Assembly (NCBI RefSeq): GCF_001955715.1 | Contig: NZ_CP019239.1 | Location: 2,604,001-2,668,000 of the forward strand | DNA from: Rhodoferax saidenbachensis | Lineage (GTDB): Bacteria > Pseudomonadota > Gammaproteobacteria > Burkholderiales > Burkholderiaceae_C | Length of the DNA stretch: 64,000 nt | Direction: 5' to 3' | The notes under the pieces: generated by a model | The model's database searches: none | Told to the model about the DNA's origin: nothing | Seen by the model: the letters and a program-made list of their open reading frames with translations, nothing else | In this document: piece after piece, positions 1 to 64,000 of the stretch | How the letters are laid out: every line of letters begins with the position of its first letter | How positions within the stretch are numbered: the first letter of the stretch is position 1 | Made by a program: the position numbers and the translations under genes

Positions 1-391
1 AACGCTGCGCGGTCAGGTTGGTTCTTGCGGTGGTGAGGTCCATGCGCGCCATGCCGTGCCTGCGGGCCAGGTCTTCGGCGGCCAGCAACAGCTGCTTGCC
101 AGCTCCGGTCTTGCGGCTTTGCGGAGTGACAAACAGGTCATACAACACGTAGATGGGCTGCGCTTCCACCGAACAGAACGTCGGGTAGAGCTGGCAGAAG
201 CCTACGGCGTTGGCGTCCGCGTCTTCGGCCAGCAGGATCACCGACTCCTGCTTGTGCATGCGCGCAGCGATGAACTGCGTGGCCGCAGCGAGGTCTGGCG
301 CCTGTTCGTAGAACTGGCGGTAGGCGTCAAACAGGGCGGCGACGGTGCTCAGGTCCTGCAGTGTGGCAAGACGGGCGTGGACGGGTGGCAT
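1..391 (-). CDS. GNAT-family N-acetyltransferase (3' end outside window)
   Basis: Reading leftwards from the ATG at 391, an open frame runs off the window edge, giving about 130 residues that begin MPPVHARLATLQDLSTV. The pattern is that of a GNAT acetyltransferase: an N-terminal strand and helix, a FYEQAP segment, the central strand YVLYDLFVTP, then a short basic loop SRKTGAGKQLL that corresponds to the acetyl-CoA pyrophosphate-binding motif A. The substrate cannot be told from sequence. The protein would be cytoplasmic. It lies 22 bp upstream of the stop of the diguanylate cyclase gene on the same strand and may be co-transcribed with it. The C-terminal strand and the stop are outside the window. 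Confidence 0.8.
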   Translation of the reverse strand, partial: MPPVHARLATLQDLSTVAALFDAYRQFYEQAPDLAAATQFIAARMHKQESVILLAEDADANAVGFCQLYPTFCSVEAQPIYVLYDLFVTPQSRKTGAGKQLLLAAEDLARRHGMARMDLTTARTNLTAQR

Positions 392-413
392 GGGTTGTGT
401 GAGAGAAATTGGC

Positions 414-2573
414 TCAGGCCCGCAGCGCGTCTTCGGCACGGCGCTTTTTCATCTGGGCCTTGGCCTGGTACATACGCGCGTCGGCCTCGGCAATGCATTT
501 GTCCAGCGAGGTGTCGGCGCTCGCGCGCAGCGCGTAGCCCATGGCGGCACTGGGTTCGATAGGGTTGCCGTCAGGCGCCGCGTAGCTGGCACCCTGGCAA
601 CGCAGCCGGAAGGCCTCCAGGTCAACAAGCACCTGCTCTTCGCTGCTGTTGGCCAGAACAATCAGGAACTCGTCGCCACCAATGCGGAAACACGCCCCCT
701 GCGGCCACTGTGCGCGCACCTGGTCAGCAAACCGCACCAGCAAGGTATCGCCGGCCGCATGGCCATACACGTCATTGACGTGTTTGAGGTTGTTCAGGTC
801 GGCCACCACCACGGCCTGGGGATAAACCCCCAGGGGCTGCGGATCCACCTTCTGGCTGAAGTAGTTGCGGTTGTAAAAACCTGTCAGCGTGTCGGTGTAG
901 AGCAGGTGCTCGCGCTCCGTCAGGAACTGAGTCGCGGCCTTTTGCGCCACCAGTTTTCGCACCACCGCAATGACCACCAGCACGATGGCAACCAGCGCTA
1001 GACCCAACGCGCCCACCAGCTTGAGCAACTGCATGTTCGTCTCATTGCGCAAGGTGGGCACACTTTGGATGCCCGCGTACTTGGCTTCCTCGAACTTGAT
1101 CAGCGGGATCACCTTGTCCATGATGGACGCCAGCTCCGGCTGCTTGCGGCTCACGCCAAAGTAGACAAACGAATCCTTGGACGTATTGCCCCGCTTGACG
1201 ACGTCGGAGTAGCCCAGCCCGTTGATATAAAACTCCACCACGGTGGGGTTTTCGATCATGTAGGCCACCTTCCCATCACGCACCAGGCGCAACGACTCCA
1301 TGATGTCCTCCGTGGTAACGATCTGCGGATTTTTCAGGTTCTTGCGCAGGTACTCCTCGTGCCAGAAACCGTCAATCACCGCCACGCGCTGGCCGTCCAG
1401 GTCATACACGTCCTGCACCGGCGGGCTGTTCTTGAGGCCCACGATGATGTCGCGCTCGGTGCTGATGGCGTGCGGAAAGATGAAATCCTTGAGCCGGTCT
1501 TCGGTCTTGGCCATGTCGACCACATGCACCGTACCGGCGCGTGCCTGGTCCATGATGTCGGCGAACGTGCCGCTCACCACCTTGAAGCGTATGCCCACCG
1601 TATCGCCAACGCGTTTGAGCATTTCGCCGGCAATGCCGCGGTACTCACCGTTGCTGTAGTGGTCAAACGGCAGGTAGTCTTCTGCCACCCCGACCACGGC
1701 GGTGCCCTTTTGTTCCAGCCAGCGCAGTTCGGCCTCGCTCAGGCGCAGGATCTTGCGGTTGTAGATGCTTTGCGCCTTGTCCTTGAGGGCAAGAATTTCC
1801 AGCTCGCGCTGCGCCATGTAGCTGTCCAGAATGCTGCCCAGCATCTGCCGCTCCTTGAGGACCGCCATGGTCATGTCCGACGTGATGGCACGCAACTGTG
1901 CCACCAGCCCGAGCTTGGGGTGGGTGTACAAAAATTCGTACTCCACGCCGCCACCCGCCGTGACAAAACCATCGATCTGGCCCATCTCCAGCGCGTGCAG
2001 CCCGGCGTCCTGGGCATCAAACTCCACGGTCTCGATATGGATGTTCGGAAACTCTTTGGGCAGTTGCTGAATGACAAAGTCATTACGGATGAAACCCACC
2101 TTGCGACCATCCAGATCACCCAGGGTCTGCACCGGCGAATCCTTGCCCGCAAACACGGTGTAGGGGTATTTGAGCAACGGGCGGGTGAACCACATGGTGC
2201 GTTCACGCTCAGGGGTCGGGTTGGCGCCGTACAGAAGGTCGATGTCTCCACGCAGGAACCGCGTGTAGGCGTCGTCCCAACCTTTGATGTCGGCCGGCAC
2301 CACCTTGAGCCCCAGTTGGGACTGAATGTCTTTCAGCAGTTCCGGCAACAGCCCGGTGCGCAGGCCGCGAAACTCAAAATAGTCGGATCCGGCATGCGGA
2401 TCAAACCCCACCGTATAGGTTTTGTCGCGGTGGGCCACCAGCCAGGAATGCTGCTCGGCACTGAGTTGTACGGGCACTGCGGCACTGGCCACGCCCACAC
2501 ACCAGGCCGCAAGCACGACGAGCATCCAGCGCACGCTACGCGCGCACCGTTCAAATATCCCACCAAAAGGCAC
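414..2573 (-). CDS. Membrane diguanylate cyclase with two periplasmic SBP_bac_3 sensor domains
   Basis: A 719-residue protein if started at the GTG at 2573, which has an AGGGAG ribosome site 8 nt upstream; an ATG 48 bp inside lacks one. The N-terminus is a signal peptide (WMLVVLAAWCVGVASA). Two consecutive solute-binding domains of the amino-acid-binding type (SBP_bac_3) follow at about residues 45-265 and 275-495, then one membrane helix at about 513-538 and a C-terminal GGDEF domain. The GGDEF signature is intact near residues 632-636 (RIGGDEFLIVL), preceded by DTLTGFYNRNYF, so it should be an active c-di-GMP synthase. No EAL domain is present. The layout resembles BvgS-type sensors with the kinase replaced by a cyclase, suggesting that amino acids or similar small ligands control c-di-GMP (inference). 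Confidence 0.85.
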   Translation of the reverse strand: MPFGGIFERCARSVRWMLVVLAAWCVGVASAAVPVQLSAEQHSWLVAHRDKTYTVGFDPHAGSDYFEFRGLRTGLLPELLKDIQSQLGLKVVPADIKGWDDAYTRFLRGDIDLLYGANPTPERERTMWFTRPLLKYPYTVFAGKDSPVQTLGDLDGRKVGFIRNDFVIQQLPKEFPNIHIETVEFDAQDAGLHALEMGQIDGFVTAGGGVEYEFLYTHPKLGLVAQLRAITSDMTMAVLKERQMLGSILDSYMAQRELEILALKDKAQSIYNRKILRLSEAELRWLEQKGTAVVGVAEDYLPFDHYSNGEYRGIAGEMLKRVGDTVGIRFKVVSGTFADIMDQARAGTVHVVDMAKTEDRLKDFIFPHAISTERDIIVGLKNSPPVQDVYDLDGQRVAVIDGFWHEEYLRKNLKNPQIVTTEDIMESLRLVRDGKVAYMIENPTVVEFYINGLGYSDVVKRGNTSKDSFVYFGVSRKQPELASIMDKVIPLIKFEEAKYAGIQSVPTLRNETNMQLLKLVGALGLALVAIVLVVIAVVRKLVAQKAATQFLTEREHLLYTDTLTGFYNRNYFSQKVDPQPLGVYPQAVVVADLNNLKHVNDVYGHAAGDTLLVRFADQVRAQWPQGACFRIGGDEFLIVLANSSEEQVLVDLEAFRLRCQGASYAAPDGNPIEPSAAMGYALRASADTSLDKCIAEADARMYQAKAQMKKRRAEDALRA

Positions 2574-2668
2574 TAGAAATCTCCCTGTACGGCTTTGTCG
2601 ATACTTGCCAACATTCACCACACACAAGAATCGTACCTGAACCCACACCCTCCCAAGGCGTTTCGCCA

Positions 2669-3061
2669 CTACGGAGAGGGCTGGTGCGCGTAGCTCACGG
2701 TGAGCATCTCCCACTGGTGACCATCGGGCACATTCCAGTAAACCATGTTGCCGCCGTAGTCGGTGTTGATCTGGCCGTCCTCCGGCCCGCGCACCGTGCT
2801 GCGAAACGCAACGCCCGCCGCACGCATGCGCGCCAGGATGGCGTAAAACTGCGCCTGCTCCACCCGAAAGCAAAAGTGGTAGACCGGAAAGTCCTCGTCC
2901 GTCTGGATGAAGTCCAGCGTCAGCCCGTCGTTGATAAACACCGGCGCGAACGGGCCGACCCCGGTCTCGGACCACGGTACACCCAGCAGTTCGGCCAGTT
3001 GCCGCGCCGAGGCCACCGCGTGGTGCGACGGCACGATGGTGTGATCGAGGTGGATGGTCAT
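2669..3061 (-). CDS. VOC (glyoxalase/bleomycin-resistance fold) protein
   Basis: A 130-residue protein starting MTIHLDHTIVPSHH. It has one vicinal-oxygen-chelate module: LDHTIV at the start, a central LDFIQTDEDFPVYHFCF strand and a C-terminal block ending in GNMVYWNVPDGHQWEMLT, with metal-ligand candidates His near the N-terminus, His in VYHFCF and Glu in WEML. The family includes dioxygenases, glyoxalases and resistance proteins; which one cannot be told. Its ATG overlaps the stop of the upstream TauE-like gene as ATGA, so the two are translationally coupled and probably co-transcribed. Confidence 0.8.
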   Translation of the reverse strand: MTIHLDHTIVPSHHAVASARQLAELLGVPWSETGVGPFAPVFINDGLTLDFIQTDEDFPVYHFCFRVEQAQFYAILARMRAAGVAFRSTVRGPEDGQINTDYGGNMVYWNVPDGHQWEMLTVSYAHQPSP

Positions 3062-3855
3062 GACACAGCCCTCACCAACATATAGATCCCCAACACGATG
3101 AGGCCCACAAAGAACCAGCGGCGAAATACATCCGGTCGCAATGTGGCGCGCACCCGCTGGCCCAGAAACATGCCCGCCAGCGCAGGCAACACCGCCAGGG
3201 CCGAACTGCCCGACGCGGGCAACTGGTAGCTGCCCTGCAGGGCCAGGGCTGCCGCCAGCGCCACGGTAGACACTGTGAATGACAGGCCCAGCGCCTGTAT
3301 GAGCTGCTCCTTGGCCAAACCCAGCGATCCCAGATACGGCACGGCGGGCACCACAAAAACGCCTGTGGCGCCCGTCACGAGGCCCGTGACCAGCCCCACC
3401 AGCGGCGATAGCCAGGGCTCGGCCCGCGCAGGCACGCGGAACTGGCGCGCCGCAAGCCCTATGACCCCGTACAGCGCCAGGATGGCGCCCAAGCCTGCAC
3501 TGGCCACCGACGAGGACGCACCGGTCAACACACTGATGCCCAGCAACGTGCCCAAGCAGATCATCACCATCATGGTGGCCAACCGTTTGAACAAATACCC
3601 CAGAGGCGGCCCCGCCACCAGTTGCCACACATTGGTCACGAGCGAAGGAATGATCAGCATCGAGGCCGCAGCGACTGGCGCCATGAACAGGCTCAGCACG
3701 CCCATGGCCACCGTGGGCAGTCCCATACCCACCACCCCTTTGACAAAACCGGCGGCCACAAACGTGGCGGTGATGAAAATCAGGATAGTGGTGGTGTCAC
3801 TGTTCAAGGCGGGACTCCGTGATTTAAAGGCGCGTGGGGTCGCCCCATTGGGCAT
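3058..3855 (-). CDS. TauE/SafE-family membrane transporter (DUF81)
   Basis: Up to 265 residues with about eight hydrophobic segments and the paired repeat typical of TauE/SafE permeases (FVAAGFVKGVVGMGLPTVAMG near the start, LVTGLVTGATGVFVVPAVPYL in the middle). Such proteins are thought to export sulfite, sulfoacetate or other small organic anions; the substrate here is unknown. The ATG at 3855 has no clear ribosome site. A TTG at 3807 (residue 17) has GGAG 7 nt upstream and would start just before the first membrane helix, so it is a good alternative. It is coupled by an ATGA overlap to the VOC gene downstream. Confidence 0.85.
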   Translation of the reverse strand: MPNGATPRAFKSRSPALNSDTTTILIFITATFVAAGFVKGVVGMGLPTVAMGVLSLFMAPVAAASMLIIPSLVTNVWQLVAGPPLGYLFKRLATMMVMICLGTLLGISVLTGASSSVASAGLGAILALYGVIGLAARQFRVPARAEPWLSPLVGLVTGLVTGATGVFVVPAVPYLGSLGLAKEQLIQALGLSFTVSTVALAAALALQGSYQLPASGSSALAVLPALAGMFLGQRVRATLRPDVFRRWFFVGLIVLGIYMLVRAVS

Positions 3856-4083
3856 TCAGTGTTGTCGCCGCAACATAGACGTCTGGGTTTGTGGCGGGCT
3901 TGGTTTTCAGCATGGGAGGTGAATGGTGTGGATCACCCTGGGCAAGAGGATAGGGTCATCCCCGCATTTTGGCTAGCGCTGCCACGCACCACCACACGGC
4001 CGCCCAGAGCGCGGCCACCAGTGCGCCATGGACGCAGACCGTAGCGAAGAATTTAGGCGAAGTCTGGAGAGACTGGTTACCCG

Positions 4084-4629
4084 CTAGTGGCCCGCAGTGA
4101 CACGACGCAGGATGAAGAAGAACGGCTTCTGCATGCCTTTGCGATCCATCACGCCGAACACGGCGTTTGCATCGATCTTGCGGAAGACATCGTTGATGGG
4201 AAGCTGGTCGTACACCATGGTCGCGCTGGACTGGCCGCGGTAGCTGGTCATGCGCAATCTCGCACGCGAGCGGGTGGTCGTGAACAGCGGCATCATGGCC
4301 TGAAACACCCGACCCAGAGTGGCCGACTTGGGCAGTGCCACGTGGTCGCTCCAACTGAGCGCAGGCCCCATCCGCGCCGGGTTCACGCTGGCAAGGCCGC
4401 CGCCGAGGGTTGAGAACACCAGAGGGTGCACGTCTTCTGCACTCTCAAAACGCTTGCCGTACCAGTGGTACGCCTCCAGCAGGCCATCCATGGGGTGACC
4501 GGTTTCAAAGCCCTCCCCTTTCCAGCTTCCGAGCATGAAGTCCGTCTCCACCGGCGACAGTGCATCGAACAGCGCAAGTGCCTCCTGGGTTGTCGCACCG
4601 CCTGCATTTAGTTTTTCGTGCACATTCAT
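4084..4629 (-). CDS. GXWXG / DUF4334 domain protein
   Basis: A 181-residue soluble protein. The N-terminal third holds FMLGSWKGEGFETGHPMDGLL, the GXWXG motif, and the C-terminal half matches the DUF4334 pattern (RARLRMTSYRGQSSATMVYDQLPINDVFRKID and GVMDRKGMQKPFFFILRR). The family is widespread in proteobacteria and actinobacteria and its biochemical role is not established as far as I know. There is no signal peptide. The 228-bp gap behind it (3856-4083) shows no convincing gene. Confidence 0.8.
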   Translation of the reverse strand: MNVHEKLNAGGATTQEALALFDALSPVETDFMLGSWKGEGFETGHPMDGLLEAYHWYGKRFESAEDVHPLVFSTLGGGLASVNPARMGPALSWSDHVALPKSATLGRVFQAMMPLFTTTRSRARLRMTSYRGQSSATMVYDQLPINDVFRKIDANAVFGVMDRKGMQKPFFFILRRVTAGH

Positions 4630-4672
4630 CGGGATACGGTCTCGGTGTATTGCATGCCGCCTGGCGCCAGCA

Positions 4673-5245
4673 CTAGGCCACGCCAGCCGGGCCGTTTTTG
4701 TCCACGGTATAACGCAGCTCCGCCATACCCGCCCCCATCTGCTGTGCAGAGACCAGACGCAAGGTCGGGTTTAACACCCTGCGCGGGAAAAGCGGCTTGC
4801 CCTTGCCCAGCGTGGCAGAACCTATTTGAATGATCAGCTCGTCCAGCAAACTCGCATCATGGAACTGCCCCGCGAGATCACCACCGCCCACAATCCAGAG
4901 GTTTTTACCACCCGCCGCAGCGCGCATCTCGGCATGGACCTGGTGCACATCGCCCTGCACAAACCGGATGTCCGCGCCGGGTAGGGCGGGCAAGGTGCGG
5001 CTGGAGAACACCCAAGCCGGCTGGGTATAAGGCCACGGCGAGCCCGTCTCGGCGATCACCATGTCGGCGTTGCGCCGCATCCATTCGTAGGTGGAAGACC
5101 CCATGGCCAAAGCGCCCACCTCGGCAATAAACGCGGGATAGCTGGAGTGGTTGATGTCACCCAGCGGAAACAGCCACTCCAGAGAGTCATCCTCTGTAGC
5201 AATGAAGCCATCAAGACTGGTCGCGGTGAAGTACTGGGTTTTCAT
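4673..5245 (-). CDS. Dihydrofolate reductase-like (RibD C-terminal domain) protein
   Basis: A 190-residue protein beginning MKTQYFTATSLDGFIATEDDSLEWLF, the hallmark start of the YyaP/YwjB group of DHFR-like RibD_C proteins. The NADPH-binding region is visible as KNLWIVGGGDLAGQF and the C-terminal part as LIIQIGSATLGKGKPLFPRR. These proteins are predicted NADPH-dependent reductases of unknown substrate; canonical folate reductase activity should not be assumed. It sits 43 bp upstream of the GXWXG gene on the same strand. Confidence 0.85.
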   Translation of the reverse strand: MKTQYFTATSLDGFIATEDDSLEWLFPLGDINHSSYPAFIAEVGALAMGSSTYEWMRRNADMVIAETGSPWPYTQPAWVFSSRTLPALPGADIRFVQGDVHQVHAEMRAAAGGKNLWIVGGGDLAGQFHDASLLDELIIQIGSATLGKGKPLFPRRVLNPTLRLVSAQQMGAGMAELRYTVDKNGPAGVA

Positions 5246-5272
5246 GGTTGCGCTTTTCTGGACGTGGGCCGT

Positions 5273-5701
5273 TCAGCGTGCAGGCTGGGTGGGTGGAACA
5301 TAGCCTTCTGGATGCTGGGGCAGCGCATCATCGATCGGCCACCAGCTTGCTTTGGAATTCACATGGGCGTGGAACGCCAACCGGGTTTGCACGGGCTCTG
5401 CCAGGAGTCCCGCACGAATCCGCACGATACCGGGCAAGGAATCCCGCGCACTGAAGACAGGCGACCCACAGACCGCGCAGAAAACCCGGACCTTTCCGGG
5501 CGAGGATTCAAAGCGGTGCAACAACGCTTGCCCTGACGAGAACGACAACCGCGATGCATCAACCGGAATGTTGGTGGCGAACGGACCACCTTGTGCGCGC
5601 CTGCATTGGGCGCAATGGCAAACCTGCACCGGCGCCAGCGCTCCTTCGATAGTGAACTGCACGCCTTTGCAAAGGCATGATCCATGGTGTTTGATGGCCA
5701 T
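5273..5701 (-). CDS. GFA-family zinc protein (CENP-V/Gfa fold)
   Basis: A 142-residue protein with the cysteine pattern of the GFA family: CLCKG near residue 9, CHCAQCRRAQGG near residue 29 and CAVCGSPVF near residue 76. These ligate two zinc ions in the family. The founder, Gfa of Paracoccus, was linked to glutathione-formaldehyde adduct formation, but most members have no proven reaction. It is 27 bp upstream of the DHFR-like gene on the same strand. There is no signal peptide. Confidence 0.85.
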   Translation of the reverse strand: MAIKHHGSCLCKGVQFTIEGALAPVQVCHCAQCRRAQGGPFATNIPVDASRLSFSSGQALLHRFESSPGKVRVFCAVCGSPVFSARDSLPGIVRIRAGLLAEPVQTRLAFHAHVNSKASWWPIDDALPQHPEGYVPPTQPAR

Positions 5702-5836
5702 CGCGTGGTTTTAGCACAGCGCACGACTGGCCAGTAAGGCGCCCCACCCTCTCACACTTGGGCCTGATGCTGTTCCCCCATCACCAAGAACGCTCCCTAC
5801 ACCGCTGCCCCGCCACGGATGACGCGGCCAAGCCGT

Positions 5837-6565
5837 TCATGCGCAACCCTGCACTACCGGTAGGTCCAGAAGGTAGCCTTTGCCGCGGATGGTTTTGATG
5901 ATGTCCAGCCCTTCGGAGGCAGCCATCAGCTTTTGCCGTAGACGCGATACCAGCAAATCGATGCTTCGCACGCCGGCACCGATCTGGCGCCCGCCCACCA
6001 GCTCCAGCAGTTGTTCGCGACTCAGCAGTTGCCGCGGGGTTTGTAAAAAAGTGCACAGCAGGCGGAATTCAGCATGGGACAAAGCGACCGTCAAGCCACT
6101 GGGGGCCAGCAAACTGCGGCTTTCGCGGTCCAGTGTCCAGCCCTGAAAGTTGTACACATTGGCAAGCGCCCGCGCCTCCGGCCCGTCCGACGACACCGCC
6201 GCACGGCGCAACACCGCCTGGATGCGGGCCACCAGCTCGCGCGGTTCAAAGGGTTTGACGACGTAATCGTCGGCTCCGTTTTCCAACCCCACCACCCGGT
6301 CGTAAGGGTCTGTCCGGGCAGACAGCATGATGATAGGCATCTGGGTTTGCTGGCGCACTTCGCGCGTCAGGCTCAAGCCATCGGTTTCAGGCAGTTCCAC
6401 GTCCATGACGATCAGGTCAATCGCATGCGCAGCCAGCTGGGTGCGCATGCCAGTGCCGTCCACGGCCACATGGGTCTCAAACCCATAGGGCCGCAGATAG
6501 TTGGCCAGCAGGCTATTGATATCCTCATCGTCATCAACAATTAATACTTTTGCCTTGAAAGTCAT
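5837..6565 (-). CDS. OmpR-family response regulator (orphan)
   Basis: A 242-residue two-domain regulator. The receiver domain (about 1-120) has the acidic pair D11/D12, the phospho-acceptor D55 in LIVMDVELP and the conserved lysine in YVVKPF. The C-terminal winged helix (about 135-235) contains LSHAEFRLLCTFLQTPRQLLSREQLLELVGG and IDLLVSRLRQKL, the OmpR/PhoB DNA-binding pattern. No histidine kinase lies nearby. It is behind the flgH-like operon on the same strand, separated by a hairpin terminator and an AT-rich gap, so it probably has its own promoter. A run of eight C on the coding strand (6575-6582) sits nine bases upstream of the ATG. Confidence 0.9.
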   Translation of the reverse strand: MTFKAKVLIVDDDEDINSLLANYLRPYGFETHVAVDGTGMRTQLAAHAIDLIVMDVELPETDGLSLTREVRQQTQMPIIMLSARTDPYDRVVGLENGADDYVVKPFEPRELVARIQAVLRRAAVSSDGPEARALANVYNFQGWTLDRESRSLLAPSGLTVALSHAEFRLLCTFLQTPRQLLSREQLLELVGGRQIGAGVRSIDLLVSRLRQKLMAASEGLDIIKTIRGKGYLLDLPVVQGCA

Positions 6566-6618
6566 TGTGAAATAGGGGGGGGTATTTACTTTGTCAGCAT
6601 ACTGATGGTATCTTGAAA

Positions 6619-6647
6619 ATAAAGCCGCCCAACCAAATCGGCTTTAT
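6619..6647 (-). terminator. Hairpin terminator after the CHI-like gene
   Basis: A perfect 9-bp stem (ATAAAGCCG at 6619-6627 and CGGCTTTAT at 6639-6647) with an 11-nt loop lies 77 bp past the stop of the chalcone-isomerase-like gene, inside AT-rich DNA. On the minus strand it is followed by a weak T-rich stretch. It separates the flgH-like operon from the response regulator. Confidence 0.5.
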
Positions 6648-6723
6648 ATTTATCAATACTGAAATAATATTGACACAATCAATTTACAAAGCTGAAATAA
6701 ACCCACTCAAGCGACGTATCAAA

Positions 6724-7335
6724 TTAATATGTCAGCGCGGTGCGTATTATGGGCGGGCGTCCCAGCAGTTTAATTTTTAGCGCGGGGTCAGCTGGCTTTT
6801 CTCCCAGCCAGATATTCAGCAAGGCGTTATAGACGGCAATATCGCGCAGCGGTGCCGTCAGCGGTTTTTTGTTCAGTTCCACCATGGTCCCGGTTCCCGG
6901 CACCCAGTCCAGCGTCAAGCTATCGCCTTTGCGCAGACCTTGGGGTTGGCTTGCAATCGCCTTGCCCAAGTGCAGCATGCTCCCCACCACCCCCTCCTGC
7001 AAGCTGGCCCGTTCTGCTGCCACGTAATCCAGCAGCGCCTCGCTGAAATCTGCGCCGCTGACGTCACGCAGCATGGAAATCGCCAGCCGGCGCGGTCCCT
7101 CGGCCTCAAACACCTCCTGCACCGTCGCCCGGTGGTCGGGAAGGTATAGCCCCAGGGCATAGATCTTGAAGATCAGGCGCTTGCTGACGCCTGCACCATT
7201 GAGCTTGAGGTGCCGGCCCGCCACCTGGACCGAATCGTCGAGCGCGACGCCCTCCATTTCCGCCGTCGCGAAACACGGGAGGCAGGCAACCGCGCATACA
7301 GTCGCGGCCAATGTGGTTTTAAAGCCTGTAAACAT
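6724..7335 (-). CDS. Chalcone isomerase-like periplasmic protein
   Basis: A 203-residue protein with a signal peptide (FKTTLAATVCAVACLPCFATA). The mature part has the bacterial chalcone-isomerase-like pattern: LKLNGAGVSKRLIFKIYALGLYLPDHRATV, then RRLAISMLRDVSGADFSEAL and the C-terminal IAVYNALLNIWLGEKPADPALKIKLLG. These proteins share a fold with plant chalcone isomerase but have no known flavonoid activity. A GGAG ribosome site precedes the ATG. It follows the flgH-like gene by 21 bp, so it is probably the last gene of that operon. Confidence 0.85.
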   Translation of the reverse strand: MFTGFKTTLAATVCAVACLPCFATAEMEGVALDDSVQVAGRHLKLNGAGVSKRLIFKIYALGLYLPDHRATVQEVFEAEGPRRLAISMLRDVSGADFSEALLDYVAAERASLQEGVVGSMLHLGKAIASQPQGLRKGDSLTLDWVPGTGTMVELNKKPLTAPLRDIAVYNALLNIWLGEKPADPALKIKLLGRPPIIRTALTY

Positions 7336-7356
7336 GGTTTTCTCCTGACCTTGCGG

Positions 7357-8049
7357 CTACCAGATAGCCAAAGAGTTGTTGAGCACGCGTTGCAGCCAGT
7401 TGCGCGATGCAGCGTCTGACGTATCGCCCTGCCCCACCACCTCCAGACGCGCATTCACGACGTCGTTGGACTGGATGACATTGCCGTCCGCCATGTCCTT
7501 CGGATCCACCACACCGGAGAAACGCAAGGTGCTGTTATTGCCTTGCAGGGCAATGCTGCGTTCGCCCGCCACCACCAGGTTGCCGTTGGCAAGCACATTG
7601 ATCACCGAGGTCGCAAGCTGGCCGGTGAACTTGCTGTCATTCTTGGAGGTGCCGTTGCCCTTGAAGGTGTTGCTGCCAGACGCAGCGTCGTTCTGGTTCA
7701 ACCATGGACTCAGCAGGGAGTCGGCATTGGCGTTTCCAGTGCCCTTGGAGGTCAGCGCGCTCTCACGGCTGATATCGGTCTTGACGGTGTTGCTGGCGCT
7801 CAGGGTCTCCGAAATATTGACCTTGACGATGTCACCCACTGCACGTGCTTTCTGGCGCCCCGTGTACAAGGACCCGGATGTGGGATTGAATAACGAGCCC
7901 GTGTGGACACGCTCCACATTGGCAGGGCGCGCAATCGGCGCAGCAATCGCCGGCAGTTGCAAGATGGTGGGTGACGGGTTGGCACATCCGGCCAACAAAA
8001 CCGCCAGACTCAAGGCCACAAGGTGACGGACTGGGAGGTTGGAGTTCAT
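7357..8049 (-). CDS. flgH: FlgH-like flagellar L-ring lipoprotein, isolated from other flagellar genes
   Basis: A 230-residue lipoprotein: signal ending LAVLLAGC with the lipidated cysteine at 22, and the FlgH body GSLFNPTSGSLYTGRQKARAVGDIVKVNISETLSASN, then VINVLANGNLVVAGERSIAL and LRFSGVVDPKDMADGNVIQSNDVVNARLEVVGQGD. The length and order fit FlgH, which forms the outer-membrane ring around the flagellar rod. No flgG, flgI or other flagellar gene is in the window. Its start overlaps the preceding lipoprotein stop as ATGA. It may be a displaced flgH, or a ring protein for a different envelope structure; the sequence alone does not decide. Confidence 0.85.
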   Translation of the reverse strand: MNSNLPVRHLVALSLAVLLAGCANPSPTILQLPAIAAPIARPANVERVHTGSLFNPTSGSLYTGRQKARAVGDIVKVNISETLSASNTVKTDISRESALTSKGTGNANADSLLSPWLNQNDAASGSNTFKGNGTSKNDSKFTGQLATSVINVLANGNLVVAGERSIALQGNNSTLRFSGVVDPKDMADGNVIQSNDVVNARLEVVGQGDTSDAASRNWLQRVLNNSLAIW

Positions 8050-8636
8050 GATTTTTCCTTGGAAAGAGGAGCCCCACGGCGCTCTGGAACGATGCCTGTC
8101 ACCAGCGCCGCCACCACGGGCGCCAGCTTGTCATGGGTCGTCGCCCATTTGCTACGCCCGAAGTCGGGATCCACCACGTAGTGGCTGCTGGAGAGCACCT
8201 GCCCCTTGGCACTTTGCAAGGTCAGGGACGCGGCACTCACGTAAGCCTGGTAGCTATCGGTCATGGGGCGCTTGTCCCACGTCATCTGCGCGCTGTAACG
8301 CAGCCAGACGGCACAGGCCGCGACAGGGCTCTGCTCGTCGTACACGCGGCTCTCGATCTGGTGTGCACGCAGGGCCGTTTGCAGCGCGGGAATCACATCG
8401 GCGCTGGCAGTATTGGGGTTGAACTCAATACACAGCGTGGTAAAGGGTGCGTGCGGGTAGTACACCGTGTTGACCGCCTCCCCCGGCTCCGACTGCATGG
8501 ACATCGTGGCCATGCCACCGGTGGCCTTGGCAAGCTCCCACAGAGGGACAGGGCTCACGATGGAACACGCTGACAAGGTCAGGACAGCCAACGAAAGCGC
8601 CACCGGCGGCAATAAGGAGGCCATGGGGGAGGCCAT
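8046..8636 (-). CDS. Predicted lipoprotein, Sbal_3080-like
   Basis: A 196-residue protein with a lipoprotein signal (SLAVLTLSAC, lipid cysteine near residue 24). The body has a LCIEFNPN strand, a conserved ALQTALRAHQIESRVYD segment and CAVWLRYSAQMTWDKR, then WATTHDKLAPVVAALV at the end. The layout resembles the Sbal_3080 family of small lipoproteins of unknown function; this is a tentative match by eye. It is translationally coupled to the flgH-like gene, and its ATG comes 2 bp after the stop of the upstream helical protein. The N-terminus has two ATGs close together; the first is used here. Confidence 0.6.
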   Translation of the reverse strand: MASPMASLLPPVALSLAVLTLSACSIVSPVPLWELAKATGGMATMSMQSEPGEAVNTVYYPHAPFTTLCIEFNPNTASADVIPALQTALRAHQIESRVYDEQSPVAACAVWLRYSAQMTWDKRPMTDSYQAYVSAASLTLQSAKGQVLSSSHYVVDPDFGRSKWATTHDKLAPVVAALVTGIVPERRGAPLSKEKS

Positions 8637-8638
8637 GG

Positions 8639-9088
8639 TCAGAGGATTTCGCTGACGGTTTGCTTGCCTGCCTCTACCCCCATGGCAACATAACTTGCCA
8701 CGGTGCCTGCGGCGGAGCTGATGCCATCGGCAAGGCTGGAGGCTGCATCCCCCACCGCATCAAAGGTGTCTTCGGCCATGCCAGCCACCTCGTTGTACAG
8801 TGAGACGACGCTGTTCTCAGCACTGTCCACCGCATCGCCTACAGCATCGGCTACATCGCCAAAAACATCGCTGACAGAGTGCAGACCGGACTCGGCCACA
8901 TCACCCAGCTTGCCCAGGCTCTCCGCACTGAAGGACACCACCGCACTGACCGAGTCGGCTGCGGCTTCTGCCACCCCCACCACACCAGCGACAACCGGCC
9001 CGTAGGCCGCGTTATTCACGTCGTAATGCGTCTGCGGCGGGGACACCAGCGACGACACATATGAGGACACCGAACCAATATTACTCAT
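8639..9088 (-). CDS. Small acidic Ala/Ser/Val-rich helical protein, unknown function
   Basis: A 149-residue protein starting MSNIGSVSSYVSS. The ATG at 9088 is chosen because AGGAG lies 7 nt upstream; an earlier in-frame start at 9163 has none. No cysteine and no signal peptide. From about residue 35 on, it is a run of Ala, Val, Ser and Asp with a repeating A-D-A-V/V-G-D-A spacing that predicts long amphipathic helices (for example DVFGDVADAVGDAVDSAEN). I do not recognise the family. As first gene of the flgH-like operon it could be a structural or exported helical component, but this is a guess. Confidence 0.6.
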   Translation of the reverse strand: MSNIGSVSSYVSSLVSPPQTHYDVNNAAYGPVVAGVVGVAEAAADSVSAVVSFSAESLGKLGDVAESGLHSVSDVFGDVADAVGDAVDSAENSVVSLYNEVAGMAEDTFDAVGDAASSLADGISSAAGTVASYVAMGVEAGKQTVSEIL

Positions 9089-9427
9089 CGCATTCTCCTG
9101 AGTTTCGTTAAAGGACGAATGAATATTAGTTTTTTGCACTCCAAGCAAATAACCCAATGACAATATGAAAAACCAATTACTTCTGATACTCGAAAAACCA
9201 CATTAACCAGACATTTATATATAGATAATATTGAAATACTATATTTACCCAATTGATTTTTAAATGGAATTAATTGAAATAATATTTCCGTCTTGACACA
9301 AATGTTGTGCGCATGGCCGCACCGGACTGGCAACGCGGGCCCCGCCCGCGCAGGCCTGGGCTTGCGGGCAGCCTTTTTCAGCCCCTCACTACAATGCATG
9401 CCCCAGCCCCAGACGCGCCAGAAGCCC
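9089..9427. promoter_or_regulatory. AT-rich divergent intergenic region
   Basis: The spacer between the flgH-like operon (leftward) and trmB (rightward). The left 200 bp are strikingly AT-rich compared with the surrounding genes, and a second AT-rich patch lies at 6566-6723. A TAATAT box on the minus strand about 40 bp upstream of the helical-protein gene is a possible -10, but I could not pair it with a good -35. No gene was seen. Confidence 0.4.
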
Positions 9428-10216
9428 ATGACCACACCAGAAACCCGTTCCGATACCCCCGACGTCACGCCAGCCGCCCTTGAAGACCAGGCAAAACCGT
9501 TCATGCGCACCATCAAGAGTTTTGTGAAGCGCGCGGGGCGCATGGGTGGTGGGCAGATACGGGCCATGGAGGAATTGGGGCCACAGTTTCTGCTGCCTTA
9601 CCAGCAAAGTGCTATTGATTTTGAAGCGGCTTACGCAGATGCAGCGGGGGCTGCAGGCCAGAAACATGCTGAACGCCCGCTGGTGCTGGAAATCGGCTTT
9701 GGCATGGGTGAGGCCACGGCCAAGATCGCCACCACGCTGCCGGGCACCAACTTCCTGTGCTGCGAAGTGCACGAGCCCGGTGTGGGTGCGCTGCTCAAGC
9801 GCATTGGCGAGAACCACATCACCAACATCCGTATCTGCAACCACGACGCGGTGGAGGTGATAGACCACATGCTGCCGCTGGGCAGCCTGGACGGCGTGCA
9901 CATCTTCTTCCCGGACCCCTGGCACAAGACCAAACACAACAAGCGCCGCCTGATCCAGAGCCCGCTGATCGCCAAGCTCGCGGCGCGCCTCAAGGTGGGT
10001 GGCTACCTGCATTGCGCCACCGACTGGGAACCTTACGCCCAGCAGATTCTGGAAGTGCTGACGGCCGAACCTGCGCTGAAAAACCGCGCCCTGGTCAGCC
10101 ATCCTGAATTGATGGGCTACGCACCCAAGCCGCACTACCGCCCGCTGACCAAGTTTGAAAACCGTGGCATCAAGCTGGGCCACGGCGTCTGGGATGTGGT
10201 GTTTGAGCGCGTTTAA
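9428..10216 (+). CDS. trmB: tRNA (guanine46-N7)-methyltransferase
   Basis: A 262-residue protein from the ATG at 9428 (earlier in-frame starts extend into non-conserved sequence). It has the class I methyltransferase SAM site [17 protein letters not shown] and the TrmB signatures [19 protein letters not shown] and [13 protein letters not shown], with the end [27 protein letters not shown]. It makes m7G46 in the variable loop of tRNAs, in the cytoplasm. The segment just before the SAM motif ([20 protein letters not shown]) is longer than usual and may include a dispersed repeat. Confidence 0.95.
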
Positions 10217-10224
10217 CTAGCCGC

Positions 10225-11139
10225 ATGCGTGCCACCCGCCACCATGCGCCTGCTCCGCGCAACGGCGTTGGCGCCAGTTGCGTAGTGGTGCCCGCGGGCG
10301 TATGGCCCAGCGTCATGGACTTCCTGGCGCACCAGTTTCCCCGCGTGGCGCCCGGCATCTGGCAGCAGCGCCTGGCACAAGGTTCCGTCAGCGACGACTC
10401 GGGCGCAGTGCTCAGCGCCGACACCCCGTGTGTGCCCGGCCAGCGGCTCTATTACTACCGCGAGGTGGAGGCCGAGGTACCCATTCCGTTCGAAGCCACG
10501 GTGTTATGGCGCAACGACGATCTGCTGGTGGCCGACAAGCCGCATTTCCTGCCGGTGATGCCGTCGGGCAAATATGTGCAGGAAACCTTGCTCGTGCGCC
10601 TGAAAAAAGAGTTTGACCTGCCCGAACTCACGCCCATCCACCGCATAGACCGCGACACGGCCGGGCTGGTGCTGTTTTCAGTGCGGGCGGCCACGCGCAA
10701 CGCCTATGCCGCGTTGTTTCGCGAGCGCCAGGTCACCAAACACTACGAATGCATCGCACCGTGGAACCCCGCCCTACCCTGGCCCATACACCGCGCCACG
10801 CGCATTGGCAATGCGCAGCACTTCATGCAGCAGTCCGAAGAGGTGGGCGAGGTGAACGCGATCACCGACATTGAACCGATTGAGGTGCACGGTAACTGGG
10901 CGCGCTACGCGCTCAAACCCATCACCGGCCAGCGCCACCAGCTGCGCGTGCACATGGCCGCACTGGGCCTGCCCCTACTGGGCGACGGGATCTACCCGGT
11001 GCTGACACCGGAGGGCACCGAGGACTACAACAATCCGCTGCAGCTGCTAGCCCAATCGATTGCGTTTACCGACCCTTTGTGCGAAGAACCCATGCAGTTT
11101 GAAAGCCGCTTGAAGCTGCGGGCGCTGGACGCTATCTAA
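10225..11139 (+). CDS. RluA-family pseudouridine synthase
   Basis: A 304-residue protein with the RluA catalytic motif HRIDRDTAGLVLF (Asp nucleophile), the family start LLVADKPHFLPVMPSGKY, and the C-terminal ITGQRHQLRVHMAALGLPLLGDGIYP. It converts uridine to pseudouridine in rRNA or tRNA; the target site is unclear because the RluA, RluC, RluD and YlyB groups cannot be separated by eye. It starts 8 bp after trmB, so both RNA-modification genes probably share a transcript. Confidence 0.9.
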   Translation: MRATRHHAPAPRNGVGASCVVVPAGVWPSVMDFLAHQFPRVAPGIWQQRLAQGSVSDDSGAVLSADTPCVPGQRLYYYREVEAEVPIPFEATVLWRNDDLLVADKPHFLPVMPSGKYVQETLLVRLKKEFDLPELTPIHRIDRDTAGLVLFSVRAATRNAYAALFRERQVTKHYECIAPWNPALPWPIHRATRIGNAQHFMQQSEEVGEVNAITDIEPIEVHGNWARYALKPITGQRHQLRVHMAALGLPLLGDGIYPVLTPEGTEDYNNPLQLLAQSIAFTDPLCEEPMQFESRLKLRALDAI

Positions 11140-11184
11140 AGCCGTTCGCCCTGCGCTTGCCGGATGGGCGAAGGGCTCACAAGG

Positions 11185-11208
11185 CTTCGACAGGCTCAGC
11201 CCGAACGG
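11185..11208 (+). repeat. Dispersed palindromic repeat unit (TTCGACAGGCTCAGCCCGAA type)
   Basis: A 24-bp unit containing TTCGACAGGCTCAGCCCGAA between two convergent genes. The same unit occurs at 43178-43201, 49186-49209 (inverted) and 49241-49264, and in degenerate form at 16610-16636. An upstream TTCGCCC/GGGCGAA pair forms a small hairpin next to it. Confidence 0.8.
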
Positions 11209-11240
11209 AGGGGTTTTAGGGGTACCCGGAACGCAGTGCG

Positions 11241-11972
11241 CTACTTGCCGCCCAGCGCTACGTTGATTTTGGCGAGGACGGTGTCTTCCACCTTCATGCT
11301 GCACATCAGGTAGCGGTGCTCACCAGGCGGCATATCGGGGAACTGGGTCAGGTTGAAATCACCCTCGGCATATCCGGCGTGTTTGGCGTAGTACTCGGCC
11401 TCTTCTTTGGGCATGAACACAATGTCGGCACGGCCGCTGCGCAGCATGACGAGCATTTGTGGAAACTCCGCCGCCGTGCGCACGGTCTTGGCACGCATGC
11501 TGGCAAATTGGGCTTGCAGGTAGGTGCCCTGCGCAGTGCTGTCCTTGATGAGCACCCGGATCTCGGGCTTGGCCAGCACGGCCGCAATGGTGGCACCTGG
11601 CGCGAGCCGGAACTCGGGATTGGTCACACCCACCACCGGTGCGTCCTGCGCCAGGGGCTTGCTGAACTTGGCGAACTTGCGTCGCTCGGCAGTGACAAAC
11701 CAGCCCAGCGAACAAACACGCCGGGTGTTGGTTTTCAACTCATGCAACTGGCGCTCCGGCGAGGCCTCCCGCAACTCATAAGCCACGTCGGCCTTGGCGA
11801 ATGCCTGCAGGGCGGTGGGGGCCAGGGAGCCCGACACGGTGCCGTTGGGCCCACGCATCATGAAGGGCGGGCGCTCCAGAAAATACAAAATGATGGGCTC
11901 CTGCTCCGCCAGCGCCTGAGCGCCGGGGAGCAGCATGCCCAACAAAACGACCCACCACGTGCTGTGCTTCAT
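11241..11972 (-). CDS. Periplasmic SBP_bac_3-type solute-binding protein
   Basis: A 243-residue protein with a cleavable signal (WWVVLLGMLLPGAQALA). The mature part (IILYFLERPPFMMRGPNGTVSGSLAPTALQAFAKA) is the start of an extracellular type-3 solute-binding domain, with RSGRADIVFMPKEEAEYYAK later. Proteins of this kind without a permease nearby are common in Burkholderiales and may feed distant transporters or sensors. The ligand is unknown. It lies 20 bp after the transglutaminase-like gene, on the same strand. Confidence 0.8.
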   Translation of the reverse strand: MKHSTWWVVLLGMLLPGAQALAEQEPIILYFLERPPFMMRGPNGTVSGSLAPTALQAFAKADVAYELREASPERQLHELKTNTRRVCSLGWFVTAERRKFAKFSKPLAQDAPVVGVTNPEFRLAPGATIAAVLAKPEIRVLIKDSTAQGTYLQAQFASMRAKTVRTAAEFPQMLVMLRSGRADIVFMPKEEAEYYAKHAGYAEGDFNLTQFPDMPPGEHRYLMCSMKVEDTVLAKINVALGGK

Positions 11973-11992
11973 GTGTGCGATTGGCCGGTGAT

Positions 11993-13132
11993 TTAGCCGG
12001 TGATTTCCCGTGCGCTGATTTGGTATTTGAAGTCGTCCGGCGCGTAGGAGTCAAGGCGCCCTGCAGCATTTTCTGCAGCGGGGTACATGAAGAAACCGAG
12101 CTTGGGGCCTTTGGCGTTGGGCAGCACCACGTCGTGCGCCACGTTGTAGGCCATCCAGTTGCCTTCCCAGCCTCCAAACAGGCTCTTGTTGACCGGTGCC
12201 ACCAGCGGGTTGCTGGATGACTTGATCCATTCGGGCGTTTCCTGGCGCATGACCTTGGCCACGTCGGCCGGGTCCATACCGACCCAGCCGTGGCCCTTGA
12301 GGTAGACCTCGGCACGGCAGTGCTGCGCACCCTTGAGGCTGGCGGAGTTGCCACCCAGCTCACGGTAGCCAAAGGCGCTGGGCGCCACGCGTAGGCCGTA
12401 TACGTCACGTGCGGGAACACCCACGGCGCGGCACAGGCCCACAAACAGCGCATTCAGGTCGGCGCACTTGCCGCCCAGGTTGTTGGTTTCCAGCATGGTC
12501 TTGATGTCGCCTTCACCGCATCCGCGCACCTTGGGTTCGCGGTAGGTGTTGGTGACGATCCAGTCATAAATCTTCTGCGCCTTTTCCACATCGCTCTTGG
12601 CGCCGCGGGTGGCCTCCAGCGCGGTGGTGCGCACGATGCCGTCGGTGGGCAGCAGTGCGGTGGGTTGGGTCCAGTATTTCAGGGTGGCGGCGTCTTCGGC
12701 CACGGCGGCCTTCTGGCCCCAGTTTTGCGCGCGGTTCTGCGTCTGGATGCGGCTGGTCAGCTCCACATAGGGCTTGGCTTCGTTCTCCGCAAACTCCACA
12801 TACAGCATGCGTGCGCCGGTACTGTTGTCGTCTTCCAGTCGGGCCGTGCCATTGCTGGAGTAGCTGCTTTCCAGGGACTTTTGCCAGTCGCTGTTGACGC
12901 TGGGAATGGGAAGCCACACGCGGGTCACGCCCTGGGGTTTGGCAATATCCACCCGGGTGGTCACCTCAAAAGTGCGCCACTGGCCGGGTACAGGGCTGAA
13001 CTTGCGCTCGGTCGGAGCAGCAGACTGCGCAAAATTGATAGCAGGCAGCGCACTACTGGCAAGGGCTACAGCCGTTTTTTGCAGAAAATTGCGGCGCGAA
13101 TCCGCACGCTTGGGCGAGAAAACGGTGGTCAT
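11993..13132 (-). CDS. Exported transglutaminase-like cysteine protein
   Basis: A 379-residue protein from the ATG at 13132, which has CGGAG upstream. The N-terminus carries a Tat-like signal (SRRNFLQKTAVALASSALPA). The C-terminal half is a transglutaminase-like (TgpA/SirB-type papain fold) domain with the catalytic Cys in GGKCADLNALFVGLCR, the His in AQHCRAEVYL and the Asp in WVGMDPADV. Bacterial members are mostly proteases or amidases rather than cross-linkers. An exported location is predicted from the signal; the substrate is unknown. Confidence 0.85.
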   Translation of the reverse strand: MTTVFSPKRADSRRNFLQKTAVALASSALPAINFAQSAAPTERKFSPVPGQWRTFEVTTRVDIAKPQGVTRVWLPIPSVNSDWQKSLESSYSSNGTARLEDDNSTGARMLYVEFAENEAKPYVELTSRIQTQNRAQNWGQKAAVAEDAATLKYWTQPTALLPTDGIVRTTALEATRGAKSDVEKAQKIYDWIVTNTYREPKVRGCGEGDIKTMLETNNLGGKCADLNALFVGLCRAVGVPARDVYGLRVAPSAFGYRELGGNSASLKGAQHCRAEVYLKGHGWVGMDPADVAKVMRQETPEWIKSSSNPLVAPVNKSLFGGWEGNWMAYNVAHDVVLPNAKGPKLGFFMYPAAENAAGRLDSYAPDDFKYQISAREITG

Positions 13133-13281
13133 AAAGAGAACTCCGGTGTAATGAAACAAGGCGCGTACGGCGTAATACAAATACCCCGGGGTAGCGCAGC
13201 CCATGATTATCCTCTGCGCCCTGTATATTCAGCGCCTCATTCTGTGCAAACCCCTTTTCGCGCTTTCCCGGCCTTACCCGT

Positions 13282-15438
13282 TTGACCCCCGACCACCCCA
13301 CTGCCAAAGCCCTGGCCGCCCTGTCACTGGCCGCGTTTGAGAAAGTCGTCCACGGTACCGACGGTTTCCGCCCCCGCCCGGGCCAGCACGCCATGGCGCA
13401 GTGCATCGCCGACACCCTGGCCCAGGCCGATCTGGGTGAACACGCCACACCCACCAAGGCCATCGCCGTGATCCAGGCCGGGACCGGCGTGGGCAAGAGC
13501 GCGGCCTATGCCAGCACCGCCATTGCCATGGCGCTGGAGCGCAAGACCCGCGTGCTGATCTCCACCGCCACCGTGGCGCTGCAGGAGCAGCTCATGACCA
13601 AGGATTTGCCGGCACTGGCAGCCAGCATGGACAAACCCTTTGCCTACGCGCTGGCCAAGGGCCGTGGGCGGTATGTCTGCAAGGTCAAGCTGGAGCGGCT
13701 GGTGGGCACCGGCGCCGGGGAAGAAGAATTGTTTGACGACGACATGCCCCAGCCCAAGGTGTCGGCCCTGTCGCAAGAGGCCATCGAGGAACGCCGCCAA
13801 TCCCTCTACGAAAGCATGGCCCACAAATTGGCCGTGGTGAGCTGGGACGGCGACCGTGACACCCTGCCCGACACACCCGACCCACGCGACTGGTCGGCCG
13901 TGGCCGCCGAACGCCACACCTGCACCGCGCGCCACTGCCCGCGTTACAAAGAGTGCAGCTACTACAACGCGCGCACCAAACTGGCCGAAGCCAACGTCAT
14001 CGTGGCCAACCACGACCTGGTGCTGGCCAGCCTGGGCATGAAAACCCTGCCCGACCTGGACAACTGCCTGGTGGTGTTCGACGAAGGCCACCACCTGCCC
14101 GCTGTGGCCCTGGACCAATTCTCCAGCGCCATGGATTTGAGCAATCTGCGCTGGCTCGACAAGCTGCCCAAGACCATGAACGAGGTGGCGGGCAAGCTCG
14201 CGCTGCACCTGGGCGAAGACGTGCAGACCGTGACCAGCCAGCTCAAAGGCGCACTCACTACGCTGGCGCGCATGGCCATGGACCTGGTGTGGGCCCAGAC
14301 CGGCCGCAACGCCCAAGGCAGCGGTAACGACGGCACGCTGCGCTTTGCCAACGGCGTGCTGCCCGAAGCACTGGTCGAACCGACCACGCAGATCCATGCG
14401 CAGGCATCGGGCCTGTCCAAAGTGCTGGAGGCGCTGGGTGTGGACGTGAAGGCGGTGGCCAAAGATGACCCGAGCCAGGCCGTACTGTGCGCACAGCTTT
14501 ATGCGCATTTGGGCGGTCTGGCGCCGCGCCTGGCCAGCCTGGTGTCCACATCGCAGTTGCTGCTGGAGCATGGCGAACAGCCGCTGGCCAAATGGCTGCA
14601 GGCCGAGAGCGAAAGCAGCTTTTTGACGATGACCGCACATGCCTGCCCCATCGTGCCCGGCGACCTGCTGCGCCAGTTTTTATGGAGCCAGGTGCGCGGC
14701 GCCATCGTCACCAGCGCGTCACTCACCAGTTGCGGCAGCTTTGATTACTTCCTCAAGGAAGCAGGCCTGTCCAACAAACCCTATGTCACTGCACTCGAAG
14801 TGGCCAGCCCGTTTGACTACGCTGCCCAGGGCACGCTCACCGTGGTGCACACCCGCGCCGACCCCAAGCAAGCCGACGCCTACACGGCCGAGATGGTGGG
14901 CATGCTGATGGACGATATCGAGCAGGTCAAACGCGGCGCACTCGTGTTGTTCACCTCCCGCGCACAAATGCGCGCCGCCACCGAGGCCGCGCCCGGCCAT
15001 TTGATGGACATGGTGCTGGTGCAGGGCACACAGTCCCGCGCGCGCCTGCTGGCGGCACACACGGCGCGCGTGGAAAGCGGCATGCCCTCGGTGCTGTTTG
15101 GCCTGCAATCCTTTGGCGAAGGGCTGGACCTGCCCGGCGCCCTGTGCGAGACCGTATTTATTGCCAAGCTGCCCTTTGCGCCACCCAGCGATCCGGTGGA
15201 CGAAGCACGCGCAGAGTGGCTGCGCAGTGTGGGGCGAGACCCGTTCAACGAATTGGTGATTCCGGCCACCGGCATCAAGTTGTTGCAGTGGACAGGACGC
15301 GCGATCCGCACGGAAGAGGACCACGCGCATGTGGTTTGTTATGACAAGCGGCTGACGTTGACGGCGTATGGGCGGCGCATGCTCAGTGGCTTGCCGCCCT
15401 ATCGGCAGGAGCAGCGCAAGAGTGGCGGTATTATTTGA
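13282..15438 (+). CDS. dinG: DinG-type Fe-S DNA helicase
   Basis: A 718-residue superfamily 2 helicase starting at a TTG codon. Walker A is QAGTGVGKSAA (about 65-75) and motif II is DEGHH (267-271), the DinG form of the DEAH box. Four cysteines in the spacing of the XPD/DinG iron-sulfur cluster are present at 133, 214, 219 and 225 (RYVCK and CTARHCPRYKEC). The C-terminal motor has GLQSFGEGLDLPGAL and LQWTGRAIRTEEDHA. The enzyme unwinds DNA 5' to 3' and handles R-loops and forked structures in repair. It runs divergently from the transglutaminase-like gene. Confidence 0.92.
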   Translation: MTPDHPTAKALAALSLAAFEKVVHGTDGFRPRPGQHAMAQCIADTLAQADLGEHATPTKAIAVIQAGTGVGKSAAYASTAIAMALERKTRVLISTATVALQEQLMTKDLPALAASMDKPFAYALAKGRGRYVCKVKLERLVGTGAGEEELFDDDMPQPKVSALSQEAIEERRQSLYESMAHKLAVVSWDGDRDTLPDTPDPRDWSAVAAERHTCTARHCPRYKECSYYNARTKLAEANVIVANHDLVLASLGMKTLPDLDNCLVVFDEGHHLPAVALDQFSSAMDLSNLRWLDKLPKTMNEVAGKLALHLGEDVQTVTSQLKGALTTLARMAMDLVWAQTGRNAQGSGNDGTLRFANGVLPEALVEPTTQIHAQASGLSKVLEALGVDVKAVAKDDPSQAVLCAQLYAHLGGLAPRLASLVSTSQLLLEHGEQPLAKWLQAESESSFLTMTAHACPIVPGDLLRQFLWSQVRGAIVTSASLTSCGSFDYFLKEAGLSNKPYVTALEVASPFDYAAQGTLTVVHTRADPKQADAYTAEMVGMLMDDIEQVKRGALVLFTSRAQMRAATEAAPGHLMDMVLVQGTQSRARLLAAHTARVESGMPSVLFGLQSFGEGLDLPGALCETVFIAKLPFAPPSDPVDEARAEWLRSVGRDPFNELVIPATGIKLLQWTGRAIRTEEDHAHVVCYDKRLTLTAYGRRMLSGLPPYRQEQRKSGGII

Positions 15439-15464
15439 CGCACACACATCCACCAGGAACCCAC

Positions 15465-15998
15465 ATGAAGAAAGCCATGGCCTTGCTGCTCTTGGTAAGC
15501 ACCCTGCTTGCGGGCTGCGAGTCCATGTCGGTCTCCGAATGCAAGGTCGCGGACTGGGGACGCGTCGGGTATTCCGATGGTGCACGCGGGGTGAGTGATC
15601 GCCGCATAGCGAGCTACACCGAAGACTGCGGCGAAGCCGGCATTGAGACCGACCCGCAGGCCTACCGCAAAGGCTGGGACGCTGGCATTGTGAATTTCTG
15701 CACCCCCGCCAATGGCTGGCGCGAGGGCACACTGGGGAATTCCGGCAAAGCCTCAGTCTGCCAGGGGCAGGCAGGTTATGCCGGATTTGCACGTTACCTG
15801 GGCGCAGGCTTGCAGGTGCACAGCACGCAGGAACAGATGAAACGCAACACCAGTGAATCAGAGCGCCTGCAAAAGCGTCTTGATGCGTCCAAGAGTGACG
15901 AAGAAAAAAGGCGACTTCGAAATGACCTCCGGGATATTGACCGCGATCAGTTGAACTTGCGTTATCTGCTGACACAGCAGCAACTGTTGGCGCCTTGA
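15465..15998 (+). CDS. DUF2799 lipoprotein
   Basis: A 177-residue protein from the ATG at 15465 (AGGA 9 nt upstream). The signal ends LLVSTLLAGC, a lipobox. Repeated units around ADWGRVGYSDGARG, YRKGWDAGIVNFCTP and CQGQAGYAGFARYL match the DUF2799 pattern of a Gly-Trp/Tyr-Asp-Gly motif. The C-terminal 55 residues are a charged coiled coil (SERLQKRLDASKSDEEKRRL). Probably anchored in the outer membrane facing the periplasm; function unknown. It starts 26 bp after the helicase stop. Confidence 0.75.
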   Translation: MKKAMALLLLVSTLLAGCESMSVSECKVADWGRVGYSDGARGVSDRRIASYTEDCGEAGIETDPQAYRKGWDAGIVNFCTPANGWREGTLGNSGKASVCQGQAGYAGFARYLGAGLQVHSTQEQMKRNTSESERLQKRLDASKSDEEKRRLRNDLRDIDRDQLNLRYLLTQQQLLAP

Positions 15999-16051
15999 AG
16001 AAAGGCCTGCGAGGTGTTTCTCACTTCGGCTGGATGGTTTGATGTTTTGGC

Positions 16052-16580
16052 ATGTCGGGTTGTGCGCCCGACAGCGCACCTACTTTCTTTGCTTCGCCAA
16101 AGAAAGTAGGCAAAGAAAGGCGAGCCGGATTCGTCGGCCCTGCGGGCACGCTGCGTTGCTCGGTTTGGGCGGGGTCTGGCTCGAACTCGCTGCGCTCAAA
16201 CAATCGCCAGCCCTCATCCGCCCAAACCTGCGCTACTCGCCTCCTCATTACGGCGCTACCGCCAATCCAACAGCCGGATACCAAATACCGAACTTCGTCC
16301 GCGCTGCGCGCGGACGGGTATTCATTTCGTGCCGAGCGCAGCGTTGGCACGTGAATCGCCCTAACTCCCTTCTGGCTGCGCCGAGGAGCGCAGGGTTCAG
16401 TGGATCAGGGCTGGCGATTGTTTGAGCCCAAAGGGCGAGTTCGAGCCAGACCCCACTGAACCCGAGCACCGCAGGTTGCCCTGTAGCGCAGCGTAGGGGT
16501 CGCAGACAGCAGGGTCGCCTTTCTTTGCCTACTTTCTTTGGCGAAGCAAAGAAAGTAGGTCGCCTGCCGGGGCGAAACCC
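16052..16580. repeat. Giant nested palindromic element, copy A
   Basis: About 530 bp between two convergent genes. Both ends carry a perfect 13-bp hairpin (stem 16079-16091/16098-16110, and 16528-16540/16547-16559; stem sequence CCTACTTTCTTTG) and the two hairpins are inverted copies of each other. Further inverted arms flank them (16111-16123 with 16515-16527), and a central hairpin lies near 16295-16320. The same element recurs at 41535-42066. Short open frames inside (for example 16248-16619) are by-products of the repeat, not genes. A degenerate copy of the 24-bp dispersed repeat follows at 16610-16636. Confidence 0.9.
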
Positions 16581-16659
16581 GGCTAGCCAAGAAAGCCAAG
16601 AACCCCTGCCCTTCGACAAGCTAAGAGCGAACGGGCTTTAACGGATGTCGGTCGCCGTC

Positions 16660-17682
16660 TCAACCCAGATGCTGAATAAACCGCGCATTGATCGCAGCCA
16701 ACTGCTGCTGCGTCAACCGATTCCCATACTGCGCCACGACAGCCCCAGCCGCCTGGTTGGCCAACCAAGCAGCGTCCGCATGGCTACGCCCCTTCGTCAC
16801 GGCGTAAAGAAAAGCACCGGCAAACATGTCACCCGCACCATTCGTATCGACAGCCTTCACCTGCGCGGCAGGCACTTCGGTGCGCTTGTCACCTTCGATC
16901 ACCACGCAGCCCTTCGCGCTGCGTGTCAGGCATACGGTGGTGGCGAGTTGGCTCACTTGCTCACAGACCGCTGCGAAGTCTTGTGAACCACACCAGACCT
17001 GGGCTTCTTCTTCGTTGCAGAACAGGTAGTCCAGACCACCCACTTGGGCATTGCCAATCATGGCTTCCAGGCCGGGGCGGCAGAAGTTGATCATGCTCAT
17101 GTCGGAGAGCGTGGTGGCCAGTTTCACGCCGGCCTGTTTGGCAATCACGCGGCCCTGGATGGCGGCATCCAGCCCCGTGGGCGACGCTGCCAAATAGCCT
17201 TCCATGTAGTAGACCTTGGAATTGGCAATCGCCTGCGGATCCAGTGCGGTGTGGTCCAGGTCGGCCGTGGTGCCGAGGAAGGTGCTCATGCTGCGTTCGG
17301 CATCGGGCGTGACCATGACCATGCAGGTGCCGGTCTGGCCTTCAGACGACAACGGGCCGTTTGCCAGATTGCTGTCGACGCCATTCGAAGCCAAGTCCTT
17401 GCGGTAGAAGGCACCCAGTTCGTCATCGGCAACACGGCAGGAGTAAAAAGCGCGCCCACCCAATTGGGCCAGTGCCACCACGGTGTTGCCGGCCGAACCG
17501 CCACCGGTACTGCGCGAGTGTTTGTCTTTCACCTGCGCCTGCAGGTAGGCACGGCGCTCGGCGTCGATCAGCGTCATGTGCCGCTTCTCCACGGCCAGGG
17601 TTTTGAGTTGCGCGTCGCTGACTTCGTATTCGGAGTCCACCAGCGCGTTACCGATGGCGTAGAGGTCGTATTTATTGGTCAT
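16660..17682 (-). CDS. PfkB-family sugar/nucleoside kinase (adenosine kinase-like)
   Basis: A 340-residue ribokinase-family kinase. The N-terminal PfkB signature is GGGSAGNTVVALAQLGG and the C-terminal one, with the catalytic Asp and anion hole, is VDTNGAGDMFAGAFLYA. The start MTNKYDLYAIGNALVDSEYEV is typical of the bacterial adenosine kinase-like group. It should phosphorylate adenosine or a sugar with ATP in the cytoplasm; the exact substrate cannot be fixed by eye. It is 84 bp downstream of fpr, with a hairpin between. Confidence 0.88.
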   Translation of the reverse strand: MTNKYDLYAIGNALVDSEYEVSDAQLKTLAVEKRHMTLIDAERRAYLQAQVKDKHSRSTGGGSAGNTVVALAQLGGRAFYSCRVADDELGAFYRKDLASNGVDSNLANGPLSSEGQTGTCMVMVTPDAERSMSTFLGTTADLDHTALDPQAIANSKVYYMEGYLAASPTGLDAAIQGRVIAKQAGVKLATTLSDMSMINFCRPGLEAMIGNAQVGGLDYLFCNEEEAQVWCGSQDFAAVCEQVSQLATTVCLTRSAKGCVVIEGDKRTEVPAAQVKAVDTNGAGDMFAGAFLYAVTKGRSHADAAWLANQAAGAVVAQYGNRLTQQQLAAINARFIQHLG

Positions 17683-17720
17683 CCCGCAATCTTAATCAGT
17701 TGCGGACTTCAATTTGACCG

Positions 17721-17763
17721 GTTGGGGGCAGAGCACATCACTTCGTGCGCGGTCTGCCCCAAC
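17721..17763 (-). terminator. Hairpin between fpr and the PfkB kinase
   Basis: GTTGGGGGCAGA at 17721-17732 pairs with TCTGCCCCAAC at 17753-17763 with a one-base bulge, and an inner GCAC/GTGC extends the stem. No T run follows, so it may be a weak terminator or an mRNA-stabilising stem. Confidence 0.5.
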
Positions 17764-17766
17764 GAA

Positions 17767-18543
17767 TTACTGCTCTACGAACGCTCGCTCGACCACGTAA
17801 TCACCGGGCGTGGTAGTGCTGCCCTCTTTGAAGCCACGGGCGTCCAGCAGTGCGCGTATGTCCTTGTTGAGTGCCGGGCTGCCGCAAATCATGATTCGGT
17901 CGCGCTCGGGATCGATCTTGGGCAAACCCAGGTCAGCCTCCAGCTTGCCGCTGGCGATCAGGTCAGTGGCACGACCACGGTTCTTGAATGGCTCACGCGT
18001 CACACTGGGGTAGTACAGCAACTGCGCCTTGACCAGGTCACCCAGAAACTCGTTATTGGGCAGGTCAACATTGATGAAGTCCGCATACGCCAGCTCCTGG
18101 ACCTCGCGCACACCGTGGAACAGGATGACCTTTTCGTACTTCTCGTATGTGGCCGGGTCGCGGATCAGGCACAGGAAGGGCGCCAGGCCCGTGCCGGTGC
18201 CAATGAGGTACAGATTCTTGCCCGGCAGCAGGTAGTCAATCAGCAAAGTGCCCGTGGGTTTCTTGCCGACAATGATCTTGTCGCCCACCTGGATGTGTTG
18301 CAGCTTCGATGTCAGCGGGCCATCCGGCACCTTGATGCTGAAGAATTCGAGGTGCTCTTCGTAGTTTGCGCTGACGATGCTGTAGGCGCGCAAGAGCGGT
18401 TTGCCGTTTTCCTGGCGCAGGCCGATCATGGTGAAATGGCCGTTGGAAAAGCGCAGCGCCGTATCCCGAGTGGTTGTGAAACTAAACAAACGGTCGGTCC
18501 AGTGGTGTACGCTTAAAACCGTTTCTTCCAGAAATGCACTCAT
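17767..18543 (-). CDS. fpr: Ferredoxin/flavodoxin-NADP+ reductase
   Basis: A 258-residue bacterial subclass I ferredoxin-NADP+ reductase. The FAD site is seen in LLRAYSIVSANYEEHLEFFSIKVPDGPLTSKL, the NADP site in LYLIGTGTGLAPFLCLIRDP and IMICGSPALNKDIRALL, and the C-terminus YVVERAFVEQ is characteristic of the group. It passes electrons between NADPH and ferredoxin or flavodoxin, feeding iron-sulfur repair and oxidative-stress responses. Confidence 0.95.
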   Translation of the reverse strand: MSAFLEETVLSVHHWTDRLFSFTTTRDTALRFSNGHFTMIGLRQENGKPLLRAYSIVSANYEEHLEFFSIKVPDGPLTSKLQHIQVGDKIIVGKKPTGTLLIDYLLPGKNLYLIGTGTGLAPFLCLIRDPATYEKYEKVILFHGVREVQELAYADFINVDLPNNEFLGDLVKAQLLYYPSVTREPFKNRGRATDLIASGKLEADLGLPKIDPERDRIMICGSPALNKDIRALLDARGFKEGSTTTPGDYVVERAFVEQ

Positions 18544-18674
18544 GGGGGCCTTGGGTGGGTGTCAGTCAGAGGGATATGCCCGCTGCCAGAATGGCTAGGG
18601 CGAACCCTGATATTGTAAAACTCCATACCCCCGAGACTTGTTATATCCATATTGATTTGAGTCATTAAGCCTGC

Positions 18675-19031
18675 ATGTCCCAAACCACGCCTTCACCTGC
18701 CGTTGCACCTTTGCTGGTGGCCTGCCTGTGCGCCGCCTGGTGCGGCACCTGCACGGACTACCAGCCGTTGTTTGCACAGCTGCAAAAAGACTTTCCTGGT
18801 GTGCGCTTCGTCTGGGTGGATATTGAGGACGAGTCCGAGCTGGTGGACCCGATCGAGGTGGAGAACTTCCCTACCCTGTTGATTGCAGCGGGCGAAAACA
18901 CGCGCTTTTTTGGCACCGTCACGCCGCACCTGGAAACACTGCGTCGCCTGATCCAGTCTGCTGCGCAAGGCGGCAGCAGCGTCACCACGCCCGACGTGGT
19001 GGCGCTGACTCAGCGTTTGCGCACGCGCTGA
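18675..19031 (+). CDS. Thioredoxin-like protein
   Basis: A 118-residue thioredoxin-fold protein with active site WCGTC (C23, C26) and the cis-proline segment VENFPTLLIAAG. There is no signal peptide, so it is cytoplasmic. The CGTC dipeptide differs from the CGPC of housekeeping thioredoxin. Its last 22 bp overlap the end of the convergent TlpA-like gene. Confidence 0.88.
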   Translation: MSQTTPSPAVAPLLVACLCAAWCGTCTDYQPLFAQLQKDFPGVRFVWVDIEDESELVDPIEVENFPTLLIAAGENTRFFGTVTPHLETLRRLIQSAAQGGSSVTTPDVVALTQRLRTR

Positions 19032-19549
19032 TCGGCAAACAGCGGCGCCAGCAGGCGCGCACCCTCAGGCCCCGCCCAGTCCAGCGCACCACGCACCACG
19101 CTGTGCACGCGGCCGGTGTCGTCTATCAACACGGTCGACGGATAAATACGGATCCCCCAGGCCCGGGCCATGTCACCCTGTGCATCACGCACCACGGGCA
19201 GTTGCAGGCCAGTGGCTTGCACAAAACGCGCAATCGCCTCGGGCGACTCCTTGAGGTTGATGGCGACCACGCTCAGGCGGTCTGCTTCGCGCGCGGCCAG
19301 CGCCTGCAGGGACGGCATCTCGGCGCGGCAGGGTTCGCACCAGGTGGCCCAGAAGTTAAGCAGCACGGCACGGCCCCGCAATGCGGCCAATGACCAGGGC
19401 TTGCCGTCCTGGTCTTGCATCGGAAATTGGGGAACCGGTTGCTTGCGGCTCCAGTGCTGCACGTCAAAGCCCGTTTCTGCAGCTGCTGCCCACGCGGGAA
19501 AGCCCGCAGCGCAGCCCGCCAACAGCAGGTGCCGACGTTGGAGGCTCAT
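19010..19549 (-). CDS. TlpA/ResA-like thiol-disulfide oxidoreductase
   Basis: A 179-residue exported thioredoxin with a signal region (RRHLLLAGCAAGFPAWAAA), the AlkC/TSA-type body LNFWATWCEPCRAEMPSLQALA with active-site cysteines 71 and 74, and the cis-proline segment IRIYPSTVLID. Proteins of this kind reduce disulfides in the periplasm, for example in cytochrome c maturation. A cysteine at 13 in AGC is compatible with a lipobox, so it could be anchored. Confidence 0.9.
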   Translation of the reverse strand: MSLQRRHLLLAGCAAGFPAWAAAAETGFDVQHWSRKQPVPQFPMQDQDGKPWSLAALRGRAVLLNFWATWCEPCRAEMPSLQALAAREADRLSVVAINLKESPEAIARFVQATGLQLPVVRDAQGDMARAWGIRIYPSTVLIDDTGRVHSVVRGALDWAGPEGARLLAPLFADQRVRKR

Positions 19550-19557
19550 TGGGATTT

Positions 19558-19623
19558 ATGCATCAAATACGGCTCTAGCCCACGTGGAATTTGCGCAAGC
19601 AGCTCCGTATTTGATAGCAAATG
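19558..19623. repeat. Comamonadaceae-type dispersed repeat (GCGCAAGCAGCT core), intergenic copy
   Basis: Between the TlpA-like start and the alaS stop. Key blocks in order are ATCAAATACGGCTCTAGCCC, TTGCGCAAGCAGCT and TTTGATAGCAAA. The same blocks occur in order at 34821-34879 inside a coding sequence, and partly at 54353-54380, 49421-49434 and 60918-60946. Confidence 0.7.
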
Positions 19624-19644
19624 AGAGACTTTGCAGCGTCTCGT

Positions 19645-22317
19645 TTACAGCTTTTCAGTGACCCAAGCCTGCACGCTGGCCAGCGCGGCGGGCAGCTTGG
19701 CGGGTTCGGTACCACCCGCCATCGCCATATCGGCCTTGCCGCCGCCCTTGCCACCCACTTGCGCGGCCAGGAAGTTGACCAGCTCACCGGCCTTGACCTT
19801 GCCCGTGGTGTCGGTGGTCACGCCCACCGCCAATTGCACCTTGTCGCCTTCGACCGCGGCCAGCACGATGACAGCCGTCTTGAGCTTGTCCTTGAGCTTG
19901 TCCATGGTCTCGCGCAGCGTCTTGGTGTCCGCGCCTTCCAGCTTGGCGGCCAACAACTTCACGCCCTTGATCTCCAGCGCTTGCGTCACCAGCTCGTCGC
20001 CCTGGGCGGAAGCCAGTTTGCCCTTGAGCGCAGAGATTTCTTTCTCCAGCGTCTTCACGTGGTCCACCACGCTGCTCAGGCGCTCGCCCAGCTCGGCCAC
20101 AGGGGCCTTCAGCGTGGCAGCGGCTGCGCCTACGGTGTCTTCCAGGTCCTGCAGGTAGTGCAACGCATTGCTGCCCGTGATCGCTTCGATCCGGCGCACG
20201 CCAGCGGCCACGCCGCCTTCGGCCACGACCTTGAACAGGCCGATATCGCCGGTGCGGGTGACGTGTGTGCCGCCGCACAGTTCACGGCTGGTGCCGATGT
20301 CCAGCACGCGCACGGTCTCGCCGTACTTCTCGCCAAACAACATCATCGCGCCGGTCTTCTGGGCGGACTCGATGTCCATCACACGCGCTTGCGTCGCTGC
20401 ATTCGACAGAATCTCTGCGTTGACGATATTTTCAATCGCACGAACTTGCGCGTCGGTCACCGGAGCGTTGTGCGCAAAGTCAAAGCGGGTGCGCTCGGCA
20501 TTCACCAGCGAACCCTTTTGCTGCACATGCTCGCCCAGCACTTCGCGCAGGGCTTTGTGCATCAGGTGGGTGGCCGAGTGGTTGCGAATGGTGGCGGTGC
20601 GCTTTGCGATGTCTACTTGGGCAGTGACCGCATCGCCTACTTTCAGCGTACCGGTCTTCAACGTGCCGTGGTGGCCAAATACGTCGGCCTTGATCTTTTG
20701 TGTGTCCTCAACCCAGAAACGAATAGTGTCTGGCGGGAGGTTTATTTCAATGGTTTGTTTTGACTTAGGCTCATGGCCGGTAAACAAAACACCCTCATCG
20801 CCCACCTGGCCGCCGCTCTCGGAATAGAACGGCGTGGATTCCAACACCACGACGCCTTGTTGACCCGCATTCAGGGCCACAACCGGCGTACCGTCTGCGT
20901 AAAGCGCTACGATTTTGGTAGCTTGCGTGAGGTGGTCGTAACCGACAAAGGTGTTGCCCGCACCGGTGTATTCCAGCGCCTTGTCCATTTTGAACTTGCC
21001 AGCGGCGCGGCCAGCAGCCTTCTGCTTGTCCATCGCGGCTTGAAAACCCGCCTCATCGACAGTCACGTCGTTTTCACGGGCCACATCGTTGGTCAGGTCC
21101 AGCGGGAAGCCGTAGGTGTCGTGCAACTTGAAGGCCACATCACCAGGCAGCGTCTTCACGCCACCAGCCAGCGCTTCATCGAGGATCTGCATTCCGGTGG
21201 CCAGCGTTTCAAAGAAACGCTCTTCTTCGACGCGCAACACTTCGGTGATACGCGCTTCTTGGTTCGCCAGGTTGGGATAGGCCGCACCCATCACCTGCAC
21301 CAGGTCTTTGACCAGCTTGTGGAAGAACGGCGTCTTCTTGCCCAGCTTGTAACCGTGGCGAATCGCGCGGCGGATGATGCGGCGCTGCACGTAGCCGCGG
21401 CCTTCGTTGCTCGGGATCACACCGTCGCTGACGAGGAACGCGGTGGCGCGGATGTGGTCGGCGATGACGCGCAGGGATTTGTTGTTCAGATCGGTACAGC
21501 CAGTCTCGCGGGCGGCGGCCTTGATCAGCACATCGAACAGGTCGATCTCGTAGTTGCTGTGCACGTGTTGCAGGATCGCGGCCAGGCGCTCCAGGCCCAT
21601 GCCGGTATCCACGCAGGGCGCGGGCAGTTTGACGATGCTGCCGTCGGCCTGCATGTCGAACTGCATAAACACGTGGTTCCAGATTTCGATGAAGCGGTCG
21701 CCGTCTTCGCCCGGGCTGCCGGGCGGGCCGCCGGGGATGTGGTCACCGTGGTCGTAGAAGATTTCGGAGCACGGGCCGCAGGGGCCGGTGTCGGCCATCA
21801 TCCAGAAGTTGTCGGACTTGTACTTGCCGCCCTTGTTGTCACCGATGCGGATCACGCGCTCGGGCGGCAGGCCGATTTCCTTGGTCCAAATGTCGTAGGC
21901 CTCGTCGTCGTCGATGTAGCAGGTGGCCGTCAGTTTGTCTGCGGGCAGCTTGTAGACCTGGGTCAGCAGCTCCCAGCCCCACTTCAGCGAATCGCGCTTG
22001 AAGTAATCACCAAAGCTCCAGTTGCCCAGCATCTCAAAGAAGGTGTGGTGGCGCGCGGTGTAGCCCACGTTTTCCAGATCGTTGTGTTTGCCGCCGGCGC
22101 GCAGGCAGGCTTGCACGGAGGCTGCACGCACGTAAGAGCGCTTGTCGGTGCCGAGAAACACGTCCTTGAACTGCACCATGCCGGAGTTGGTGAACATCAG
22201 CGTGGGGTCGTTGCCTGGCACCAGCGGGCTGGACGCCACCACGGTGTGGCCCTTGGAGGCAAAGAAGTCGAGGAAAGTCTTGCGGATGTCGGCAACACTC
22301 ATTACGGGCTGGGTCAT
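19645..22317 (-). CDS. alaS: Alanyl-tRNA synthetase
   Basis: An 890-residue full-length class II synthetase from [19 protein letters not shown]; an upstream extension is not conserved. The catalytic core has [18 protein letters not shown] and [21 protein letters not shown]. The editing domain has its zinc/water ligands in [16 protein letters not shown] and [17 protein letters not shown], and the C-Ala domain ends [16 protein letters not shown]. It charges tRNA-Ala with alanine in the cytoplasm. It is an ordinary core gene. Confidence 0.98.
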
Positions 22318-22444
22318 GTCTGTATTTCTTCGAGCGTGGGGGTCAATGGAGCCCTCTATTATCGCCGCCCTGCGCCACTCGCTTGCGCGGTAGTTGGATT
22401 GGACAAAACAAGGGTAAACACCGCTGTAAAAAGCCGCCAGCCCC

Positions 22445-22460
22445 AACTAACATGTTAGTT
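22445..22460. promoter_or_regulatory. Perfect 16-bp palindrome, probable GntR operator
   Basis: AACTAACATGTTAGTT is a perfect palindrome ending at the base before the ATG at 22461 of the GntR-family gene. Its position suits autorepression by the regulator. FCD-type GntR proteins bind short palindromes of this kind (known); that this one does is inference. Confidence 0.6.
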
Positions 22461-23198
22461 ATGAATCAGGCTGCAGCCACACTTCCAGATGACGCCACCA
22501 GCCAGCGCGTACGGGCCTACCAGGGCTTTACCCAGCAAATTTTCACGGGCGGCATTCGCGCCGGGCAATTCGTCTCGCAGCGCGAACTGATGCTGCTGCT
22601 GGACATGCCCTTGGGCGCCGTGCGCGAGATGATTCCGCGGCTGGAAGCGGCCGGTTTGGTCAAAACCGTGCCGCAGCGCGGACTGCAGGTGGCGCACGTG
22701 GATCTGAAGCTGATCCGCAACGCCTTTCAGGTGCGTTCCATGATCGAGCGTGAAGCGGTGCGGGGCTTTGTGCACAGCGCCAGCGACGCCGAGCTGGCGG
22801 CCATTGAAGCCAGCCACCACGCCATATTGCAAAGAACCGAAGCGCCTGATGCCCTGCACGACGCCGCCCTGCTGGACGATGCCCAGGCGGTGGACTGGGG
22901 CCTGCATGACCGCATGGTGGACGCACTGGGCAATGACATCATTTCCGAGCAGTACCGCGTCAACAGCCTGCGTGTGCGCCTGATCAAGCTGGAGCAAAGC
23001 GTGATCACGCCCAGCCGCTTGATCCCCGCCATGCTGGAGCACGTGCGCTTTATTGAGGCCCTGCGCCAGCGCAATGCCGCGCTGGCAATGGAGTTACTCG
23101 AAGACCACATCACCAGCGCCCGCAACCGTGTGATGAACGCACCGCTGGAGCAGGTGCGCAGCGAATGGCCGCCCAACACCCCAAGGAGAGTCCTTTGA
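22461..23198 (+). CDS. GntR-family transcriptional regulator (FCD type)
   Basis: A 245-residue regulator from the ATG at 22461; another ATG at 22452 lies inside the palindrome. The N-terminal winged helix has QFVSQRELMLLLDMPLGAVREMIPRLEAAGLVKTVPQRGLQV. The C-terminal FCD effector domain has LIRNAFQVRSMIEREAVRGFV and WGLHDRMVDALGN, with a His typical of the metal site. It heads the sugar-acid operon and overlaps the next gene by 4 bp (TTGA), so it is probably autoregulated and controls the operon with a sugar-acid inducer (inference). Confidence 0.88.
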   Translation: MNQAAATLPDDATSQRVRAYQGFTQQIFTGGIRAGQFVSQRELMLLLDMPLGAVREMIPRLEAAGLVKTVPQRGLQVAHVDLKLIRNAFQVRSMIEREAVRGFVHSASDAELAAIEASHHAILQRTEAPDALHDAALLDDAQAVDWGLHDRMVDALGNDIISEQYRVNSLRVRLIKLEQSVITPSRLIPAMLEHVRFIEALRQRNAALAMELLEDHITSARNRVMNAPLEQVRSEWPPNTPRRVL

Positions 23199-24109
23199 AC
23201 CCTGATATCCACGGCCTTTGGCCTGCCCTGCTGCTGCCCATGGACGCCAGCGGCGCACTCGATACGCCCCGCGCTATCGCCCACGCGCAGCGCATGCTGC
23301 AAGCCGGGTGTGATGGTGTCACGCTGTTTGGCACCACGGGTGAGGGCCCGGCCTTCACGATGGCCGAGCGCAAGGCCCTGCTGGAATCCCTGCTGGGTGC
23401 GGGCGTACGGGCAGACCAGGTTGTGGTGACCACCACGACGCTGGCGCTGGACGATGCCATTGAGTTGGGCCGCCACGCGAGCCGCCTGGGCGTGCACCGC
23501 CAGATGTTGATGCCGCCCTTCTTCTTCAACCAACCCAAGGACGCCGGCATTGTGGAAGCCGTGTCGCAGGTGGTGCGCGGCATTGGCGATGATCGCTTGA
23601 AGCTACTGCTCTACCATTTCCCTGCCATGAGCACCTTTGGTTTCTCCCACGCCGCGATTGCCGAGTTGGTCAAACGCCACCCCGGCCAGGTGGTGGGTGT
23701 GAAGGACAGCAGCGGCGACTTGGCACATTCGCTGGCGCTGGCCAAAGCCTTCCCGCAACTGGCCATTCTTGTGGGTGCAGAACCCCATGTGGCGCCGGTG
23801 ATGTGCGAAGGGGGCTCGGGTTCCATCAATGGCCTGGCCAATATTGCCCCGCGGCTGATGAAACGCGTGATGAGCGCCCCTGCGCAGGTAGCGCCGGCCG
23901 ATGCGCAACTGATTCTGGACTTGCTTCAGCTATTGTCGATACTGCCGGGCATGCCTTTTGTGGGCGTGTACAAAGCGATGCTGGCCGAACAAACCGGCGA
24001 CAACGCCTGGTTGCACATGCGCGCACCGCTCAGCCCCTTGGATAACACTGAGCTGCAATCCGTGCGCAGCGGTTATCGTGCAATAACTGGCGCTTTGAGC
24101 CAACTGTAA
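23195..24109 (+). CDS. Dihydrodipicolinate synthase-family aldolase/dehydratase
   Basis: A 304-residue (beta/alpha)8 enzyme started at the TTG at 23195, 5 nt after AGGAGAG. The Schiff-base Lys is K170 in VVGVKDSSG and the Tyr is Y140 in LLLYHFPA; the GTTGEGPAFTMAERK motif is the pyruvate-binding loop. Given the neighbours (TRAP transporter, AraD1-type protein, semialdehyde dehydrogenase), it is more likely a 2-keto-3-deoxy sugar acid aldolase or dehydratase than the lysine-biosynthetic DapA. The substrate stereochemistry cannot be read from sequence. Confidence 0.85.
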   Translation: MNPDIHGLWPALLLPMDASGALDTPRAIAHAQRMLQAGCDGVTLFGTTGEGPAFTMAERKALLESLLGAGVRADQVVVTTTTLALDDAIELGRHASRLGVHRQMLMPPFFFNQPKDAGIVEAVSQVVRGIGDDRLKLLLYHFPAMSTFGFSHAAIAELVKRHPGQVVGVKDSSGDLAHSLALAKAFPQLAILVGAEPHVAPVMCEGGSGSINGLANIAPRLMKRVMSAPAQVAPADAQLILDLLQLLSILPGMPFVGVYKAMLAEQTGDNAWLHMRAPLSPLDNTELQSVRSGYRAITGALSQL

Positions 24110-24136
24110 ATTCACATAAATAATGGAGACAACACC

Positions 24137-25138
24137 ATGACCCCATCCCACCTGAGCCGCCGCACCGTCCTGGGCGCCGCTGCCGCCCTGGGTGCCACCG
24201 CTTTGCCCGCCATGGCGCAGACCAAAACCGTGCTGCGCATTTCCACCCCCGCCGTGCCCGACGACTGGCACGCCAAGATGTGGACCGTGTTCAAGGAGCA
24301 GTTGGAAAAAACGGCACCCGGTGAGTTCGATGTGCAGATCAACCTGAACGCCACCCTGTTCAAGCAGGGCGCCGAGCCCGCCGCCATGGCGCGCGGCAAC
24401 CTGGAGCTGACCAGCATCTCGGCGTTTGACATTGCCAAGCTGGTGCCCGAGTTCTCCATTTTCACGGCCGGTTATGTGGTGCGCGACCCGGACCAACAGC
24501 AAAAAATCTTCAACGGCCCCATCGGCACCGAGCTGTTCAAGCTGGTGTCCGAAAAGATGGACGTCACTCCTCTGTCCACGGTGTACCTGGGTACCCGCCA
24601 GGTGAATCTGCGCGATGCCAAGCCCGTCAAGACACCCGCCGACCTCAAGGGTGTGAAGCTGCGCATGCCCGGCTCCAAGGAGTGGCTGTTTCTGGGCGAT
24701 GCGCTGGGCGCCACCGCCACACCCCTGGCCTTTGGTGAGGTCTACATGGGCCTGAAGACCGGCACCATCGATGGCCAGGACAACCCCCTGCCCTCGGTAC
24801 GTGCCGCCAAGTTTTATGAAGTCACCAAACAACTGGTGCTGACCAGTCACCTGGTGGATGGCATCTTCATTGCCATCTCCAACAAGAGTTTCAACGCGCT
24901 GACCGCCGCGCAAAAGCAAAAGGTGACTGCCGCCGCCCAGGCCGCTGCCGCCTACAACAACGAAAACCGCATCAAGGAAGAAGGCCAGTTGGTGGAGTTC
25001 TTCAAGAAGGAAGGTCTGCAGGTCACCACCCCCGATGTGGATGCCTTCCGCAAATCGGTGCAGGCCACCTACCAGGCGTCTGACTACGCCAAGGTCTGGC
25101 CCAAGGGATTGCTGGACCGCATCAACGCGACCAAATAA
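24137..25138 (+). CDS. TRAP transporter substrate-binding protein (DctP family)
   Basis: A 333-residue periplasmic protein with a Tat-like signal (SRRTVLGAAAALGATALPAMAQ). The DctP body is visible in RISTPAVPDDWHAKMWTVFKEQLEK, the conserved GVKLRMPGSKEW around the carboxylate-binding Arg, and FGEVYMGLKTGTIDGQDNPLP. TRAP systems import organic acids using the sodium gradient. GGAGA precedes the ATG. It leads the DctPQM block of the operon; the ligand is probably a sugar acid. Confidence 0.92.
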   Translation: MTPSHLSRRTVLGAAAALGATALPAMAQTKTVLRISTPAVPDDWHAKMWTVFKEQLEKTAPGEFDVQINLNATLFKQGAEPAAMARGNLELTSISAFDIAKLVPEFSIFTAGYVVRDPDQQQKIFNGPIGTELFKLVSEKMDVTPLSTVYLGTRQVNLRDAKPVKTPADLKGVKLRMPGSKEWLFLGDALGATATPLAFGEVYMGLKTGTIDGQDNPLPSVRAAKFYEVTKQLVLTSHLVDGIFIAISNKSFNALTAAQKQKVTAAAQAAAAYNNENRIKEEGQLVEFFKKEGLQVTTPDVDAFRKSVQATYQASDYAKVWPKGLLDRINATK

Positions 25139-25152
25139 GCGACGCCTCCAAC

Positions 25153-25632
25153 ATGCTGCGTCGACTGCAACAGGCCGCCAACCTTCTGGGCGGCGGCCTT
25201 TTCCTGACCCTGTTTGTCGTTTTCATCGTCCAGATCGTTGCGCGATTTGGCTTCAACAAGCCTTTGCCCTGGACCGATGAAGCGGCCGTGATTCTGTATG
25301 TGTGGGTGATCCTCTGGGCCGCCGCTGCCGTGGTGCCCGAGCGCGAACACGTGGTCTTTGACCTGGTGTGGAACAGTGTGGGCTACCGCGCCCGCCAGGC
25401 CATGCGCATCGTGGGCAACCTGCTGGTGGGTGGCCTGGCGCTGGTGGCCATTCCCGCGAGCTGGGACTACGTGCACTTCATGAACCGTGAAGGCTCACCG
25501 GTGCTGGGCATTTCCTTCATGTGGATTTTCCTGCCCTTTGTGTTGCTGTTGATTGCCTTGGTGATCCGCTGCAGTTGGGCCATCTGGAACTCCGTGCTTG
25601 GCATCGGCCTGGAAACGGAGCTGCGCCTATGA
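25153..25632 (+). CDS. TRAP transporter small permease (DctQ family)
   Basis: A 159-residue membrane protein with four predicted helices (FLTLFVVFIVQIVARF, VILYVWVILWAAAAVV, LLVGGLALVAIPASW, MWIFLPFVLLLIALVI). It has the DctQ hallmark of a conserved W-T-D-E stretch after the first helix (LPWTDEAAVIL). It pairs with the large subunit downstream, whose start overlaps its stop as ATGA. Confidence 0.92.
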   Translation: MLRRLQQAANLLGGGLFLTLFVVFIVQIVARFGFNKPLPWTDEAAVILYVWVILWAAAAVVPEREHVVFDLVWNSVGYRARQAMRIVGNLLVGGLALVAIPASWDYVHFMNREGSPVLGISFMWIFLPFVLLLIALVIRCSWAIWNSVLGIGLETELRL

Positions 25633-26927
25633 CCTCGGGTATCTGGATTTTGGTGCTCGTGCTGGCCGGCGGCATGCTGCTGCGCATGCCCATCGGCTTT
25701 TCCATGCTGGCAGCGGGCATTGCCTACCTGGTGGCCAAGGGGCAAGACATTGGTCTGGTGGCTGAGCAGGTGGGCAATGGCCTGTACAACAGCTATGTGC
25801 TGTTGGCGGTGCCGCTCTTCGTGTTTGCCGCCAACATCATGAATGCGGGCACCGTGAGCGAGCGCATTTTTGACTTCTGCCGCATTCTGGTGGGCCGCAT
25901 GCGCGGGGGTCTGGCGCAGGTGGACATTCTGGTCAGCGTGATCTTCTCGGGCATGAGCGGCAGCGCCATCGCAGATGCGGCCGGGCCGGGCCTGGTCACC
26001 ATCCGCCAGATGCTGAAAAAGCCCGAATACACGCGCGGTTTTGCGGGTGCCGTGGTGGTGGCCAGCGCGACGCTGGGCCCCATCATTCCGCCCAGCATTC
26101 CCATGGTGATTTACGCGCTGGTGTCGGGTGCCTCGGTAGGTGCGCTGTTCCTCGGCGGCGTGGTGCCAGGCTTTCTGATGGCGAGCTTGATGATGGGCGT
26201 GGTGCACATCATTGCGGTCAAACGCAATATGCCGCGCGACGAACCCGTGCCCCGCTCTGAATGGGCCGGACTGATCTTCCGCGGTGCCCTGCCCCTCTCC
26301 ATGCCCATCGTGCTCCTGGGGGGCATTTACTCCGGTGCCTTCACACCCACCGAGGCTGCGGCTGTGGCGGCACTGCACGCCCTGATTCTGTCCACCGTGG
26401 TGTTTCGCGCTTTGACCTGGCGCAGCTTCTGGGGTGTGGTGATGGAATCCACCCGCGGCAGCGCGGTGATCACACTGATCCTGGCCGGCTCCTTCATGCT
26501 GAACTACGCCTTCACAGCCGAAGGCGTACCCCAAAGCATGGCGTTGTGGGTGGACGGCATGCACCTGTCCCAGTTGCAGTTTCTGCTGCTGGTGAATGTG
26601 ATGTTTCTGGTGCTGGGCTGCTTTCTCGATGTGTCTGTGCTGCTGCTGGTCTTCGTGCCCATGCTCCTGCCAGCAGCCAAGCTGCTGGGGGTGGACCTGG
26701 TCCACTTTGGTGTGCTGGTGGTGCTGAACATGATGATCGGCCTGATTCACCCACCTTTTGGCATGCTTCTGTTTGTCACCAAAGCGCTCACGGGCATTCC
26801 TATTGGTGAAATGATGAAAGAGGGCTGGCCCTTCCTGGTCATGCTGCTCTGCCTTTTACTGGCCATTACTGTTTTCCCGCAAATCGTGCTCTGGTTGCCA
26901 CAAACCATGGGCTACGTTACCCATTAA
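25629..26927 (+). CDS. TRAP transporter large permease (DctM family)
   Basis: A 432-residue membrane protein from the ATG at 25629, which overlaps the DctQ stop. About twelve helices are predicted. DctM motifs include FSGMSGSAIADAAGPGLVTI, GPIIPPSIPMVIYALVSGASVGALFLGG and AFTPTEAAAVAALHA. It forms the sodium-coupled translocation channel of the importer with DctQ. Confidence 0.95.
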   Translation: MTSGIWILVLVLAGGMLLRMPIGFSMLAAGIAYLVAKGQDIGLVAEQVGNGLYNSYVLLAVPLFVFAANIMNAGTVSERIFDFCRILVGRMRGGLAQVDILVSVIFSGMSGSAIADAAGPGLVTIRQMLKKPEYTRGFAGAVVVASATLGPIIPPSIPMVIYALVSGASVGALFLGGVVPGFLMASLMMGVVHIIAVKRNMPRDEPVPRSEWAGLIFRGALPLSMPIVLLGGIYSGAFTPTEAAAVAALHALILSTVVFRALTWRSFWGVVMESTRGSAVITLILAGSFMLNYAFTAEGVPQSMALWVDGMHLSQLQFLLLVNVMFLVLGCFLDVSVLLLVFVPMLLPAAKLLGVDLVHFGVLVVLNMMIGLIHPPFGMLLFVTKALTGIPIGEMMKEGWPFLVMLLCLLLAITVFPQIVLWLPQTMGYVTH

Positions 26928-26942
26928 CCCAGGCCAAACACC

Positions 26943-28112
26943 ATGCAACTTACACCCGCCAACACCTTGCCCCACGACGGCACCACCGGCGCCCTGGCAG
27001 CCCGCATATGGCGCGAGGACCTGCAGGGCCCCAGCGTCGTGGCGCTGCGTGAGGGAGCCGTCATCGATATCACGCGCAGCTTTCCCACCATGCGCGACCT
27101 GTGCGAGGCACCCGACCCGGCGGCGGCCTTGCGGGCCGCGCAAGGCGAGGTCATGGGGTCCATTGCAGAGGTGTTGGCCAACACGCCGCCCGCCACCCGC
27201 GACCCCAGCCGCCCCTGGTTGCTGGCGCCGTGTGATCTGCAAGCCATCAAGGCGGCAGGCGTCACCTTTGCCACGTCCATGCTGGAGCGCGTGATTGAGG
27301 AAAAGGCGCGTGGCAACCCGGCCGCAGCGGCCACCATCCGCACCGAAATTGCAGCCTTGATTGGCGATGACCTGTCGCGCCTGAAGCCCGGCTCGGATGC
27401 AGCCATGGCGCTCAAGCAGGTGTTGCTACAACAAGGGGCCTGGAGCCAGTACCTCGAAGTGGGCATTGGCCCGGACGCCGAGATATTCACCAAAGCCCCC
27501 GCTATGGCAGCCGTGGGCACCGGGTTTGACGCCGGTCTGCACCCTTCTTCCACCTGGAACAACCCCGAGCCCGAAGTGGTGCTGGCGGTCAATTCGCGCG
27601 GCAGCATCGTTGGCGCCAGCCTGGGGAACGATGTGAACTTGCGCGATGTAGAGGGCCGCTCCGCCCTGCTGCTGGGCAAGGCCAAGGACAACAATGCGTC
27701 GGCCGCCATCGGCCCGTTCATTCGTTTCTTCGACAACAGCTTTTCACTGGACGACGTGCGCCAGGCCACGCTGATGCTGCGCGTGGAGGGCACCGATGGG
27801 TTTGTCATGGACGGCTTCTCCAGCATGGCCCGTATCAGCCGCGACCCTGCAGACCTGGCCGCGCAGATGATGGGCCCACACCACCAGTACCCCGATGGCG
27901 CCATGCTGTTCCTCGGCACGCTGTTTGCCCCGGTGCAAGACCGCGACACACCCGGTGGCGGCTTCACCCACAAGCTGGGCGACCTCGTGACCATCACCAC
28001 CCCCAAGCTGGGCACCCTGACCAACCGCATGCAGCAAACCGACCATTGCCCCCCTTGGACTTTTGGCGTTTCGCACCTGATGCGCAATCTGGCCAAGCGC
28101 GGATTGCTCTAG
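26943..28112 (+). CDS. AraD1-type fumarylacetoacetate hydrolase-family protein
   Basis: A 389-residue protein. The C-terminal two-thirds have the FAH-fold pattern (HPSSTWNNPEPEVVLAVNSRGSIVGASLGNDVNLRDVEGRSAL, with metal-binding Glu residues, then LGTLFAPVQDRDTPGGGFTHKLGDLVTI). It resembles the AraD1 family, reported as 2-keto-3-deoxy-arabonate dehydratases that give alpha-ketoglutarate semialdehyde; by eye this is a good but unproven match. It follows the DctM gene by 15 bp. The TAG stop lies exactly at the insertion point of the MITE. Confidence 0.8.
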   Translation: MQLTPANTLPHDGTTGALAARIWREDLQGPSVVALREGAVIDITRSFPTMRDLCEAPDPAAALRAAQGEVMGSIAEVLANTPPATRDPSRPWLLAPCDLQAIKAAGVTFATSMLERVIEEKARGNPAAAATIRTEIAALIGDDLSRLKPGSDAAMALKQVLLQQGAWSQYLEVGIGPDAEIFTKAPAMAAVGTGFDAGLHPSSTWNNPEPEVVLAVNSRGSIVGASLGNDVNLRDVEGRSALLLGKAKDNNASAAIGPFIRFFDNSFSLDDVRQATLMLRVEGTDGFVMDGFSSMARISRDPADLAAQMMGPHHQYPDGAMLFLGTLFAPVQDRDTPGGGFTHKLGDLVTITTPKLGTLTNRMQQTDHCPPWTFGVSHLMRNLAKRGLL

Positions 28113-28377
28113 GGCCTGTTCACACTAATTTCCCGAGATGCGTTGCGGATCAAGAAGGCCATGCACAAGGCGCGGAACGCGGCCGGGGTATTCCCCCGGC
28201 AAGGCTTCGCAACGCCGCGCAGGGCCTTTTTGGCCGCAACCCGAAGGGAACAGGATTAAAACAGCGCCACTCGTTGTTGCACTCCTAGCCAAGACGGCCA
28301 GTCTTGGCGTCGTCGCGCGCCTAGATTGGCGGTGTTTTAACCACGTTCGCACTCGGGAAATTAGTGTGAACAGGCCC
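28112..28377. mobile_element. 266-bp MITE with 26-bp perfect terminal inverted repeats
   Basis: Inverted repeats beginning GGGCCTGTTCACACTAATTT at 28112 match the reverse complement ending at 28377; counting the flanking CTA/TAG, the palindromic match spans 28109-28137 and 28352-28380. The flanks give a TA duplication inside CTAG. No transposase frame fits inside. Ends of this kind and a TA target suggest mobilisation by an IS5-family (IS427-like) transposase elsewhere in the genome. It inserted at the stop codon of the AraD1-type gene without changing it. Confidence 0.85.
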
Positions 28378-28490
28378 TAGTCCCGCCCCAAGTGGCCCCA
28401 TCCATGGGGTCGCAGGCGGTACAGCACCGCCTGCAAAAAACAGCTACGCTTATAGGCTGTTACCGACACCAAGCGACTGGAACCGACACC

Positions 28491-29978
28491 ATGGACATGA
28501 AGACCTCCCCCCTCGCCCTACTGAACGACCCCACCCTGCTCAAGACCGACGGCCTGATCAACGGCCAGTGGGTCAAGGGCAGCTCACGTTTTGATGTAAA
28601 TGACCCCTCCAACGGCGCCAAGCTGGCCGACGTGGCCAACCTGGGCCCCAAAGACGCCGAGGCCGCCATTGCCGCAGCCAATGCCGCCTGGCCCGCCTGG
28701 CGTGCCAAGACCGGCAAAGAGCGCAGCATCATCCTGCGCAAGTGGTTCGACCTGTTGATGGCGAATCAGGAAGACCTGGGCCGCCTGATGACTGCCGAGC
28801 AAGGCAAGCCGTTTGCAGAGGCGAAAGGCGAAGTCGCCTACGGCGCCAGCTTTGTCGAATGGTTTGCGGAAGAAGCCAAACGCGTCAATGGCGAAACCCT
28901 GCCCCAGTTCGACAATAACCGCCGCCTAATGGTCATCAAACAACCCGTCGGTGTGTGCGCCGCCATCACGCCGTGGAACTTCCCGCTGGCCATGATTACG
29001 CGCAAAGTGGCGCCTGCACTGGCCGCCGGTTGCCCCGTCGTTATCAAGCCCGCTGAACTGACCCCCCTGACCGCGCTGGCCGCTGCCGAGCTGGCCATCC
29101 GCGCCGGCATTCCTGCCGGTGTGCTCAACATCCTGAGCGCCGACAGCGCCAACTCCATCGCCATCGGCAAGGTCATCTGCGCCAGCGATGTAGTGCGCCA
29201 CATCAGCTTCACCGGCTCCACCGAAGTCGGCCGCATCCTGATGGCGCAAAGCGCACCCACTATCAAGAAAATGTCGCTGGAGTTGGGCGGTAACGCACCG
29301 TTCATTGTGTTTGACGACGCCGACATCGACAGCGCCGTCGAAGGCGCCTTCGCCAGCAAATACCGCAACGCCGGCCAGACCTGCGTCTGCACCAACCGCT
29401 TCTATGTGCAAGAGGGCGTGTACGACCAGTTCGTGGAGAAGTTCGCCGCCAAGGTCAAGACGGCCAAGGTCGGCAACGGCTTTGAAGACGGCGTGAACCA
29501 GGGCCCGCTGATTGAAGACGCTGCCGTCGACAAGGTCGAACGCCATGTGAAAGACGCCATTGCCAAGGGCGGTCGCGTGCTGGTCGGAGGCCATCGCCTG
29601 ACTTCTGTGGGCAAACAATTCTTCGAACCCACCGTGGTGGCCGACGCCACCGCCGACATGCAGTGCGCCAAGGAAGAAACCTTTGGCCCCTTCGCCCCCG
29701 TGTTCAAGTTCAAAACCGAGCAGGAAGCCATTGACGCGGCCAACAACACCGAGTTCGGCCTGGCCAGCTACTTCTACAGCCGCGACATCGGCCGTATCTA
29801 CCGTGTGGGCGAAGCGCTGGAGTACGGCATGGTGGGTATCAACGTCGGCATTCTGGCAACTGAACACGTGCCCTTTGGCGGCATGAAACAGTCCGGCCTG
29901 GGCCGCGAAGGCTCGCACTTCGGCATGGACGACTATGTGGAGATCAAGTACCTCTGCATTGGGGATATTCAGAAGTAA
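28491..29978 (+). CDS. NAD(P)-dependent semialdehyde dehydrogenase (SSADH/KGSADH family)
   Basis: A 495-residue aldehyde dehydrogenase from the ATG at 28491. The catalytic Cys is in RNAGQTCVCTNRFYVQ and the general-base Glu in MSLELGGNAPFIVFDDAD; the cofactor loop is ITPWNFPLAMITRKVAPALAAGCPVVIKPAELTP. It fits succinate or alpha-ketoglutarate semialdehyde dehydrogenases. In this operon the likely role is oxidising alpha-ketoglutarate semialdehyde to alpha-ketoglutarate, the last step of the non-phosphorylative sugar-acid route (inference). The MITE separates it from the rest of the operon. Confidence 0.9.
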   Translation: MDMKTSPLALLNDPTLLKTDGLINGQWVKGSSRFDVNDPSNGAKLADVANLGPKDAEAAIAAANAAWPAWRAKTGKERSIILRKWFDLLMANQEDLGRLMTAEQGKPFAEAKGEVAYGASFVEWFAEEAKRVNGETLPQFDNNRRLMVIKQPVGVCAAITPWNFPLAMITRKVAPALAAGCPVVIKPAELTPLTALAAAELAIRAGIPAGVLNILSADSANSIAIGKVICASDVVRHISFTGSTEVGRILMAQSAPTIKKMSLELGGNAPFIVFDDADIDSAVEGAFASKYRNAGQTCVCTNRFYVQEGVYDQFVEKFAAKVKTAKVGNGFEDGVNQGPLIEDAAVDKVERHVKDAIAKGGRVLVGGHRLTSVGKQFFEPTVVADATADMQCAKEETFGPFAPVFKFKTEQEAIDAANNTEFGLASYFYSRDIGRIYRVGEALEYGMVGINVGILATEHVPFGGMKQSGLGREGSHFGMDDYVEIKYLCIGDIQK

Positions 29979-29991
29979 TCACTGCATAAAG

Positions 29992-30017
29992 AAAAGGGCT
30001 CCGATGGAGCCTTTTTT
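29992..30017 (+). terminator. Rho-independent terminator of the sugar-acid operon
   Basis: GGCTCC (29997-30002), loop GAT, GGAGCC (30006-30011) and a run of six T (30012-30017), 13 bp after the dehydrogenase stop. The integron cassette array begins directly behind it. Confidence 0.9.
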
Positions 30018-30019
30018 GT

Positions 30020-30082
30020 GATCAATGTTTGATATGAGAGGCGGCGCAGCCCTTGCGCCGCCTCTCGATGGACGGGTTAGGC
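30020..30082 (-). other. attC-like site 1 (end of cassette array)
   Basis: Read on the minus strand, it starts with the R'' core GCCTAAC (30076-30082) overlapping the stop of the cassette 1 gene. It has a perfect 13-bp stem (GAGAGGCGGCGCA 30036-30048 with 30054-30066). The R' core is degenerate (about 30021-30027), as expected for the last site of an array. Confidence 0.75.
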
Positions 30083-30553
30083 GCTGGGTTTGAAGCGCGC
30101 ATTTTTTGGTATTCCGACGTTTGGCTGTAATAGCTTGGTCATGTAATCGGGATCGTGATAACAATCCCAGTATTCGAGACCGTGAAAGGCGCGGAGAGTA
30201 ACTCGAATGGCTCCCGCCCCAACGATCTTCGCTCCTACCCACTTCTTAGAACGGAACTGCTCATACCGGCGAACGTTGTCAGGAACATGAATCGTTGCAT
30301 TGCCTTGTACCGTCCATTGTCGGGACTTGAGCAGCTCTGTCGTGACTAGTGAAACGATGGTGGGCGGTTTGCTAGTCTGGTGTTCTGCGCTTTGCTCAAT
30401 GCAAGGCCAGAACGCACACCCATAGCTTGCCATTGAGCCCTGCTCGATCGAAAGAATCTGACCCAAACCTAAAGGATCATCAACTTTTGGGGCATACGGA
30501 TCTCCCAGCGGAATCGCAAAGTAGTCGCCAGCAGTGAATGGTTTGCGTGGCAT
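30077..30553 (-). CDS. Cassette 1: Imm26-like hypothetical protein
   Basis: A 158-residue soluble protein. Its start, FTAGDYFAIPLGDPYAPK, resembles Imm26-type immunity proteins, which begin with a GDxFxIPL motif; the rest (YWDCYHDPDYM, RYEQFRSKKWVG) I do not recognise. It fills an integron cassette bounded by attC sites 1 and 2 and reads on the minus strand like the other cassettes. Its base composition is closer to AT than neighbouring core genes. If Imm26-like, it would protect against a contact toxin (inference, weak). Confidence 0.65.
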   Translation of the reverse strand: MPRKPFTAGDYFAIPLGDPYAPKVDDPLGLGQILSIEQGSMASYGCAFWPCIEQSAEHQTSKPPTIVSLVTTELLKSRQWTVQGNATIHVPDNVRRYEQFRSKKWVGAKIVGAGAIRVTLRAFHGLEYWDCYHDPDYMTKLLQPNVGIPKNARFKPSA

Positions 30554-30558
30554 GAGGC

Positions 30559-30627
30559 GTCTAACATTTAAGCTGAGCCGCGAGTGGCGGCCTGCCGACG
30601 CGAGTTGGCTCGGGCGACAGGCTAGGC
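30559..30627 (-). other. attC-like site 2
   Basis: 69 bp. The minus-strand R'' is GCCTAGC (30621-30627), one base from consensus, and R' is GTTAGAC (30559-30565), fitting GTTRRRY. Between them are inverted arms around GCCGCGAGTGGCGGC. Confidence 0.75.
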
Positions 30628-30649
30628 CGCAGAGTTCTCGATGACACCC

Positions 30650-31060
30650 TCATTTCGGAACCTTGGCCGGCGCGGCGCGACCTGCTTTGACCCATAGGGC
30701 ACCGAATGCGGAGAGAACCAAAACCCCTGCGGCCAATCGCAGATAGTCCCCAAGCTCTATCGCGCTACCTCGAAACAGCTCCATCACCACAAAGGCAAGC
30801 CCATGAGCCCATATGCAGAACCCAACCATGAAGTAGGTGGCCCATTTCGCGGCCTTAGTTCTGTACCTGACGTAGTAGGTGAGCGTACCTGCCGCAAGCA
30901 GGGCCCCAATTGCAAAAATAGCCTGATCCGGCTGTACTCCGTGACCGGAGAGTAGCGGTTCGACCACAGATGAAAAGACCAGGACCAAACCAACAGCTAC
31001 CGCGGCTCCTGCCAGCAACCATGCCATAGCCTGGTCAAGCAGTCGAAGTACAGGATGCAT
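30650..31060 (-). CDS. Cassette 2: four-helix membrane protein, unknown
   Basis: A 136-residue protein with four predicted membrane helices (AMAWLLAGAAVAVGLVLVFS, AIFAIGALLAAGTLTYYV, YFMVGFCIWAHGLAFVVM, LRLAAGVLVLSAFGALWV) and a basic, Pro/Ala-rich tail. No family is recognised. It is the only gene of its cassette, between attC sites 2 and 3. Small inner-membrane proteins are common among chromosomal integron cassettes. Confidence 0.65.
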   Translation of the reverse strand: MHPVLRLLDQAMAWLLAGAAVAVGLVLVFSSVVEPLLSGHGVQPDQAIFAIGALLAAGTLTYYVRYRTKAAKWATYFMVGFCIWAHGLAFVVMELFRGSAIELGDYLRLAAGVLVLSAFGALWVKAGRAAPAKVPK

Positions 31061-31067
31061 TTCTGCG

Positions 31068-31154
31068 GCCTAACGTAAAAATGACCGGGCTACCAACACT
31101 TGCGGCGGAGCCGCCTCCTGCTGTTGTGGGTCCGTGTCGATTGACACGTTAGAG
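31068..31154 (-). other. attC-like site 3
   Basis: 87 bp. The minus-strand R'' is CTCTAAC (31148-31154) and R' is GTTAGGC (31068-31074, perfect GTTRRRY). It shares the block CTGCTGTTGTG with site 4 in the same relative position, showing that the two sites are related. Confidence 0.8.
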
Positions 31155-31179
31155 GGCGAGTGTGAGGCCACGAAACCTC

Positions 31180-31443
31180 CTAGGTGTTTAGACGAGGGAA
31201 CCATACGCCTTTGAAGTTCGGCGGACCCATATTCGGAATTACGTGATTCTGGTCGAGGTCGCGAACGTCCACATCTTCGAGCACTTCAATCGGCTCAAAC
31301 GACCAGCCGGATTGCGAGCATGCGTTACGAGCGAGAGTCTCCGCCTCCAATCGGGAACCGGCTGTAACGCCAATACCGAGTCCGCGAGCAAGCACAAACC
31401 AAAACCGGCGCAAAGAAGGATCTTTGAGGAGCACCATGTTCAT
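31180..31443 (-). CDS. Cassette 3: 87-residue hypothetical protein
   Basis: An 87-residue soluble protein (MNMVLLKDPSLRRFWFVLARGLGIGV at the start, abridged here to show the basic and aromatic patch; acidic second half EVLEDVDVRDLDQN). No known family. It is the sole gene between attC sites 3 and 4. The start is 9 bp from the R' core of site 4, the usual layout for a cassette gene. Confidence 0.55.
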   Translation of the reverse strand: MNMVLLKDPSLRRFWFVLARGLGIGVTAGSRLEAETLARNACSQSGWSFEPIEVLEDVDVRDLDQNHVIPNMGPPNFKGVWFPRLNT

Positions 31444-31451
31444 TCGACGCC

Positions 31452-31539
31452 GTCTAACGTCAAAGCGTGCCCGGCACGCAGCAAACGCCGCGCAGCGGCA
31501 TTCTGCTGTTGTGTGTCCGTGCCGAGCAAAATGTTATGT
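31452..31539 (-). other. attC-like site 4
   Basis: 88 bp. The minus-strand R'' is ACATAAC (31533-31539) and R' is GTTAGAC (31452-31458). The R'' is the exact complement of the core GTTATGT found at the 5' end of the same cassette (31867-31873), as expected if the cassette once closed as a circle. Confidence 0.85.
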
Positions 31540-31851
31540 GTCACTGACGGTCTCCATGGTTGCCGCCAAAAATGTGACACTTGGATCTTGTTCGAAGTTT
31601 CTTACTTCAATTCGTGCAGAGTCCCAATGGCGATCGGAGATGTCCACTATCTCCATTCCTGACAAGGAACCATTAAAACCTTCGTCGATTCGCAGATTGG
31701 ACACACCTGAAAAGCGCAGGTGCCGCTTTCTTCCTTGGCCTTGGGCAATCAGCTCAATGTAGCTGTCTTTCCAAGACTGCCAGTCGATGTGGTAGTGAAA
31801 ATCAACGAGGTCCATATTGCTAAAGCCTGCAAGGAGAACAGTGTCATTCAT
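31534..31851 (-). CDS. Cassette 4: 105-residue hypothetical protein
   Basis: A 105-residue soluble, acidic protein (VDFHYHIDWQSWKDSYIELI in the first half, VSNLRIDEGFNGSLSGMEIVDIS in the middle). The pattern of short strands and tryptophans resembles small immunity-type proteins, but no family is recognised. It starts 16 bp after the core site at 31867-31873 and its stop overlaps the R'' of attC site 4, so the gene fills the cassette exactly. Confidence 0.6.
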   Translation of the reverse strand: MNDTVLLAGFSNMDLVDFHYHIDWQSWKDSYIELIAQGQGRKRHLRFSGVSNLRIDEGFNGSLSGMEIVDISDRHWDSARIEVRNFEQDPSVTFLAATMETVSDT

Positions 31852-31866
31852 TCATTTCCCCGTGAC

Positions 31867-31873
31867 ACATAAC
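31867..31873 (-). other. Integron core site at the 5' end of cassette 4
   Basis: GTTATGT on the minus strand, one base from GTTRRRY. It could be the remains of an upstream attC or of attI. The DNA from 31874 to 32082 has lower GC and shows no integrase and no convincing gene; a 76-codon frame at 31848-32078 runs through it. Confidence 0.6.
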
Positions 31874-32082
31874 GTAATTTAGATCGCAAACCACTGCGAA
31901 ATAACATGGCGAATCTGCCGATAAAACCCACACAAACCCTTACCGGCATTGCATTCCTCGCTATACCTAAAGTAGCAACAAACCTCGCAATTGCCGAAGC
32001 TCGTCTGTCCTCTATATCTCCACCCATTGTCCACGGCCCAACCAAGCCTGGATATCCCCCATTCGGGTGAATCTTCAACCGT

Positions 32083-33231
32083 TCAATAGATCAGCCGCCC
32101 ATCAACATTCATCACACCAATATCGACAAAACTGCTGCCCGTATTCCCCTTGCTGAAGTCCACCCGAAAACCACCCAGGTCCACTTCACCCATGGCTTTG
32201 AGGCTGCGGGCCAGTGTGGCGCCGGTGATGTCTTTGTCCCTGGACCGCAACAGGGCCTCGCCCACCACTTTGGCGGACATATAGCCTTCCAGATGGAAAG
32301 GCGTGTACTCCTTGATGTCGGGGAATGACACCTTCATGGCGGATTGGAACTCCCGCAAAAGGGGCAGTACGCGGCCGTTGGGATTGGGGTAGGTCTGGGC
32401 AATACCCACACCACGTGCGCCTGCAAGCCCCGCCACCTTGATCAACAGGCCGGGCTGCACATACGAGAGTACAAAAATCGACTGGGTCACACCCGCCTTG
32501 CGCAGTGCGGCGACGCCATCCACCGAGAATCGAGGCGCGCCCACGATGAGGATGCCCTGGGGGCTCTGCGCGGCCAGTTCGGCGGCGGCCTGGGTCAGGG
32601 ACTTTTCATCTATCGCGGATTTCACGCTCTTGAACGCCAGACCCGCAACACGGGTGGACTCGGTTTGCGCAACGGCTTCGCCTGATATGCCCATGGCGAA
32701 GTCCTGGTAGAGCATCGACAGCTTGCTGATGCCGATGGTGCGCGCGTGGTTGACGATTTTCTCGATCTGCTGCTTGTCACCGGCCCGTATGTGAAACAGC
32801 TTGCGGTGGCCCGGGTTGCGCAGGCTTTCTGCGCCCGGAATGGCGTTCACGACCACCACATCGGCGTTGTCCAGCAACTTGTCGTCGAGCATGCGCTTGA
32901 TGGCGGTAGAGCCAATCGGGCTGATCAGGGCCACGGGGCGCTTCTCCATGGCCGACGCGAAACGCTCGACAAACTTGTCGGCGTTGTATTCGTCGTCCAT
33001 CTTGAACAGCACCACTTTGCGCCCCTGGACACCGGTTTTATTGAGTTGCGCCAGATAGGACGTGGCGCCCTGGTTGATTTCCAGGGCTTCCGTGACTGGA
33101 ATGTTGGTGAACGGCGCTACCTGACCGATCACGATGTCGCCGCCGGTCTGCGCGTTGGCGACCAGTGTGCATACGGAAAGTAATCCTCCCAAGGTCCATT
33201 GAACGATGGGCTTGAACATGCTTTTTTTCAT
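32083..33231 (-). CDS. Branched-chain-type ABC substrate-binding protein
   Basis: A 382-residue periplasmic protein from the ATG at 33231, with a signal peptide (FKPIVQWTLGGLLSVCTLVANA). The body is of the LivK/Peripla_BP_6 type: IVIGQVAPFTNIPVTEALEINQGATSYLAQLN, then PVALISPIGSTAIKRMLDD and VSKLSMLYQ-like blocks, ending in MGEVDLGGFRVDFSKGN. No permease or ATPase genes are next to it. It is convergent with nothing; the cassette array lies directly downstream. Confidence 0.88.
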   Translation of the reverse strand: MKKSMFKPIVQWTLGGLLSVCTLVANAQTGGDIVIGQVAPFTNIPVTEALEINQGATSYLAQLNKTGVQGRKVVLFKMDDEYNADKFVERFASAMEKRPVALISPIGSTAIKRMLDDKLLDNADVVVVNAIPGAESLRNPGHRKLFHIRAGDKQQIEKIVNHARTIGISKLSMLYQDFAMGISGEAVAQTESTRVAGLAFKSVKSAIDEKSLTQAAAELAAQSPQGILIVGAPRFSVDGVAALRKAGVTQSIFVLSYVQPGLLIKVAGLAGARGVGIAQTYPNPNGRVLPLLREFQSAMKVSFPDIKEYTPFHLEGYMSAKVVGEALLRSRDKDITGATLARSLKAMGEVDLGGFRVDFSKGNTGSSFVDIGVMNVDGRLIY

Positions 33232-33432
33232 TTTTGTGCGCAACGTCGTAGGCGTTGAGTTTGATTTTCTGATGCTCGACAACTATGCGTGCCGAAACTT
33301 GTTTGCCCAATGCGACGACGCCACTTTCAGTTATTCCGGGCCGGCATTCCGGGAAGAACGTCACGCATTGCAGCAACGTCTCTTATATCCGGGTTTTCCC
33401 GCACGGCCCGCGACATCGTATAAATCCAAGCC

Positions 33433-33461
33433 TTGACAATATTTGCCTAGGCAAGTATTAT
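33433..33461 (+). promoter_or_regulatory. Sigma-70 promoter of the MarR/efflux operon
   Basis: TTGACA at 33433-33438, a 17-bp spacer, and TATTAT at 33456-33461, followed 11 bp later by the ATG of the MarR gene. A textbook promoter for a high-GC organism. Confidence 0.85.
33443..33454. promoter_or_regulatory. MarR operator palindrome inside the promoter spacer
   Basis: TTGCCTAGGCAA is a perfect 12-bp palindrome, extended to 22 bp with one mismatch (AATAT on the left, GTATT on the right). It sits between the -35 and -10 boxes, so a dimer bound here would block RNA polymerase. Confidence 0.8.
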
Positions 33462-33472
33462 TCGCAACATCC

Positions 33473-34039
33473 ATGAAAAAGCCGACACCCTCTTCCCCCC
33501 AAGCGGATGCGCAAGCCACGCCCTTTTATTGCGCAAAGGACTACCGCCCTGAAGACAGCATTGCCTATCTGGTCCGCCAGATCCTGGATGCCGTTGCCCA
33601 GGAGGTGGAAAAGCAGTTGGCGCACACCGAGCTGACCAACGCGCAGTGGATTCCCCTTTTCAAGCTGTACATGGGCAAAGCCTCCACCGTGGCCGAACTG
33701 GCCCGCGAATGCCGCCTGGACGCGGGCGCCATGACACGCACGCTGGACCGGCTGGAAGCCAAGGGCCTGTGCCAGCGCGCCCGCTCAGAGGTCGACCGCC
33801 GCGTGGTCAACATCACGCTGACTGAGGCCGGCACCGAAGCCGCCCGCGACATTCCCAAGATATTGAGCCGTGTGCAAAACGCCAATCTGGTGGGTTTCTC
33901 GGTCGAGGAGTTTGAAACCCTCAAGAGCTATCTGCACCGCATCCTGAACAACACCCGCGCACCGAGCGCCCCAACACCAACCGACCCACCCCATGACGCC
34001 TCTTCACCTGCAACCTCTGGAAACAACCATGCGGAATGA
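33473..34039 (+). CDS. MarR-family repressor
   Basis: A 188-residue winged-helix regulator from the ATG at 33473. The MarR core is ELTNAQWIPLFKLYMGKASTVAELARECRLDAGAMTRTLDRLEAKGLCQRARSEVDRRVVNITLTEAG (continuous in the protein, with the recognition helix around DAGAMTRTLDRLE and the wing at SEVDRRVV). It heads the efflux operon and overlaps the outer-membrane gene by 11 bp. It probably represses its own operon until a toxic phenolic or similar ligand binds (inference from the MarR/EmrR group). Confidence 0.9.
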   Translation: MKKPTPSSPQADAQATPFYCAKDYRPEDSIAYLVRQILDAVAQEVEKQLAHTELTNAQWIPLFKLYMGKASTVAELARECRLDAGAMTRTLDRLEAKGLCQRARSEVDRRVVNITLTEAGTEAARDIPKILSRVQNANLVGFSVEEFETLKSYLHRILNNTRAPSAPTPTDPPHDASSPATSGNNHAE

Positions 34040-35507
34040 CTTCCCCATCTCTACCCGCTGGGCCCGCCACGCACTGACCGTGGTGGCCCTGGCATCCCTC
34101 ACAGCTTGCGCCAACTTCTCCGGTATTTTTTCGCAGGCCAAGCCGATCACGCCGCAGGCAGTGGGCCTGTCTGAAACGCCCATCCCCGCCAACAACCCGG
34201 CGCTGGACGCCCAGTGGTGGAAGACCTTTGGCGACAGCCAGCTCAACACCCTGGTGGACCTGGCACTGGCCAACAACCCCTCGCTGCGCGTGGCCCAGGC
34301 CCGCTTGCAGCGCGTGCAGGCCGGTATCGACAACGCTGACGCGGCCAACCTGCCCCAAGTGAACGCCAGCCTGGATGCCACACAACAGAAATTCACCAAG
34401 AACGGCATGATCCCCGCGCCGCTGGCCGGCTCGACCCGTGACAGCGGCACCCTGCAGGCCAGCGCCTCGTGGGAGCTCGACCTGTTTGGCAAAAACCGCG
34501 CAGCACTGGACGCTGCTATTGGCCAAAGCCGTGCCGCTGCAGCCGACGCGCAAGCCGCCCGCATGCTGCTGGCCAGCAATGTGGCGCGCAACTACTTTCA
34601 GTGGCTGCGTATCCAGGGGCAACTCGATGTGGCACAGCGCACGCTGGCGCAGCGCGAGCAGTCAAAACAACTGGTGCAGGACCGCGTGAAGGCCGGGCTC
34701 GACACCCAGCTCGAACTGCAGCAAAGCGAAAGTGGTCTGCCCGACGCGCGCTACCAGATCGAAGCGCTGAAGGAACAGGACGCCCTGCTGCGCAATGCCC
34801 TGACCGCTCTGACTTCACAGCAAAATCAGGCTCTAGCCCTCATCAAACCTGCGCAAGCAGCTATCAATACAGTAGCAAATACACAGGGCGAAGTGCAGTC
34901 CATCCCGCTGGACCTGCTGGGCCGCCGCGCCGACGTGTCCGCCGCACGCTGGCGCGTGGAGGCTGCGACCCGCGATGTGGACAGCGCCCGCGCCCAGTTC
35001 TACCCCAACATCAACCTCACCGCGTTTGCCGGCTTCTCCAGCATCGGGCTGGAGCGGCTGGTGGAGAGCGGCAGCGAACAATGGGGCGTGGGCCCGGCGA
35101 TCCGCCTGCCCCTGTTTGAAGGGGGCCGCCTGCGCGCCAACCTGAAGGGCAAGGCCGCCGACCTGGACGCCGCCATTGAAACCTACAACGGCGCCGTGAT
35201 CGACGCCGTGCGCGACGTGGCCGACCAGTTGGCCAGCACCCAGGCGCTGCGCCGCCAGCAGGCCGAGCAGCAGTCTGCCCTGCGCTCTGCCGAAGCGGCC
35301 TACAACATTGCCGTGCAACGCTACGAAGCCGGGCTGGGTAACTACCTCAACGTGCTCAACGCCGAGACCGCCGTGCTGGCCCAACGCCGCCTGGGCGTGG
35401 ACCTGACCGCCCGCAGCCTGGACACCCAGGTGCAACTGATACGCGCCCTGGGCGGTGGTTACACCGAACCCCAGGCCAACACAGCAGCCGTGGCTGCCGC
35501 CAAGTAA
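34029..35507 (+). CDS. NodT/OprM-family outer-membrane efflux lipoprotein
   Basis: A 492-residue protein from the ATG at 34029 (GGAAA upstream), with a lipobox (LTVVALASLTAC). The RND-type outer membrane factor body has WWKTFGDSQLNTLVDLALANNPSLRVAQARL and the second repeat LDLLGRRADVSAARWRVEAATRDVDSARAQFYPNINL. It forms the trimeric TolC-like exit duct for the EmrAB-like pump. Residues about 264-285 (QNQALALIKPAQAAINTVAN) are encoded by a copy of a dispersed repeat at 34821-34879, in a region where related proteins are usually variable. Confidence 0.92.
   Translation: MRNDFPISTRWARHALTVVALASLTACANFSGIFSQAKPITPQAVGLSETPIPANNPALDAQWWKTFGDSQLNTLVDLALANNPSLRVAQARLQRVQAGIDNADAANLPQVNASLDATQQKFTKNGMIPAPLAGSTRDSGTLQASASWELDLFGKNRAALDAAIGQSRAAAADAQAARMLLASNVARNYFQWLRIQGQLDVAQRTLAQREQSKQLVQDRVKAGLDTQLELQQSESGLPDARYQIEALKEQDALLRNALTALTSQQNQALALIKPAQAAINTVANTQGEVQSIPLDLLGRRADVSAARWRVEAATRDVDSARAQFYPNINLTAFAGFSSIGLERLVESGSEQWGVGPAIRLPLFEGGRLRANLKGKAADLDAAIETYNGAVIDAVRDVADQLASTQALRRQQAEQQSALRSAEAAYNIAVQRYEAGLGNYLNVLNAETAVLAQRRLGVDLTARSLDTQVQLIRALGGGYTEPQANTAAVAAAK
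34821..34879 (+). repeat. Dispersed GCGCAAGCAGCT repeat inside a coding sequence
   Basis: Blocks GGCTCTAGCCC, TGCGCAAGCAGCTATCAA and TAGCAAA occur in the same order and spacing as the intergenic copy at 19558-19623. It lies in frame within the NodT-type gene and encodes about 20 residues without a stop. Confidence 0.7.
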
Positions 35508-35539
35508 TCGAACACCCCTTCTTTCAAGACACATCCATC

Positions 35540-36820
35540 ATGAACGCTCCAACCAACTCCGCATCCACCGTCACCGCATCCGGCGCTCCCAACCCCAAGC
35601 GCAAGAAGGCGCTCACCGTACTGTCCATCGTGGTCCTGCTGGGCCTGGCCTACGGCGGCTACAACTGGTACGGCTCGCGCCATGCCGAAGAAACCGACAA
35701 CGCCTATGTGCAAGGCAACGTAGTCCAGATCACGCCGCAGGTTGGCGGCACGGTCACCGCCATCCTGGCCGATGACACCGACTTCGTGAAAGCCGGCCAG
35801 CCCGTGGTGCAACTCGACCCGGCCGACGCCAAGGTGGCGCTGGACCAAGCCGAGGCCAACCTGGCCCAGGCCGTGCGCCAGGTGCGCACCCTGTATGCCA
35901 ACAACGGCAGTCTGTCGGCCCAGGTGACCCTGCGCGAGTCCGACATCACCAAGGCACAAACCGAAATCGCCCGCGCCACCGACGACCTGAACCGCCGCCA
36001 GTCTTTGGCAGGCAACGGTGCCGTGTCCAAAGAAGAACTGAACCACGCCAAGTCGCAACTGACCAGCGCCCAGAACGCACTGGCCGCCGCCCAGGCCGGT
36101 GTGGCAGCCGCACGTGAACAGCTCTCCAGCAACCAGTCCCTGACCGATGGCACCAACGTGGAAGGCCACCCCAGCGTGATGGCCGCCGCCGCCAAGGTGC
36201 GTGAGGCCTACCTGGCACTGCACCGCGCCGCCCTGCTCGCCCCGGTGGACGGCTACGTCGCCAAACGCACCGTGCAACTGGGCCAGCGCGTGGCCGCCGG
36301 TGCGCCGCTGATGTCCATCATCCCGCTGAACCAGCTGTGGGTGGATGCCAACTTCAAGGAAGTGCAACTGCGCAACATCCGCATTGGCCAGCCCGTCACA
36401 CTGACGGCTGATCTGTACGGCAAAAAGATGGAATACAAGGGCACCGTAGCCGGCCTGGGTGCCGGTACCGGTGCAGCCTTTGCGTTGCTGCCCGCGCAAA
36501 ACGCCACTGGCAACTGGATCAAGGTGGTGCAGCGCGTGCCGGTGCGTGTGGCGCTGGACGCCGAGCAACTGGCCCAGAACCCCTTGCGCGTGGGCCTCTC
36601 GATGGAAGCCACGGTGGATGTGACCGACCAGAGCGGCAAGTCTTTGGCCGATGCACCACGCAGCGCTTCCAGCGTGCAGACCGAGGTGTACTCGGTCGTT
36701 GAAACGAGCGCCAACAACGAAGTCAAGCGCGTGATTGCCGCCAACCTGGGGCGCAGCAGCAAGACACAAACCGCACAACACGCCCACGCCGCTGTCGCCA
36801 CCACCGCACAGGCCCACTAA
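35540..36820 (+). CDS. emrA: EmrA-like membrane fusion protein (HlyD family)
   Basis: A 426-residue periplasmic adaptor with one N-terminal membrane helix (LTVLSIVVLLGLAYGGYNWY, about 28-47). Then come the lipoyl-like halves (TDNAYVQGNVVQITPQVGGTV at the start and ALLAPVDGYVAKRTVQLGQRV later) around a long coiled coil, and the beta-barrel segment LWVDANFKEVQLRNIRIGQPV, which is diagnostic for EmrA. It links the inner-membrane pump to the outer duct. It lies 32 bp after the NodT-type gene. Confidence 0.93.
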   Translation: MNAPTNSASTVTASGAPNPKRKKALTVLSIVVLLGLAYGGYNWYGSRHAEETDNAYVQGNVVQITPQVGGTVTAILADDTDFVKAGQPVVQLDPADAKVALDQAEANLAQAVRQVRTLYANNGSLSAQVTLRESDITKAQTEIARATDDLNRRQSLAGNGAVSKEELNHAKSQLTSAQNALAAAQAGVAAAREQLSSNQSLTDGTNVEGHPSVMAAAAKVREAYLALHRAALLAPVDGYVAKRTVQLGQRVAAGAPLMSIIPLNQLWVDANFKEVQLRNIRIGQPVTLTADLYGKKMEYKGTVAGLGAGTGAAFALLPAQNATGNWIKVVQRVPVRVALDAEQLAQNPLRVGLSMEATVDVTDQSGKSLADAPRSASSVQTEVYSVVETSANNEVKRVIAANLGRSSKTQTAQHAHAAVATTAQAH

Positions 36821-36832
36821 GCCGGAACCTGC

Positions 36833-38404
36833 ATGAGCTCCCCCGCTAACACCCCCCTGGCGCCGCTGCAAGGCAGCGCCAGGCTGTGGGGCACGATTGC
36901 CCTGTCTGCCGCCACGTTCATGAACGTGCTGGACTCTTCCATTGCCAACGTCTCGCTGCCCGCCATCGCGGGTGACCTGGGCGTGAGCCCCAACCAGGGC
37001 ACCTGGGTCATCACCAGCTTTGGTGTGGCCAACGCGATTGCCCTGCCGCTGACCGGCTGGCTATCCCAACGCTTTGGTCAGGTGCGCCTCTTCACCATGA
37101 GTGTGCTGCTGTTTGTGCTGACCTCGTGGTTGTGCGGACTTGCACCGAACATGGAATCGTTGATTGCCATGCGCGCTGCGCAGGGCCTGGTCGCCGGGCC
37201 CATGATGCCGCTGGCCCAGACACTGTTGCTGTCGAGTTATCCGCCCGCGCTGGCAGGGCTGGCCATGGCCATGTGGGCCATGACCACGCTGGTTGCCCCG
37301 GTGATGGGGCCCCTGTTGGGCGGCTGGATTACCGACCACATCCACTGGGGATGGATTTTCTTCATCAACATTCCCGTGGGGCTGCTGGCGGCGTTTGCCA
37401 CCTGGACCATCTACAAAAAACGGGAAACCGCCACACGCAAGCTCCCGATTGACACCATGGGGCTGTCACTGCTGGTGATTGCGGTAGGGGCGCTGCAGAT
37501 GATGCTGGACCGTGGCCGCGAGCTGGACTGGTTCCATTCCGCTGAAATCATCACGCTCACTATCACGTCCGTGATTGCCTTTGGGTTCTTCATCATCTGG
37601 GAGCTGACCGATGAACACCCGGTGGTGGATTTGAAGCTGCTCAAAATGCGCAATTTCTGGACCGGTACCGTGGCCATGTCTGTGGCCTACAGCCTGTTCA
37701 TGGGCAACATCGTGCTGTTGCCCCTGTGGTTGCAGCAGTACATGGGCTACACCTCCACCCAGGCCGGCATGATGATGGCGCCGGTGGGCATCTTCGCGAT
37801 CATTCTCTCGCCCTGGGTGGGCAAGAACGTCAGCCGCTTTGATCCGCGCATGCTCACCAGCTTTGCCTTTGTGGTGTTCGCCTTGGTGCTGTTCATGCGC
37901 TCGCACTTCAATACGCTGGCGGACTTTGACACCATCATGATCCCCACCGTCGTGCAGGGTGTGGCCGTGGCCTTCTTCTTCATCCCGTTGACCACCATCA
38001 CGCTGGGTGGCTTGCCGCCCGAGAAGATCCCTTCGGCCTCAGGCCTGTCCAGTTTCGCCCGCATCGTGGGTGGATCGTTTGGCACCTCGATTGCGATCAC
38101 GGTCTGGCAAAACCGCATCGCGTTGCACCATGCCCAACTGTCAGAGCTGGTGAACCGCGGCAGCAGTGCGGCCAACGGAGCCTTGGCCGGGTTCGATGCG
38201 GCAGGCATGTCACAAGAGCAGGCACTGAGCCAGATCAACCGCATGGTCGACCAGCAGGCTGCGATGCTGGCGGTCAACGACGTGTTCTACGCCTCGGCCA
38301 TCATCTTCCTGATGCTGATCCCGCTGGTCTGGCTGTCGCGCCCCAAACGCATGGGTGGTGCCGGCGCGGCCGGTGCAGCAGACGCCGCTGCGGGCGCCCA
38401 CTAG
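36833..38404 (+). CDS. emrB: EmrB-like MFS drug exporter (DHA2 family, 14 helices)
   Basis: A 523-residue membrane transporter. The DHA2 start is FMNVLDSSIANVSLPAIAGDLGVSPNQGTWVITSFG (motif D1), followed by RFGQVRLF, motif C-like PVMGPLLGGWITDHIHWGWIFFINIPVGLL, and the late helices GGLPPEKIPSASGLSSFARIVGGSFGTSIAI. It exports hydrophobic drugs or uncouplers against a proton gradient as part of the tripartite pump. The C-terminus is an Ala/Gly-rich tail. It starts 12 bp after emrA. Confidence 0.95.
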   Translation: MSSPANTPLAPLQGSARLWGTIALSAATFMNVLDSSIANVSLPAIAGDLGVSPNQGTWVITSFGVANAIALPLTGWLSQRFGQVRLFTMSVLLFVLTSWLCGLAPNMESLIAMRAAQGLVAGPMMPLAQTLLLSSYPPALAGLAMAMWAMTTLVAPVMGPLLGGWITDHIHWGWIFFINIPVGLLAAFATWTIYKKRETATRKLPIDTMGLSLLVIAVGALQMMLDRGRELDWFHSAEIITLTITSVIAFGFFIIWELTDEHPVVDLKLLKMRNFWTGTVAMSVAYSLFMGNIVLLPLWLQQYMGYTSTQAGMMMAPVGIFAIILSPWVGKNVSRFDPRMLTSFAFVVFALVLFMRSHFNTLADFDTIMIPTVVQGVAVAFFFIPLTTITLGGLPPEKIPSASGLSSFARIVGGSFGTSIAITVWQNRIALHHAQLSELVNRGSSAANGALAGFDAAGMSQEQALSQINRMVDQQAAMLAVNDVFYASAIIFLMLIPLVWLSRPKRMGGAGAAGAADAAAGAH

Positions 38405-38416
38405 AAAAGGAAGCGA

Positions 38417-39244
38417 TTACCTGGAGCGAATGCTGCCCACCAGCGCATTCGCCGGGTAGTAACGCAGAAAAGCCTTCCACACCGCACCAGACTTGCTGGA
38501 GCGCTCCAGCGCTTCACGCAGGCTGTTGGTGTCGGCCTCGTTCAGGTGCTTGGAGATGTAGGCCCCGCTGTCGCCCCAAGGCAATTCTTCAATGGCCTCA
38601 TAACGCAGACGGGGCACCAGGCCCGCCACCTTGGGCTCCCCCTGCAATGCCCCCAGCAGAATGTTGGGCGCCATGATGGTGAGGTCCACCGCGCCGCTTT
38701 GCATGAGGCGAGCGACCGACGCGGCGTCCACTTCCTGCACCAGGCGGCCCTGCTCGGCCAGCTCACGCACCAGCAACTGGTAACCCGGGCCGAAATCAAA
38801 ACCGCGCACCACGCCCACCCGGATATCGCGTCGGGTCAGCAAATCCTGCGCCGTCTTGACCGCAGGACGCTCCGACGCCACGGTAATCAGCGTGGCACGG
38901 CTGTAGATCAAGGGAACAAACAGGCCTTGCTCATCACGCAAAGGCGAGCGTGAAGCAGGTATCAGCAGGTCTGCACGGCCGGATTCAAACAACACGTCGA
39001 GCCGGGCACGTGGCACCACAGAAAACTCGAAAGTGCAGCCCTCTTTGGTGCTCATGCTGCGCAAAATTTCCGGGTACACCCCGCTCACCGTGTTGTCAGG
39101 TGCAACAAACACACTCAGACCAATCGGTGCGATGGGTACGTTGATCGTGCGTGAACAACTGGCCGCTGCCAACCCAGGCAGCGCCAATAACGATCCTAGA
39201 ACCAGCAGCCTGCGGCAGGCGCTGTATGCGGTGTTGGTGTACAT
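38417..39244 (-). CDS. SBP_bac_3-type periplasmic binding protein
   Basis: A 275-residue protein with a signal (LLVLGSLLALPGLAAA). The body has SVFVAPDNTVSGVYPEILRSM, RADLLIPASRSPLRDEQGL and RDIRVGVVRGFDFGPGYQLL, which are solute-binding family 3 features. The ligand is unknown. It ends convergently with emrB, 12 bp apart. Confidence 0.82.
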   Translation of the reverse strand: MYTNTAYSACRRLLVLGSLLALPGLAAASCSRTINVPIAPIGLSVFVAPDNTVSGVYPEILRSMSTKEGCTFEFSVVPRARLDVLFESGRADLLIPASRSPLRDEQGLFVPLIYSRATLITVASERPAVKTAQDLLTRRDIRVGVVRGFDFGPGYQLLVRELAEQGRLVQEVDAASVARLMQSGAVDLTIMAPNILLGALQGEPKVAGLVPRLRYEAIEELPWGDSGAYISKHLNEADTNSLREALERSSKSGAVWKAFLRYYPANALVGSIRSR

Positions 39245-39332
39245 GTCGAATCTCGTCCCTTTGCAGCTTATAAGATCGCCGCTTTGTGCACCATTCTAGG
39301 GACGGGCGAGACGCCCAACACGCGAAAAAGCC

Positions 39333-40526
<1,194 letters not shown>

Positions 40527-40584
40527 TCAATCGCCAGAGCGTAGATGCACTGGGCCTTTCATGAAAGCGGAAAACCCATCTATT

Positions 40585-40615
40585 GCGCGATAATCAGATG
40601 ATGCGCGCGATAATC
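40585..40615. promoter_or_regulatory. Direct repeat between pobA and the IclR gene, probable operator
   Basis: GCGCGATAATC occurs twice, at 40585-40595 and 40605-40615, 20 bp apart, about two helical turns. It lies in the 135-bp divergent promoter region. PobR-type regulators bind repeated sites near pobA (known); this site is inferred. Confidence 0.6.
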
Positions 40616-40640
40616 GCACAATACTTCTCCCGCACCACCC

Positions 40641-41477
40641 ATGCCACCCCCACCCTCCCCTGACAAGCTCCAAAGCGAGCCGAGCATCCAGAAAGCCGAT
40701 TTCATCGAAGGCATGGCCAAAGGCATGGCGGTGCTGGAGAGTTTTGACACCGAACGCCAGCGGCTCAATGCCACCCAAGCCGCAGAGCGGGCCAACATCA
40801 CCCGGGCTGCGGCACGACGCCACTTGCTGACCCTCGCGCACCTGGGCTACCTGGAAAGTGACGGCCATGCGTTCTGGCTGTCGGCCAAGGTGCTGCGGTT
40901 TTCCGGCAGCTACCTGGCTTCCGCCCGTTTGCCCCGCATCGTCCAGGCCACGCTCAACCGCCTGGCCGCGCAAACACTGTCGTCCTATTCGGTGGTGGTA
41001 CGCGATGAAGCCGAGGTGGTGATCGTTGCACGCAGCGCCACCTACAGCGGCGCCGAACGCATGCTGGCCTATGGCCTGCATCTGGGCGCCCGGCTGCCCG
41101 CGCATGCCACCTCCACCGGGCGTGTACTGTTGGCCGCGCTGCAGACACCCGCGTTCAATGCTTGGCTCAAGGTGCGGGGCCCGGATGGTGAACTTGGCAA
41201 ACGCGCACTAGCGCGTCTGACACCATTGACAGTGACCGACCACAAAGCATTCAAATCGGTGATCACCCAAGTGCGTGCGCAAGACTATTGCCTGGCCAGT
41301 GAAGAGCATGAGTTAGGCGTGCATGCGCTGGCTGTTCCGCTGCGGGATATGCAGGGGCGCACGTTGGCGGCTCTCAATGTGGTGGCTACGCCGCGTACCC
41401 GCTCGCCTGGGGATTTCTTGCGTCAGCAGTTGCCTGTGTTGCAGGATGCGGCGCGGGAATTGCGGGGGATACTTTAG
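40641..41477 (+). CDS. IclR-family regulator, PobR-like
   Basis: A 278-residue regulator. The N-terminal winged helix is MAVLESFDTERQRLNATQAAERANITRAAARRHLLTLAHLGYL, and the IclR effector domain has ARLPAHATSTGRVLLAALQ and YCLASEEHELGVHALAVPLRDMQGRTLAALNV. Orientation next to pobA and family (the PobR/PcaU group) suggest that it activates pobA with 4-hydroxybenzoate as inducer (inference). Confidence 0.88.
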   Translation: MPPPPSPDKLQSEPSIQKADFIEGMAKGMAVLESFDTERQRLNATQAAERANITRAAARRHLLTLAHLGYLESDGHAFWLSAKVLRFSGSYLASARLPRIVQATLNRLAAQTLSSYSVVVRDEAEVVIVARSATYSGAERMLAYGLHLGARLPAHATSTGRVLLAALQTPAFNAWLKVRGPDGELGKRALARLTPLTVTDHKAFKSVITQVRAQDYCLASEEHELGVHALAVPLRDMQGRTLAALNVVATPRTRSPGDFLRQQLPVLQDAARELRGIL

Positions 41478-41534
41478 AGTTCTCTCCTTTCACGGGGGTG
41501 TTCGTCTTTGCTTAGTATTTCTTCTTGCTTGGAA

Positions 41535-42066
41535 TGTCGGGATGTGCGCCCGACAGCGCAGTAACTTTCTTTTGCTTCGCCAAAAGAAAGTCACCAAAGA
41601 AAAGGCGAGCCGGATGCGTCGGCCCTTCGGGCACGCTGCGTTGCTCGGCCTGGGCGGGGTCTGGCTCGAACTCGCCTTCGGCTCAAACAATCGCCAGCCC
41701 TGATCCGCCCAGCCCTGCGCTACTCGCCTCCGCATAACGGCGTGGAGTCCGAATTCAAAGTCCAAACAGCCGAACAACCGAAACCGAACTTCGTCCGCGC
41801 TACGCGCGGACGGGCCGAGCGCAGCGATGGCCCGTAAGTCGCCCCAATCCCTTCTGTATGCGCCGAGGAGCGCAGGGGTCAGTGGATCAGGGCTGGCGAT
41901 TGTCTGAGCGAAGCGAGTTCGAGCCAGACCCCACTGAACCCGAGCACCGCAGGTTGCCCCGTAGCGAAGCGTAGGGGTCGCAGACAGTAGGGTCGCCTTT
42001 TCTTTGCTTACTTTCTTTTGGCGAAGCAAAAGAAAGTGAGTGCGCTGTCGGGCGCACATCCCGACA
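41535..42066. repeat. Giant nested palindromic element, copy B
   Basis: 532 bp with perfect 26-bp terminal inverted repeats (41535-41560 and 42041-42066), terminal 11-bp hairpins (41564-41574/41581-41591 and 42010-42020/42027-42037, stem ACTTTCTTTTG), and internal inverted arms (41656-41675 with 41913-41932; 41688-41706 with 41884-41902), plus a central 9-bp hairpin (41792-41812). It lies between the convergent IclR and pmdC genes. The element is homologous to copy A over its whole length. Confidence 0.92.
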
Positions 42067-42175
42067 CGCCACAAAAGCAAACACCTCAGAAAAATGAAGA
42101 GGATAGAAACAAAAAGGCCAGAGCCCCCGCACCAACGTAGCAGGTTCTCCAGCCTCAGTGGCAGTAAACCGCGTA

Positions 42176-43135
42176 TCAGCCAGCGTTAAGTTGCTGCTCC
42201 AACTTGTGCAGCACTTCGTAGCAATTCAAAACACGCGCCACACTGGAGTTAGGCTCACGACCTTCACGAATCGCAGCAAAGAACTCCCGATCCTGCAGCT
42301 CGATGCCGTTCATGGACACGTCCACCTTGCTCACATCGATCTTGTCTTCCTTGCCGTTGAACAGGTCGTCATAACGCGCGATGTAAGTCGCCGTGTCGCC
42401 GATGTAACGGAAGAAAGTGCCCAGTGGGCCATCGTTGTTGAAGCTGAGCGACAGCGTGCAGATGGCACCGTTGGCCGCCTTGAGCTGGATGCTCATGTCC
42501 ATGGCAATGCCAAGCACCGGGTGGATAGGGCCCTGGATGGCGTTGGCCTGCACGATGGGGCTGTTGGCCTGGTAGGCAAACAGGTCCACGGTGTGGGCAG
42601 CGTGGTGCCACAGCAGGTGGTCGGTCCAGCTACGCGCCTGGCCCAGTGCATTGGTGTTGGTGCGGCGGAAGAAGTAAGTTTGCACATCCATCTGCTGGAT
42701 GTTGAACTTGCCTGCCGCAATCTGCTGGTGCACATACTGGTGGCTGGGGTTGAAGCGGCGGGTATGGCCACACATGGCGACCAGGCCGGTTTGCTTCTGC
42801 AGGGCCACAACATCCTGCGCACCTTGGAGGTTGTCCGCCAACGGAATTTCCACTTGCACGTGTTTACCGGCCTTCAGGCAGGCGATGGTCTGCTCGGCGT
42901 GCATCTGCGTGGGGGTGCACAAAATCACTGCGTCCACTTCGGGCAAAGCCAGACTGTCGCCCAGCTCGGTGGTGACATGGCCAATGCCGTATTTGACGGC
43001 CACTTCCCTGGTTTTCTCCAGATCGCGGCTGATGAGGGACACGACTTCGACGCCATCGATGTTCTTGATGCCGTCCAGGTGTTTGATGCCGAATGCACCG
43101 GCGCCAGCCAGTGCGACTTTGATGGTCTTGCTCAT
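42176..43135 (-). CDS. pmdC: 4-carboxy-2-hydroxymuconate-6-semialdehyde dehydrogenase
   Basis: A 319-residue GFO/IDH/MocA-family dehydrogenase. The NAD(P) fingerprint is VALAGAGAFGIKHLDGI, then the EIPLADNLQ substrate-side block and the long C-terminal alpha/beta domain. In the 4,5-cleavage pathway it oxidises the hemiacetal of the ring-fission product to 2-pyrone-4,6-dicarboxylate. Operon order (E-F-D-A-B-C) supports the call. GGAGAG precedes the ATG. The 71-bp gap upstream holds a dispersed repeat pair. Confidence 0.92.
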   Translation of the reverse strand: MSKTIKVALAGAGAFGIKHLDGIKNIDGVEVVSLISRDLEKTREVAVKYGIGHVTTELGDSLALPEVDAVILCTPTQMHAEQTIACLKAGKHVQVEIPLADNLQGAQDVVALQKQTGLVAMCGHTRRFNPSHQYVHQQIAAGKFNIQQMDVQTYFFRRTNTNALGQARSWTDHLLWHHAAHTVDLFAYQANSPIVQANAIQGPIHPVLGIAMDMSIQLKAANGAICTLSLSFNNDGPLGTFFRYIGDTATYIARYDDLFNGKEDKIDVSKVDVSMNGIELQDREFFAAIREGREPNSSVARVLNCYEVLHKLEQQLNAG

Positions 43136-43151
43136 AATCTCTCCTTGTTAT

Positions 43152-43201
43152 CCGTTCACCCAGAGCTTGTCGAAGGGCTTCGACAGGCTCAGCCCGAACG
43201 G
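43152..43201. repeat. Dispersed repeat pair in the pmdB-pmdC spacer
   Basis: The 24-bp unit (43178-43201) with an imperfect inverted partner at 43152-43176, forming a hairpin in the operon mRNA. Such stems can stabilise upstream mRNA or reduce downstream expression. Confidence 0.75.
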
Positions 43202-43206
43202 TGTGT

Positions 43207-44528
<1,322 letters not shown>

Positions 44529-44529
44529 A

Positions 44530-45456
44530 TCAGTCTTTCCAGTACAGGCGATTGGGGTTGTCCACCAGCAGCTTGCGCTGCAGCTCCGGTGTCACCGCAA
44601 TATGCGGAATAAAGTCCACCAGCAGGCCGTCGTCGGGCATGTGGTCCTTGAGGTTGGGGTGCGGCCAGTCGGTGCCCCACAACACACGGTCGGGGAACTG
44701 CTCGACGATGCGGCGGGCAAACGGGATCACATCGCGGTAGGCATTCTGCTCACCGTTCAGCGCCTTCGGGCCGGTAACCGACAGACGCTCGGGGCAACTC
44801 ACCTTGCTCCACACATTGGTGTGTTCGCGCATGAACTTTTCAAACAGCGCGAACTGCGGGCCATCCACCGGCAGCGACACATCGGGGCGGCCCATGTGGT
44901 CCACCACCACGGTGGTCGGCAGCGCAGTGAAGAAGTCCCACAGCTCGGGCAGGTCCACCGCTTCAAAGTAGATCACCACATGCCAGCCAAACTTGGCAAT
45001 GCGACCGGCAATTTCCAGCAATTCATCTTTGGGCGTGAAGTCCACCAGGCGTTTGACAAAGTTGAAGCGCACGCCGCGCACGCCAGCGTCGTGCATGGCT
45101 TGCAGCTCTTCATCTGTCACGCTGCGTTTGACCGTGGCCACGCCACGCGCTTTGCCGTTGCTGTGCACGAGCGCATCGACCATGGCGCGGTTGTCGGCGC
45201 CGTGGCAGGTGGCCTGCACGATCACGTTTTTCTCAAAACCCAGATGGTCGCGCAGGGCAAAGAGTTGCGTTTTGGAGGCGTCACAGGGCGTGTACTTGCG
45301 CTCGGGCGCATAGGGAAACTCTGCACCGGGGCCAAACACGTGGCAATGGGCATCGACCGCGCCTGCGGGCAGCTTGAAAGTGGGCTTGGCCGGGCCGGTG
45401 TACCAGTCCATCCAGCCTGCGGTTTTGGTGAAATCACCCGAAGTAGGTTTGCTCAT
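44530..45456 (-). CDS. pmdD: 2-pyrone-4,6-dicarboxylate hydrolase (LigI type)
   Basis: A 308-residue amidohydrolase from MSKPTSGDF. Metal-type residues are seen in VDAHCHVFGPGAEFPYAPERKYTP (HxH) and WGTDWPHPNLKDH (Asp), matching LigI. It opens 2-pyrone-4,6-dicarboxylate to oxalomesaconate/4-carboxy-2-hydroxymuconate. The start at 45456 has an upstream GAGG and follows the pmdF stop by 7 bp. Confidence 0.94.
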   Translation of the reverse strand: MSKPTSGDFTKTAGWMDWYTGPAKPTFKLPAGAVDAHCHVFGPGAEFPYAPERKYTPCDASKTQLFALRDHLGFEKNVIVQATCHGADNRAMVDALVHSNGKARGVATVKRSVTDEELQAMHDAGVRGVRFNFVKRLVDFTPKDELLEIAGRIAKFGWHVVIYFEAVDLPELWDFFTALPTTVVVDHMGRPDVSLPVDGPQFALFEKFMREHTNVWSKVSCPERLSVTGPKALNGEQNAYRDVIPFARRIVEQFPDRVLWGTDWPHPNLKDHMPDDGLLVDFIPHIAVTPELQRKLLVDNPNRLYWKD

Positions 45457-45463
45457 GGTGGCC

Positions 45464-46147
45464 TCAGTCGATGTATTTGAGACCAGCGGCCGCCAGCGGC
45501 TCGCGCATCTTGTACATGTCCAGCCCCAGCACGCCGGCAGCGAGCTTGGCACGTTTTTCGCCTTCAAAGCTCTCGCGCTTCTGCGCAGCTTCCAGCGTGG
45601 CGGCGGCGCGTGCGGCGGGTACACACACCACACCATCATCGTCCGCCACGATCACGTCACCGGGCGTGACCAGCATGCCTGCACAGACGATGGGAATGTT
45701 CACCGAGCCCAGCGTGGCCTTGATCGTGCCCTTGCTGCTGATGGCCTTGCTCCACACAGGAAAGCCCATGCGCTGCAGCTCTTTCACATCGCGCACACCG
45801 GCGTCGATGATCAACGCGCGTGCGCCACGGGCTTGGAAGGACGTGGCTAACAGGTCACCAAAGAAGCCATCGGTGCATTCGGCAGTGACGGTAGCCACCA
45901 CGATGTCACCAGGCTGGATCTGCTCGGCGGCCACGTGCATCATCCAGTTGTCGCCGGGCTGCAGCAGCACGGTGACTGCTGTACCAGACACTTGCTGGCC
46001 GCTGTAGATGGGGCGCATATAGGGCTTGAGCAGGCCCACGCGGCCCATGGCCTCGTGCACGGTGGCGGAGCCGAGGGCGGCCAGGCCGTCTGCGGCTGCG
46101 CGGTCTGCGCGCGTGATGTTTTTGTAGACAACGCCTAGTTCGTACAT
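45464..46147 (-). CDS. pmdF: 4-carboxy-4-hydroxy-2-oxoadipate aldolase
   Basis: A 227-residue RraA-like (LigK/ProA) class II aldolase from [14 protein letters not shown], with GGAGAG upstream. The metal/substrate motif is [11 protein letters not shown] (Arg-Asp), and [17 protein letters not shown] and [17 protein letters not shown] are family blocks. It splits CHA into pyruvate and oxaloacetate, the last pathway step. Confidence 0.94.
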
Positions 46148-46210
46148 ATTCAACTCTCCTTGATATTTCTGACTGTATGTTCCGCGGCCCGCTCTAAACG
46201 CGCTCGCGAG

Positions 46211-46300
46211 GACAGGAGTGGGTGTGCGTTTTGCGGAGGTAAAGGAGGAGCCCGCAAAGCGGGCGGGGGACACGCAGCAAAACGTGCACCCACTCCTGTC
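46211..46300. repeat. Palindromic repeat, GGAGGAG family, copy 1
   Basis: Inverted arms 46211-46234 and 46277-46300 (22 of 24 positions pair) enclose GGAGGTAAAGGAGGAG, a GCCCGC/GCGGGC hairpin and GGGGGACACGCAG. It lies between pmdE and pmdF in the operon. Other copies are at 52193-52267 and 52323-52412. Confidence 0.85.
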
Positions 46301-46316
46301 TCACCATCGCAGCAAC

Positions 46317-47345
46317 CTACCTGCCCTTTGCTTTCAGGCGCGTATCCAGGCGCGAGAAGACACGGCGTGTATTGCCTTCATAGATCTGCTGCTTCTCTGC
46401 AGCGCTCAGGATCGTGGAGGCTTCGATGTAACGCTTGGTGTCGTCGTAGTAGTTACCGGTGGTCGGGTCAATGCCGCGCACAGCACCAATCATTTCAGAG
46501 GCGAACAACACGTTCTTGACGGGGATCACCGTGTTGAGCAAATCAATGCCTGGCTGGTGGTACACACAAGTGTCAAAGTAGATGTTGTTGAGCACATGCT
46601 CGGTCAACAAAGGCTTTTTCATCTCCTGTGCCAATCCGCGGAAACGGCCCCAGTGGTAGGGCACGGCACCGCCGCCGTGGGGAATCAGGAACTTCAGTGT
46701 GGGGAAGTCCTTGAACAGGTCACCCTGGATGCACTGCATGAAGGCCGTGGTGTCCGCGTTCAGGTAATGCGCGCCGGTGGTGTGGAAACACGCGTTGCAA
46801 CTGGTGCTCACGTGGATCATGGCCGGCAGGTCGTACTCCACCATCTTTTCGTAAATGGGGTACCAATGTTTGTCGGTCAGCGGGGGGCTGTTCCAATGGC
46901 CACCGGATGGGTCGGGGTTGAGGTTGATACCCACCGCACCGTATTCCTTAACGCACTTTTCCAGCTCGGGAATGCAGGTGGCCGGGTCGACACCGGGCGA
47001 TTGCGGCAGCATGGCCACAGGAACAAAGCTGTCCGGGAACAGCTCGCTGACGCGGAAACAGAGTTCGTTGCAGATCGCTGCCCAAGTGGACGACACATTG
47101 AAGTCGCCAATGTGGTGGGCCATGAAACTGGCGCGTGGCGAGAACAACGTGAGGTCCGAACCACGCTCATTCATCAGCTTGAGCTGGTTGGTTTCAATCG
47201 ACTCGCGCAACTCGTCGTCGCTGATCTTGAGGTCTGCCACCTTGGGGCCCAGTTCGGGCGTGTTGAGGTTGGCAATCTGTGCGTTGCGCCAATTTTCCAG
47301 CGCCTTGGGCGCCGTGGTGTAGTGGCCGTGGCAGTCGATGATCAT
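46317..47345 (-). CDS. pmdE: 4-oxalomesaconate hydratase
   Basis: A 342-residue LigJ-type amidohydrolase 2 family protein from MIIDCHGHYTTAPKALENW (HxH metal motif), with GGAGAG upstream. HVSTSCNACFHTTGAHYL and FLIPHGGGAVPYHWGRFRGLA supply the remaining metal-ligand histidines. It adds water to oxalomesaconate to give CHA. First enzyme gene of the operon. Confidence 0.94.
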   Translation of the reverse strand: MIIDCHGHYTTAPKALENWRNAQIANLNTPELGPKVADLKISDDELRESIETNQLKLMNERGSDLTLFSPRASFMAHHIGDFNVSSTWAAICNELCFRVSELFPDSFVPVAMLPQSPGVDPATCIPELEKCVKEYGAVGINLNPDPSGGHWNSPPLTDKHWYPIYEKMVEYDLPAMIHVSTSCNACFHTTGAHYLNADTTAFMQCIQGDLFKDFPTLKFLIPHGGGAVPYHWGRFRGLAQEMKKPLLTEHVLNNIYFDTCVYHQPGIDLLNTVIPVKNVLFASEMIGAVRGIDPTTGNYYDDTKRYIEASTILSAAEKQQIYEGNTRRVFSRLDTRLKAKGR

Positions 47346-47389
47346 CAGTGTCTCTCCTTGTTTGTATTTGTAGTAGGTGGCCTGTGGGC

Positions 47390-48079
47390 TCAGGCGGGTT
47401 CCATGCCCTGCCGTCGCTTGGCCTCTGCGGCATCGTTGGATGCCATGAAGGCCAGCAACGCCCGCCCGGCGGGCAACTGGCTGGAGCTGCTGCACAGCCC
47501 CGCTGAAAACGTGGTGGTGATCTGGATGGCGGGTGGCAACGGGCCCACCACGTCGATGCCTTGCAGGTGAATGAGTTCGCTGAGCTGCTGAAAACCCAGC
47601 GCCACCTGCCCTTGCGCCACCAGGCTGCCCACTGGCACACCGGGGGGCGCTTGCACCATGCGCTCGCGGATGGTGTCGGCAATGCCCCAGCGCTCAAACA
47701 GCTTGGCCAGCGCCACGCCGCTGGGGCCGGTGGAATAGCTGACGCTGGGCGCTGCCAGCACGGCCTGGCGCACCGCCTCTTCGCTCGAAATATCGGGGGC
47801 GGTGGTGCCCGCGCGTACGGCGACGGCTACACCGGAGAGGGCCAGGTCGACCTTGCTCTGCGCGTCGATATGCCCTGCGGCGATCAACTTGTCGATCGCG
47901 TCCGAAGCCAGAAAAACCATGTCAAACGCCTCTCCGGCCTGTACGCGTTTGGCCGCATCCACACCACCGACCGACTCAATGGCCACGCCCTGCCCCGTGC
48001 GCTGTGTATAGGCCTGCGTCAGCTCGGCCAGCAACTGGCGGGTGGCCATAGACGAAATACCTTGAAGCATGCTTTGCAT
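47390..48079 (-). CDS. ModA-like substrate-binding domain protein without signal peptide
   Basis: A 229-residue protein from the ATG at 48079 (a second Met is 3 codons on). It has the type-2 periplasmic binding pattern of ModA-like proteins: QGVAIESVGGVDAAKRVQAGEAFDMVFLASDAIDKLIAAGHI, then VSYSTGPSGVALAKLFERWGIAD and VAQGQVALGFQQLSELI. No signal peptide is visible, so it may act in the cytoplasm. It is first in the pmd operon, 44 bp before pmdE, where Comamonas pmd operons carry other genes. Function here is unknown. Confidence 0.8.
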   Translation of the reverse strand: MQSMLQGISSMATRQLLAELTQAYTQRTGQGVAIESVGGVDAAKRVQAGEAFDMVFLASDAIDKLIAAGHIDAQSKVDLALSGVAVAVRAGTTAPDISSEEAVRQAVLAAPSVSYSTGPSGVALAKLFERWGIADTIRERMVQAPPGVPVGSLVAQGQVALGFQQLSELIHLQGIDVVGPLPPAIQITTTFSAGLCSSSSQLPAGRALLAFMASNDAAEAKRRQGMEPA

Positions 48080-48108
48080 GGTCGGTATTCTGGTCGCGCG
48101 GGTGGTAT

Positions 48109-48120
48109 TTGATAAGTCAA
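48109..48120. promoter_or_regulatory. Candidate LysR-type site in the pmd divergent promoter
   Basis: TTGATAAGTCAA, a short dyad within the 124-bp space between the ModA-like gene and the LysR gene. LysR regulators bind such dyads near divergent promoters; assignment is tentative. Confidence 0.35.
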
Positions 48121-48203
48121 CGATGGCACTAGCAGCTATCACATATTGGCATAATCGGAGCGCAGCTATTCGCTGTTCTCACTTTCGGATGTAGACCACC
48201 ACG

Positions 48204-49130
48204 ATGGACCTCAAACAGCTGGAATACTTTGTACGCGTAGCCGAAATGGGCAGTTTCACGCGCGCGTCCATCGCGCTGGACGTGGCCCAACCGGCCCTGA
48301 GCCGCCAGATTCGCCTGCTGGAAGTGGAGCTGCGGCAAAACCTGCTGACCCGCAATGGCCGTGGCGCCGTGCCCACCGAGGCTGGCAAACTGCTGCTGGA
48401 ACACGGCCGCGGCATCCTGCACCAGGTGGAGCTCACGCGTGAAGAGCTGGGTGCGGCGCGTGGCGCACTGGCGGGCCGGGTGTCCATTGGCCTGCCGCCC
48501 AGCCTGTCCAAGGTCATCACCGTGCCGCTGGTGAAGACTTTCCGCGAACAGATGCCCAAGGCCCAGCTCACGCTGACCGAGGGCTTCTCGGTGCAGATGC
48601 ACGAAGGCCTGCGCGTGGGTAACCTGGACATGGCGGTGCTTTACAACCCCGAGCAGTCGGCCGATCTGGAAATGTCCACGCTGGACGAAGACGAGTTGTC
48701 GCTGATCTCTCCCAACCCGCTGGTGGGCCTGGCGTCCAAGGGCAAACGCACCGGCCGCGCCACCACCGCCATCAGCCTGGCCGAGGTGGCCGAACTGCCG
48801 CTGATCCTGCCCAGCCGGCCCAACGCCTTCCGCATCCTGCTGGAGGGCGAGATGATGACGATTGGCCGGCGCCCCAACGTGATGATGGAGGTGGACGGCC
48901 TCAACGCCATCCTGAATCTGGTGAAAGAAGGCATGGGCCACGCCGTGCTGCCCAGCTACACACTGAGCAACTTTGACAACCCCGACCCGTTCAGCGTGCA
49001 GTCCATCCACAGCCCGCGCATCATGAGCCAACTGATGCTGGTGTGGTCAGCGCGGCGACCTATCACCCAGACACAGAAAAAGGCCATGGAAGTGGTGACG
49101 CAGGTGGTGCTCAAGGCGATTGAGCGCTGA
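48204..49130 (+). CDS. LysR-family regulator, PmdR-like
   Basis: A 308-residue LysR-type protein. The N-terminal helix-turn-helix is DLKQLEYFVRVAEMGSFTRASIALDVAQPALSRQIRLLEVELRQNLL. The effector domain begins near GRVSIGLPPSLSKVITVPLVKTF. Divergent from the pmd operon, it is the likely regulator of protocatechuate degradation, as PmdR is in Comamonas (inference from position). Confidence 0.9.
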   Translation: MDLKQLEYFVRVAEMGSFTRASIALDVAQPALSRQIRLLEVELRQNLLTRNGRGAVPTEAGKLLLEHGRGILHQVELTREELGAARGALAGRVSIGLPPSLSKVITVPLVKTFREQMPKAQLTLTEGFSVQMHEGLRVGNLDMAVLYNPEQSADLEMSTLDEDELSLISPNPLVGLASKGKRTGRATTAISLAEVAELPLILPSRPNAFRILLEGEMMTIGRRPNVMMEVDGLNAILNLVKEGMGHAVLPSYTLSNFDNPDPFSVQSIHSPRIMSQLMLVWSARRPITQTQKKAMEVVTQVVLKAIER

Positions 49131-49185
49131 GGGTTGCGCCACACACTCGCGTCCGCCTCGTATTCCCCTCCGTTCGCCCTCCCTT

Positions 49186-49264
49186 CCGTTCGGGCTGAGC
49201 CTGTCGAAGCCTTCAATAGGTTCTTGACTGGCAAATGCGGCTTCGACAAGCTCAGCCCGAACGG
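49186..49264. repeat. Inverted pair of the 24-bp dispersed repeat
   Basis: One unit reads leftwards at 49186-49209, the other rightwards at 49241-49264, differing at one base, with a 31-bp loop. It lies between the LysR gene stop and the Bug gene and can form a long hairpin, possibly acting as a terminator for the LysR gene. Confidence 0.85.
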
Positions 49265-49395
49265 GGAGATTTGCGCAGTCTTGTCTCAGGCCGTTTTTGC
49301 ATAGCTGGTATCGCGTTATTCAACTTGCTGCGGCCCTGCCGAAACCCGCACACTGCGAGGCAATACTTACAACAGCCATCCAGGAGACTCGGTTC

Positions 49396-50394
49396 ATGTC
49401 CAAATTCACTACAAAATTCATAGCTGCTTGCGCACTATCCATGGGGGCTGCAGGCCTTTTTTATACAAATTCTGCACTGGCGCAGGCTGCAGCCACTTAC
49501 CCCAACAAACCCATCCGCCTGGTCGTGCCCTTCACACCCGGAGGCTCCACCGACATCCTGGCGCGCGCCATCGGGCAAAAACTCACCGAAGCCTGGGGCC
49601 AGCCCGTAGTCATTGACAACGTGCCCGGCGCAGGCGGCGCCATTGGAGCGGACAAGGTGGCCAAGGCGCCTGCCGACGGCTACACCCTGCTGATGGGCCA
49701 CATCGGCACGCTGGCGGTCAACCCGTCGCTGTACCCCAACCTGCCCTATGACCCGGTCAAGAGCTTTGCGCCCGTGGCCTGGGTGGCGCGTGTGCCCAAT
49801 GTGCTGGTGGTCAACGCCAGCCTGCCGGCCAAAAATGTGAAAGAACTCGTGGCACTGGCCAAGGCCAAACCCGGCCAGCTCAACTACGGCTCAGGTGGCA
49901 ACGGCAGCGCAGCCAACCTGGCCACCGAATACTTCAAGCTGCAGACCGAAACCTCGCTGCTGCACATCCCCTACCGCGGCACAGCACCTGCGGTCAGCGA
50001 TCTGATGGGCGGGCAAATCCAGGTCTTGTTCACCGGCGCACCGGCCGTGATCGGCCAGGTGAAAAGCGGCACCCTGCGCGCGCTGGCCGTCTCCAGCCCC
50101 GAGCGCCTGGAGAGCTTCCCCGGCGTACCGACCGTCGCAGAGTCAGGCTACAAAGGCTTTGAGGCCGACCAGTGGTACGGCGTGGTCGCACCCGCAGGCA
50201 CGGCACCCGAGATCGTCGCCAAGCTGAACACACAGATCAACCTGTCGCTGTCCTCTCCTGAACTGAAAACCCGCCTCAACAACGAAGGTGCCATTGCCAC
50301 ACCCAACACGCCTGCCGTGTTCGGTCAGTTGATCGTGCGGGAGATTGCGCGGTGGAAGCCGGTGATTAGTGGGGGACGGGTTAAGGCGGATTGA
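49396..50394 (+). CDS. Bug-family (TctC) tripartite tricarboxylate-type binding protein
   Basis: A 332-residue periplasmic protein from the ATG at 49396 (GGAG upstream). The signal runs to SALAQ. TctC features are YPNKPIRLVVPFTPGGSTDILARAIGQKL, QPVVIDNVPGAGGAIGADKVAKAPADGYTLLMG and VPTVAESGYKGFEADQWYG. No TctAB membrane genes are near, as is usual for Bug proteins of Burkholderiales. A partial dispersed repeat (TAGCTGCTTGCGCA, 49421-49434) encodes part of the signal peptide. Confidence 0.93.
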   Translation: MSKFTTKFIAACALSMGAAGLFYTNSALAQAAATYPNKPIRLVVPFTPGGSTDILARAIGQKLTEAWGQPVVIDNVPGAGGAIGADKVAKAPADGYTLLMGHIGTLAVNPSLYPNLPYDPVKSFAPVAWVARVPNVLVVNASLPAKNVKELVALAKAKPGQLNYGSGGNGSAANLATEYFKLQTETSLLHIPYRGTAPAVSDLMGGQIQVLFTGAPAVIGQVKSGTLRALAVSSPERLESFPGVPTVAESGYKGFEADQWYGVVAPAGTAPEIVAKLNTQINLSLSSPELKTRLNNEGAIATPNTPAVFGQLIVREIARWKPVISGGRVKAD

Positions 50395-50503
50395 TTTGTC
50401 GGTGGGCTGACTTGGCTGTGGTCAGTTCGTCACTCACGTCAACTTTGGATTTGACCGGCACACCAAAGTGCCTGCACGTCTGTGTCGAACAACCTGTCAG
50501 CTG

Positions 50504-50773
50504 TCATTTCTTACCTCTTCCGGTCCAGAGCGGAATGCCAAGCAGCGCCAACAGCGGCCAGAAGAGGGCTCCAAGGATCTCAAATGGATTGGCCTCGCCA
50601 GCCGCCTCTTCAAACTGGAGTTGCTTGACGCCAGGCAACTCAGGATGCAATTGCCGCGCACGATCGATGTCTGACACCCTCGGAGTTGCCGAACACTCGC
50701 ATAGAACGCATTGACTCCCCGAGGGTTTGTTCGGGCTCCCACAAGCAAGACAGCGCCAGACGTAACTCGGCAT
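50504..50773 (-). CDS. Small zinc-ribbon membrane protein
   Basis: An 89-residue protein from the ATG at 50773, with a zinc ribbon (CLACGSPNKPSGSQCVLCEC, two CxxC knuckles) and a C-terminal hydrophobic helix (ILGALFWPLLALLGIPLW) followed by a basic tail. The domain order resembles small zinc-ribbon-plus-anchor proteins of unknown function. The DNA around it has lower GC and a GTTAGCC-like core just before the start, so it may be a lone integron cassette (weak). Confidence 0.6.
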   Translation of the reverse strand: MPSYVWRCLACGSPNKPSGSQCVLCECSATPRVSDIDRARQLHPELPGVKQLQFEEAAGEANPFEILGALFWPLLALLGIPLWTGRGKK

Positions 50774-50891
50774 GATGGCTAACTTTGTATGGGCCGCAGA
50801 AACGCGGAATAACGTGGCCAAATATTCATTGTTGAGGCGTCCCTAGATTTAAGTCTTGGTTATATATCAGTCTGAAATCCTGTGCGGAGAG

Positions 50892-52136
50892 CTACCCGAC
50901 CAACCCCGCAACAGCCCGCGCCGAAGCCACTGCGCTCTCCAGCAGCGGAATCCCCTGCGCCGCATATGAGCCGCAGAAAAACACGCACCGACCATCCTGC
51001 GCATGCAGCGCGTCCAGGCGTTGCAGGCGCTTGGCCGTATCCAGCCCGACCAGCGGGCGCTGCAGCGTGGTGTCTTGCAGCACCGTGGCAGCATCCGGTT
51101 CTTCAAACGGGTTGAGGGTCTGGAACACGGGACGTTCGCTCTGGTAGTCCGGCAGCAGACGGTTGACCCAGATGCTGACCATGGGCCGGTCCCACGCCGG
51201 GTCCAGCAGGTAGTTCACGGGCGCCCAGTCGCGCTGGTGCTTGGGTGCCAGGCGCGTGTCGTGGTGCATGAGGATGCGCACGCTGTCGTAACGGAAGCCT
51301 CCCAACACGGTGCGTTCTTCGCGGCTGGCGTCACTCAACATCGGCAGCACTTGGTTGGCCTGGGTGCCGAAGATCAGGGCGTCGAAATGCTGCGTGTGGC
51401 CGTCGGTGTGCTGCACACGCACGCCGTCTGGCGTGCGCTCTACCCGGGCAATGTCTGCATTCAGTTGCACCTTGGCGATGCGCTGGGACAGTGCATCGGC
51501 AATCGCGGTCGCGCCACCCACGGCGCGGTACACGGGTGATAGCAGAAAGCCGGGGGTGAAGTACTGGGCAATGGTGGTGGCCGGGTAGGCACGCACGGCT
51601 GCATGGCTAGCGGTGTTGATGCCGGCGAAACACGGCACCAGAAAACCATCCACAAATACGCGGGAGTAGCCCTGGCCATCCAGCCAGTCGCCCAAGGTGG
51701 TGCCTTGCAATGTACCGCTCGCCAGGGCCAGCGGCATCTGCACCATGAGGCGCCCCAGGTCACGCAGGATGCGCAGTGCGTCGGGCTGCAGGGCCACCGT
51801 GGGTGGCATCCAAGGCACGGTGCGGCCCAGCACGCGTGTGTTGCGGTAGCGGAAGTAGCTGTCACCGCCCCATTGGGCGAAGGACAGCGAAGCGTCCAGT
51901 GGCTGCAGCGCAATGCCGGCGTCGGCAAACAGGCGCATCAGGGCCTGGTAGTAGCCGGGGTAGATGACACGCAGCGGCACGTCCACCGCACCGCCGTCCA
52001 GATCAACGCGGTGCGCGCCGATGCCGATACGCGGCTGGCGCTCCAGCAGCGTGACATGGTGTTTGTCTCCAAGGTACCAGGCCGCGGCCAGCCCCGCCAT
52101 GCCGCTGCCGATGATTGCTATTTTTTGTTGTCTCAC
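50892..52136 (-). CDS. FAD-dependent amine oxidase-type oxidoreductase
   Basis: A 414-residue flavoprotein with an N-terminal Rossmann fingerprint (IAIIGSGMAGLAAAWYL), the following acidic ERQPRIGIGAH block and a C-terminal FAD motif (CVFFCGSYAAQGIPLLESAVASARAVAGL). It resembles the NAD/FAD-binding proteins often found with cyclopropane-fatty-acid genes and the carotenoid or protoporphyrinogen oxidases. No such partner gene is here; substrate unknown. The region 52137-52445 upstream holds two palindromic repeats and no gene. Confidence 0.82.
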   Translation of the reverse strand: MRQQKIAIIGSGMAGLAAAWYLGDKHHVTLLERQPRIGIGAHRVDLDGGAVDVPLRVIYPGYYQALMRLFADAGIALQPLDASLSFAQWGGDSYFRYRNTRVLGRTVPWMPPTVALQPDALRILRDLGRLMVQMPLALASGTLQGTTLGDWLDGQGYSRVFVDGFLVPCFAGINTASHAAVRAYPATTIAQYFTPGFLLSPVYRAVGGATAIADALSQRIAKVQLNADIARVERTPDGVRVQHTDGHTQHFDALIFGTQANQVLPMLSDASREERTVLGGFRYDSVRILMHHDTRLAPKHQRDWAPVNYLLDPAWDRPMVSIWVNRLLPDYQSERPVFQTLNPFEEPDAATVLQDTTLQRPLVGLDTAKRLQRLDALHAQDGRCVFFCGSYAAQGIPLLESAVASARAVAGLVG

Positions 52137-52192
52137 GCCAGCATGGTAGTGCAGCGGGTGAACGGTTCTCTTGTGCGCCTCGCAACGGACAC

Positions 52193-52267
52193 GGGGTAGG
52201 CGCTCTGCTCCGTGTCCCCCGCCCGCGGTGCGGGCTCCTCCTTTTACCTACGCAGAACACCCACCCC
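52193..52267. repeat. Palindromic repeat, GGAGGAG family, copy 2 (inverted)
   Basis: Arms GGGGTAGGCGCTCTGC and the inverted GCAGAACACCCACCCC enclose GTGTCCCCC, a GCCCGC/GCGGGC hairpin and CTCCTCCTTTTACC. It lies upstream of the flavoprotein gene, opposite in orientation to copy 3, 55 bp away. Confidence 0.8.
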
Positions 52268-52322
52268 ATGCCCGTTGCTGGAGGTCTGGCTGTTCTTGCC
52301 ACCATGTCAAACCCGTTGGAAG

Positions 52323-52412
52323 ATCAGGCGGGTTGTGCGTTTTGCGCAGGTAAAAGGAGGAGGCCGCAAAGCGGCCGGGGGACACAGAGCAAAACGTGCA
52401 ATCCGCCTGGTC
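52323..52412. repeat. Palindromic repeat, GGAGGAG family, copy 3
   Basis: Outer arms built on GGCGGGTTGTGCGTTTTGC and its inverted partner, enclosing GGTAAAAGGAGGAG, a GGCCGC/GCGGCC hairpin and GGGGGACACAGAG. The core is shared with copies 1 and 2 but the outer arm sequence is its own. Confidence 0.85.
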
Positions 52413-52445
52413 CAGCAGAAACCAAGGCAGCCCTCAAGAAGAAAG

Positions 52446-53339
52446 TTACTTCTTAAGCAACCGATCCGCGTAATCCTGCCAAGGCGCGTCCTTGGGCACG
52501 TCTGCAAACAAGCCCGTGCGCGCCTGATCCGCCACCCACTGCTGCTTGTCGGCAATGGCGCTGGCCATGGTGGGCGCAAAGCCGGCTTCGCTGACCGTAC
52601 GCGCGGACTCCCGCATTTCCTCGGCACGGCGCTGGCCATGTTGCACGACGCGGCTGAAGAAATAGGCGCCCTGCTTTTCCCAGTCGATGGACGGGAAGGT
52701 TTCTGCCAGCGTGGGCAACACATGGTCTTCCACGCCATAAGCACGGGCGGTGCTGTAGCTCTCGATGACCAGCGCTTCCAGGCCCTTGATCATCACGCTG
52801 CGGCACATCTTGATGGCCGACGCCACGCCGATCTCGGTGGCCACGGCCTTGGCGTCCATGCCCATGGCATTGAGCAATACCGCAAGCTCAGCCGCCAGTG
52901 GACCGCCAAACAGCATGGGCACCTTGATGCCATAGGGCGGCACCGAGGTCATCACACCGGCTTCCACATAACGGCCACCCGCAGCCTCAATCAGCTTGGC
53001 GGCCTGCTGCTTGGTGCCGGGAGAGGCAGAGTTCAGATCGAGAAACACAGTGCCCGCCCGCAAATGGGGCGCCACCGCTTCTGCCACCGCCAGCGTGTTG
53101 GACGCGGTGACAGCCGAGATGATGAAGTCACTCTGCGCGCACAGCGCCTGCACACCGTCCACAGGCGTCACCTGCGCAGCTACGGTCTGTGCATGCATGG
53201 CACCACGTGTGAGGGTACCGTCCGCCAGCTTCAGGTCCCACACCTGGGTGGACTGAAAGTGGGCACGAAGACCGGCGCTGAAGATGCGCCCGACCTCGCC
53301 GTAACCCACGACGCCCAGATGCTGCAGTAGCAAGGCCAT
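52446..53339 (-). CDS. NAD(P)-dependent hydroxyacid dehydrogenase-like protein (DUF1932 C-terminus)
   Basis: A 297-residue protein with an N-terminal Rossmann domain (HLGVVGYGEVGRIFSAGLRAH, GxGxxG form) and the 3-hydroxyisobutyrate/6-phosphogluconate-dehydrogenase-like block FLDLNSASPGTKQQAAKLIEAAGGRYVEAGVMTSVPPYG. The C-terminal half (IKMCRSVMIKGLEALVIESYSTARAYGVEDHVL) matches DUF1932. It may act in aromatic or hydroxyacid catabolism given its place next to pmd-island genes; the reaction is unknown. Confidence 0.85.
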   Translation of the reverse strand: MALLLQHLGVVGYGEVGRIFSAGLRAHFQSTQVWDLKLADGTLTRGAMHAQTVAAQVTPVDGVQALCAQSDFIISAVTASNTLAVAEAVAPHLRAGTVFLDLNSASPGTKQQAAKLIEAAGGRYVEAGVMTSVPPYGIKVPMLFGGPLAAELAVLLNAMGMDAKAVATEIGVASAIKMCRSVMIKGLEALVIESYSTARAYGVEDHVLPTLAETFPSIDWEKQGAYFFSRVVQHGQRRAEEMRESARTVSEAGFAPTMASAIADKQQWVADQARTGLFADVPKDAPWQDYADRLLKK

Positions 53340-53350
53340 GTTTGCAGACC

Positions 53351-54331
53351 TTACAGCTTTGGAACACCCGCCTTGTTGATCACTTCGCTCCAGCGCTTGA
53401 TTTCGCTGGACAACAGTTCGCCCAGCTTCTCAGGGCTGGAGCCACGGGCTTGCACGTTCAGTTCGTAAAGGCGTTTCTTCACATCCGGGCTGGCCAGCGC
53501 GGCTTGGGCTTCCTTGTTCAGGCGGGCGATGACGTCCTTGGGTGTTTTGGCGGGAGCCGCCAATGCGTTCCAGGAGGACACGTCGAAGTCCTTCACACCG
53601 CTTTGCATCAGTGTGGGCACATCGGGCAACTGGGGCGCACGGGCGTCACCCATCACAGCCAATGCACTCACTGCTTTGGACTGCACCTGGCCCATCATGG
53701 GGCCCAGAATTTCCACTGCCACATCGACCTGGCCGCCGCGCAGTGCGGTGATCACGGCCGGTGTGCCGTTGAAGGGAACGATCAAAAAGTCCAGGCCCGT
53801 GCGGGACTTGAACAATTCGGCCGCCAGATTCTGCGTGCTGCCGATATTGATGGTGCCCACATTGAGTTTGCCCGGGTGGGCCTTGGCATAGGCCAGCAGC
53901 TCGGTCATGGTCTTGAAGGGTGCGGTGGGCGATGCCAGCACCGCCAGATCGAAGTAGCCCAGGGTGGACACGGGCGCGAAGTCGCGCAATGCGTCAAACG
54001 GCAGGCTCTTGAACAGGCCCGCGCTCACCGCGGTGCCGTTGGACATCAGCAGCAGGGTGTGGCCGTCGGGATCGGCCTTGGCAACGGTGTCGCCTGCCAC
54101 CACGCCACCGGCGCCAGGCTTGTTATCAATCACCACGGGCTGGCCCAGCGATTCGGACATTTTTTGCGCCACAGTGCGCGCGGTCAGATCGGCCACGCCG
54201 CCAGCACCAAAGGGCACCACGATGCGGATGGGTTTGGACGGGAAGGCCTGCGCCATGGCGGGGGCTACAGCAAAGGTGCCCAGACCCAGAATGGCGCCAG
54301 CGAGGATGGCTGTGAATTTCAAGCGTTTCAT
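53351..54331 (-). CDS. Bug-family (TctC) binding protein
   Basis: A 326-residue periplasmic protein with a signal (ILAGAILGLGTFAVAPAMAQ). TctC features are FPSKPIRIVVPFGAGGVADLTARTVAQKM, QPVVIDNKPGAGGVVAGDTVAKADPDGHTLLLM and VPTLMQSGVKDFDVSSWNALAAP. Second orphan Bug protein of the island, 11 bp before the DUF1932 gene; it may capture an aromatic or organic acid. Confidence 0.92.
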   Translation of the reverse strand: MKRLKFTAILAGAILGLGTFAVAPAMAQAFPSKPIRIVVPFGAGGVADLTARTVAQKMSESLGQPVVIDNKPGAGGVVAGDTVAKADPDGHTLLLMSNGTAVSAGLFKSLPFDALRDFAPVSTLGYFDLAVLASPTAPFKTMTELLAYAKAHPGKLNVGTINIGSTQNLAAELFKSRTGLDFLIVPFNGTPAVITALRGGQVDVAVEILGPMMGQVQSKAVSALAVMGDARAPQLPDVPTLMQSGVKDFDVSSWNALAAPAKTPKDVIARLNKEAQAALASPDVKKRLYELNVQARGSSPEKLGELLSSEIKRWSEVINKAGVPKL

Positions 54332-54352
54332 GTCTCAACTCCTTATGTAATA

Positions 54353-54380
54353 TGCGCAAGCAGCTATCAAATCAATAGCA
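54353..54380. repeat. Dispersed GCGCAAGCAGCT repeat, short copy
   Basis: GCGCAAGCAGCTATCAAATC followed by AATAGCA between the Bug gene start and the livF stop. It has only the right-hand half of the longer copies. Confidence 0.65.
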
Positions 54381-54400
54381 ATTCAAAAAAAACAGACGGT

Positions 54401-55126
54401 TTAGCGTGCTACACCCAGCAGCTTGTCCAGCAGCGCAGGGTTCTCCTGCAAGCCCTTGGCCGTGCCACTGTGCACCACGGTGCCGCGGTCCAGCACGGCA
54501 GCGGTGTCGCTGATCGCCAGAATGGCCTGCGGGTGCTGCTCCACGATGATGGCCGAGAGGCCCTCTTCGCGGGTGATGCGGCGGATCGCCTTGAGCAGCT
54601 CCTGCACGATGATGGGCGCCAGGCCTTCGCAGGGTTCGTCCAGCAGCAGCAGCGTGGGGTTGAGCACCAGCGCACGGCCCACGGCCAGCATCTGCTGTTC
54701 GCCGCCCGACAACTGCGTACCCAGATTGGTCTTGCGCTCGGCCAGGCGGGGGAACAGCTCGTACACACGGGCCGGTGTCCACATCGCTGCCTTGCGGCCA
54801 GCGCGTGCGGGGCGGGCCACAGCGGTCAGGTTCTCGTCCACCGTGAGCGACTTGAAGATGTTGCGCTCTTGCGGCACCCAGCCAATACCGGCCGCGGCAC
54901 GTTCGTGCTGCGGCAGCTTGTGCAGCGCCGCGCCGCCAAGGGCAATGGTTCCGCCATGCTGGCGGGTCGCTCCGGCCAGGGTGTTCATGAACGTGGTCTT
55001 GCCCGTGCCATTGCGCCCCAGCAGGGCCAGGGTTTCACCTTCGTTGAGGCGGATGGACACGCCGTTCAGCACCACGGCTTCGCCGTAACCTGCGGACAAA
55101 TCTTCGACTTTCAGCAACTCGGTCAT
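54401..55126 (-). CDS. livF: Branched-chain-type ABC transporter ATPase
   Basis: A 241-residue ABC ATPase: Walker A LLGRNGTGKTTFMNTLAG, signature LSGGEQQMLAVGRAL, Walker B LLLLDEPCEGLAP and switch His VEQHPQAIL. The C-terminus matches LivF. It overlaps the livG stop by 4 bp. Placed in the aromatic island, the system may import aromatic acids rather than amino acids (inference). Confidence 0.94.
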   Translation of the reverse strand: MTELLKVEDLSAGYGEAVVLNGVSIRLNEGETLALLGRNGTGKTTFMNTLAGATRQHGGTIALGGAALHKLPQHERAAAGIGWVPQERNIFKSLTVDENLTAVARPARAGRKAAMWTPARVYELFPRLAERKTNLGTQLSGGEQQMLAVGRALVLNPTLLLLDEPCEGLAPIIVQELLKAIRRITREEGLSAIIVEQHPQAILAISDTAAVLDRGTVVHSGTAKGLQENPALLDKLLGVAR

Positions 55127-55914
55127 GCGTGCACCTCTTCGCCTTCGGCGTGGCCCAGGTACACCACCTTGACCTGCGGGTCATTGGCGATCTGCTCCGG
55201 GTCGCCTTCGGTGAGCACCGTGCCGTTGACCAGCACCGTCATGCGTTTGGCAAAGCTGAAAACCAGATCCATGTCGTGTTCAATCAAAAGAATGGAGACG
55301 TCCGAAGGCAAGGCGGCCACGGTTTGCAGCAGCTCTTCGCGTTCACCGGCGGGCACACCGGCTACGGGTTCGTCGAGCAACAGCACGCGCGGTTCGCAGG
55401 CCAGCGCAATCGCAATCTCCAGCAAACGGCGTTTGCCGTAGGCCAGCACACGGGTTTCCTGCGCCATGACTTCGGTCAGGTGGAATTGCTCCAGCAACTG
55501 CTCGCAACGCTCGGTCACGTTTTTGTTGCCGCCCAATGCCTTCCACCACTGGCCGCCCAGGCCGCGGTGCTGGCTGACCACCATGGCCAGGGTTTCCAGC
55601 GGCGTAAGGGTGTCAAACAGCTGGTTGATCTGGAAGGTGCGCACCATGCCGCGGCGCACACGTTGGTGCGGGGCCAGGTTGGTGATGTCCTGGCCTTCGA
55701 GGATGATCTTGCCTTCGGTGGGCTGCAGCACGCCGGTGAGCAAATTGATCAGCGTGGTTTTGCCCGCGCCATTGGGGCCGATCAGCGCATGGCGTGCGCC
55801 CTGGTGCAGGTTCAGCGTGACGTTGTTGGTGGCGGTGATGCCACCAAACTTCATCACCAGGCCCTGCGCGCTCAGCACGGTAGAAGTGGAAGGTTTTGTC
55901 ATGGAAGTGCTCAT
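55123..55914 (-). CDS. livG: Branched-chain-type ABC transporter ATPase
   Basis: A 263-residue ABC ATPase: Walker A LIGPNGAGKTTLINLLTG, the LivG-type signature VLAYGKRRLLEIAIALACEP, Walker B LLLDEPVAGVPAGE and the long LivG N-terminal insert FQINQLFDTLTPLETLAMVVSQ. The second ATPase of the heterodimer with LivF. Starts inside the livM stop (4-bp overlap). Confidence 0.95.
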   Translation of the reverse strand: MSTSMTKPSTSTVLSAQGLVMKFGGITATNNVTLNLHQGARHALIGPNGAGKTTLINLLTGVLQPTEGKIILEGQDITNLAPHQRVRRGMVRTFQINQLFDTLTPLETLAMVVSQHRGLGGQWWKALGGNKNVTERCEQLLEQFHLTEVMAQETRVLAYGKRRLLEIAIALACEPRVLLLDEPVAGVPAGEREELLQTVAALPSDVSILLIEHDMDLVFSFAKRMTVLVNGTVLTEGDPEQIANDPQVKVVYLGHAEGEEVHA

Positions 55915-56915
55915 GCCTTGCCTCCCTTCTGGAACCAGGTCCAGGGGCGCACCAGGCGTTCACGGCCCACCAGCACCAGCACCACGAGGAACAGGCCGAT
56001 CCAGAAAGTCCAGTACTGGGGGGTAATGTTGGAGATGAAATCCTGCATCAGCTTGAAGACCACGGCCCCGGCCACACCGCCGTAGAGCCAACCCACGCCG
56101 CCAATCACCAGCACCAGCATCACGTCGGCCGAGCGGTGAAACTCGAACACGTCGAGCGACGCAAAGCCTGTAGTCTGCGCCAGCAAGGCACCCGCCGCAC
56201 CGGCACCTGCGGCGGCCACGGTGTAAACCACCGCCAGGCGGCTGGACACCGGGATACCAATGGCCATGGCACGCAGGCGGTTGTCACGGATCGCCTTGAG
56301 CGTGGAGCCGAACGGCGAGCTCACAAAACGTCGCGCAATCACAAACAACACCAGCAACACCGCCAGCGAATACCAGGCCGAAGTCTGCCCGGCCAGGTCG
56401 AACTCAAAACGTCCCAGCACCGGGCCCATCATCACACCTTGCAGGCCGTCAGCACCGCCCGTGAGCCAGTCGAGTTTATTGGCCAGCTCCATCAAGATCA
56501 GGCCCACGCCCAAAGTCACCATCAGGCGAGTCAGGTCCGTGCCGCGCTGGATGGTGACGCTGCAAATGGCGCCCAATACTGCGGAGGTAGTAATACCCAC
56601 CGCCAGGCCCACCAGCGGGTCGGGCATCACGTGTTTGGCGAATAGCGCGGCCGAGTAAGCACCCATGCCAAAGAAAGCGGCGTGGCCCAGCGAAACGATA
56701 CCGGTGTAACCCAGGATCAGATCGAGCGACAGCGCAAACAACGCCACGATGGCAATCTCGTTGATGATCAGCGCGTGGCTGGACAGCACCCAGGGCGACG
56801 ACAGCGCGGCGGCCCACAGCAGCACTTCCCACCAGCGCCAGCGGCTCTTGTGCAGCAGCACGTTCTGGCTGGCGGAGTGGTTAGTCGATTGGACAGGGGT
56901 CGATGGCGTGCTCAT
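55911..56915 (-). CDS. livM: Branched-chain-type ABC permease
   Basis: A 334-residue membrane protein from the ATG at 56915 (ATGA overlap with livH). About nine helices are predicted; LivM blocks are LDLILGYTGIVSLGHAAFFGMGAYSAAL and the loop FGSTLKAIRDNRLRAMAIGIPV, which contacts the ATPases. Forms the channel with LivH. Confidence 0.95.
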   Translation of the reverse strand: MSTPSTPVQSTNHSASQNVLLHKSRWRWWEVLLWAAALSSPWVLSSHALIINEIAIVALFALSLDLILGYTGIVSLGHAAFFGMGAYSAALFAKHVMPDPLVGLAVGITTSAVLGAICSVTIQRGTDLTRLMVTLGVGLILMELANKLDWLTGGADGLQGVMMGPVLGRFEFDLAGQTSAWYSLAVLLVLFVIARRFVSSPFGSTLKAIRDNRLRAMAIGIPVSSRLAVVYTVAAAGAGAAGALLAQTTGFASLDVFEFHRSADVMLVLVIGGVGWLYGGVAGAVVFKLMQDFISNITPQYWTFWIGLFLVVLVLVGRERLVRPWTWFQKGGKA

Positions 56916-57787
56916 GACTTGCCTCCCTTGCGCACAAACAGGCCTTGCGGACGCCACACCAGGATCACAATCATCAGGCTGTAGACGATGAACGCGCCGA
57001 GTTTGGGGATGTAGTACTTGCCGGCCACGTCGGCAATGCCCAGCAGCAGCGCCGCGAGCAGCGGGCCGGTGATGCTGGAGGTGCCGCCCACGGCGACCAC
57101 GATCAAAAAGTAAATCATGAATTTCAGCGGAAAGGTGGGGTCCATGCCCAGCACGTCGGCGCCCAGTGCGCCGCCCAGACCGGCCAGACCTGAGCCCACC
57201 GCAAAGGTGGAAAGGAAAACCACATTGACATTGATGCCCAGACCCGCGGCCACACGCTGATCATCGACCGAGGCGCGCAGGCGGCTGCCAAAGCGGGTTT
57301 TGGTCAGGATGTACTGCAGCGCAACCGTGAGCGCCGCGCAGACCGCGATGATGAACAGGCGGTAGTGACCCATGCCCAGCATCCAGGCGCCCTCACCCAG
57401 TTCGGTGCGGCCCTTGAGCCATTCAGGCAACTGCAGAATCTGCTGGGTCGAGCCCACAAAGTAATCCACGGCAGCCACGGCCATGAAGGTCAGGCCGATG
57501 GAGAACAAGACCTGGTCCAGATGCGGCTTGTGGTACAGCGGGCGGTACAGCGTGCGTTCCAGTACAGCGCCCAGCAAGGCAGCCCCCAGGAACGCGGCCG
57601 GCAGGCACAGCAGGAATGGAACATCCAGGCGTTGCATCAGCAGCACGGTGATGTAGCCCCCCACCATCGCAAAGGCGCCGTGGGCCAGGTTGATGAAATT
57701 CATCAGCCCCATGGTCACGGCCAAGCCTACTGCCAGGATGAACAGCAGCATGCCGTAAGCAATACCGTCAAAAAGTATGGTCAACAT
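56912..57787 (-). CDS. livH: Branched-chain-type ABC permease
   Basis: A 291-residue membrane protein. LivH blocks are VTMGLMNFINLAHGAFAMVGGYI and TRFGSRLRASVDDQRVAAGLGINVN, the coupling loop. It pairs with LivM. No good ribosome site precedes the ATG, and a hairpin terminator lies between it and the binding-protein gene. Confidence 0.95.
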   Translation of the reverse strand: MLTILFDGIAYGMLLFILAVGLAVTMGLMNFINLAHGAFAMVGGYITVLLMQRLDVPFLLCLPAAFLGAALLGAVLERTLYRPLYHKPHLDQVLFSIGLTFMAVAAVDYFVGSTQQILQLPEWLKGRTELGEGAWMLGMGHYRLFIIAVCAALTVALQYILTKTRFGSRLRASVDDQRVAAGLGINVNVVFLSTFAVGSGLAGLGGALGADVLGMDPTFPLKFMIYFLIVVAVGGTSSITGPLLAALLLGIADVAGKYYIPKLGAFIVYSLMIVILVWRPQGLFVRKGGKS

Positions 57788-57796
57788 AATTCAGCG

Positions 57797-57830
57797 AAAA
57801 AAAAGCGAAGGGGCGGCCCATCGCTTTTTT
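57797..57830 (-). terminator. Hairpin between livK and livH
   Basis: AAAAAAGCGA and TCGCTTTTTT form an inverted pair around GGGCCGCC, with the T run on the minus strand. It would partly stop transcription after the binding-protein gene, giving more binding protein than permease, as in many ABC operons. Confidence 0.75.
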
Positions 57831-57864
57831 GGTTAATACATGCAAGAAGGCCTTGCGGCCACGC

Positions 57865-59037
57865 TTAACGCGCCTTGCCTGGGTCCTTGACGTCCTTGAT
57901 CACGTCGAATTCGATGTTGTAGAGCTGGCCGTCTTTGCGTTCCACCTTGCGCAGGTAGATGTTTTGCACCACGTCGCGGGTTTGCGCGTCGATGAACATC
58001 GGGCCGCGTGGGCTCTCGAAGATCTGGCCCTTCATGGCGGCCAGCAGTGCATCACCGCCGCCGTTGCCCTTGGTGACCTTGAGTGCTTCGTAGATCACGC
58101 GCATGCCGTCATAACCGCCCACCGCCATGAAGTTGGGGCGCAGGCCCTTGTTGGCCTTCTGGAAGGCGTCGACAAACTTCTTGTTCAGTGGCGATGGGTG
58201 GGCAGCGGAGTAGTGGTGCGACGTGACCACGCCCAGGGCGCCGTCGCCCATGTCGTTCAGTTGATCGTCATCGGTCACGTCACCGGTGCCGATGAGCTTG
58301 ATGCCGGCCTTGTCCATGCCGCGCTCCAGGAACTGCTTCATCACCGCAGCGCCTGCGCCAGACGGCACAAACACAAACAGTGCATCAGGCTTCAGGTCAC
58401 GCACTTTTTGCAGGAAGGGGGCGAAATCGGGGTTGCGCAAAGGCACGCGCAGGGACTCGGTGATCTGGCCGCCGTTGAACAGCATGCGTTCCTTGAAGAA
58501 CTTCTCGGCATCGATGCCGGGGCCGTAGTCGGAGACCAGCGTCACCACCTTCTTGATACCGTTCTTGGGTGCCCAGTCGGCCAGTGCCACAGATGCCTGG
58601 GGCAGCGTGAAGCTGGTGCGCACCACGTACGGCGAGGCTTCGGTAATGCTGGAGGTAGCCGCAGCCATCACCACCAAAGGGGTCTTGGACTGCGTGGCAA
58701 TCGCGGCGGTCGCCAGGGCGGAAGGCGTGATGCCCATGCCGGCCAGCACATTGACCTTGTCGTTGACGACCAGTTCTTGGGCCAAACGTTTGGTCACGTC
58801 AGGAATGCTGGTGTCGTCCTTGATGATCAGTTCGACCTTCTTGCCTCCGATCATGTCGCCGTTTTGCGCCATGTAAAGTTTGGCCGCCGCTTCGATCTGG
58901 CGCCCGGTCGTGGCCTGTTGACCCGTCATGGGCAGGATCAGACCGATCTTGAAGGTATTGCTTTGGGCCATGACCTGGCCACCGGCCAATGCCAGCACTG
59001 CGAGTGCGGTGGCATTGAGGAATTGTCGCTTTTGCAT
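57865..59037 (-). CDS. livK: Branched-chain-type ABC substrate-binding protein
   Basis: A 390-residue periplasmic protein with a signal (LNATALAVLALAGGQVMAQ). Peripla_BP_6 features are FKIGLILPMTGQQATTGRQIEAAAKLYMAQNGDMIGGKKVELIIKDDTSIPDVTKRLAQELVVN and ITPSALATAAIATQSKTPLVVMAAATS. Homologues near aromatic genes often bind benzoate-type acids (inference). GGAGA precedes the ATG. First gene of the liv operon. Confidence 0.93.
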   Translation of the reverse strand: MQKRQFLNATALAVLALAGGQVMAQSNTFKIGLILPMTGQQATTGRQIEAAAKLYMAQNGDMIGGKKVELIIKDDTSIPDVTKRLAQELVVNDKVNVLAGMGITPSALATAAIATQSKTPLVVMAAATSSITEASPYVVRTSFTLPQASVALADWAPKNGIKKVVTLVSDYGPGIDAEKFFKERMLFNGGQITESLRVPLRNPDFAPFLQKVRDLKPDALFVFVPSGAGAAVMKQFLERGMDKAGIKLIGTGDVTDDDQLNDMGDGALGVVTSHHYSAAHPSPLNKKFVDAFQKANKGLRPNFMAVGGYDGMRVIYEALKVTKGNGGGDALLAAMKGQIFESPRGPMFIDAQTRDVVQNIYLRKVERKDGQLYNIEFDVIKDVKDPGKAR

Positions 59038-59148
59038 CTTTTGTCTCCTGCGGGTTATCTAGGGGTAACGGCCTGTGCGCACTATGGCCTCAAAAACAGA
59101 GCGTCGCAATAGTAATTTCAGACTCTTAGTTATAACAGTTTGAAATAA

Positions 59149-60150
59149 CTAGGCCGCGGCGTCGAAGCGGTCCGGGCGGTAGGCGCTGTCCAGTGTAATG
59201 CGCCCCACCACACGTGACACACAGATGCAAATGCGCTGGTTCTGCTGCTTCTCGTGGGTGCTCAAAAACACGTCGCGGTGGTCAATCTCACCCTCCACCG
59301 CCAACACGTCCATCGCGCAAAGGCCGCACTCGCCGCGCCGGCAATTGGACAGGGCCTGCACACCGGCCATCTCAATCGCATCCAGCAGGCTGCAATCGGC
59401 GGCCACGGTAATGTCTATCTGCTGGCGCGGTATCTGCACCTGAAACGCCTGTGGCGCGAGCCGTCCGCTGCTGCCAAAGGTCTCAAAACGCAGGTCGGCC
59501 ACGGGTCGGTTGGCCTGTGCCCAGGCTTGGCGCGCGGCATCCAGCATGGAGACCGGGCCGCAACACATCAGTTGCGCACCAGCGGGCAAGGCGGCAATCT
59601 CGCTGGCAAAGTCAATACGCTCCCCATGCGCGGACACGTGGGTCTGCAGGCGCTCGCCCAGAGCCTCGCGAAGCGCCTCAACATAGGCCAGCTCTTCGTC
59701 CGAGCGCGCGGCCAGCAGCATGCGCACCTGGGCACCCCGCTGCGCCAGGGTCTGCGCCATGCGCACCAGAGCCGTCACGCCCACACCACCGGCCACCAAC
59801 AGGTAGGCGGGCGCTTGCAGGCTCAGCGGAAAATCGTTGCGCGGCTCACCCACACGCAGGCGGTCGCCCACGGCCAGCTGCCACATCGCCATCGATCCTC
59901 CTCGGCCCTGCTCCAGGCGTTTGACGGCAATGCAGCAGGTCTGGCCTTCAGGTGCGCTCACCAGCGAATAGGTGCGGGTTTGCGGCCGGCCGTTCACCAG
60001 CAGCTGCACCGGCAGGTGGGCGCCGGGACCGTGGGCAGGTGAAGACACCGGGGCTGGCGCCTCCAGCGCCAGGGTGAACTCGCGCACCGTGGGTGTGATG
60101 TCGCGGTACGACTGAACGCGGGCGTCTGCCCAATACAGATTGGTCGCCAT
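59149..60150 (-). CDS. vanB: Vanillate O-demethylase reductase-type oxidoreductase (VanB-like)
   Basis: A 333-residue phthalate-dioxygenase-reductase-type protein: flavin domain (RTYSLVSAPEGQTCCIAVKRLEQGRGGSMAMWQLAVGDRL), NAD domain (YLLVAGGVGVTALVRMAQTLAQRG) and a C-terminal plant-type 2Fe-2S domain with CRRGECGLCAMDVLAVEGEIDHRD and a fourth Cys near ICICVSR. It passes electrons from NADH to the Rieske oxygenase VanA. It lies 4 bp after the GntR gene. Confidence 0.88.
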   Translation of the reverse strand: MATNLYWADARVQSYRDITPTVREFTLALEAPAPVSSPAHGPGAHLPVQLLVNGRPQTRTYSLVSAPEGQTCCIAVKRLEQGRGGSMAMWQLAVGDRLRVGEPRNDFPLSLQAPAYLLVAGGVGVTALVRMAQTLAQRGAQVRMLLAARSDEELAYVEALREALGERLQTHVSAHGERIDFASEIAALPAGAQLMCCGPVSMLDAARQAWAQANRPVADLRFETFGSSGRLAPQAFQVQIPRQQIDITVAADCSLLDAIEMAGVQALSNCRRGECGLCAMDVLAVEGEIDHRDVFLSTHEKQQNQRICICVSRVVGRITLDSAYRPDRFDAAA

Positions 60151-60154
60151 GGCC

Positions 60155-60949
60155 TTATCGCCCTCCCACGTCGCTGCGCTTGCGGATCAGGCGCACACCG
60201 GGCATCTGGTCCAGGCGCTGGCTTTGCACCGCCTCACGCAGATTGCGCTGGGCGATGCGCGAGTGTTCGCGCATCAGGCTTTCGGCCCGCGTACCCTCGC
60301 GCCGCTCAATCGCGTCCAGCACCTGCCAGTGCTGGTCCTGCGCCACGATCAGCATGTCGCGCGCTTTGGGGCTGTTGGCCTGCACCACGACAAAACCCGA
60401 GGGCGAGGCGAAAGGCAGGCTGCACACACGCTCCAGTTCCCGCGCAATGACCGAGCTGTCGGCCATTTCACTGAGCAGGGTATGGAAGCGTGCATTCAGG
60501 TCCACATACTGCGAAAACGACTCGTCGTCGAGCGCACTCTGGCCCAGCACCGCATCGATGGCACGCAGGCACTCGCGGGCCTCGCTCACGACCACCGGCG
60601 CCGCGCCGCGCTCGGCCGCCATGCGCGCGGACAGACCCTCCAGCGTGCCGCGCAATTCAATCGCCTCGGACACATCCCGCTCCGAAAACGTCTTGACGGC
60701 ATAACCGCCGTTGGGCAGCGCGTCCAGCAAACCTTCCTGCTCCAGCCGCATCAGTGCGGCGCGGATGGGGGTACGGGAGAAGCCCAGCTTTTCCACAATC
60801 GACAGCTCGGCAATGCGCGTTCCGCCGGGCAAGTCACCCGCCAGAATCATCTCGCGCAGACGCAACAGGGCCTGCACCTGTACGCTGGATTGGCCTGTAG
60901 CCCCCGCCTCTATTGCGGGAGCAGCTATAAGTTTGGTAGCAATTGCCAT
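60155..60949 (-). CDS. GntR-family regulator (FCD), VanR-like
   Basis: A 264-residue regulator. The winged helix is [56 protein letters not shown] and the FCD domain has [27 protein letters not shown] with the metal-type His. It is placed between vanA and vanB and probably represses the unit until vanillate or a related acid binds (known for VanR; inferred here). The N-terminus ([13 protein letters not shown]) appears to be encoded by a piece of the dispersed repeat. Confidence 0.9.
60918..60946 (-). repeat. Partial dispersed repeat at the start of the GntR gene
   Basis: On the minus strand, TTGCTACCAAACTTATAGCT follows the TTTGCTA...TAGCTGCT order of the longer copies. It lies inside the coding sequence just after the ATG, encoding a non-conserved N-terminal stretch. 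Confidence 0.5.
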
Positions 60950-60965
60950 TGATCTTCTTTCTGAC

Positions 60966-62087
60966 TCAGGCCACGGAACGGATGGGAATCACGCCCGATG
61001 CAGCGGCTTTCCCGCTCTGCTCACGCGCCACCAGCCCGTCGATCAGGCGGCGCGCCCACATGGAACCCGCGTCGATGCCGAGGTTGTAGAAGGCGTAGTC
61101 GGGCCGTTCGTCAATGGCCTTTTGTTGCGCTTCGAGCACCAGCTCATCCTCGCGGAAGATGTTGGCCACGCCTTCGCGCAGCTTGTGCGTCAGGGCCTGT
61201 TCTCCCAGACAGTAGTTGCGCGCAAAGGCCCAGAAGTACAGGCAGGTGCCATCCGTCTCGGGCGTGATGGTGTTGAGCACAAAGCCGTTCACGCCACGCT
61301 GGCGCTGGCTCAAGGAGGCATCACCCTGGTTGCCGCCGGGCGGGATGGCGCCGGTGCCGGCCTCCGCCACCCCCACGTCAATGGTCACGGTGCACGGCGC
61401 TTCAAACCGGATGATCTGCCAGCGGTCCACCGGGCCTTCGTAACCCAGCGCATGTTTGATCTGGCCCGCCCAGAACGGTGGCGCGTCGATGTTGTCCATC
61501 CAGCGTGTCACGGTGGCGGTGCGGTCACCATGGGTGGCCACAAACGGCGCTTCGGCCACGGCGCGCTGGCCGATGCTGGAGCCGTGCACAAAGGTTTCGT
61601 GGGTCAGGTCCATCAGGTTGTCCACCACCAGGCGGTAGTCGCACTGCACACGGATCATCTTGCCGTCCCCCGCCCAGGCGGGGTCGTCGTTCCAGTGCAG
61701 GTCCGGCACCAGTGCGGGGTCTGCCTTGGCCGGGTCGCCCGGCCAGATCCAGACGAAGCGGTGCTTTTCAATGACCGGGTAGCTGCGCACACAGGCGCTG
61801 GGGTTGATGGTTTCCTGGCTCGGCATATGCGTACAGCGCCCCTGAGCGTTGTAGACCAGCCCGTGGTAACCGCAGGTGACTTCGTCCCCATCGAGATGCC
61901 CCAGCGAGAGCGGCATCAGGCGGTGCCAGCAGGCGTCTTCGAGCGCCGCCACTGTGCCGTTGAGCTGGCGGTACAGCACCAGCTTCTGGTTGCAGATGGT
62001 GCGCGGCATCAGGCTGCGGGCCACTTCCACATCGTAGGCAGCGGCATACCACGCGTTCAAGGGGAAAGAAGAGTTTTGGGTTTTCAT
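60966..62087 (-). CDS. vanA: Rieske oxygenase, vanillate O-demethylase oxygenase-type (VanA-like)
   Basis: A 373-residue Rieske non-heme iron oxygenase. The Rieske cluster ligands are C53, H55, C72 and H75 ([23 protein letters not shown]), and the mononuclear iron site is D160, H163 and H168 ([13 protein letters not shown]). Length and motifs fit VanA-type aromatic O-demethylases, which turn vanillate into protocatechuate plus formaldehyde. No Shine-Dalgarno is visible: the ATG is preceded by the operator at 62097-62106. Confidence 0.9.
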
Positions 62088-62096
62088 GGATACACA

Positions 62097-62106
62097 ATGT
62101 ATACAT
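62097..62106. promoter_or_regulatory. Probable GntR operator at vanA start
   Basis: ATGTATACAT, a perfect 10-bp palindrome 9 bp upstream of the vanA ATG. FCD-type GntR regulators typically bind sites centred on GTATAC (known); binding by the neighbouring GntR protein is inferred. Confidence 0.65.
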
Positions 62107-62227
62107 AAATGCCAAATTTCTCAACAAAAATAGCCTTTCAGACTTTCTATCTGGTATTCCTGTATTCAATAACCCGACTTAAACCTGCCTTAACATCACA
62201 CCAAGAACAACCCTACAGGAGACCTTC

Positions 62228-63337
62228 ATGACCCGGTTACCCGCCCATTACGACCACGTCGGCAGCTTTTTGCGTCCCAAGTACCTGCTGGACGCGCGTG
62301 AACAAAAGGCCCAGGGCACCATCAGCGCCGAGCAACTGCGTCTGGTGGAAGACAAGGCGATTGCCGAGATCGTGAAATTCCAGGAAGACGTGGGCCTCAA
62401 GAGCATCACCGACGGCGAGTTCCGCCGCACTTACTTCCACATCGACTTTCTGGAGCAGATCGGCGGCGTCAAGACGGACATCCCCGTCACCATCATCCGC
62501 CCCGATGGCACACAAGAACTCGCGCCACCCGTGATGCGCGTGATCGACAAGGTGCGCCACGTCAAGGACATCCAGCTCGCCGACTTCCAGTACCTCAAGT
62601 CGCAGGTCAGCGCGGGCAACACGCCCAAAGTCACCATCCCCTCCCCCACCATGCTGCACTTCCGCGGTGGCCGTGCCGGCATCAGCCGTGAGGCTTACCC
62701 CGAGCTGGACCCGGCGTTCTACGACGACGTGGCCAAGGCTTATGGCGACGAATTGCGCAGCCTGGCCGCTGCCGGCTGCACCTACGTGCAAATGGACGAC
62801 ACCAACCTGGCCTACTTGTGCGACGAGAAGATGCGCGAAGCCGCCCGCCAGCGCGGTGATGATCCCAACGAGCTGCCCCACCGTTATGCGGCGTTCATCA
62901 ACAAGGTGGTCGCCCAGAAGCCCGCAGGCATGTTGCTGGGCATGCACCTGTGCCGCGGCAACTTCAAGAGCACCCACGCCGCCAGCGGCAACTACGAACC
63001 CGTGGCCGAAGCCCTGCTCAAGGAAATGAACCTCGACGCCTACTTCATGGAATACGACGATGACCGCAGCGGCGACTTCAAACCTTTGCGTTTCCTGCCC
63101 AAGGGCAAAACCGTGGTGCTGGGCCTGGTGACCACCAAGTTTGGCGCCATGGAAAGCAAGGACGACCTGAAGCGCCGTATCGACGAAGCCGCCCGTTACG
63201 CGCCCATGGACCAACTGGCCCTGTCACCCCAGTGCGGTTTTTCCAGCACGGTGCATGGCAATGACATCGCCGTGGAAGCCCAGCGCGACAAACTGCGCCT
63301 GGTGGTGGAAACAGCACGGGAAGTCTGGGGCGACTGA
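62228..63337 (+). CDS. MetE-like (cobalamin-independent) methyltransferase family protein
   Basis: A 369-residue protein, the length of the MetE C-terminal catalytic domain alone (YxjG/YxjH type). It begins HYDHVGSFLRPKYLLDAREQ. Zinc-type residues are visible in MHLCRGNF (His240, Cys242) and LSPQCGFSS (Cys336). The family moves methyl groups to a thiol acceptor. Divergent from vanA, it may take part in methyl-group handling after O-demethylation, or in methionine synthesis (inference). AGGAGA precedes the ATG. Confidence 0.85.
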   Translation: MTRLPAHYDHVGSFLRPKYLLDAREQKAQGTISAEQLRLVEDKAIAEIVKFQEDVGLKSITDGEFRRTYFHIDFLEQIGGVKTDIPVTIIRPDGTQELAPPVMRVIDKVRHVKDIQLADFQYLKSQVSAGNTPKVTIPSPTMLHFRGGRAGISREAYPELDPAFYDDVAKAYGDELRSLAAAGCTYVQMDDTNLAYLCDEKMREAARQRGDDPNELPHRYAAFINKVVAQKPAGMLLGMHLCRGNFKSTHAASGNYEPVAEALLKEMNLDAYFMEYDDDRSGDFKPLRFLPKGKTVVLGLVTTKFGAMESKDDLKRRIDEAARYAPMDQLALSPQCGFSSTVHGNDIAVEAQRDKLRLVVETAREVWGD

Positions 63338-63350
63338 ACCCCACGCTGAC

Positions 63351-63384
63351 CAACAAAAAAGGGGCCTCGGCCCCTTTTTTGTTG
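63351..63384. terminator. Strong bidirectional terminator
   Basis: A 16-bp perfect stem (CAACAAAAAAGGGGCC and its complement) with a 2-nt loop, giving A and T runs on both sides. It serves the MetE-like gene and the convergent membrane-protein gene. Confidence 0.92.
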
Positions 63385-63406
63385 TGGCTGCTGCCGCAAG
63401 CGGCAA

Positions 63407-63910
63407 TCAGCGTGGCTCTTGTGGCGCCTGAGGTGCAGCCGGAGCGGCCTTGGTGCTCATGCGTCCGGTACCGTTGTTCACAGTCCATGGGATGCTGGCA
63501 GTCTTGTTCAGGGTCTGGTCGGCCTTGGTGAACAGCGCGTGCCAGAAGAAGCCCGCCTGAATGGAAATCACCGAGAACAGCAGGTAACTCTGAGAACTCG
63601 ACGCCAGCCACAGGTTGTAGGTAGGCAAAAAGACAAACGGAGAAACCATCAGCGGGATCAGGATGCGTGGCACCTGCATCGCATCCAGCCCCTTGCCCTG
63701 GTTGAACAGGTCCCAGTAGTAATTGGTGAACATGCCCAGCACCATCCAGCAGGCCAGATGCCATGCAAACACGATGCCGTGGTTGCGCACCAGCAGCGTG
63801 ATCCAAGGGGCAGAAGCGTCATCTGCGTTCACGATCAACACCATGAACACGCCGGTGGCGATAAACACCACGAGGTAAATGAACATCAGGAATTTGAGAG
63901 CTCTGGACAT
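63407..63910 (-). CDS. Four-helix membrane protein, unknown
   Basis: A 167-residue inner-membrane protein with four predicted helices (FLMFIYLVVFIATGVFMVLIV, IVFAWHLACWMVLGMFTNYYW, ILIPLMVSPFVFLPTYNLWLA, YLLFSVISIQAGFFWHALF) and a soluble Pro/Ala-rich tail (TKAAPAAPQAPQEPR). I do not recognise the family. It ends convergently at the strong terminator. Base usage looks like that of its core neighbours. Confidence 0.75.
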   Translation of the reverse strand: MSRALKFLMFIYLVVFIATGVFMVLIVNADDASAPWITLLVRNHGIVFAWHLACWMVLGMFTNYYWDLFNQGKGLDAMQVPRILIPLMVSPFVFLPTYNLWLASSSQSYLLFSVISIQAGFFWHALFTKADQTLNKTASIPWTVNNGTGRMSTKAAPAAPQAPQEPR

Positions 63911-64000
63911 GGTTTCCCCGGGTGAAGTGGCGGTGCGAATGGATTGCGCGCTATCTTACCGGTGAAAAGGGGCGCTCGGAGCGTTCCTTTTCGGGTGGAT

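Follow-up and report, generated by a model that had tools for sequence, protein, structure and literature searches.

A row of integron cassettes in a chromosome that has no integron integrase raises the question of how the cassettes came to lie there. The DNA analyzed here, referred to as the window, comprises 64,000 nucleotides, i.e., bases 2,604,001-2,668,000 of a single-contig 4.26-Mb genome of Rhodoferax (in the GTDB sense). An earlier note on this DNA described an array of four cassettes and classified it as a CALIN. In our opinion, the window probably holds two satellite integron platforms, each made of an orphan attI and one to four cassettes, which were loaded in trans and have no intI.

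The cassette array and its attC sites

The array lies on the minus strand, runs from 31872 to about 30020, and consists of four one-gene cassettes. Judging by appearance, we take its neighbors to be a substrate-binding-protein gene and a succinate-semialdehyde-dehydrogenase-like gene. As the earlier note had it, the four genes (31851-31534, 31443-31180, 31060-30650, and 30553-30077, all on the minus strand) share one orientation, and each stands alone between core sites. The accompanying claim that the stop codons touch R″ holds for genes 1 and 4, whose TAA lies within R″, but not for genes 2 and 3, which end 25 and 22 bp before it.

Cassette 1 (31458-31872, minus strand) is delimited by core sites, and its two ends form a perfect 12-nt inverted repeat (pair I16), as would be expected if the unit had moved in circular form; its gene encodes 105 amino acids, for which no family was found. 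In cassettes 2 (31074-31457), 3 (30565-31073, with core sites placed by eye), and 4 (30020-30564), all on the minus strand, 6 of 7 core bases match by eye. The protein of cassette 2 (87 aa) has 134 relatives at E ≤ 0.001, and none of the 120 listed carries a Pfam domain; that of cassette 3 (136 aa) is presumably a membrane protein, judged by appearance; and that of cassette 4 (158 aa) retrieves 14 proteins at E ≤ 0.001, including the window's own copy. Pfam searches with the four proteins returned two matches, both under cut-off. For five cassette proteins, PADLOC returned none and NCBIfam a single match, under cut-off. An empty counterpart of the array locus was not found among relatives, which match gabD and not the other flank.

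The attC sites were assessed with two models, R1, made from 27 attC sites, all of other genomes, and the broader R3, made from 85 sites, none of this genome; E-values of the attC and attI models are rough. Two of the four core-paired sites that had been proposed are beyond doubt, namely attC 1 (31452-31539, minus strand; R1 83.5 bits, E 6e-21) and attC 2 (31068-31154, minus strand; R1 80.9 bits, E 3e-20). The remaining pair is degenerate, and it is chiefly their position that speaks for these sites: attC 3 (30559-30627, minus strand) has 11.9 bits and E 0.21 with R1, and 19.3 bits and E 0.002 with R3, while attC 4 (30020-30082, minus strand) is not listed by R1 at E ≤ 10 and has 17.2 bits and E 0.008 with R3. 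The R′ box of attC 4 (30082-30020) is poor, reading ATTGATC instead of GTTRRRY. A plus-strand match at 55167-55244 (19.0 bits, E 0.003 with R3), probably unrelated or due to chance, gauges the noise of R3; since it scores like attC 3 and attC 4, these two sites are weak. The outcome that the earlier note had named as telling against it, that no attC model would match, did not occur with R1 and R3.

In a fold check, the DNA z-scores of the minus and plus strands were -3.7 and -2.0 for 31452-31539, -2.1 and -2.3 for 31068-31154, -0.7 and -1.0 for 30559-30627, and -6.2 and -6.4 for 30020-30082. A search of the window with Rfam gave nothing at gathering scores. The block common to sites 31068-31154 and 31452-31539, which had already been noticed, is CTGCTGTTGTG and belongs to a genus-wide attC family. 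Over the whole genome, R1 finds ten attC sites at E ≤ 1.1e-4 in eight loci, at 284, 519, 822, 876, 957, 1289, 2636, and 2654 kb, the last two of which are in the window.

The stated absence of an integron integrase extends well beyond the window: TIGR02249 has no match over cut-off in the window or in the whole single-contig genome. Of two loci that it matches weakly, one is XerD (over the cut-off of the XerD model), and the other is best matched by XerC (323 bits, cut-off 335). A CALIN is now defined operationally by at least two attC sites with no integrase nearby (IntegronFinder 2.0; PMC9024848). With two attC sites at E ≤ 3e-20, two weak ones, and no integrase over cut-off in the genome, the label is supported. 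It leaves out part of the picture: cassette 1 has an attI-like site and a promoter-like region in front of it, and the genome has seven attC loci besides this array. Of the parts of a complete integron, the intI gene is missing and attI is in place before the first cassette. According to PMC9024848, IntegronFinder does not detect attI outside class 1, so that a run of this program would miss an orphan attI.

Orphan attI sites and the promoter-like module

The attI sites were sought with model R2, made from nine attI sites that adjoin intact intI in other Rhodoferax genomes; the 5-bp inverted repeat of this model shows covariation. Its best match in the window is an orphan attI at 31867-31928 (minus strand; E 7e-4 in the window, 0.048 in the whole genome), with the crossover between G31873 and T31872. 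The sequence that leads into cassette 1 is found again in front of the cassettes at 957 and 1289 kb and in genome G216, and sites built like this attI adjoin IntI genes of other genomes of the genus. An attempt to read the attI-like block as the right half of an attC was rejected, because the same type of block adjoins intact intI in other genomes. The second-ranking match of R2 in the window is another orphan attI, at 50777-50835 (minus strand; E 0.043 in the window, 2.9 in the genome; E 1.6e-4 by BLAST against an intI-adjacent attI region), and the third has E 4.3. Behind the second attI lie a single cassette gene (50504-50773, minus strand; ORF of 89 aa) and its attC (50437-50502, minus strand; R1 30.5 bits, E 1.7e-6; R3 E 9e-8); this satellite is unrelated to the first.

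Over the whole genome, R2 has nine matches at E ≤ 10, at 284 kb (E 1e-6), 3476 kb (5e-5), 823 kb (1e-4), 957 kb (0.009), 1289 kb (0.04), 2636 kb (0.048), 1837 kb (0.18), 2654 kb (2.9), and 1178 kb (3.2); the last scores like that at 2654 kb. BLAST against intI-adjacent regions, with the database size set to the genome, gives E-values of 1e-18 at 519 kb, 2e-10 at 822 kb, 6e-10 at 3476 kb, 2e-9 at 284 kb, 7e-9 at 1836 kb, and 1.6e-4 at 2654 kb. It gives no support at 957 kb (E 1.0), 1289 kb (E 0.29), 2636, 876, and 2868 kb. Thus, R2 matches at E ≤ 0.05 stand in front of five attC loci (284, 823, 957, 1289, and 2636 kb), and the attI of 957, 1289, and 2636 kb rests on R2 (E 0.009-0.05 in the genome) together with mutual resemblance. 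The attI sites at 2654 and 519 kb, the latter absent from the R2 matches, are supported by BLAST to the intI-adjacent region. By these sequence comparisons, a putative attI is supported in front of seven of the eight attC loci and is weak at 876 kb.

Three further candidates were left uncounted: 876 kb, which has only E 1.6e-4, to another orphan module; 2784 kb, where a 21-base pattern matches with 2 mismatches and for which a reversed control gives 2 matches at ≤3; and 2868 kb, where the attI end was seen by eye. Genes lie directly behind the attI at 3476582 (L184) and behind the attI-like pattern match at 2783904 (L131) of this genome; by appearance only, we take their products to be nucleotide-binding or SIR2-type defence proteins.

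Cassettes could also have been inserted at chromosomal attG sites, the resemblance to attI being due to chance or acquired later. That cassettes can enter at attG is well established (Loot et al. 2024, cited in PMC12901181), and the window attI reaches only E 0.048 genome-wide. However, a model made from intI-adjacent attI ranks cassette-front sites first in 4.26 Mb, and promoter-attI modules of about 235-345 bp are common to several loci. Moreover, an attI-like site is present at the upstream junction, where attG insertion calls for none. We consider this explanation most improbable.

Upstream of the first orphan attI, the window has an operator-like motif, TTCACCCGAATGGGGGATA (32053-32071, minus strand), which is 19 bp long and partly palindromic and has 30 copies in the genome at ≤3 mismatches (control 0). 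It is followed, 40 bases past its start, by a -10-like hexamer, GACAAT (32026-32031, minus strand), recognized from aligned motif contexts, the two together forming a putative promoter. Next comes the block TGCGAGGTTTGTTGCTACTTT (31969-31989, minus strand), which lines up by eye with other modules and with loci that carry intI and is probably a remnant of the intI start. Five of the 30 motif copies, at 957, 2636, 284, 823, and 3476 kb, lie upstream of an R2-supported attI on the same strand; a sixth precedes the attI remnant at 2868 kb, and a more diverged copy is found at 1289 kb. The motif is also upstream of attI in G216.

Among 41 motif contexts, collected with a looser pattern and with palindromic sites read in both directions, position +41 is A in 28, position +43 is A in 23, and position +45 is T in 25. 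In 15 of these contexts, the best -10 match begins at +40, and in 16 it lies inside the motif itself. A motif with 30 copies and, in a sizeable share of its contexts, a -10-like signal at constant spacing possibly marks an unnamed regulon. The module may act as a promoter.

The module family and its home locus

IntI over cut-off is encoded in 21 of 103 genomes of the genus, and R2 matches at E ≤ 0.05 (under stricter filters) were found in 55 of the 103, with up to six sites each. At E ≤ 1e-3, there are 47 R2-positive genomes, 31 of which have no IntI over cut-off by a hand count that includes many drafts and some genomes with IntI fragments. Among the R2-positive genomes of ≤3 contigs, six of eight (this genome, G211, G213, G227, G150, and G237) are without IntI over cut-off.

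A set of 41 orphan sites from 13 genomes, from which sites known to adjoin intact intI were excluded, was fetched. R1 finds attC within 2 kb of 26 of them and none within 2 kb of the other 15 (rows of at least 17.1 bits, which corresponds to an E of about 0.05, were counted; three weaker rows and one duplicate view were excluded), and the motif pattern lies within 400 bp of seven. An N-terminal IntI fragment is present at three sites and an intact intI at none. About 235-345 bp upstream of attI are common to orphan sites at other places and in other species, and a few of the pairs are orthologous loci. By eye, many of 42 upstream regions have in common a promoter region with the motif, a block aligning to the intI start of complete integrons but lacking the start codon, and attI. 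G211 carries a pair of modules, separated by 2.4 Mb, that are alike except for 2 of 239 bases (99.2% identity) and both end at the crossover; their flanks and cassettes are different.

Sequences like the module also occur outside the genus. DNA of the 284-kb module matches 24 of 250 genomes of the family, in 16 of 141 genera, mostly in the part from the intI start to attI. IntI over cut-off is present in five of the 11 other-genus genomes checked, and, among the six without it, G130, G345, and G141 have broken or partial genes and G287 a fragment. The conjugative plasmid 1 of Polaromonas sp. JS666 (NC_007949.1) carries an attI-like site at 320012-320056 (E 9e-7) and, elsewhere, an attC at 99055-99120 (67 bits); no integrase was found among the annotated genes in the 10-12 kb around either.

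Several other features of these loci should be mentioned. In G156, the attI of the intact integron differs in build from most of the orphan attI sites of the same genome. In G225, two orphan attI sites lie about 1 kb apart in opposite orientation (L261). Several arrays (L037, 12870-12975; L165; L166; and others) have, behind their last attC, a repeat whose inverted arms read AACGACTGCTT / AAGCAGTCGTT, and an arm of this repeat precedes several modules; a role as a transposon end was considered. A 1.5-kb block that is 99.7% identical between two G156 loci was rejected as a case of shared cassettes, as it covers a 361-aa transposase-like gene, presumably of IS110 type by its appearance. The two copies of this IS110-like element lie within satellite arrays of G156 (L231 and L232). 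Insertion sequences that target attC are known.

The genus appears to have one home locus. An intact intI lies beside an ahpF-like gene in 10 or more of the 21 genomes with IntI over cut-off, as counted among the loci retrieved. The 1289-kb array of the present genome adjoins the same gene without intI, so that 1289 kb represents the home locus and the arrays of the window are satellites. IntI fragments are kept at this locus in G219 and G125.

This gradation, from an intact intI in 10 genomes to fragments in two and to none here, documents loss of intI in place, and it would also be expected if each array were simply the remnant of a complete integron that lost its intI where it stood, with no loading in trans. 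CALINs have indeed been proposed to be degraded integrons (PMC9024848), and L228, L237, and L245 retain N-terminal IntI fragments beside attI. Against such plain decay, 38 of the 41 orphan sites have no IntI-coding remnant, and the two G211 loci have different cassettes behind nearly identical modules. Moreover, modules at unrelated loci are alike, by eye, through the same scar at the intI start, and hence the deletion preceded the spread. Plain decay is, in our view, unlikely, though it deserves consideration.

Further evidence comes from an orphan locus that is orthologous in G213 and G179. Its left flank, module, and attI (1336 bp, 93.9% identity) and its right flank (1677 bp, 90.2%) are shared, the latter starting within about 16 bp of the crossover, whereas the DNA between module and right flank (443 and 1407 bp) gives no BLAST match between the two genomes at 1e-4. 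In G216 and G225, different cassettes are found with that right flank. No IntI over cut-off was found in G211, G213, G216, and G225; a fragment of IntI persists in G213, and the G179 assembly is a draft. In addition, a satellite cassette of G211 has a counterpart (553 bp, 88%) in the array at the locus of G222 that carries intI. The replacement of cassettes at orthologous orphan loci indicates that exchange took place at attI sites with no local integrase; it may have happened in trans in these species or, predating the loss of intI, in an IntI-positive ancestor. The module family thus shows two features expected of the proposed non-autonomous integrons, the same intI-less head at unrelated loci and cassettes exchanged at an orphan attI without a local intI.

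As to the spread of the module, it may have moved as a cassette-like circle, with attI replacing attC, or inside a transposable element. Cassettes of attI type do recombine with IntI1 in the laboratory (PMC12901181), TTAACGACTGCTT stands at the crossover where several arrays end, and several modules have matching inverted arms in front of them. On the other hand, the shared stretch of the G211 pair begins at CTGCTTTG and not at a G^TT crossover; an empty site and a target duplication were looked for and not found; and many arrays, that of the window included, are without arms. We regard this route as quite improbable. It concerns the spread of the module and is compatible with the satellite explanation.

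The satellite explanation, which we favor, would run as follows. The module at 32.07-31.87 kb, with its operator-like promoter, probable intI-start remnant, and attI, would go back to an integron head from which intI was lost and would be one of a family scattered over the chromosomes of the genus. Cassettes would have been joined to its attI by site-specific recombination, with an IntI from elsewhere acting in trans; most simply, this enzyme would have come from the ancestral chromosomal integron beside the ahpF-like gene, whose intI has presumably since been lost in this lineage. Lying directly downstream of the module promoter, the cassettes may be expressed from it. IntI is known to join attC to attI (PMC8618304), and a functional IntI can mobilise CALINs in trans (PMC12444791). 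Catalysis in trans at the orphan attI and the route by which the module spread are inferred.

Relation to known systems and significance

CALINs as described in PMC9024848 and PMC8618304 likewise have attC-bounded cassettes with no intI nearby. These accounts present them as the result of degradation, displacement, or off-target insertion and do not score attI outside class 1, whereas here a conserved attI and a promoter-like module occur at unrelated loci. The integrons of Xanthomonas (PMC12444791) offer a close parallel, in that they have one ancestral locus (at ilvD, as compared with the ahpF-like gene here) and have often lost intI. CALINs away from that locus occur in about half of the genomes, and mobilisation in trans is stated as possible; the account of these CALINs describes no attI, whereas in the present case attI modules are the dispersed unit. 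Treponema phagedenis (PMC3607928) also has an attC array in a syntenic place, left after loss of intI, but at one locus, which is described as static. In the delta-attI-type cassettes of mobile integrons (PMC12901181), attI lies away from intI and is still recombined; there, attI replaces attC at the cassette end, whereas here it heads an array at a locus of its own. Insertions at attG (Loot et al. 2024) similarly place cassettes away from the integron, but no attI-like module is expected upstream of them. In open-licence papers (preprints not included), a search for orphan, dispersed, or multiple attI and for integrase-less or non-autonomous integrons returned nothing that describes such satellites.

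The genus offers a ready test set, with near-complete genomes with and without IntI and several attI types beside intact integrases, and its one home locus allows the loss of intI to be followed. A more general view, which we put forward tentatively and hold to be possible rather than probable, is that in Rhodoferax and its relatives non-autonomous promoter-attI heads that lack an integrase have spread via chromosomes and plasmids and are loaded in trans by IntI enzymes of other integrons, with their cassettes placed under an operator common to about 30 host sites and thereby in a host regulon.

CALINs are regarded as debris or as cassettes that lack a platform, despite numbers close to those of complete integrons (2961 as compared with 2760 in a large survey; PMC9024848). 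Since the usual software ignores attI outside class 1, orphan attI sites would be overlooked. An array that has a docking site and a promoter-like region of its own but no integrase, and that is one of several of this kind in the genome, suggests that stray clusters of cassettes can serve as platforms filled from elsewhere and need not be mere leftovers. If an attI and a promoter of their own are common among CALINs, these arrays may be expressed and open to reloading, and the capture capacity of a genome would be set by several attI sites rather than by one.
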